From a virus: 22,351 nt of DNA. The stretch covers positions 1 through 22,351 of the IMG/VR virus record IMGVR_UViG_3300025125_000013. One strand, 5' to 3'. This document shows, in pieces, positions 1 to 22,351 of this stretch (positions within the stretch are counted from its first letter, which is position 1; the number at the start of each line of letters is the position of its first letter). The position numbers and the translations under genes were made by a program. The notes beneath the pieces are model-generated. The model did not search any database, was not told the DNA's origin, and worked only from the letters and a program-made list of their open reading frames with translations.

Positions 1-806
1 CAGAACTCCGGCCACAAACTATTACCCGATGGCAATATGGCGGGAAGCTGTATTACCTCCCACTCATCACTGCCGTCCCTCTGATGGGAGGCTCTCAGTA
101 TTTGCCCGGCCAGATCGCGCTGATGCCATCGCGTCATCACAATGACGATAGAGCCACCGGGCTGTAATCTCTGACGTGGGCCGGATGTGTACCACTCATA
201 CACGGGATCGAAAACGGAGGCATCTGGCGACCGGGCCTCTTGTTCACTATGTGGATCATCAATAATAAGAAGGTCCGCGCCCTTGCCCGTAACGGCCCCG
301 CCGACACCGATGGCGAAATATTCACCTTCGGCGTTGGTGTTCCATCTACCGGCGGCCTTTGAGTCCTGCCTCAGTTTGGTGCCGGGGAATGCCTCCTGAA
401 AGGAATCGTCTCCGACAAGGTTTCTGACCTTGCGCCCGAAGCCAACGGCCAGTTCGGCTGTGTGGGCGGTCTGGATAACCTTCTTCTCGGGCGATCTCCC
501 GAGAAACCAAGCTGGCAAAAGATAGCTGGCGAACTCCGACTTGGTATGTCTTGGCGGCATGTTGATTATGAGCCGCTTCAGCTTGCCCGCCACAACACGC
601 TCGAAAGCATCCGCCATGATGGAGTGATGGCTGCCCTCGATGAAGGCTGGCCACATCTTCTTCACGAACGGAAGAAAGCGCTGCGTTATCCGCTCGCGCT
701 CCTTTGCCTCCTCCAGTTTCTCCAGAAGAGACAGGATCTCCTTCTGCTCCTCATGGGGCAGCGAGCCAACCTTGCTGATGTAGTTCTGAAGCTGCTGGTC
801 TTGCAT
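1..806 (-). CDS. terL: Phage terminase large subunit, N-terminal 268 residues (3' end outside the window)
   Basis: The large terminase subunit is the ATP-driven motor and nuclease that packages phage DNA into proheads. The frame is open from ATG 806 to the left edge. Seen: a Walker-A-like PPRHTKSE at about residues 84-91, Walker B LLIIDDPH at about 179-186, and the coupling-type motif VMTRWH at about 223-228. The order and spacing fit the ATPase half of phage terminases, and the nuclease half must lie beyond position 1. The N-terminus has a charged, probably coiled-coil stretch (residues 18-40). ATG 806 follows a GGGTGA ribosome site, but an intrinsic-terminator-like hairpin sits only about 10 bases upstream of the start, which is odd. 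The small subunit gene lies about 3.5 kb away on the same strand instead of adjacent. Confidence 0.95.
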   Translation of the reverse strand, partial: MQDQQLQNYISKVGSLPHEEQKEILSLLEKLEEAKERERITQRFLPFVKKMWPAFIEGSHHSIMADAFERVVAGKLKRLIINMPPRHTKSEFASYLLPAWFLGRSPEKKVIQTAHTAELAVGFGRKVRNLVGDDSFQEAFPGTKLRQDSKAAGRWNTNAEGEYFAIGVGGAVTGKGADLLIIDDPHSEQEARSPDASVFDPVYEWYTSGPRQRLQPGGSIVIVMTRWHQRDLAGQILRASHQRDGSDEWEVIQLPAILPSGNSLWPEF

Positions 807-815
807 TCGTCACCC

Positions 816-844
816 AAAAAGAAAGAGCGCCTGAGCGCTCTTTC
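816..844 (-). terminator. Rho-independent terminator in the terL leader
   Basis: On the minus strand GAAAGAGCGC and GCGCTCTTTC form a perfect 10-bp stem with a 4-base loop (821-844), followed by TTTTT (816-820). It lies between the minus-strand promoter candidate at 956-984 and the terL start at 806, so it could end upstream transcription or act as an attenuator for terL. The plus strand has no comparable U tract. Confidence 0.75.
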
Positions 845-955
845 GATAACATGAGGGGAATCTTTGCACGGGTAAGGGACACCCCGGCACCCATTCCAGA
901 TCTCAAACCTATGCAGATAGCTAAACTGCAACGGTCTTCTCCCCGGAATTTTATA

Positions 956-984
956 AAGTTATCCCCTTGACAGAATCATGTCAA
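956..984 (-). promoter_or_regulatory. Sigma70-type promoter with an operator-like inverted repeat, reading toward terL
   Basis: On the minus strand there is a perfect TTGACA (979-984), a 17-bp spacer and TAACTT (956-961). TTGACA is also one arm of the inverted repeat TTGACA-N6-TGTCAA (967-984), so a dimeric repressor could cover the -35 box. It sits in the 208-bp gap between the gene at 1015-1440 and terL; apart from the leader terminator, the rest of that gap shows nothing recognisable. Promoter and operator are inferred from sequence alone. Confidence 0.5.
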
Positions 985-1014
985 CACGACAAATTTTTTA
1001 TCGCCATTAGATAA

Positions 1015-1440
1015 TTAATCCTGAAGAAGCGCAAATTCCCCGACGGGGATCATGGCCACGGGCTCTATGTCCTGCTCGTCCCCACGATCCGTTCTGCCGC
1101 CAACGGCGGTTCTGAAGTCGAGGAGAGAATCAATTCTTATATAACCGCATGCGTCGGACCACTGAATCAGAAGGAACGATGGCAATTGACTGCCTTCGGA
1201 AAGTCGTCGGGCGGCCATGATCTTGCCAAGCGAAATCATATAGGTGGGATATGCGAGGCGCGTGTTGGTGCGGGACTTGATCTCAAGCCAAGCAACTCCC
1301 TTTCCCTCGCGGAGCAGGAGATAATCGAGTTCGTATTTCATCGGGAGTTTTTCAGCCACGCACTTCCAGACTTCGCAAGCCTTGTCGAGCGCAGTTCTTT
1401 CGGCAACGATATCCTCGGGCTTCTCATATATAAGTCTCAT
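1015..1440 (-). CDS. PD-(D/E)XK-like small protein, hypothetical
   Basis: This is a 141-residue protein. At about residues 36-57 the segment ELDYLLL...AWLEIKSR places an aspartate before a hydrophobic strand and then E-x-K, the core signature of PD-(D/E)XK nuclease-fold proteins. The rest resembles small phage proteins that keep this fold with few other landmarks. I infer a nuclease or DNA-binding role from the motif only. The start ATG overlaps the stop of the methyltransferase gene (1437) by 4 bases, so the two are probably translationally coupled. No signal peptide or membrane segment is visible. Confidence 0.65.
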   Translation of the reverse strand: MRLIYEKPEDIVAERTALDKACEVWKCVAEKLPMKYELDYLLLREGKGVAWLEIKSRTNTRLAYPTYMISLGKIMAARRLSEGSQLPSFLLIQWSDACGYIRIDSLLDFRTAVGGRTDRGDEQDIEPVAMIPVGEFALLQD

Positions 1441-1946
1441 TTGTGGAGTATCCTTAATTCGCAGGTTTCGGAATGGGGCCGCTCCCAGATATTGACTGCG
1501 AGAGCCCTGTCGGGACTGCCTCCCTTGTTAAGATAATCCTCCCTGAAATCCATCATGCAGAACATCGAGGGCCTGTGTCTCTCGAACTGCTCCCTTCCCT
1601 TTTTACAGGCCCATAACCTCTCGCTGCTCACTATGGCCATTTTCTCGACGCCTATATGAAATGCGTGGTTGATGAATTCCCTGATATGACTGAAGGGAGG
1701 GTTGGTGATGACGTTCGGCGCGAGGGCCTTGTCATATGCGAAGAAGTCGTGCCCCGTTTCGATATCGGTCTGGATAACATTGATGGTGCCGGGAGAAACA
1801 ACAAGAGCGATCTCGTCGGCGATGCGACCGTCCCCGGCACAAGGCTCCCAAACATCCTGCTCTGGAAATATGGAAGCCAGAAACTCAATAACCATTACCC
1901 GAACAATACTTGACGGGGTCGGGTATCTATCGAGGGGGTCTCTCAT
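1437..1946 (-). CDS. Phage DNA adenine-N6 methyltransferase-like protein
   Basis: A 169-residue SAM-dependent methyltransferase. Seen: RYPTP near the N-terminus, SAM-binding motif I EPCAGDG at about residues 34-40, an acidic residue at the end of the next strand (QTDIE, about 59-63), and the catalytic NPPF at 82-85, which marks amino-methyltransferases acting on adenine or cytosine. It probably methylates phage DNA, for example against host restriction; the target site cannot be read from sequence. ATG 1946 follows a strong AAGGGGGCAGGG site. The frame stays open upstream to GTG 2096, but the extra 50 residues are low in complexity and not methyltransferase-like, so I prefer 1946. Confidence 0.85.
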   Translation of the reverse strand: MRDPLDRYPTPSSIVRVMVIEFLASIFPEQDVWEPCAGDGRIADEIALVVSPGTINVIQTDIETGHDFFAYDKALAPNVITNPPFSHIREFINHAFHIGVEKMAIVSSERLWACKKGREQFERHRPSMFCMMDFREDYLNKGGSPDRALAVNIWERPHSETCELRILHK

Positions 1947-2085
1947 CCCTGCCCCCTTCTTTTCTTCCGCATTCCCTTCCAGCTTGATCTGGGGCCGAGG
2001 CTTTTCCTTATATTGAGGGGATGAGGCTTCCCCCGACGCCTGATCTTGGTCTGCGGCGCATAGGGCGCAAAGGTTTGTTGAGCCA

Positions 2086-2427
2086 TCAGGCTTCACCGAG
2101 CCCTCTTTCGGCCAACATAGCGTAGAATTCCACCCCCTCGCTCAGCCTCGCAACGTCCCTGATCTCGATGAGGGCCTCCTTCATCCTCTCGGCGTCGGTA
2201 TCGGGGGTGATGAAGAGCTTTTTATGGATTTCCATCGGGTAGATGGCGCGTGCCTTGCCATGCTGGACATGCAGAACCCCCTTTTTCCCGAGAATATCTA
2301 CGATACTGAAGATTGCGCTGGGTGATGTCCCCATCCACTCCGCGATATCCCGGTAAGAAGGCCCATAATCATGCTTTTCCCAGTAGGTCTCGATATAATC
2401 CAGCACATTCCGCTGACGGGGGGTCAT
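2086..2427 (-). CDS. LexA-type winged-helix DNA-binding protein (no protease domain)
   Basis: The first about 65 residues match the LexA DNA-binding domain: MTPRQRNVLDYIETYW, then YGPSYRDIAEWMG and a recognition helix region followed by LGKKGVL. At 113 residues it is about half a LexA; the autoproteolytic S24 domain with its Ser/Lys dyad is absent, and a helical tail rich in E and R follows. It is therefore more likely a small phage regulator than an SOS repressor. ATG 2427 has an AGGAGAG site at good spacing; an ATG 21 bases upstream lacks one. Confidence 0.75.
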   Translation of the reverse strand: MTPRQRNVLDYIETYWEKHDYGPSYRDIAEWMGTSPSAIFSIVDILGKKGVLHVQHGKARAIYPMEIHKKLFITPDTDAERMKEALIEIRDVARLSEGVEFYAMLAERGLGEA

Positions 2428-2466
2428 GGTTGCGTCTCTCCTATACACTACGAGTAATAGAATTAA

Positions 2467-2694
2467 CTAGACACTCTCTTCTTCGCCAGTAACCAAATGT
2501 TTCTGGATATATTCATCAACGAGGAACTTTGGATAACGGACACGGGCTCTCTTGCCGCTACCGATCTTCACCCACGGCAGACCACAACGAATGAGGCGGT
2601 GGTGCCGAAGGGTCCGACGAGGGATGCCATATAAGCTCTCGACTTCCTCCATGGTCAGCAATCTTTCTGGCGGCAATACGGATTGTTGCGTCAT
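2467..2694 (-). CDS. Helix-turn-helix (excisionase/MerR-like) protein
   Basis: A 75-residue protein with the pattern LLTMEEVESLYGIPRRTLRH...GLPWVKIGSGKRARVRYPKFLVDEYI. This is the HTH_17/excisionase-like winged helix, in which the first helix pair is followed by a basic wing carrying the R-V-R-Y strand. It probably binds DNA as a regulator or recombination directionality factor. No integrase is visible here, so excision is not supported. The ATG overlaps the stop of the upstream DUF1937 gene by 4 bases. Confidence 0.7.
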   Translation of the reverse strand: MTQQSVLPPERLLTMEEVESLYGIPRRTLRHHRLIRCGLPWVKIGSGKRARVRYPKFLVDEYIQKHLVTGEEESV

Positions 2695-3023
2695 GGTTTC
2701 TCTCCAATCAGGAAGATTTCCTTGCCAGTGATCAGGGCCAGTTCAATTTCGTCCTGAACTCCGGGCGATTTCTCCCAGCCATTGAGCGTGAGGACTGCCA
2801 GACAATCACATTTCCTGAGAAATTTCTTATCCCGGTGCATCCACCAGTCGCGGTCCCTCGTATAGCCGCGAGATTGCAATCCGACACCCATCATAATGGG
2901 GCTGTAGAGATTAACACCAGCATCGAGCAGCATAATCGCGATGCGAGCGGTTGCACCCGTCCTGACTTCCATCAATTCTGCCATGGCACCGCCCCCGCTG
3001 GAATGAGGAGAGGCCATATACAC
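2691..3023 (-). CDS. DUF1937 family protein
   Basis: A protein of about 110 residues starting VYMASPHSS, with AIMLLDAGVNLYSPI in the middle and DWWMHRDKKFLRKCDCLAVLTLNGWEKS...EIELA near the end. This is the full DUF1937 pattern, a family resembling nucleoside 2-deoxyribosyltransferases; its activity is not established, though a nucleotide-related role is plausible. I chose GTG 3023 because GAGGGGAAG lies just upstream and the family normally begins at this strand. Upstream in-frame starts exist (ATG 3083, GTG 3299), but the longer N-terminus is not family-like and runs through a 35-bp repeat. Confidence 0.8.
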   Translation of the reverse strand: MYMASPHSSGGGAMAELMEVRTGATARIAIMLLDAGVNLYSPIMMGVGLQSRGYTRDRDWWMHRDKKFLRKCDCLAVLTLNGWEKSPGVQDEIELALITGKEIFLIGEKP

Positions 3024-3260
3024 CAGCTTCCCCTCGGTCTGGGCAAGAAAGATGAAGGTGGGGCCGACCGGAGCCGCCATCATTCCCTGAGAGGAGTTGA
3101 CGGGAGAGAGATTCTCGCTCTCACTCACATATCTCTGAGGAGGAGAACGAAACCTGATCTGGAAATACGGAAAAGAATCGCGATTATAGCGAGGGGCGGG
3201 ATTCGATAGCTTGCGCCAATCCATGGAACAAAACCATAACAGACCCCGGGCATCGGTCAA

Positions 3261-3295
3261 GCTGTTTCTGGTGGGGGACTTTCTGCGGGTGACAT
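3261..3295. repeat. 35-bp direct repeat, copy 1
   Basis: This stretch matches 3437-3471 in 31 of 35 positions, in the same orientation. Both copies contain TTTCTGGTGG and end GGTGACAT. The two copies flank the TGTCC operator array. Together they occupy the gap (3024-3474) between the DUF1937 start and the membrane-protein stop, where I see no convincing gene. Confidence 0.8.
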
Positions 3296-3385
3296 TCACA
3301 GATTATGTCGGGACGCAATCGTCCGTACCGTCTGCATCGTCCGCGATCCTGCCGGTGTTGCGGTGATAATTAAGAGCGCAACACC

Positions 3386-3429
3386 CCGGACATGTCCGGA
3401 CAATGTCCGGCATTGTCCGTGTCTGTCCG
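3386..3429. promoter_or_regulatory. Operator-like array of TGTCCGG repeats
   Basis: A perfect 14-bp palindrome CCGGACATGTCCGG (3386-3399) overlaps CCGGACAATGTCCGG (3396-3410) and is followed by two further half sites. TGTCC recurs at 3393, 3404, 3415 and 3424, spaced 11, 11 and 9 bp, close to one helical turn. This is the layout of a cooperative repressor or initiator binding array. It does not match the alphaproteobacterial LexA box (GTTC-N7-GTTC). Which protein binds is unknown. Confidence 0.65.
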
Positions 3430-3436
3430 GTCCCAA

Positions 3437-3471
3437 GTTGTTTCTGGTGGGAGACTTTCCGCCGGTGACAT
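3437..3471. repeat. 35-bp direct repeat, copy 2
   Basis: Second copy of the 3261-3295 repeat with 4 mismatches. It lies immediately downstream (minus-strand sense) of the membrane-protein stop codon at 3475. Confidence 0.8.
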
Positions 3472-3474
3472 GCG

Positions 3475-3798
3475 TTATTTTTTTCCCTTTGGCAGGGATG
3501 TCCCCGGCTTACCGACATATAATCCAAAGAACGCCGCGCCTGCACCTACAATAGTCGATACGAATGCCGCCTGTGCGTTAGTTGGATGGGAGAGGGCCAT
3601 AAACCAGACTGTCGTTGAATAGAATGCATAAATATACGCTAGCATAATTAGTCTGGGAATCACCCTGAACTTATCCAGCATGCCCGATGTCATATTATAC
3701 CATGTGGGCTCATTTTCCGACCCGGCGGGAACTAAACTTTCTGCCGAAATTTCGTATTCTTTAGTTGTCTCGACCACCTTAACCATTTCGTCAGACAT
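3475..3798 (-). CDS. Small two-helix membrane protein, holin-like candidate
   Basis: A 107-residue protein with a charged N-terminal half of about 45 residues, then two hydrophobic segments: about residues 46-68 (RLIMLAYIYAFYSTTVWF) and about 77-95 (AAFVSTIVGAGAAFFGLYVG), ending in a basic tail PKGKK. Two-helix proteins of this size next to phage terminase or lysis genes are often holins, and similar proteins occur in marine phages. The holin role is an inference from topology; no endolysin is in the window. ATG 3798 has an AGAGGGA site. Confidence 0.7.
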   Translation of the reverse strand: MSDEMVKVVETTKEYEISAESLVPAGSENEPTWYNMTSGMLDKFRVIPRLIMLAYIYAFYSTTVWFMALSHPTNAQAAFVSTIVGAGAAFFGLYVGKPGTSLPKGKK

Positions 3799-3810
3799 GA
3801 TCCGGTCCCT

Positions 3811-3930
3811 CTAATCTAGCTTTAGACTAATATATTAGAAACCTATCTAAAAAAAATACACCTCTAGGATTAGACTCTAATCTAGCTATAGACTCTAAGC
3901 TATATATAGACTAAATGTAGACTAGTTCTA
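3811..3930. repeat. AT-rich iteron-like region (TAGACT repeats)
   Basis: TAGACT occurs at 3823, 3871, 3889, 3907 and 3918. Two consecutive 18-bp units begin TAGACTCTAA (3871 and 3889), with related CTAATCTAGCT segments at 3811 and 3877. The stretch is much more AT-rich than its surroundings and includes a run of A (3849-3856). It could be a replication origin, a repressor array, or the promoter zone for the RNA at 3936-4052 and the membrane-protein gene; I cannot choose between these from sequence. Confidence 0.6.
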
Positions 3931-3935
3931 CCCTA

Positions 3936-4052
3936 GGGGGGAAGCTCCTCGTCACAGCGAGTTGAGAACCCCCCAGATTGGGGCAGAATTAGCGCTTGCC
4001 TCCCTAGGCGCGTCAAACTCGGCCTCACCCTGCGAGGGGTGGGGCTTTTTTT
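3936..4052 (+). ncRNA. Putative structured small RNA ending in an intrinsic terminator
   Basis: No open frame fits here, yet the plus strand folds well. GGGGGG (3936-3941) pairs with CCCCCC (3969-3974), enclosing CTC/GAG and CTCG/CGAG stems. The same C run can instead pair with GGGG at 3980-3983, giving two exclusive folds. A GCGC hairpin (3992-4011) and a terminator follow. The AT-rich block just upstream could supply a promoter. The structure is seen; expression as a separate RNA is inferred. Confidence 0.5.
4022..4052 (+). terminator. Rho-independent terminator, plus strand
   Basis: GCCTCACCC (4022-4030) pairs with GGGTGGGGC (4037-4045), 9 bp with one G-U pair, followed by seven T. There is no plus-strand protein gene upstream of it in this window, which implies a non-coding transcript. 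Confidence 0.8.
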
Positions 4053-4288
4053 GGAATTATAACTAATTCGTCTGGCACAAAGAGTGAACGAATGTAGAAC
4101 ATAGGGACGGCTGCGGGATTCTGGTAATCGTTTGAGTGGAACAGTGTTTACGCGCGGGGGGGTTCCGTCGCGCCTTAACGGGGGGTGGGGGGTCGGCGTC
4201 CGAGGCCGTGGGATAGTGTGGCTAGGTCGAAGGCCGTCCGTCGGGGTGGATCGGGGATCGGGCAGGGTCGGAGGCCGGGCGCGGCCAC
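4053..4288. other. Gene-free G-rich stretch between the small RNA and terS
   Basis: About 235 bases with no supported gene. It holds long G runs on the plus strand, including GGGGGG-T-GGGGGG at 4180-4193, which could in principle form a G-quadruplex, and many GGCC/GGTCGGAGGCC-type repeats. I see no promoter or terminator that I would defend. Confidence 0.5.
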
Positions 4289-4310
4289 AGGTGCATTTGC
4301 ACCTCTAGCC
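4289..4310 (-). repeat. GTGCAAATGCAC hairpin over the terS stop codon
   Basis: On the minus strand, the terS stop TAG lies inside GGCTAGAGGTGC-AAAT-GCACCTGTGGCC, a 12-bp stem with one mismatch. Twenty-one bases (rc of 4289-4309) are identical to stem III of the hammerhead candidate at 6547-6567, and GGCCGA upstream also matches. The CUGANGA half of a ribozyme is missing here, so this is the hairpin only. A third copy is at 9504-9521. Confidence 0.75.
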
Positions 4311-4823
4311 GTCGGCCAGCAGCGCGGTGAGTCGGGCTTCGAGCTGCTGCCGCACCTCGTCGGGTGAGGCATCGACCTCGACATGCTCTTGCACCTCGGT
4401 CCACATCTTGACGGCACTGTCCTTGCCCAGCAATTCGAGCGCGCGTACCCGGGCCGCGTCGGAGGTCGAGTTGGTCGCCTCGTGGGTCAGGCGCTCCACG
4501 ATCCACCGCCTCCGCGTGGCGGCATGGGATAGCTCAGACCGCTCCACGCTGGTCTGGTGAGCAAGTAGTCTCTGGGTCACCTCGGGGTGGCTGGCCAATA
4601 ACGACGCCTCGCAATGAATGGCGTGGGAACCCATCGCCTCGCACTGGTAAGCAGCGCGGTAGGCATCCGCTTGGCTCAGGCCCTTGATCAGCCCCCTGAC
4701 GAACGCCTCCTGCTTGGCCGTGAGAGGTCGCCGCTTTCGCCGCTTCCGCTTCTTGGGTGCGTCGCCGCCGCCTTCGATCACCGTCAGGACTGGTCGCTCG
4801 CCGTCGCCTGAATCATCTGCCAT
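4305..4823 (-). CDS. terS: Phage terminase small subunit
   Basis: The small terminase subunit recognises phage DNA and regulates the large subunit. After an acidic start and a basic KKRKRRKRR stretch, LTAKQEAFVRGLIKGLSQADAYRAAY is the N-terminal helix-turn-helix of the Terminase_2-type family, followed by the helical oligomerisation region and the conserved RVRALELLGK. About 172 residues is normal. I use ATG 4823 because GGCGAGG precedes it; ATG 4853 is in frame but lacks a ribosome site. The last bases form the shared hairpin at 4289-4310. Confidence 0.88.
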   Translation of the reverse strand: MADDSGDGERPVLTVIEGGGDAPKKRKRRKRRPLTAKQEAFVRGLIKGLSQADAYRAAYQCEAMGSHAIHCEASLLASHPEVTQRLLAHQTSVERSELSHAATRRRWIVERLTHEATNSTSDAARVRALELLGKDSAVKMWTEVQEHVEVDASPDEVRQQLEARLTALLADG

Positions 4824-4853
4824 CTCGTCCTCGCCATCCATTGACCAGTGCAT

Positions 4854-5213
4854 ATTAATCTAGGCCGTCGCCATCACCCAGTGAGGCCGATTGTGAGCGA
4901 GTGAAATAAAATGGGTCTAGGTGGTTGACGATGGGCAAAACAATTCCCATCTCTACTGAACGGCCACGGCGTGGGCCAAGCAGACTACGCGCCACGCAGC
5001 GGGATCACACGCAGCGCCTCGGATCGAAGAGCACAGCGACCGAGGCCAGCATCCGCAAGAGCGAAGGCCCTGACAAGCCGCGCCAACGACTTTCCCCCGT
5101 CGATGCCGGATTGGAACCCGGGGCGGGGAACACCGGAGGCACCGTGCCGCATGAACGCTCAGCTAGCAATGAGCAGCGAGGCGACAGACGGTCGCGAACA
5201 TGGTTGCCCCCGG
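4854..5213 (+). other. Divergent region and long untranslated leader
   Basis: Between the diverging terS gene and the first plus-strand gene (5292) lie more than 400 bases. A plus frame is open from 4925 through 5593, but its residues are low in complexity, R/P/S/T-rich, and it overlaps two real genes, so I reject it. Small hairpins are visible (GGCAC-CG-TGCC, GCTCA...TGAGC near 5157). TTGACG at 4924 is a possible -35 without a convincing -10. The main content is the ribozyme at its end. Confidence 0.45.
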
Positions 5214-5270
5214 TTGTGTCGAGCGCTGAAGCTGCGCTCCTGATGATGGCCTTGCAGGGCCGAAACACAA
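5214..5270 (+). ncRNA. Hammerhead ribozyme, type III
   Basis: All parts of the self-cleaving hammerhead are present in type III order. Stem III 5' strand TTGTG plus U16.1 (5214-5219), then C17 (5220) as part of a GUC triplet. Stem I is a closed hairpin GAGCGC/GCGCTC (5221-5226/5234-5239). The core CTGATGA is 5240-5246, stem II GGCC(T)/(G)GGCC is 5248-5261, then GAAA (5262-5265) and the stem III 3' strand CACAA (5266-5270). The predicted cut is between 5220 and 5221. One extra U (5247) sits between the core and stem II, a deviation from the usual motif. It lies 21 bases upstream of the next ATG, in the leader of the accessory operon. Confidence 0.78.
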
Positions 5271-5291
5271 AACAAACTGAGGGAACGCAAC

Positions 5292-5579
5292 ATGGAAACA
5301 CTCCTTTCGAGCGGCATCATCTTCGGATTTGTCGACAACGCCATCCTGATTGCTGGCGCAGTGACCGGCCTCGAAGTCGAGCGGTTCCTGCCCAAGCGCT
5401 TTCAAGTCGGTGTCGGTGCCATCGCCGGTGCCGGGATCGGCAACACCGTCAGCGATGCTCTGGGCGCTTTGCTCGATCCAGCGCTGCTGCCAATGATCAG
5501 CGGCATCACCATCGGCTGCCTGATACCGCTGGCAGTCATCCCATTCCTAGCACGGCGCAACCGCGCCGCCGCCAACTGA
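5292..5579 (+). CDS. Small membrane protein of phage type, function unknown
   Basis: 95 residues: a hydrophobic first segment (about 7-25, IIFGFVDNAILIAGAVTG), a middle FLPKRFQVGVGAIAGAGIGNTVSD, and a second long hydrophobic segment (about 66-86, MISGITIGCLIPLAVIPFLA) with a basic end ARRNRAAAN. Proteins with this FVDN...GAGIGNTVSD layout recur in phages without known function. It would sit in the inner membrane. The ribosome site GAGGGA is 7 bases before the ATG. If the ribozyme cuts, the mRNA for this gene begins at 5221. Confidence 0.8.
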   Translation: METLLSSGIIFGFVDNAILIAGAVTGLEVERFLPKRFQVGVGAIAGAGIGNTVSDALGALLDPALLPMISGITIGCLIPLAVIPFLARRNRAAAN

Positions 5580-5589
5580 GGGGGCCGCA

Positions 5590-6249
5590 ATGACGTCCTC
5601 CTACACCACCACCACCATCACCACCAACAATGAGGTAACCGACATGACTACCACCGACATCTCCATCGATCTCGCCGCTGCTGACGTTGCCACTCACGAG
5701 AGCCACGCGGTCAATCGCAAGGCGCTCATCACCGACGCGAAGGCGTCCTTCGACGCTGCCAAGATCGACGCATACGGCGTTGTCTGCGCTACCATCACCA
5801 AGCTCAAGCTGAAGAAGGGCACCAAGCGCGCTGGTGAATTCCGCGCTGCGATGGAGGCCAACGGCATCAGCACCGCATGTGCCAAACGCTACGCTGAGAT
5901 TGGTGCGGCGGCAGTCAGCGCCAAGATCTTCGACGTGACCGACAGATGCGGCGACACCGCGCTCGACTTCAACGACCTCGCGACCGAGATCAGCATCTCG
6001 CTCAGGAACAACGGCATCGAGACCGAGGCAGCACTGAAGGCGGCATGCTTCCCGAAAGTCGAGAAGGCGCTGGTCGAGAAGCTGGTCGACCTCGCGCTGG
6101 CTGGAAGCGACGACGAGGAAGCGGCGGTACAGGCGCTGCTCGACGCGGCTGCGGCCATCAACTCCGACGTCCGCGACGTGGCAGCGACCCTGCTCGCTGC
6201 GCTGAAAGAGAAAAACATTGCTCGCAGCTTTAAGTCCGCTGCGGCATAA
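5590..6249 (+). CDS. Alanine-rich helical protein, function unknown
   Basis: Up to 219 residues, almost all predicted helix, rich in A, D, E and K. There is no membrane segment and no enzymatic motif I recognise. It contains ITKLKLKKGTKRAGEFRAAME and a regular acidic/hydrophobic C-terminal half. Two starts are plausible: ATG 5590 with GAGGGGG upstream, and ATG 5644 with ATGAGGTAA upstream, the same ribosome-site word used before 7553 and 12855. The 18 extra residues of the long form are mostly T, S and N. It lies wholly inside the RNA segment bounded by the two ribozymes. Confidence 0.75.
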   Translation: MTSSYTTTTITTNNEVTDMTTTDISIDLAAADVATHESHAVNRKALITDAKASFDAAKIDAYGVVCATITKLKLKKGTKRAGEFRAAMEANGISTACAKRYAEIGAAAVSAKIFDVTDRCGDTALDFNDLATEISISLRNNGIETEAALKAACFPKVEKALVEKLVDLALAGSDDEEAAVQALLDAAAAINSDVRDVAATLLAALKEKNIARSFKSAAA

Positions 6250-6278
6250 CCCAACCCCCACCAACCATAGGAGGAAAC

Positions 6279-6521
6279 ATGGTTGTTCAGAATGTAGTCC
6301 ACGTTGTTCGTAAGCGCCTCCGCGCTAGCGACGACGAGCAAATCGCCACGCTAGGCGAGACCCTGACCGACGAGCAAATCGCTCGTCTGACCGCGTGGAG
6401 TGCCGATGGCACCCTGCAAGATATCGGAAACACCGTCTGCCGTGCTCTCGCGGATGCGGGGGTTTCCCCCCGCTTGTTGGCCAATAGATGCTTTCGCATC
6501 CAAGTCTGCAAAGCCCACTGA
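6279..6521 (+). CDS. Small unknown protein with a C-terminus made from inserted repeat
   Basis: 80 residues, beginning MVVQNVVHVVRKRLRASDDEQ and containing LTDEQIARLTAWSADGTLQDI. I do not recognise it. TAGGAGG precedes ATG 6279. The last about 23 codons are encoded by the inverted repeat block at 6452-6504, so the natural end has probably been replaced by repeat sequence. The stop codon TGA (6519-6521) is part of the CTGACGA core of the ribozyme that follows. Confidence 0.7.
   Translation: MVVQNVVHVVRKRLRASDDEQIATLGETLTDEQIARLTAWSADGTLQDIGNTVCRALADAGVSPRLLANRCFRIQVCKAH
6452..6504 (-). repeat. Inverted, block-swapped copy of the intergenic element
   Basis: 6474-6504 is the exact reverse complement of 9470-9500 (31 bases) and 6452-6473 is the exact reverse complement of 9423-9444 (22 bases). 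At 9421 the 22-bp block comes first and the blocks are 25 bases apart; here, read on the minus strand, the 31-bp block comes first and joins the 22-bp block directly. The blocks form GCGGGGG/CCCCCGC and GATGC/GCATC hairpins on either strand. Confidence 0.85.
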
Positions 6522-6583
6522 CGAGGCCCTCTGGCAGGGGCCGAAAGCTAGAGGTGCAAATGCACCTCTGGCTCTGGGTAGCC
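6508..6583 (+). ncRNA. Hammerhead ribozyme, type I
   Basis: Stem I is GCCCA (6513-6517) with TGGGT (6575-6579), plus two further pairs after an internal loop. The core CTGACGA is 6518-6524. Stem II GGCCCT/GGGGCC (6525-6530/6537-6542) is 6 bp including a G-U. GAAA is 6543-6546. Stem III is an 11-bp hairpin GCTAGAGGTGC/GCACCTCTGGC (6547-6557/6562-6572) closed by A15.1-U16.1 (6546/6573), then C17 at 6574. The predicted cut is between 6574 and 6575. It fills the gap between the genes at 6279 and 6603. N7 is C rather than the common U, which is tolerated at that position. Confidence 0.85.
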
Positions 6584-6602
6584 ATTAACAAACAGGTGAA
6601 TT

Positions 6603-6722
6603 ATGACCGACCAAGAGATCAAAGACCTATTCGACGAGAACCTCGACATGACGCTCGACGAGCTATCGAGGATCACTGGCAGAACCCGCAAGGAACTGAA
6701 AAACATTTTGATGGGAGGGTGA
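6603..6722 (+). CDS. 39-residue HTH-like protein
   Basis: A short gene encoding MTDQEIKDLFDENLDM, then TLDELSRITGRTRKELKNILMGG. The second half reads as a compact helix-turn-helix (LDELSRITGRTRKELKNIL); short proteins of this form occur in phages. AGGTGA precedes the ATG. It is the first gene after the type I ribozyme, about 28 bases after the predicted cut. A DNA-binding role is inferred from the motif only. Confidence 0.65.
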   Translation: MTDQEIKDLFDENLDMTLDELSRITGRTRKELKNILMGG

Positions 6723-6728
6723 CCGCTA

Positions 6729-6854
6729 ATGGCATACACCAGAACAATTCGCTGCCGCGAAATCTACGGCATCGCTCACGTCGTGCGCTCTCACTATTTT
6801 TGCGGCGTCTTGATTTGGCGCACAACCAAACCCCACGCAACCTACGACAACTGA
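6729..6854 (+). CDS. 41-residue hypothetical protein
   Basis: MAYTRTIRCREIYGIAHVV... rich in aromatic and basic residues, ending THE-like PHATYDN. I do not recognise it. GGGAGGG before the start, at the end of the preceding gene, serves as a ribosome site, and the next gene starts 10 bases after its stop. Support is tight packing and the ribosome site; function unknown. Confidence 0.5.
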   Translation: MAYTRTIRCREIYGIAHVVRSHYFCGVLIWRTTKPHATYDN

Positions 6855-6864
6855 GGGCACCGAC

Positions 6865-7152
6865 ATGGCATACGCACCTTTTTCAATGTCGCGGTCGCCG
6901 GTAGGGCAATTTAAAAGCTCCGAAAGCGGCGAGCTTTTCGAGTACGCGCTGCACACCGACGACGGCTGGCTGAGCAGTGAGGAATTTCCGCATCAGATCT
7001 TCGTCAACGACCATCGCGGCGGCATTGACACGCGGCACGCGATGATCAAGAAAACGGTCGCCTACATCGTTGTCGATGAGGCGGCTGACGGCACGCCGGT
7101 CGTTGAGCGCTGGCCGATCAAGCATCACCGGCAATACGCCATCACCAACTGA
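6865..7152 (+). CDS. Hypothetical protein, 95 residues
   Basis: Contains GELFEYALHTDDGWLSSEEFPHQIFV and TVAYIVVDEAADGTPVVERWPIKHHRQY, alternating strands and turns that suggest a small beta-rich fold. There is no known motif, signal or membrane segment. CTGAGGGCACCGAC precedes ATG 6865. It is packed between two small genes in the same operon. Confidence 0.65.
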   Translation: MAYAPFSMSRSPVGQFKSSESGELFEYALHTDDGWLSSEEFPHQIFVNDHRGGIDTRHAMIKKTVAYIVVDEAADGTPVVERWPIKHHRQYAITN

Positions 7153-7162
7153 GGAGGTCGTT

Positions 7163-7303
7163 ATGAAGCGCAAGCAACTGCGCCGCCACAACCCTGTGGC
7201 TCGCGCCATCAGGTCAGGCAAGGTTGCTCGGCCTTCAACTCACGCCGCTTTGAAAGGCGGTGCCTATCGACGCAACCCCAAACACAAAGGAGGAACCGCG
7301 TAA
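7163..7303 (+). CDS. 46-residue basic protein
   Basis: MKRKQLRRHNPVARAIRSGK...KGGAYRRNPKHKGGTA. About one third of residues are K, R or H, typical of small nucleic-acid-binding phage proteins. The LRRHNPVARAI opening is reminiscent of short phage proteins of unknown role. GAGGAGG is ideally placed before ATG 7163. Immediately after its stop comes AAAGGAGG and ATG GGC TTT TGA, a three-codon frame. Confidence 0.65.
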   Translation: MKRKQLRRHNPVARAIRSGKVARPSTHAALKGGAYRRNPKHKGGTA

Positions 7304-7460
7304 TGGGCTTTTGAAGGTAACCCCGGTTAAACCGCTTCGCCTTCCTAATGTGGATGAAGCTATGGGGACGGGGACATTGGGTGCCTTGGGAGAAAAACAA
7401 ATCTTCCAATCCCAAGGCATGAGCAGTGGGGACGCAGCCACCATAAAAGGCTTGGAAGTA
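7304..7460 (+). other. Structured non-coding gap with a three-codon frame
   Basis: AAAGGAGG (7285-7292 region) leads to ATG GGC TTT TGA at 7304-7315. Beyond it, GCTTC...GAAGC and a perfect 9-bp stem GCCTTGGGA/TCCCAAGGC enclosing about 18 bases are visible. A GTG-started frame (7260-7475) runs through but ends inside the next hairpin loop and shows no family. I read this as leader RNA or the remnant of a gene. Confidence 0.45.
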
Positions 7461-7527
7461 GATGCGCTGGTCTAGCCAGCGTATCCATGAGCGCACCGGA
7501 AGGTGCTCTCTTGGATGCGAGAGCATC
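7461..7527 (+). repeat. Three-hairpin intergenic element, copy 1
   Basis: Hairpin 1: GATGCGCTGG/CCAGCGTATC (7461-7470/7476-7485). Hairpin 2: ATCCA/TGGAT, a T-T mismatch, then GAGCGCACC/GGTGCTCTC with a GGAA loop (7483-7516). Hairpin 3: GATGC-GAGA-GCATC (7514-7527). Hairpins 1 and 2, and 2 and 3, share bases and compete. The copy lies 13 bases before the GATGAGGTAA ribosome site of the gene at 7553. Confidence 0.8.
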
Positions 7528-7552
7528 ACCCCCCCCAACAGATGAGGTAAAG

Positions 7553-8149
7553 ATGGTTGATTTCTCACAAGCTACCCCTTTCATCGGCGTCGTGAACAGC
7601 GACCGACAAAGGTCCAAAGCACCTCGCGGCACCACTGTCGAATGCCGCATCATCAAGGAAGGCAAGTTCGGCATCTACGCGCTGTGCTTTATTGATGGCG
7701 ACGACAAGCCGGTATTCCTCAAGCCCGCGAATATCGATTATGTCGAGGACGTGAGCGCCGAGCAGCTTCAGGATATCGAGGACGAGAAGAAGGCTTGGTC
7801 GGACGCCAAAAACAAACCCGTTGCCGTCGGCAGCGGCGAGGTTCAGCCCAGCGGCAAGTCGGTTCTGGTCAACATCGACATCGCCATTGGCGCGCAGTCA
7901 ACGACAGGCCGTGCGTTCTTTCCGATCTCCACCGTGACCGAAACCGATGGCCAGTACAGTGCCCCGCCATGGCTGGCCAAGATCAAGGCCGCTGACGCCG
8001 CGCATTACTGGCTTTCCAATCGCGGCACCAAAGGCGTCGACCATCTGGGCGGCGACCGCGACGGTATCGAGTGCGTCTACGAGACCGGCCTCTCCTACGA
8101 GCTTGGATGGCACGACCTGCAAGAGGCGAAGGACCGCGCACGCAACTAA
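7553..8149 (+). CDS. Hypothetical phage protein, first of the ATPase/VWA cluster
   Basis: 198 residues from MVDFSQATPFIGVV. The N-terminal third is strand-rich (TTVECRIIKEGKFGIYALCFI), the middle charged and helical (AEQLQDIEDEKKAW), and the C-terminal third contains AHYWLSNRGTKGVDHLGGDRDGIECVYETGLSYELGW. I do not recognise a family. GATGAGG precedes ATG 7553. The gene lies between copies 1 and 2 of the three-hairpin element and directly upstream of the AAA+ ATPase, so a shared role is plausible but not shown. Confidence 0.75.
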   Translation: MVDFSQATPFIGVVNSDRQRSKAPRGTTVECRIIKEGKFGIYALCFIDGDDKPVFLKPANIDYVEDVSAEQLQDIEDEKKAWSDAKNKPVAVGSGEVQPSGKSVLVNIDIAIGAQSTTGRAFFPISTVTETDGQYSAPPWLAKIKAADAAHYWLSNRGTKGVDHLGGDRDGIECVYETGLSYELGWHDLQEAKDRARN

Positions 8150-8152
8150 AGA

Positions 8153-8220
8153 GATGCGCCGGGGAACCGGCGTATCCACCAGCGCACTCGACTAGGTGCG
8201 CTGATGGATGCGAATGCATC
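8153..8220 (+). repeat. Three-hairpin intergenic element, copy 2
   Basis: Hairpin 1: GATGCGCCGG-GGAA-CCGGCGTATC (8153-8176). Hairpin 2: ATCCA/TGGAT, a C-A mismatch, then CAGCGCAC/GTGCGCTG (8174-8209). Hairpin 3: GATGC-GAAT-GCATC (8207-8220). The copy begins 4 bases after the previous stop codon and ends 26 bases before the GGAGG of the ATPase gene. Confidence 0.85.
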
Positions 8221-8257
8221 ATCTCCCCTACGACAACAACAAACCGGAGGACTTCAT

Positions 8258-9415
8258 ATGACGACCTATGATCTCGCGCCCAACATGATGGGCGTGTTTC
8301 TCGTAACGAACCTGCCGTACCGTCCCGTGTTCTTCAACGGCCCCCCGGGGATCGGCAAGACGCAGGGCATCAAACAGTTCTGCACCGTCGAAACCTTCAA
8401 GGTCATCGCGGAAAAATATCTCCGCTGGCAAGGCAAGTGGGATCAACTCAAAGACGAGATCGCCTCCATTACCGAGGTTCGCGTTGACGATACGCTGCGC
8501 CTTGGCAACGTCGACTTGCTCGACCTTGGAGGCATCCCGTATGTCGAGGAAGGCGTGATGAAACGCGCCGTGCCCGAGTTCTGGATGGGCGTCAACGAGG
8601 AAGGCAAGGTGTTTGGCTTCCTTTATCTCGACGAGTACACGCATGCTGGTCGCGAGAAACAGACTGCCGCACAACAGTTGATGGACAACGGCACCTCCGG
8701 CAACTATCGCTTGCCGGGGCACCGCGTGGCCGACCCCGACTGCGAGCTTGGCCTCGTGTTCATTATCGCCAGCGGCAACCGCCAAAGCGACAAGGCCAAC
8801 TCCCACGGCATGGGCACCCAGACTGGCACTCGCTTCACGCATGCCACTGTCAGCCCAACGTCGGAGGGCTTTGTCGAGGGCTGGCTCGAATGGGCTGCCG
8901 CGAACGATGTCCACCCGTCGGTGCTGGCTTTCATCAAACAGTCTCCCGGCGACCTCTTCAATCTGGACCCCAACCAGAAGGAGGAACACCCGACGGCTGC
9001 AACGCCTCGCACTTGGGAGGCCGTCTCTCACATTGTGAAAGACAATCCGCCGATCTCGATTGAGTTCGCTTCGTATGCCGGGATCGTCGGTGAACAGGCC
9101 GCACGCTCGTTCGTAGCGATCCTGCACGCTGCGAGGTCGATCAACGTGGACGAGGCCTTGGTCGATCCGGCCAACGCCAGCATCCCTGCCGAGATCGGCC
9201 ATCAGTTTGCGGCAGCGAGCCTGTTAATCAGGCGAGCAACCATCGACAATTTCGACAACGTCATCGAATACGTCGAAAGGATCGGCGACGGCGAGTTCAG
9301 TTCACCGGAGATCGCCGTGTTCGTTGTCGACGCCATCGTGCGGAGGCAGCCGGTGCTGGCCGAGACCTCGTCGTATCGGGACTTCACGATACGCTGGTCG
9401 GAGATCAGTTCTTGA
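8258..9415 (+). CDS. MoxR/CobS-like AAA+ ATPase
   Basis: 385 residues. Walker A GPPGIGKT at residues 28-35 and Walker B FLYLDEYTHA at about 125-134, followed by QQLMDNGTSGNYRLPGHRV and the sensor-like LVFIIASGNR. This is the MoxR branch of AAA+ ATPases, which remodel partner proteins together with VWA/metal-binding subunits. The partner here is probably the VWA protein at 10470. GGAGG precedes ATG 8258. Cyanophage cobS-like genes are a known parallel, but nothing here points to cobalamin synthesis. Confidence 0.88.
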   Translation: MTTYDLAPNMMGVFLVTNLPYRPVFFNGPPGIGKTQGIKQFCTVETFKVIAEKYLRWQGKWDQLKDEIASITEVRVDDTLRLGNVDLLDLGGIPYVEEGVMKRAVPEFWMGVNEEGKVFGFLYLDEYTHAGREKQTAAQQLMDNGTSGNYRLPGHRVADPDCELGLVFIIASGNRQSDKANSHGMGTQTGTRFTHATVSPTSEGFVEGWLEWAAANDVHPSVLAFIKQSPGDLFNLDPNQKEEHPTAATPRTWEAVSHIVKDNPPISIEFASYAGIVGEQAARSFVAILHAARSINVDEALVDPANASIPAEIGHQFAAASLLIRRATIDNFDNVIEYVERIGDGEFSSPEIAVFVVDAIVRRQPVLAETSSYRDFTIRWSEISS

Positions 9416-9420
9416 AGACG

Positions 9421-9521
9421 GTGCGGGGGGAAACCCCCGCATCCATGAGGGCATCTAGTCGGATGCTCTCTTGGATGCGAAAGCATCTATTGGCCAACAA
9501 ATAGAAGTGCAAATGCACTTC
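9421..9521 (+). repeat. Three-hairpin intergenic element, copy 3, with two extra hairpins
   Basis: Hairpin 1: TGCGGGGG-GAAA-CCCCCGCA (9422-9441). Hairpin 2: GCATCCA/TGGATGC, a T-T mismatch, then GAGGGCATC/GATGCTCTC (9439-9478). Hairpin 3: GATGC-GAAA-GCATC (9474-9487). It continues into CTATT/AATAG (9487-9504) and GAAGTGC-AAAT-GCACTTC (9504-9521), the third GTGCAAATGCAC hairpin. It ends 5 bases before the GGAGG of the next gene. Two of its blocks recur inverted at 6452-6504. Confidence 0.85.
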
Positions 9522-9539
9522 AAACTGGAGGACTCAATC

Positions 9540-10460
9540 ATGTCTACGAAGCTCGATAATCATCTTAGCTCCAAGGCGACCCTGATCGCCGTCGAGGGCA
9601 GGGTCTGGAAGGAAACCGTCTACGACGGCGCAGCCACGGCATCCAGCACGGCAGCGCTTTCGACCACCAAGAACTGGGGCAGCTTCTACAAGCGCTTGAT
9701 CGACCCCGCCGTGTTCAAGCCGGTGGCAAAGGTTCTGGCTGCAAGTCGCCATTATGTAAATGGCAATTCGGCTGGCGTTTTCGACGGCAAGTTCATCCCC
9801 GGTGGGCTGCCTGAGTACGAGGGCAAACGGTTGCTGCCCAATCTCATCGCCAACCAAGTGAAGCGTAACCTCGACTCCGCCGTGGAGCTTTTCTATGAGG
9901 AGCTTGACAAGGCAGCGCTTCAACTGCCCGACGCTGTCGCCCGTGCCAAGCTCGAAAGCCCCGAGCTTTTGAAAGACTACGACTTCCCGTCGGTCGAAGA
10001 GATCTTGACCAAAAGATTCTCGATCAACATCTGGCAGGGTCGGATCTCGCCTGATGCCAACACGTTCATCGACGGCGTCTCGAAAGAGTTCGGCGAGGAA
10101 GTCCATCGCCAGCACAAGGAGCGTGAAAGCCAAGCGCTCCGCGATGTCACAACGGGCATTGCCAACACGATTGTCTCTGTCGCCGGTCACTTTTCGGATG
10201 TGCTTGGGAGCTACGACCCCGAGGCCAGAGGCGGTGCGCCGTTTCGCGAATCAACTGTGGAGAAGATCCGCGATCTCGTTCCCGTCATCCGCGCGATGAA
10301 CGTCGAAGGCGATGCGAGGCTCGACCAAGCTGCAACCGACCTAACCGCAGCGCTTGGCAACAAGAGCGGCGAGGAGCTTCGCCACGACGACGACGAGCGC
10401 AAGGCAACTGCCGACGCCGCGCGCAAGATCGCCAACAACATAGACTCATTCTTCAACTAG
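9540..10460 (+). CDS. Helical protein between ATPase and VWA genes, DUF3150-like candidate
   Basis: 306 residues, mostly helical and charged. N-terminal LDNHLSSKATLIAVEGRVWKE, central SAVELFYEELDKAALQLPDA and SVEEILTKRFSINIW, and a polar helical tail. There is no catalytic motif. Its place between a MoxR-like ATPase and a VWA protein, its size and its helical build resemble DUF3150 proteins that occupy the same slot in other clusters; this is a suggestion from context, not a confirmed match. GGAGG precedes ATG 9540. Confidence 0.7.
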   Translation: MSTKLDNHLSSKATLIAVEGRVWKETVYDGAATASSTAALSTTKNWGSFYKRLIDPAVFKPVAKVLAASRHYVNGNSAGVFDGKFIPGGLPEYEGKRLLPNLIANQVKRNLDSAVELFYEELDKAALQLPDAVARAKLESPELLKDYDFPSVEEILTKRFSINIWQGRISPDANTFIDGVSKEFGEEVHRQHKERESQALRDVTTGIANTIVSVAGHFSDVLGSYDPEARGGAPFRESTVEKIRDLVPVIRAMNVEGDARLDQAATDLTAALGNKSGEELRHDDDERKATADAARKIANNIDSFFN

Positions 10461-10469
10461 GAGGTTGCC

Positions 10470-11732
10470 ATGACTGTCCATCTTTTCGAGAAGGACGCCG
10501 AGAAGGCGCGCATCATGCGCGCCCGCTCCCGGCTCGCCGCCAAGGCGGCGGGCTATGCTTCAATCGTCTTCGGCCTCGAACTGGTCGAAACCGCTCGCAC
10601 CGAAACGATGGCGACCGACGGTCGCTACATCTATTGGAACCGCGAATTCGTCAGGTCGATATCCAACCGCGAGATCGTGGGCACGCTCTTCCACGAGGGG
10701 CTCCATGTCACGCTGTGCCATCACCTACGCAGAGCGGGGATCGACCCGGGCCTATGGAATATCGCGTGCGATTACGTGATCAACCTGATCGTTGTCGACG
10801 CTGGCGAGAAGCTGCCGGAGGGTGCCCTCTACGACCCCAAGTATCGCGGCATGACCGCCAACCAAGTCGCCAAGCTACTCCCTCCCCCGCCGACAGATGA
10901 TGGCGATGAGGGTGAAGGTGAAGGCGAAGGTGAAGGTGAAGGTGAAGGCGAAGGTGAAGAGGGTGAAGGCCCTGCTCCCGGTCAGCCCTCTGACTTCGGC
11001 AAAGCCGGGGAGATTTGGGACGCGACCAACGAAGAGGGTGAAGCCCTCAGCCCTGCCGAGCGCAACGTGCGCGAGGAGGAAACCCGCCGCGACGTGATCG
11101 TTGCTGGCACAATCGAGAGGGTCGCTGGCTCAGGCTCGATCACCATCGATAGCGGCGTCTTGGATGCGGCTAAAGCTGCCAACGTCGACTGGGTCGAAGC
11201 ACTCGCCGACTTCCTCGACAAGTCCTTCGGACAGGAAGAGACGATGGCCAAGCCCAACCGGCGCTTCATTGGCGGCGGTTCCTACTTCCCCTCGACAAAG
11301 GGAGTGGGCGGCGGCGATCTCGTGATCGCTATCGATACTTCGGGGAGCGTCAGCCAAGAAGAGGCGCAGCGCTTCGCGACCGAGATCGATGGCATCCGCC
11401 AGACGATCCAGCCCAACAGGACGTGTGTCATCTACTGCGATGACCATATCCAGAAAGGCAAGGACGGCCAGCCTTACGATGACTTCGATTCATTCGAGGA
11501 CATCGAGGTCAGGGCTATCGACGGCGGCGGAACGCGCTTTGATCCGCCGTTCCATTTGGTCGAGCAGGAGGGGTTGCAGCCCAACGCCTTCCTGTACTTC
11601 ACCGACGGCTACTGCCACGTCGAGGAGCGCACCGGCAGCTTGGTCGACTACCCCGTGCTGTGGGTGACGACCGGCGCGGAGCCATCGTTCCGAGGTGAGC
11701 CTTTCGGCGACGTGCTGGAGGTTGAGATTTAG
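10470..11732 (+). CDS. Metallopeptidase-like / VWA-like protein (DUF2201 type)
   Basis: 420 residues. The N-terminal half carries HEGLH at residues 75-79, a HExxH-type zinc site in LFHEGLHVTLCHH, followed by WNIACDYVIN, as in the putative metallopeptidase domain of DUF2201. A low-complexity GEGEGE linker (about residues 147-170) is encoded by a GGTGAAGGCGAA-type hexanucleotide repeat. The C-terminal VWA-like domain holds the MIDAS motif DTSGS at about residue 289 and a later FTDGYC. Such proteins pair with MoxR ATPases; the 9-base gap from the previous gene and strong GGAGG support one operon. The substrate in a phage is unknown. Confidence 0.85.
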   Translation: MTVHLFEKDAEKARIMRARSRLAAKAAGYASIVFGLELVETARTETMATDGRYIYWNREFVRSISNREIVGTLFHEGLHVTLCHHLRRAGIDPGLWNIACDYVINLIVVDAGEKLPEGALYDPKYRGMTANQVAKLLPPPPTDDGDEGEGEGEGEGEGEGEGEEGEGPAPGQPSDFGKAGEIWDATNEEGEALSPAERNVREEETRRDVIVAGTIERVAGSGSITIDSGVLDAAKAANVDWVEALADFLDKSFGQEETMAKPNRRFIGGGSYFPSTKGVGGGDLVIAIDTSGSVSQEEAQRFATEIDGIRQTIQPNRTCVIYCDDHIQKGKDGQPYDDFDSFEDIEVRAIDGGGTRFDPPFHLVEQEGLQPNAFLYFTDGYCHVEERTGSLVDYPVLWVTTGAEPSFRGEPFGDVLEVEI

Positions 11733-11895
11733 TTTAGGGGGGAGGTTCTTCGGGCTGAAGCGGCAGCCTCAAGCTGCGCGTCCTCTCCCCCCGCTGCCGA
11801 GAGGCAGTTGTTGTAGGGACGTGCAGCACCGCACCAAACTGGGGGGGCAGATGCCCCCCCATCTTTCACTCAAATCCAGATGAGGAAGACGACTG
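11733..11895 (+). other. Highly structured leader RNA with a three-way junction
   Basis: GGGGGGAGG (about 11738) can pair with CCTCTCCCCCC (about 11789) around two hairpins, CTTC/GAAG and GCAGC-CTCAA-GCTGC, making a three-way junction. CTGCC-GAGA-GGCAG follows, then a stem of G/C runs (GGGGGGC-AGAT-GCCCCCC). It is not a hammerhead: the core words are absent. The ribosome site GATGAGGAAG for the next gene comes after it. Confidence 0.55.
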
Positions 11896-12120
11896 ATGAC
11901 CCATGAAAAGAACGAAAAGATTTATAACGCGCTGTTAAACGAAACCGAATTGCTTTCAAAAGAAGGCGTTTCAACGGTGGAAATGGCGCGAGTGATGGCA
12001 AAGTTTCTTGTCACTTTAACCTATGATTGCGCTCCGTCATCCGACCATGCGACCCATTTAATTATGTCGGCAATGATGCAGCGGATGGAGGAAAACATAG
12101 GGCCACTGGAGGACGACTGA
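11896..12120 (+). CDS. Small acidic helical protein, unknown
   Basis: 74 residues, MTHEKNEKIYNALLNETELL... ending MQRMEENIGPLEDD. It reads as helical throughout and uses more AT-rich codons than its neighbours, which may indicate separate acquisition. No family recognised. Its TGA overlaps the ATG of the next gene by one base (TGATG), so the two are likely coupled. Confidence 0.65.
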   Translation: MTHEKNEKIYNALLNETELLSKEGVSTVEMARVMAKFLVTLTYDCAPSSDHATHLIMSAMMQRMEENIGPLEDD

Positions 12121-12443
12121 TGACTCAGCTTTTGCTAACTGACTGCTTCTACATCCCGCCACGGCTCCGCCGCACCGCAACCAAGACGGTGACGCGGAAG
12201 CGGAGGGCCAAGCGCAGCCCCAGCGTGGCGGCGTTGCCGCACGAGAAGCGTCCGCCCAAGGCGAGGCGTTTCAAGGGTGCGACCAAGGTTGTCGTTCGCT
12301 TGGAGGACCAAGCCCCAAGCATTGGGTCAGGCATCCGACATGTCTGGGCCAAGCGCGGTCGGGTCTGGGTTCACGTCGCCGACTTCGCTGGCAACACTGG
12401 CAAGCTCCGCATCGCTGAGTTCGACATGGCAGTGCGGGATTAG
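12120..12443 (+). CDS. Basic hypothetical protein, 107 residues
   Basis: MTQLLLTDCFYIPPRLRRTATKTVTRKRRAKRS..., a strongly basic N-terminal half, then strand-rich ATKVVVRLEDQAPS and HVWAKRGRVWVHVADFAGN. It may bind nucleic acid, judging by charge only. ATG 12120 was chosen because GAGGACGACTG precedes it and it overlaps the previous stop; the upstream frame is shadow of the previous gene. Confidence 0.65.
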   Translation: MTQLLLTDCFYIPPRLRRTATKTVTRKRRAKRSPSVAALPHEKRPPKARRFKGATKVVVRLEDQAPSIGSGIRHVWAKRGRVWVHVADFAGNTGKLRIAEFDMAVRD

Positions 12444-12521
12444 TTCACCGGGGAACACGGGAGACTTCCCCTAACATCAACTCTCGCTGAACCGTGTCGG
12501 CGAGAAAGAGGAGAAACTAGA

Positions 12522-12749
12522 ATGCCATCTGGCGTTTACGAAAGAACCCCCGCGCATCGTGCGTCAATGCGACGTGCCCAAGCGGAAGCCAAAGCCAACG
12601 GTTCGGAGGCGTCAACTTCACGCCGCCGTGCAGCCGCTGATCTCGCTGACTACACTTCAGCGCGGATAGCAGAGGCGGTCAAGCGCAACGACTTTTCGTT
12701 GGCTCGCGCGTGGATTGATTTGAACGAGTTGATTAGCAAGTCAGAGTAG
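12522..12749 (+). CDS. NUMOD3-like motif protein, 75 residues
   Basis: It begins MPSGVYERTPAHRASMRRAQAEA, close to the short DNA-binding motif (GVY-RT-EHR) common in homing endonucleases, but no HNH or GIY-YIG nuclease domain follows; the rest is helical (ADYTSARIAEAVKRNDFSLARAW). It may be a stand-alone DNA-binding module or a remnant. GAGGAG is 8 bases before the ATG. The 78-base gap upstream holds two hairpins (GGGGAA/TTCCCC and CTCGC/GCGAG). Confidence 0.65.
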   Translation: MPSGVYERTPAHRASMRRAQAEAKANGSEASTSRRRAAADLADYTSARIAEAVKRNDFSLARAWIDLNELISKSE

Positions 12750-12755
12750 TGAGGC

Positions 12756-12823
12756 GATGCGGGGAGTGATCCCCGCATCCATCAGCGCATTCAATCGGGT
12801 GCGTTGTTGGATGCGAAGGCATC
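12756..12823 (+). repeat. Three-hairpin intergenic element, copy 4
   Basis: Hairpin 1: GATGCGGGGA-GTGA-TCCCCGCATC (12756-12779). Hairpin 2: GCATCCA/TGGATGC, a T-T mismatch, then CAGCGCATTC/GGGTGCGTTG (12775-12814). Hairpin 3: GATGC-GAAG-GCATC (12810-12823). It starts 7 bases after the previous stop. A tail GACCAACAAATAG matches the tail of copy 3 but lacks the GTGCAAATGCAC hairpin. Confidence 0.85.
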
Positions 12824-12854
12824 AATTGACCAACAAATAGATGAGGTAAGAAAC

Positions 12855-14102
12855 ATGGAAGAGTTCAGTCTGGCTGATCAAACTATCGCTGCCCTGTCCT
12901 CACCGAGGAAAGGGCTTGTCAACTACACCATGCCTTTCGTTGCTAAAATTCTTGAGGTTGATCAGGAAAAAAAGATGCTGCCCTCCGCGCAGCACTCCGT
13001 ATCCACTGAGTATCATTCACTGCGGGACTCGACACGGTTCATCATTGACGATGACTTCCTTGAGTTCGCTACGCTGCACTCGATATCGGTCGATGCTGAC
13101 GCACTGTGTGCCGGGATCGATATCGCGCGTCCTCCCATTCCTCAAATGTGGATAGAGTGGAACGAAAGCAAACGACAGGAAACCCTCCGCACAAAGCTGC
13201 CTTTTAGCACATACACGGAAGAGCACGGTAGGCGTCCGCTAATAAGTGGAAGAGCATCACCCGAGCGATGCGGGTACGTCATCCAAGAACTGGGCGAGAA
13301 GAACAGGGGAGCGGTAGGCGACGGCACATTGCCGTCAGGATTTCATTGGGTCTTCACGCCAGTGTTTGCACTACCCCTCACCAAGAATCAGCCGGAACGG
13401 GTAGCTCCTATTGTGGTCTCTCCTCTGGCTTTCATCTTGTCGGAAGAAGGATGGTCAAGCGCTGATGAAATCCGGCGCAGTCGTGGTGCCGGTTTGGATA
13501 CCTTCGCTCACAGGGAGCGGGAAAAGAAGGCGGTCGAGTATATCGTTGGTGATTGGTGGATCAACAAACACAAATCCGCCAACGCTGCCATCGAACAGCT
13601 TCACCGGCATCTCCACGTTGGGCAAAGCCGGTCCATTGGATGGTGGGTTCCCATCGAGCGAGGCTTCAACAACGAACCTTTTGCAAAGCTCGGCAATCTC
13701 GCCATCCATTTCATGCAAGGCGATTTTCGTTTCCTCATCAGCGTGATCTCAACACTCAACTTCGATTGGCGCGTGCAAAAACAATCAGTGCGATTCACCG
13801 GGCGGAGAATGCGCTACGGCAAGCACGCTCCATTCAACTCTCACATTGAGTTGAGCATCGAACTGCCCAAGAAAAACGGGATCGTTCTTCGCGCCGGAGT
13901 TCTCGGAGATGGCATCGGCACTCGCCGGTTACATGAAGTACGCGGCCACTGGCGCTGTTATCGCAGCGGCAACCGCGTTTGGGTCCGCGCCCACAAACGT
14001 GGGAGCAAAGAGCTAGGTGAGGTGACAAAAGATTATCGCCTCAAGACTGGCGCACACACCTCTGTCGGAAAGGAGATCAGAAATGGCCGAGAAGCCCTAT
14101 GA
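12855..14102 (+). CDS. Phage protein with a C-terminal HxVRGHWR...WVRAHKRG motif
   Basis: 415 residues. The N-terminal two thirds are unfamiliar. The C-terminal segment LHEVRGHWRCYRSGNRVWVRAHKRGSKELG, then a KDYRL end, matches a motif seen in many phage proteins of unknown function, with conserved His and Arg that might bind metal or nucleic acid. GATGAGGTAAG precedes ATG 12855. Its last 20 bases overlap the next gene in another frame. Confidence 0.8.
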   Translation: MEEFSLADQTIAALSSPRKGLVNYTMPFVAKILEVDQEKKMLPSAQHSVSTEYHSLRDSTRFIIDDDFLEFATLHSISVDADALCAGIDIARPPIPQMWIEWNESKRQETLRTKLPFSTYTEEHGRRPLISGRASPERCGYVIQELGEKNRGAVGDGTLPSGFHWVFTPVFALPLTKNQPERVAPIVVSPLAFILSEEGWSSADEIRRSRGAGLDTFAHREREKKAVEYIVGDWWINKHKSANAAIEQLHRHLHVGQSRSIGWWVPIERGFNNEPFAKLGNLAIHFMQGDFRFLISVISTLNFDWRVQKQSVRFTGRRMRYGKHAPFNSHIELSIELPKKNGIVLRAGVLGDGIGTRRLHEVRGHWRCYRSGNRVWVRAHKRGSKELGEVTKDYRLKTGAHTSVGKEIRNGREAL

Positions 14103-14241
14103 AAAAAGACAGCGTTCCATCTGCCCCGAATGTCGAGGCAATGGCTACATCAAAATCCCGCATGAGGTCTACGCCGATCAATTCGACGTTCGGCAATGCG
14201 AGAGTTGCTCATCGGAAGGAGAGATCGATGGCAAAGTATGA
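14083..14241 (+). CDS. Zinc-ribbon-like protein, 52 residues
   Basis: MAEKPYEKRQRSICPECRGNGYIKIP...VRQCESCSSEGEIDGKV. Two CxxC pairs (about residues 14-17 and 40-43) make a treble-clef or zinc-ribbon knuckle, and CPECRGNGY resembles DnaJ-type cysteine repeats. AAGGAG precedes the ATG. The gene overlaps both neighbours: 20 bases with the previous one and 14 with the next. Confidence 0.65.
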   Translation: MAEKPYEKRQRSICPECRGNGYIKIPHEVYADQFDVRQCESCSSEGEIDGKV

Positions 14242-14392
14242 TCGATGCCCCCACTGCGGGGGAGTGAGGGAGCGTCTGCATCAGGTGAACGGGGTGCAGA
14301 TCTTTTATTGCGCGGATTGCAAACGTGAAACGCACCGCACCCACGATTCAGTCACGCCCGACACCTCGGCTGCTGACCACATGGGAGATTGA
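14228..14392 (+). CDS. Zinc-ribbon protein, 54 residues
   Basis: MAKYDRCPHCGGVRERLHQVNGVQIFYCADCKRETHR...: CPHCGG and YCADC are two CxxC knuckles about 20 residues apart with strands between, a classic zinc ribbon. It probably binds DNA or a polymerase; function unknown. GAAGGAGAG precedes the ATG inside the previous gene. The pair of adjacent zinc-ribbon genes may be an old duplication, though similarity beyond the cysteines is weak. Confidence 0.75.
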   Translation: MAKYDRCPHCGGVRERLHQVNGVQIFYCADCKRETHRTHDSVTPDTSAADHMGD

Positions 14393-14394
14393 CC

Positions 14395-14610
14395 ATGGCT
14401 TGGATTGAATTCTATCTGGGCGGAGCAGCACTCGGAGTTCTCGTTGCCGTTCTTCTCATTATCAGGGCAGTCGAGGAATACCACAGCGGTGCCGACTGGG
14501 TGCGGAAAGAAACCCGAATAAAAATGATCTGGTCAATAGTTGGTGCCGCTCTGCTGCTGCCTGTCACGGGCGTCATCTTCGCGGGCCTCTTGTATCTGGT
14601 GCTGCGATGA
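14395..14610 (+). CDS. Small two-helix membrane protein
   Basis: 71 residues with two hydrophobic segments (about 5-25, FYLGGAALGVLVAVLLIIRA, and about 47-69, WSIVGAALLLPVTGVIFAGLLYL) separated by a charged loop. Topology alone would allow a holin or another inner-membrane protein. GGGAG precedes ATG 14395. Its stop overlaps the next start (ATGA). Confidence 0.7.
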   Translation: MAWIEFYLGGAALGVLVAVLLIIRAVEEYHSGADWVRKETRIKMIWSIVGAALLLPVTGVIFAGLLYLVLR

Positions 14611-14975
14611 TGGACATCGAATTAATGCACGAGTACGAGCAAGAGGGTCTTCAGTTCCCCGAGATGGCGCTCTTGCTTCAGTTGCTGGTGGACAGGGATT
14701 GGATTTGGAAACTTCCCGCGAAATACCAGCGTGAGGCAGTCGCTTACATGCGGCTCGGCGTTGTTAAACCAGCGCGAAAGGAAAGGCCCGACGTGAACCC
14801 CATGATCAAGATCATCACACGAGATGGAAAGATCGACCGCATCCTGTCAGAAGGAGTTATCGATGTCTTCGTGGAAGACGAGACCGGCGGAACAACCGCC
14901 AAATACACCACCGTTGATATCGGCAAGTACGCCGATGACGAGGGTGACCCCGCATCAGACCGACCAACAACCTAA
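14607..14975 (+). CDS. Hypothetical acidic protein, 122 residues
   Basis: MMDIELMHEYEQEGLQFPEMALLLQLL...: a helical N-terminal half with RDWIWKLPAKYQREAVAYM, then a beta-rich segment (MIKIITRDGKIDRILSEGVIDVFVED) and an acidic end. No known family. It overlaps the upstream membrane-protein gene by 4 bases, so it is probably translated with it. Confidence 0.65.
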   Translation: MMDIELMHEYEQEGLQFPEMALLLQLLVDRDWIWKLPAKYQREAVAYMRLGVVKPARKERPDVNPMIKIITRDGKIDRILSEGVIDVFVEDETGGTTAKYTTVDIGKYADDEGDPASDRPTT

Positions 14976-14989
14976 AGGAGTTGAAGTAA

Positions 14990-15187
14990 ATGAAAACCCG
15001 TGTTCACATTGTGCTTGATTACGCCGACAGAGACCTGCTCGACAAGTGGGCCAAGGAAGGTGATCGAAATATTTCCCAGCAAATTGGTCGGATGATCAGG
15101 CAGGAAAATGATCGCCTAGAGGCGAAGAGAAATGGGCGGCGGACGGACTCGCCCCCGATAAAAATCGCAGAGAGCGTCGAGAGCTAG
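14990..15187 (+). CDS. Ribbon-helix-helix-like small protein
   Basis: 65 residues. MKTRVHIVLDYADRDLLDKWA has the strand-then-helix order of Arc/MetJ ribbon-helix-helix repressors, with a second helix NISQQIGRMIRQE. It could repress phage promoters; the operator is unknown. AAAGGAG precedes the ATG. The last 72 bases overlap antisense the gene on the other strand (15116-15634). A bulged hairpin with GGTATC/GATACC and CGAGG/CCTCG arms (15207-15258) follows and may serve as the end of the operon. Confidence 0.65.
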   Translation: MKTRVHIVLDYADRDLLDKWAKEGDRNISQQIGRMIRQENDRLEAKRNGRRTDSPPIKIAESVES

Positions 15188-15634
15188 ACGTAGGGCTGCT
15201 AGCTGGCGAGGTGTTTTGATTCGGCTGGTATCTGTTACCACCGATACCAAAAGCCTCGTCGGCTCGCGGCCCGTTTCATACATTACATGGGCTGTTGCCT
15301 CAGAAATTTTTCTCACTGCAAATAAAAACCGCGCTCCCGGCATTCCTTTTTGAGTTGGTCCTCCCCCGACCAACGCCGCCAGCGCATTACTCCCCCCTCC
15401 CGCTCGGCTGAAATCCCTTTCAGCCCTTATCCCCGCCTCGTGTTGCTCAATCGATATCGAACTTGCACCCAGCAATCTGTCGAGTTCGCACCCATCGACA
15501 ACCCTCCCCCTCACGCTCCCTCCCAGTTGCGGACCCAATGGCTCGACCCTGATCTCACGTCGCCGCCATAATTCCGGCGTTCCGAGATCAGAAGGGGACG
15601 GATTCTTCTTCCCAATCTTCCTTTGCTTCTGCAT
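15116..15634 (-). CDS. Phage hypothetical protein, 172 residues
   Basis: After a basic start it reads GTPELWRRREIRVEP, GRVVDGCELDRLLGA, SISIEQHEAGIRAERDF and ends LAALRLALDALCDFY. This order (GTPE..RR, a short linker with Q-x2-AG, a late LxxALDxL helix pair) is familiar from alphaproteobacterial phage proteins of unknown function. It overlaps the end of the primase-helicase gene by 47 bases and has only a weak GGGAA site, suggesting coupling. It also overlaps the plus-strand gene at 14990 tail to tail. Confidence 0.65.
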   Translation of the reverse strand: MQKQRKIGKKNPSPSDLGTPELWRRREIRVEPLGPQLGGSVRGRVVDGCELDRLLGASSISIEQHEAGIRAERDFSRAGGGSNALAALVGGGPTQKGMPGARFLFAVRKISEATAHVMYETGREPTRLLVSVVTDTSRIKTPRQLAALRLALDALCDFYRGRVRPPPISLRL

Positions 15635-17324
15635 AGGTTCCCGTTCGGATGTCGTAGGAAAGCTCAGTCATACCCTGTTTTCCAAGATGTTTGAACCTGA
15701 CTTTCCAAACATGAATTTCGACGAGGTCTGTCTCGTTGTTGCGATGCACGGTGAGGCCAAGGTCTGCTTTGCTGAACCAGCTAGCTGAGGACGAGATATC
15801 ATATCCCTTTGGAACCGGATAGTTGCCATCGCTTTGCCGGTAAAGTTTTGCTGGGTGCGCCACAAAAAATACAGCGCAATCATGTGCAGCCGCCCAGTTC
15901 CTCACCTTCGATAGCATATCGCTGATCAGATTGGTCTCGGACTTCGAGCCATGATTCATATCCAAGTAATTATATGGATCAATTACTAAAGACCTGACGC
16001 CCATCCTGCTTACCGCCGCACTTCCCCTCTCCAAGATCGCATCAATGGAGGCAGACGTGCCATCAGATTGTTCCATGAAGATGAAGTGGTCATTCACCCA
16101 CGCAAGCCCTCTCTCCATTTCCTCCTCGCTCATGCGAGGAGTTAAGCCTTCATGGAAGGGCTTGCCCAATGTCTTTTCGAGAAGTTTCCCGATGTGCATT
16201 TCTGGCGGGGTTTCAAATGAGCAAACAGCATGCCGCCAATCGTACTGCCGGGATAAATTAAACAACAGTTGATCGACAAACTCTGACTTGCCCATGCTTG
16301 GCACCCCGGTCACGACGTGAACCATCCCGGGTTTGATCGTCATCAAGGCATCGACGTTGGCGTAGCCGGTGGATAGGCCACGGCCAGCACCGTTCTTATA
16401 GAGCGTGCGAACCTGTTCGGCGTAGTGATTGGCGTCATAGAGGCCAGCGATAGGCCAAGGCTCTGCCTCCTCAACAACATTACTCACCCTCGCCTTGCCA
16501 TGTTTCAGCAGGGTGTCGTTGGCATCCTTGCAATCGTCGGGCCATTCAACCGACCAGCACTTCGGCTTTCCTATGCGGCGAGCGAGTTCCTCGGCCAGAG
16601 CTTTCCCCGGGCCGTCCTTGTCGACGGCGATGATGATCTTGTCGGCACCCTGTAAGACTTCGTTCCCTGTCCAGACATACGCGAATTTGTTGTCCTCGAT
16701 AGGATCAACCAAGCCATCGCTAACTCTAACGGGCGCACCATTCGGCACGCTGATTGCGTTCCTGATTCCTGCCTCTCGGAGTGAGAGAGCATCGATTTCT
16801 CCCTCGGCAATGACGATTGTCTCGCCAACTCTCACCTTCTCGATTCCGAAAAAGGTGATGGCTGATCCCTCTTGCGTGAAGCCCTTCTCCTCGACGCCTC
16901 TCCACTTGACGGCATACGTCTTGTCGGTCGCTGGCTCGACATACGGAAATCCCGCACATAAAACTTCCTTACCTGCCGACCGGATAAATTTCTGGGCAGA
17001 CAAGACGCCACCCGACGCCAAGGTGGCTGCGCTCAGGCCTCGCTCTTCGACGAGGTAGGTTAGCGCTGCCGGAGCTAACTCCTTCTTCACCGGAGCCACA
17101 AACTTCACCACGTTGGTTGGCTTTTCCTCTAGAGAGATGCCGCCCTTGGTGCCGCAATGATGACACATCCATTTCAGATCGGGCCATTCGACCCGCACGC
17201 TCAGAACTTTCTCGGACTGGTGGGCTTTCTGTCTGTCGTGCGAACAGGCGGGACAGGTTTCCCGATACTGCCCATCACCACGGGCAGCAAATCTCATTTT
17301 CATATCGTCGGAGATGTCAGTCAT
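15588..17324 (-). CDS. Bifunctional primase-helicase (T7 gp4-like)
   Basis: 578 residues joining a DNA primase and a ring helicase for phage replication. Seen in order: a four-cysteine zinc site (C24, C27, C54, C57), TOPRIM motifs (AEGEIDAL with E175; AVDKDGPG with D234 and D236), then a DnaB-type RecA core with Walker A GVPSMGKS (340-347), SFETPPEM after it, and Walker B LVIDPYN at about 455. Length and order match T7 gp4. The zinc site is complete, so priming is likely intact. No DNA polymerase gene is in the window. Confidence 0.92.
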   Translation of the reverse strand: MTDISDDMKMRFAARGDGQYRETCPACSHDRQKAHQSEKVLSVRVEWPDLKWMCHHCGTKGGISLEEKPTNVVKFVAPVKKELAPAALTYLVEERGLSAATLASGGVLSAQKFIRSAGKEVLCAGFPYVEPATDKTYAVKWRGVEEKGFTQEGSAITFFGIEKVRVGETIVIAEGEIDALSLREAGIRNAISVPNGAPVRVSDGLVDPIEDNKFAYVWTGNEVLQGADKIIIAVDKDGPGKALAEELARRIGKPKCWSVEWPDDCKDANDTLLKHGKARVSNVVEEAEPWPIAGLYDANHYAEQVRTLYKNGAGRGLSTGYANVDALMTIKPGMVHVVTGVPSMGKSEFVDQLLFNLSRQYDWRHAVCSFETPPEMHIGKLLEKTLGKPFHEGLTPRMSEEEMERGLAWVNDHFIFMEQSDGTSASIDAILERGSAAVSRMGVRSLVIDPYNYLDMNHGSKSETNLISDMLSKVRNWAAAHDCAVFFVAHPAKLYRQSDGNYPVPKGYDISSSASWFSKADLGLTVHRNNETDLVEIHVWKVRFKHLGKQGMTELSYDIRTGTYAEAKEDWEEESVPF

Positions 17325-17326
17325 AG

Positions 17327-17599
17327 TCAGTCGTCCTCATCTAGTAGGCGTTCAAGATATACCTTCCGCTCTGATTCTCCAAGCTCTTCGATGTGGCGGG
17401 CTGCCTCCATCACGGCTTGCGCGTCGAATCCAATCAAATCGCATGTTATGTGGAGATCTCGCGAGGGTCGGGTCAGGAATGCACGCGCGTCATCTCGGAT
17501 GCGCCATTCTTTTGAATCGAGATCCTTGAACGCACGGCCCAACACAGCCAACCACAATTTAAATTCGCTGTTGTCCTGATCACTGGCCAATGCGAGCAA
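17327..17599 (-). CDS. Phage hypothetical protein, 90 residues
   Basis: It contains FKLWLAVLGRAFKDLDSKEWRI, then ARAFLTRPSRDLHITCDLIGFDAQAV, the pattern of a small protein common beside replication genes in alphaproteobacterial phages (W-AVL-R...AR-FL...C-L-G-D). Function unknown. TTG 17599 is the best start, 2 bases after the upstream stop. Its stop is 2 bases before the primase-helicase start, so these genes form one operon with rusA. Confidence 0.7.
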   Translation of the reverse strand: MLALASDQDNSEFKLWLAVLGRAFKDLDSKEWRIRDDARAFLTRPSRDLHITCDLIGFDAQAVMEAARHIEELGESERKVYLERLLDEDD

Positions 17600-17601
17600 T
17601 C

Positions 17602-17961
17602 TTAATCTCGGAGCGAGGGGGACTTGCGATCCAAACCATGGATGATGATCTTGGCTTTGATCTGTCTGTCGTTCTTGTAGGCCTTGCCTTCGAGGCAGTC
17701 CATGATCAGGCTCTCATCGAGATCGGGACGGCGCGTCGCATAGAAAATATGACAAAACAGCAGCACGTCCCCATCAATTAGCGGGTTAATGGTTGGTGCC
17801 AGCCGCTCGAAACAATCCTTGTACGCGAGAGCTTTCTTGCTCTTGATTGGAATAAGGCGACGCCCAATCCTGACCATCTGTCGAGCGTTGGATTTCGATG
17901 CGGTTTCTCCCTCAACGATGGCCTCGTATTCCCACTTGATGTCGGCATTAGCTATTGCCAT
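17602..17961 (-). CDS. rusA: RusA-type Holliday junction resolvase
   Basis: RusA cleaves Holliday junctions during phage recombination. Seen: an N-terminal EGETASKSNARQMVRIG strand, then DGDVLLFCHIFYATRRPDLDESLIMDCLEGKAYKNDRQI. The aspartates in RPDLDE, MDCLEG and KNDRQ occupy the places of the catalytic acidic residues. About 119 residues from ATG 17961 is usual; ATG 18012 is in frame but would overlap the diverging gene. Neither start has a clear ribosome site. Confidence 0.82.
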   Translation of the reverse strand: MAIANADIKWEYEAIVEGETASKSNARQMVRIGRRLIPIKSKKALAYKDCFERLAPTINPLIDGDVLLFCHIFYATRRPDLDESLIMDCLEGKAYKNDRQIKAKIIIHGLDRKSPSLRD

Positions 17962-17991
17962 TAGATCAGTAATGGTGATAGATTTCTTTCC

Positions 17992-18843
17992 ATGAAATAT
18001 ACTAACAAACATGGGCTGCCTGATCCCGTCGTCAGGGCTCTCACCTCATACGAAAAAGGTGAGAAAGTTGAGGGGCTTAGGGTGACCACACTAATCGATT
18101 CCCCCCGAGTCAGTCAACTCCGGCAAACCCATGCCGCCAATATCACCGAGGATGTTAGTGACATGGTCTGGAAAGTCATGGGCACTGCCATCCATGAGGT
18201 GTTTGAGAAGGCAGCCTCCAACGCCTACGTCAGTGAGGAGCGCCTCTCACATACAGTGGATGGAACCGTCATCAGTGGGGCAATCGACTATCAATTCGAG
18301 AGCGATGGGGAGATCGACCTCAAGGACTACAAGTCCACCTCTGTTTTCTCCGTTCTCATGGGCGACAAGCCCGAGTGGGAGAAACAAATCAACACCTACG
18401 CCTACCTTATTCGCCGCGCCAAAGGACTCAAAGTCAGGAGCGCCAGCGTCGTGGCAGTCCTTCGGGATTGGCGCAAGTCAGACGCCGAGAGGCGAGGCGA
18501 CTACCCCCCTGCTCCCATCACTGAGATCAAGATCAGGCTCTGGCCTGACGATGAGCAAGATGCCTACGTCAAGGAGAGGGTTAGGCTGCACCGAGTGGCG
18601 GAGCTTGAAAAAGACTTCGACCTCCCCGCTTGCACTCCCGAGGAGCAGTGGGCAAAGCCAGCCAAGTGGGCAGTCCACAAGGGCAGCGGGAAGAGAGCCT
18701 TGAAACTCTTTGACAGTCAGAACGAGGCACAAGTATTTGCCGGTCAATCCGAGGATCGCAGCGTGATCGAACGACCGGCCACACTGACGCGCTGCGAAAA
18801 CAACTACTGTCGAGTGGCAGATTTTTGTAACCAATGGAGGTAA
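17992..18843 (+). CDS. PD-(D/E)XK exonuclease, Cas4/RecB-like
   Basis: 283 residues. The opening NKHGLPDPVVRAL and TLIDSPR...ITEDVSDMVWKVMGTAIHEVFE are typical of this phage nuclease group. Active-site residues: H68 (GTAIHEVFE), D99 (ISGAIDYQF), D112 and K114 (LKDYKS), Q132 (QINTYAYL). Four cysteines (214, 268, 273, 279) could hold an iron-sulfur cluster as in Cas4/AddB. With the annealing protein that follows, it would make a recombination pair that resects DNA ends. It starts only 30 bases from the diverging rusA. Confidence 0.88.
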   Translation: MKYTNKHGLPDPVVRALTSYEKGEKVEGLRVTTLIDSPRVSQLRQTHAANITEDVSDMVWKVMGTAIHEVFEKAASNAYVSEERLSHTVDGTVISGAIDYQFESDGEIDLKDYKSTSVFSVLMGDKPEWEKQINTYAYLIRRAKGLKVRSASVVAVLRDWRKSDAERRGDYPPAPITEIKIRLWPDDEQDAYVKERVRLHRVAELEKDFDLPACTPEEQWAKPAKWAVHKGSGKRALKLFDSQNEAQVFAGQSEDRSVIERPATLTRCENNYCRVADFCNQWR

Positions 18844-18845
18844 CT

Positions 18846-19685
18846 ATGACGACCAAAGCCAAACCCAAAACTGTTTGGGAGCGACTGTCGAAGATCGACG
18901 TCGGAGACCACACCGAGAAGAAAGGGAACCTGACCTACCTTTCATGGGCATGGGCGTGGGGGACGCTGAAAAACGAATACCCAAGCGCTTCCTTTCATAA
19001 GCATTTCTTCGACCACATCTCCAAAGATGGGGAGATGAAGCTCCCCTACACCATCGATGGTGAGGGCTACGCCTACGTCAGAGTGACAGTGAAGGTGGAG
19101 GATTCCGAGGTCACCGAGACCCTTCCAGTGCTGGGCAACAGCAATCGACCAGTCAAGAGCCCCGATTCTTTTGCCGTGAACACATCGTTGCAGCGATGCC
19201 TCGCAAAGGCCATCGCATACTGCGGCCTCGGCCACTACATCTACGCGGGTGAAGATCTGCCTATCGAGACCATCGAGGTAGACGAAGAGCCCCCACCCAA
19301 GGCAGCCCCAAAGGCAGCCCCAAAGGCAGCCCCACCCAAGGCAGTGCCGACCTCCAACGGAGGTGCGCCACCAGAGATGACTGTCGATGAATGGCGAGCG
19401 GCGTTCCTCGATCATCCAGAAGGCGTTGTCACGCCGGAAGGCACCGAGCATCTCGTAGGTGGAGGTCTGAACGACGAGGGATGGAAGCTCGCAGCCAAGG
19501 TGTTCGCGACCTTCATGCCTCGTTCCAAGGATTACTCGTCGCCCAAGGAGTGCGTCGAGGGCGTCAACAACTTCTGGCGCATCAACAAGGATGTCTTGAC
19601 CAACATGAGCAAGGCCGAGCCAGCGCTTCACGCCGAGGTCATGGCCGGATTCAAGGCGGCTAAAATTCAAGCACAAGGAGAATAG
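18846..19685 (+). CDS. Single-strand annealing protein (DUF1071/Sak3-like)
   Basis: 279 residues. NLTYLSWAWAWGTLKNEYP at about 28-46 and the later NTSLQRCLAKAIAYCGLGHYIYAGEDLP are the signature of DUF1071 proteins, considered phage recombinases that anneal complementary single strands. A proline/alanine linker (AAPKAAPKAAPP, encoded by GGCAGCCCCAAA repeats) joins a second, less conserved C-terminal domain. GGAGG is 5 bases before ATG 18846, and the gap from the exonuclease stop is 2 bases, so the pair is co-translated. Confidence 0.87.
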   Translation: MTTKAKPKTVWERLSKIDVGDHTEKKGNLTYLSWAWAWGTLKNEYPSASFHKHFFDHISKDGEMKLPYTIDGEGYAYVRVTVKVEDSEVTETLPVLGNSNRPVKSPDSFAVNTSLQRCLAKAIAYCGLGHYIYAGEDLPIETIEVDEEPPPKAAPKAAPKAAPPKAVPTSNGGAPPEMTVDEWRAAFLDHPEGVVTPEGTEHLVGGGLNDEGWKLAAKVFATFMPRSKDYSSPKECVEGVNNFWRINKDVLTNMSKAEPALHAEVMAGFKAAKIQAQGE

Positions 19686-19688
19686 AGA

Positions 19689-20084
19689 ATGGCATACGAG
19701 AAACCCCCCGAGTTCGGGGGCGGTGCCGTCTACCGCAATCAGAGGCGGTGCAGTTCCATGGAAGTCACACCAACCGAGGCGAGGGGCAGCGATCAATTCA
19801 ATGAGTACGCCCCTCAGATGTCAGGCAGCATGGAAGTGACCAAGGCCATGGCGAGGATGCTCCTCGATAAGTTCAAGGCTGGCGACACCGAGCCCAGCAA
19901 GAGGGAGCGCACAAAGGGCGATCCCGTCGTGATGCTCGATGTGGGAGCCAACGTCGCATCCTCCTCTAACATCCGCACAGATGGCAACCCGACGGGCGGC
20001 TACTTTTATTTCTGGCTGCGCCCCAAGTGGGTTCCGCAAACCAAGGCGGCAGAGCCCGATCTCAATGACGAGATCCCGTTCTGA
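19689..20084 (+). CDS. SSB-like protein with DEIPF tail
   Basis: 131 residues. The C-terminus LNDEIPF is the acidic tip by which single-strand DNA-binding proteins recruit partners (DDDIPF in bacterial SSB). The core (VVMLDVGANVASSSNIRTDGNPTGGYFYFWLRPKWV) does not look like a standard OB-fold SSB to me, so this is probably a phage-specific SSB analogue. It lies right after the annealing protein with AAGGAG upstream, as expected for a replication-recombination module. Confidence 0.72.
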   Translation: MAYEKPPEFGGGAVYRNQRRCSSMEVTPTEARGSDQFNEYAPQMSGSMEVTKAMARMLLDKFKAGDTEPSKRERTKGDPVVMLDVGANVASSSNIRTDGNPTGGYFYFWLRPKWVPQTKAAEPDLNDEIPF

Positions 20085-20319
20085 AAAACGCCTTCGACTG
20101 GCGAGGGGAGAGCCGTGTTTGATATGCGGCATCCCCGATTCGTCGGCGCACCATCTCACGTTCATGGAACCCGCTGCAATGGGCATGAAAGTGGGGGATC
20201 AATACACGGTGCCGCTGTGTCATACCCATCACATGGAGCTACACGCCCACGGTAACGAAAGACAATGGTGGGCACTAAAGGGAGTGGAGCCAGAAGAATG
20301 GCTGAGATCAAAGAACTAG
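20065..20319 (+). CDS. HNH-like / DUF968-type protein
   Basis: 84 residues. Two zinc knuckles frame a His pair: EPCLICGIPDSSAHHL, then GDQYTVPLCHTHHMELHAHG. The pattern C-x2-C...HH...PLC-x2-HH-x2-H is that of DUF968 and related HNH nuclease-fold proteins in phage recombination regions. It may cut or bind branched DNA. ATG 20065 overlaps the SSB-like gene by 20 bases and has no clear ribosome site, so translation is probably coupled. Confidence 0.75.
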   Translation: MTRSRSEKRLRLARGEPCLICGIPDSSAHHLTFMEPAAMGMKVGDQYTVPLCHTHHMELHAHGNERQWWALKGVEPEEWLRSKN

Positions 20320-20747
20320 CCTACGGATTTGAGGCGATCAAATACGCACTCCGTCAAAACAAGGAGGGGGTCGCCATCACACTGGTGGTGAATCCCAACG
20401 ACATACCGAGAGACTTACTTAACGATGATATCGGGCAACGATACATGATCGGGATGGGAAAGATCTCAGACGGGGAAGAGATCATTGAAGGTGACAACGC
20501 ACGCGAGGCAAGGAGATTGCTAATCTCCTGTGGCGCATTGTGTCGGGACAGCGATTTCCAGCGATGGATAGAGGACAACGGCTTCGCCATGGAAGCATCC
20601 GAGGAGGCAGCAGCCGCTTCGGTCAGGGGGTTGCTGAAGGTCAAGAGCAGATCGGAGATCAAGACCGATGAAGAAGCTCTGAATCGCTTCAAAAGACTAC
20701 GCGATTTATTCATTAAGAGGTCAACTTTTGAGGAGACTGATCTATGA
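20298..20747 (+). CDS. Phage hypothetical protein, 149 residues
   Basis: Opening IKELAYGFEAIKYALRQNKEGVAITLVVNPNDIPRDLL, then RYMIGMGKISD, DFQRWIEDN and a basic helical tail. This order is known from alphaproteobacterial phage proteins of unknown function near recombination genes. CAGAAGA precedes ATG 20298, inside the previous gene; the stop overlaps the next ATG by 4 bases. Confidence 0.72.
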   Translation: MAEIKELAYGFEAIKYALRQNKEGVAITLVVNPNDIPRDLLNDDIGQRYMIGMGKISDGEEIIEGDNAREARRLLISCGALCRDSDFQRWIEDNGFAMEASEEAAAASVRGLLKVKSRSEIKTDEEALNRFKRLRDLFIKRSTFEETDL

Positions 20748-21085
20748 ACGTCAAATCCGAACTGTTAGCCAAGGCCGAGAGCCTCGTCACAGGCCCCCGC
20801 GCCAACGCCTATGGGTCGAGCGCAATCAACCATCTTCGGATCGCTGATCTCTGGAATGTTTGGATCGCAAACCGTGCGGTGCCCGGACCCATCAGCGCTT
20901 ACGATGCGGCGATGATGATGGCGCTGGTCAAGTTCGCGAGGTGTCAGCATCAGCCAGCAACCGACTCACACACCGACATCGCCGGATACGCGGCAGTGGC
21001 TGAAGACATCTGTCAAACATTTATCGACATCGAGAAGGAGGACGACAATGGCGGGGAAGAAAAACCGACCATGGAAAATGGGTGA
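20744..21085 (+). CDS. DUF6378-like protein
   Basis: 113 residues with RANAYGSSAINHLRIADLWNVW, then SAYDAAMMMALVKFARCQH and DIAGYAAVAEDI. This R-YG...N-RIA-LW...D-A-MM-LVK-AR...D-AGYAA pattern is the DUF6378 family found widely in phages, of unproven biochemistry; its helical build with conserved acidic residues recalls MazG-like nucleotide hydrolases, which is inference. It overlaps both neighbours. Confidence 0.78.
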   Translation: MNVKSELLAKAESLVTGPRANAYGSSAINHLRIADLWNVWIANRAVPGPISAYDAAMMMALVKFARCQHQPATDSHTDIAGYAAVAEDICQTFIDIEKEDDNGGEEKPTMENG

Positions 21086-21416
21086 GCCAAGCAGATCGTG
21101 GAACATCCTCTTTTCCATCAAGGACATAGAAGCAGCCGAGCTTCTTAGTGCAAATCTCGGGATCACCCCCGCCGCCGTGGTGAGGGCAGCACTGAATGAA
21201 TTCCTGACGGACGAGAAGCCCATCGCCCCCAGTGGGGGTGGGAGAAATGTTGGCCGTGGTCGGCATTTAACCTTTGAAGAAGGGGTGGATGCCGCTGTCG
21301 ACGCGCTCAAGCTCGAAGTTCAGTCGCCGGTGTTCCCGTCAGGCCAAACTCTGGGAGACAGGCTGGCTGATAAGGTGATGAATCGCATGCAAGAATTCCT
21401 TAACCGCAACCAATAA
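21048..21416 (+). CDS. Ribbon-helix-helix-like protein, 122 residues
   Basis: SWNILFSIKDIEAAELLSANLGITPAAVVRAALNEFL (about residues 17-53) has the strand-helix-helix order of ribbon-helix-helix DNA-binding domains; the rest (RGRHLTFEEGVDAAVDALK) is helical with a basic Gly-rich linker. It could be a transcriptional regulator at the end of this operon. GAAGGAGG is well placed before the ATG, which lies inside the previous gene. Confidence 0.65.
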   Translation: MAGKKNRPWKMGEPSRSWNILFSIKDIEAAELLSANLGITPAAVVRAALNEFLTDEKPIAPSGGGRNVGRGRHLTFEEGVDAAVDALKLEVQSPVFPSGQTLGDRLADKVMNRMQEFLNRNQ

Positions 21417-21448
21417 AAATAGGGGGGAGGGTGACTAATCCTCCCCCC
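21414..21448 (-). terminator. Intrinsic terminator between convergent genes
   Basis: GGGGGGAGG (21422-21430) pairs perfectly with CCTCCCCCC (21440-21448). On the minus strand the stem is followed by TATTTTTA, so it best serves the beta-hydroxylase gene; it probably also slows plus-strand transcription, though only TT follows there. Between it and 21526 lie about 75 bases with nothing else I can support. Confidence 0.7.
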
Positions 21449-21525
21449 TTCAAGATGAGGTAACCATCTCAGCTCGATGCACCGAGCCCAATTACCCTAC
21501 ATTTCCCCCTCAAATAAATCAACCA

Positions 21526-22218
21526 CTATCGCTGATAGAATTTCTTTTCCCATCGTTTGTGCCGCCACCATGGCACCACCACATAGGGAAAGACCCGGGC
21601 TATCTTGATAATGGCAATATTAACAAGAGCTAAGCCCCTTGGCAGCGGCTTCATCACATCCATGAACAGCACACTTCTGAGCCCGCCGCTATCATTCGCT
21701 GCCCAATGTTCATAGGTATCATCAAACATCAGGCATTTCCCCTGTTGCCAATGTCGGCGCTGGCCGTTCACCGTGATGTGGCAGCGGTTCTCATCGGGAA
21801 TGTCAAGCGCCAGATGCAATCGCAGCACCCCCGAGTAGGGACCGGCATGGGGGTTCAACCGTTTGTGCGACCCAAGCACCGAGACATACGCACTCACCAC
21901 ATACGGATGACGTTTTAGAATTCCATGCGTGACGGGCATCAGCCCACAGTTACGACGGAACCAGATGCCAGCGCCCTTCAGGAAGAACAGCCGCCATTTA
22001 TGGTCATTAGATATGTAGGTTTGATGAGGGGATATTGTTTGGAAGGGTGCGAAGTCATCATAGCGTTTGATGATCTCGTCGTACTCTCGCTTGATATCCG
22101 AGAAGCTGTCCTCCAGATCGGAGGCGACAGGCATCAGGCTGGGGTCATAGAATTCCTTGACGCCCAGAAGATTGCGCCGCCGGAACCACGGCTGCAACAG
22201 GCGCTCGACAATGAGCAC
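21526..22218 (-). CDS. Aspartyl/asparaginyl beta-hydroxylase family protein
   Basis: 230 residues. A 2-oxoglutarate and iron-dependent oxygenase of the AspH type: NPHAGPYSGVLRLHLAL (H124, R133), then MFDDTYEHWAAND (H171) and RSVLFMDV (R181, expected to bind 2-oxoglutarate). AspH enzymes use two His and no acidic ligand, as seen here. The C-terminus has a hydrophobic segment (ALVNIAIIKIARVFPYVVVPWW), so it may be membrane-attached. The substrate is unknown; a side chain of a phage or host protein, or lipid A as in LpxO, is possible. GTG 22218 overlaps the upstream stop by one base. Confidence 0.87.
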   Translation of the reverse strand: MLIVERLLQPWFRRRNLLGVKEFYDPSLMPVASDLEDSFSDIKREYDEIIKRYDDFAPFQTISPHQTYISNDHKWRLFFLKGAGIWFRRNCGLMPVTHGILKRHPYVVSAYVSVLGSHKRLNPHAGPYSGVLRLHLALDIPDENRCHITVNGQRRHWQQGKCLMFDDTYEHWAANDSGGLRSVLFMDVMKPLPRGLALVNIAIIKIARVFPYVVVPWWRHKRWEKKFYQR

Positions 22219-22351
22219 TAGCTCATACGCTTGTCGATTATCTTCTTGATGATATAGCCCAGCACTAGCAACACACAGACGATGCCACCAGCGAGGTACG
22301 CATTGTCGGTCGTCACCTTGATCGGGCCGATACCGATGGTGTCCTGAGCGG
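22218..22351 (-). CDS. C-terminal end of a single-span membrane protein (partial)
   Basis: The frame is open at the right edge and ends at TAG 22218. The last 44 codons read TIGIGPIKVTTDNAYLAGG, then the hydrophobic IVCVLLVLGYII and a basic end KKIIDKRMS. One membrane segment with a positive cytoplasmic tail is visible; the N-terminal part lies outside the window. TAG overlaps GTG of the hydroxylase gene (TAGTG), so the two are probably coupled. Confidence 0.65.
   Translation of the reverse strand, partial: AQDTIGIGPIKVTTDNAYLAGGIVCVLLVLGYIIKKIIDKRMS

Follow-up and report, generated by a model that had tools for sequence, protein, structure and literature searches.

A structured RNA element between phage genes, found in the same leader positions as predicted hammerhead motifs

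The window is a 22,351 nt stretch of viral DNA (positions 1 to 22,351 of IMG/VR record IMGVR_UViG_3300025125_000013) and contains four copies of an intergenic element. Comparative sequence analysis indicates that this element is a folded RNA, uncatalogued until now, in a little-known phage group, and that its shape is kept while its sequence changes. At three orthologous genes the element is present in some phages and a hammerhead motif of type I, II or III is present in others; no leader has both.

Element copies and their relatives

The four copies are on the plus strand and were located by an earlier note at these same positions, except that copy 3 begins one base earlier than given there. 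Copy 1 (positions 7461–7527) belongs to the leader of F10, a 198-aa gene, and scores 76.6 bits with covariance model R1, whose training set included it. Copy 2 (8153–8220; 80.8 bits) is between F10 and F02, copy 3 (9420–9487; 78.2 bits) is between F02 and F03, and copy 4 (12756–12823; 76.8 bits) is upstream of F34, a gene of 415 aa. The order of parts is as first described, i.e., a GATGCG hairpin, a two-part hairpin (H2) and a GATGC-GANN-GCATC hairpin. Three copies begin just past a stop codon, copy 2 by 3 nt, copy 4 by 6 nt and another by 4 nt, and a ribosome site is found downstream of all four. The usual slot is directly past the stop codon and about 20 nt before the Shine-Dalgarno sequence, with an A/C-rich leader. 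The A/C-rich tail and Shine-Dalgarno sequence at positions 12824–12848 (AATTGACCAACAAATAGATGAGGTA, plus strand; alignment A1 and leader listing) represent a leader that recurs after elements and hammerheads alike in these phages.

The third hairpin, H3 (GGATGCGANNGCATC), has five exact matches in the window, which are the four copies and a minus-strand match at positions 6487–6501. When up to two mismatches are allowed there are eight matches where 1.1 are expected, a number not attained in any of 100 shuffles. The minus-strand match is part of an inverted, rearranged fragment of copy 3 (positions 6443–6504, inverted repeats I4 and I5), which consists of H3 plus tail (31 nt, identical) followed by H1 (31 nt, 90%) and scores only 15.9 bits with the full model.

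A covariance-model search built on the four copies and their relatives, which the earlier note had proposed, returned 32 copies in 14 IMG/VR phage contigs. Of these 31 are distinct, i.e., there are at least 31 versions of the element; the alignment holds 30 distinct copies. All 32 confirmed copies are on the sense strand and in leaders between genes; a truncated copy is present in G002. Copies outside the training set were found by the model with E values down to 1e-14, which eliminates chance or artefact as the source of the family. Antisense matches of 20–36 bits arise because the stems are nearly palindromic and do not represent extra copies. A pattern scan of bacterial genome contigs gave 98 stretches, the best scoring 26.8 bits by the model over 719 kb, and these are taken as chance; a pattern with an AATT tail likewise gave many chance matches within coding sequence. 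A blastn comparison with named phages and plasmids showed no convincing element. A coding role was also considered and rejected: the frame of the downstream gene stays open through each of the four window copies, but it is not kept in other phages because the spacing from element to start there is 23, 29, 30, 32 or 38 nt.

The window and 11 relative loci have no element match in Rfam 15 at the curated gathering score, and the proposal of a new family therefore stands. The best sub-threshold overlap was chrB-b on the inverted fragment, with 31.5 bits where 36.5 are needed; both chrB-b and suhB matches were set aside as below threshold. No likeness to the ribozyme families in Rfam was found.

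Covariation and secondary structure

The inner stems change in a compensatory manner, as had been noted for the window, both among the four window copies and across the 30 distinct aligned copies. The covariation is significant under a phylogeny-aware (tree-based) null: among 2,346 column pairs, the 12 with the highest scores all lie in helices, five of them at E<0.05. Compensatory change is thus present beyond that expected from phylogeny, as in a structured RNA family. The earlier note had named two findings that would count against its proposal, a lack of significant covariation in a larger alignment and equal occurrence inside genes and in both orientations; neither was seen. Element pairs include 91 G-U but 6 A-C, and therefore the sense RNA is the selected strand. 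The mismatch in H2, which was thought to be at a fixed place, is not family-wide; a U-A pair takes its place in several relatives (e.g., L006 1592–1661 and L009 2072–2141).

Secondary structure models show two folds in every aligned copy. Fold 1 consists of three abutting hairpins. Fold 2 is a closed three-way junction formed through an exchange of four near-identical arms, with 8+9 bp around one mismatch that make up an extended hairpin of roughly 17 bp. Pairing is 98.6–98.7% for both folds over the 30 aligned copies. Their energies are about 1.6 kcal/mol apart, with stabilities of about -34 to -50 kcal/mol. The competing hairpins of the earlier note are mutually exclusive, but the competition involves more than a shared ATCC or GGAT: it is a four-arm exchange in which a:b and c:d pairings alternate with a:d and b:c. 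Columns 36, 70 and 82 change jointly in one lineage and keep the pairings of both folds; linked changes that support the junction fold come from one or two lineages only.

Every strongly conserved column is paired in fold 1 and in fold 2 alike. No conserved unpaired core is present in the aligned copies, and the covariation analysis gave no extra covarying pair that would hint at a pseudoknot. The GAUGC/GCAUC arm sequences are identical in two hairpins, the A-U pairs at columns 39–67 and 42–64 are invariant, and G43 is invariant and superfluous for pairing. Conservation of the arms exceeds what pairing alone requires, and protein binding alone could account for it.

Hammerhead motifs in the same leaders

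Two hammerhead motifs not reported before are predicted in the window, both on the plus strand. The motif at positions 5214–5270 is type III and is in the leader of F18, a gene of 95 aa. Its core nucleotides are complete and its three stems measure 6, 4.5 and 6; it has no Rfam match. The motif at positions 6513–6579 is type I, is upstream of a small open reading frame starting at 6603, and has stems of 5, 6 and 12 bp and a perfect core. Near it there is only a sub-threshold match to Rfam Hammerhead_3 (20.1 bits). The type I and III assignments are from a custom descriptor, Rfam does not recognise the motifs, and their activity is predicted.

The leader upstream of F10 has the element in the window and in G004, G006 and G012, a type I hammerhead in G001 and a type II in G005. 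Upstream of F02 the element is found in the window, G001, G005, G008 and G009, a type II hammerhead in G007 and G011, and a type I in G004. Upstream of F18, where the window has its type III motif, the element is present in G003, G008 and G009. The junction between F02 and F03 has the element in 10/10 clade phages where it is covered, and replacement at that junction is therefore seen only in distant phages. A plain hairpin in G010, at another junction, has neither the arm conservation nor the architecture of the element.

F02 (positions 8258–9415, plus strand) encodes a MoxR-type or N4 gp24-like ATPase (PHROG 1297 ATPase, E 2.3e-53, with N4 gp24-like matches) and anchors the hammerhead-rich module. 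Used as a single-protein query the ATPase gave no viral relatives, but an alignment-based search did. In ATPase relatives found by protein alone the hammerhead descriptor has 42 matches in 223 kb, all sense, compared with one in 249 kb and none in 719 kb of controls. F03 (9540–10460, plus strand) is DUF3150-like, with DUF3150 matched by 3/7 members (best E 0.00019), and within the clade the element is always upstream of it. It was considered as a dedicated RNA-binding partner and rejected, given only a weak DUF3150 similarity and a model pLDDT of 77. F05 (10470–11732, plus strand) encodes a DUF2201 metallopeptidase-like/VWA protein (Pfam PF13203 and PF09967); G005, G007 and G008, unlike the window, have the element in the F05 leader. 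This module of MoxR-type ATPase, DUF3150 and DUF2201/VWA genes is a hammerhead hot-spot and may be used for finding more.

Possible function and comparison with known systems

We give about even odds (roughly 0.5) to the reading that the element is a cis-acting gene-boundary RNA that does the job of a hammerhead, i.e., mRNA processing or 5'-end definition, probably by way of a trans factor. Such a factor is favoured because there is no conserved unpaired core. The element would punctuate polycistronic phage mRNA at gene boundaries, and a defined mRNA end would be made or protected by it beside the next gene's ribosome site. Cutting or capping may occur in trans: host RNase III could act on the extended hairpin of fold 2, or the invariant paired bases may be read by a protein from the phage or its host. 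The exchange of folds could serve as a switch, for example if a terminating ribosome covers the first arm. The pattern of occupancy suggests that the element, like hammerheads, serves to mark gene boundaries in phage mRNA and to process them. Replacement by a hammerhead would imply equivalent function, although a common slot shows shared position and not shared function.

The element might instead cut itself, as the hammerheads in its slots are predicted to do, and represent a new class of ribozyme. Several hammerhead types occupy these slots and the arms are conserved beyond the need for pairing, but this reading is unlikely: known self-cleaving classes have a conserved unpaired catalytic core, whereas the conserved bases here are all paired in both folds, with no pseudoknot-type pair and no likeness to Rfam ribozymes. 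Its location argues for self-cleavage by the logic through which pistol, hatchet and twister-sister were discovered (PMC10085705). Against this, none of the non-hammerhead candidates in a separate hairpin-ribozyme study cleaved. The more specific proposal of a ribozyme based on four-way arm exchange at a sliding GAUGC/GCAUC junction, interchangeable with hammerheads and cutting operon transcripts at gene boundaries, is quite doubtful. A translational operator is rather improbable. Here a protein from phage or host would recognise the GAUGC/GCAUC stems together with the conserved H2 base, and would regulate the gene that follows with no cleavage of the RNA. An operator would explain the repeated arm sequences, the invariant A-U pairs and G43, and the distance of about 20 nt to the Shine-Dalgarno sequence, but the element does not overlap the ribosome site, to which it is paired in only about 11% of cases, the genes that follow the copies differ in function, and an operator alone fits poorly with hammerheads in the same slots.

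The great stability of the folds and their placement directly past stop codons would also suit a passive, REP-like end-protector or insulator that blocks exonucleases and shields upstream or downstream mRNA. Stability alone, however, needs neither strict conservation of four arms nor a precise architecture, as the G010 hairpin illustrates, and we regard this as decidedly unlikely. The competing hairpins had led to a comparison with attenuators, in which a U-run terminator hairpin alternates with an antiterminator, and each aligned copy does have two folds that exclude one another. No U-run follows the last hairpin on the element's strand, terminators have no regional excess and none are on the plus strand at elements, and the element recurs at many successive gene boundaries of one phage. 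Ribosome-site sequestration is eliminated by the rare pairing given above. The lack of a U-run and this rare pairing make classical attenuation, or antitermination, very unlikely. Hardly credible is a mobile MITE-like cassette with no role of its own, to which the several copies per genome, the truncated G002 copy and the inverted window fragment might point. The single orientation throughout and the compensatory changes, which reflect selection on RNA, argue against it, and same-site copies across phages are more alike than copies within one phage (0.709 vs 0.678, permutation p 0.0005). Judged from this comparison the copies track gene position and do not look freshly mobile, in contrast to MITE- or REP-like repeats at non-orthologous sites in either orientation.

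The reason for intergenic hammerheads in phages is, to our knowledge, still a puzzle. One phage group in which RNA structures of two unrelated kinds occupy identical slots at the same genes represents a natural swap experiment, and therefore their common effect (end formation, stability or translation) is the likely function. The element is a covariation-supported family new to Rfam and an immediate candidate for a ribozyme of a new kind or a nuclease target.

Among known systems the closest are the hammerheads upstream of phage and virus genes, for which precedents are known (Perreault 2011, PMC3088659). Phage-leader hammerheads (I, II and III) share with the element the slot between stop codon and Shine-Dalgarno sequence, the strand, the A/C-rich tail and the exchange at orthologous genes. 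The element differs in that its three abutting hairpins can exchange arms and none of its unpaired bases is conserved; the CUGANGA and GAAA core is not conserved across its aligned copies, and neither the hammerhead descriptor nor a Hammerhead_II family search picked up any copy. RAGATH-type motifs and pistol, hatchet and twister-sister are also structured RNAs beside genes that often carry hammerheads, but the element has no sequence or structure match to Rfam families. In T7-type phages, RNase III sites are structured intergenic sites where the polycistronic transcript is cut. The element is likewise structured and between genes, but it keeps specific stem sequences and can refold to three short hairpins, and its cutting is putative. 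T4 promoter/stem-loop cassettes, the parallel drawn in the earlier note, are also repeated stem-loop units between phage genes. The element lacks a promoter part, is much larger, is conserved in position and is found in different phages, and this parallel is weaker than that with hammerheads, which hold the element's own slots.

Structure and alternative folds of the element

The element is present in four copies in the window (positions 7461–7527, 8153–8220, 9420–9487 and 12756–12823), which makes up an entire IMG/VR virus record (22,351 bases). The genes include those for a terminase large subunit and a primase/helicase, and a plus-strand run with a MoxR-type ATPase (F02, PHROG 1297), a DUF3150-like protein (F03) and a DUF2201/VWA protein (F05). 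F02 is ~25% identical to N4 gp24-like proteins from named phages; a comparison of the region with named phages at the DNA level shows no match. The contigs analysed are all metagenomic fragments. Relatives of the element were first recovered by degenerate-pattern scans of viral contigs. A covariance model trained on 12 copies also recovers copies outside the training set, e.g., those in viral loci L007 (1417–1486, at 2.2e-14 in a mixed search), L154 (1e-13) and L151 (6e-13). Pattern scans and model together give 32 copies, 31 of them distinct, in 14 contigs, where copies inside one phage group are not independent of each other. Contig G003 has a divergent copy at 15367–15438 (33.7 bits).

The element consists of four recurring arms: a (GRUGCG), b (CGYAUCCA), c (UGGAUGCG) and d (GCAUC). 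Fold I pairs a with b and c with d and displays three successive hairpins without a linker. Fold II pairs a with d and b with c, which closes a three-way junction; hairpin H2, lengthened by b:c, forms its long arm. Pairing is essentially full in each aligned copy (98.7% in fold I, 98.6% in fold II), and the calculated energy of fold I minus that of fold II is -2.5 to +0.4 kcal/mol, with a mean of -1.6 favouring fold I and a multiloop uncertainty of about the same size. The folds are nearly equal because arm a resembles c and arm b resembles d. Substitutions in the arms are almost all transitions compatible with wobble pairing. Columns 36, 70 and 82 change jointly in the G005/G008/G009 lineage (U to C, A to G and U to C, respectively), and the pairings of both folds are preserved; this represents one or two evolutionary events, and pairs 70-82 and 36-70 are equal in score and statistically inseparable. 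The exception among the columns is column 3, unpaired in either fold in the copies of this lineage. An exchange between the folds may be used by the element. The A39-U67 and A42-U64 pairs, as well as base G43, show no variation at all, beyond what pairing would demand, hinting at sequence-specific recognition.

Standard pairs make up 98.7% of the paired cells of 30 distinct aligned copies, with 128 paired cells changed on both sides. When the partner strand is slid, covariation falls from 0.541 to 0.078–0.161. As this alignment was fitted to the model, an independent check was added: a G-test with APC, scored against null alignments made by redistributing substitutions over a tree. The 12 highest-ranking of 2,346 column pairs all belong to helices, an extension of H1 included, and five reach E<0.05. 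The paired cells have 91 G-U versus 6 A-C, which fits selection on sense-strand RNA and not on DNA or antisense RNA. The element is a structured RNA of the coding strand. A published description of the motif in a subscription journal may exist.

Leader position and hammerhead motifs

All model-confirmed copies lie on the coding strand ahead of a start codon, with 23–52 nt between the end of the element and the start, and commonly begin 3–24 nt past the preceding stop codon. The leader downstream is A/C-rich and terminates in (T)GAGGTGAC; the Shine-Dalgarno sequence pairs with the element ~11% of the time on average. Copies at the same gene position are more alike (identity 0.709) than copies of the same phage (identity 0.678; permutation p 0.0005), thus the element is mostly inherited in place. 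Two 31-nt blocks of copy 3 (tail plus H3, and H1) are also found inverted and in swapped order at 6443–6504 on the minus strand, within the end of ORF 6279–6521 and immediately upstream of a type I hammerhead motif. In L007 (2668–2681, minus strand) the ATPase gene is preceded by a truncated element consisting of just H3 and the tail, either a remnant or a minimal form. A cluster of short CTCTAATCTAGCTTTAGACT repeats (family D10) in an AT-rich non-coding stretch at 3800–3920 is possibly origin- or repressor-related.

Rfam Hammerhead_II scores above cut-off in five element-bearing contigs (G005, G007, G008, G011 and G012), on the strand of the element and followed by the same tail as in element leaders. 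A descriptor covering types I, II and III, run at a working threshold, yields 13 candidates in the 14 contigs, versus 0 in reversed and a mean of 0.8 in shuffled sequences. Two of them, one each in G008 and G016, lie within genes and are apparent chance matches. One more type I motif, in G004, was identified by visual inspection; its stem II is bulged, and it folds in the expected way. The accepted predicted motifs number 12, in 9 of 14 contigs. Two are plus-strand descriptor matches in the window, type III at 5214–5270 and type I at 6513–6579; the Rfam search reported neither. Stem III of the latter is a long hairpin, GAGGTGCAAATGCACCTC, at 6551–6568. A hairpin of the type GAAGTGCAAATGCACTTC / GAGGTGCAAATGCACCTC recurs in leaders and gene ends (window 4284–4317 and 9505–9521; L154 about 10830–10850), once as a hammerhead stem III and otherwise alone.

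Comparison of orthologous genes shows that hammerhead motifs replace the element in the same slots. The window, G004, G006 and G012 carry the element ahead of F10 (198 aa); G001 has a type I hammerhead there and G005 a type II. For F02, the window shares the element with G001, G005, G008 and G009; G007 and G011 have a type II hammerhead, G004 has a type I, and G002 has a truncated element with just H3 and the tail. Before F18 (95 aa), the window has a type III hammerhead, and G003, G008 and G009 have the element. The F02-F03 junction carries the element in 10/10 clade members where it is covered; in distant phages hammerheads follow the ATPase in its place, e.g., type II in loci L223 and L224 and type III in L207 and L210. 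None of the leaders examined has both. Past the ATPase gene in L198 and L199 (about 6095–6200), the junction held by the element in its own clade has another two-hairpin arrangement, a GC-rich hairpin and then CAGGTTAAAATTAACCTG, possibly another leader RNA.

Hammerhead motifs around relatives of the ATPase

As an unbiased check, contigs were collected through ATPase protein similarity alone, giving 28 loci new to the analysis. These have 42 descriptor matches over 223 kb, every one on the strand of the ATPase. They do not represent 42 independent motifs, since some loci overlap in content, and a few matches look weak or coding. Control sequences give 1 match among unrelated viral loci (249 kb) and none among bacterial loci (719 kb). 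At the gathering score, Rfam reports none of the descriptor motifs in the 14 ATPase loci checked, so the assignment rests on the intact core, the three stems and the controls. The element is absent from all 28 loci, which makes it a subclade trait of a wider hammerhead-rich group. In L198–L226, viral loci with gp24-like ATPase genes, the ATPase/DUF3150/VWA module is, for many phages, a hot-spot of predicted hammerheads of all three types, often with several in one operon. No paper on this link was found; an earlier account in a subscription journal is possible.

Possible function

The element and the hammerheads probably share a purpose. Our main reading, with a probability of 0.5, is that the element is a gene-boundary RNA that serves the purpose of the hammerheads and would work via a trans factor. 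This mechanism is favoured because no strongly conserved base of the element is unpaired. The same pairing of all strongly conserved positions speaks against self-cleavage by the element itself, which we consider unlikely. Where two or more ribozyme classes use one location, new ribozymes are worth seeking, and pistol, hatchet and twister-sister were found through this route (PMC10085705); by that analogy the element, which occupies slots also used by hammerheads, would be a candidate ribozyme. Hammerheads are known from phage intergenic regions and from positions near start codons (PMC3088659).
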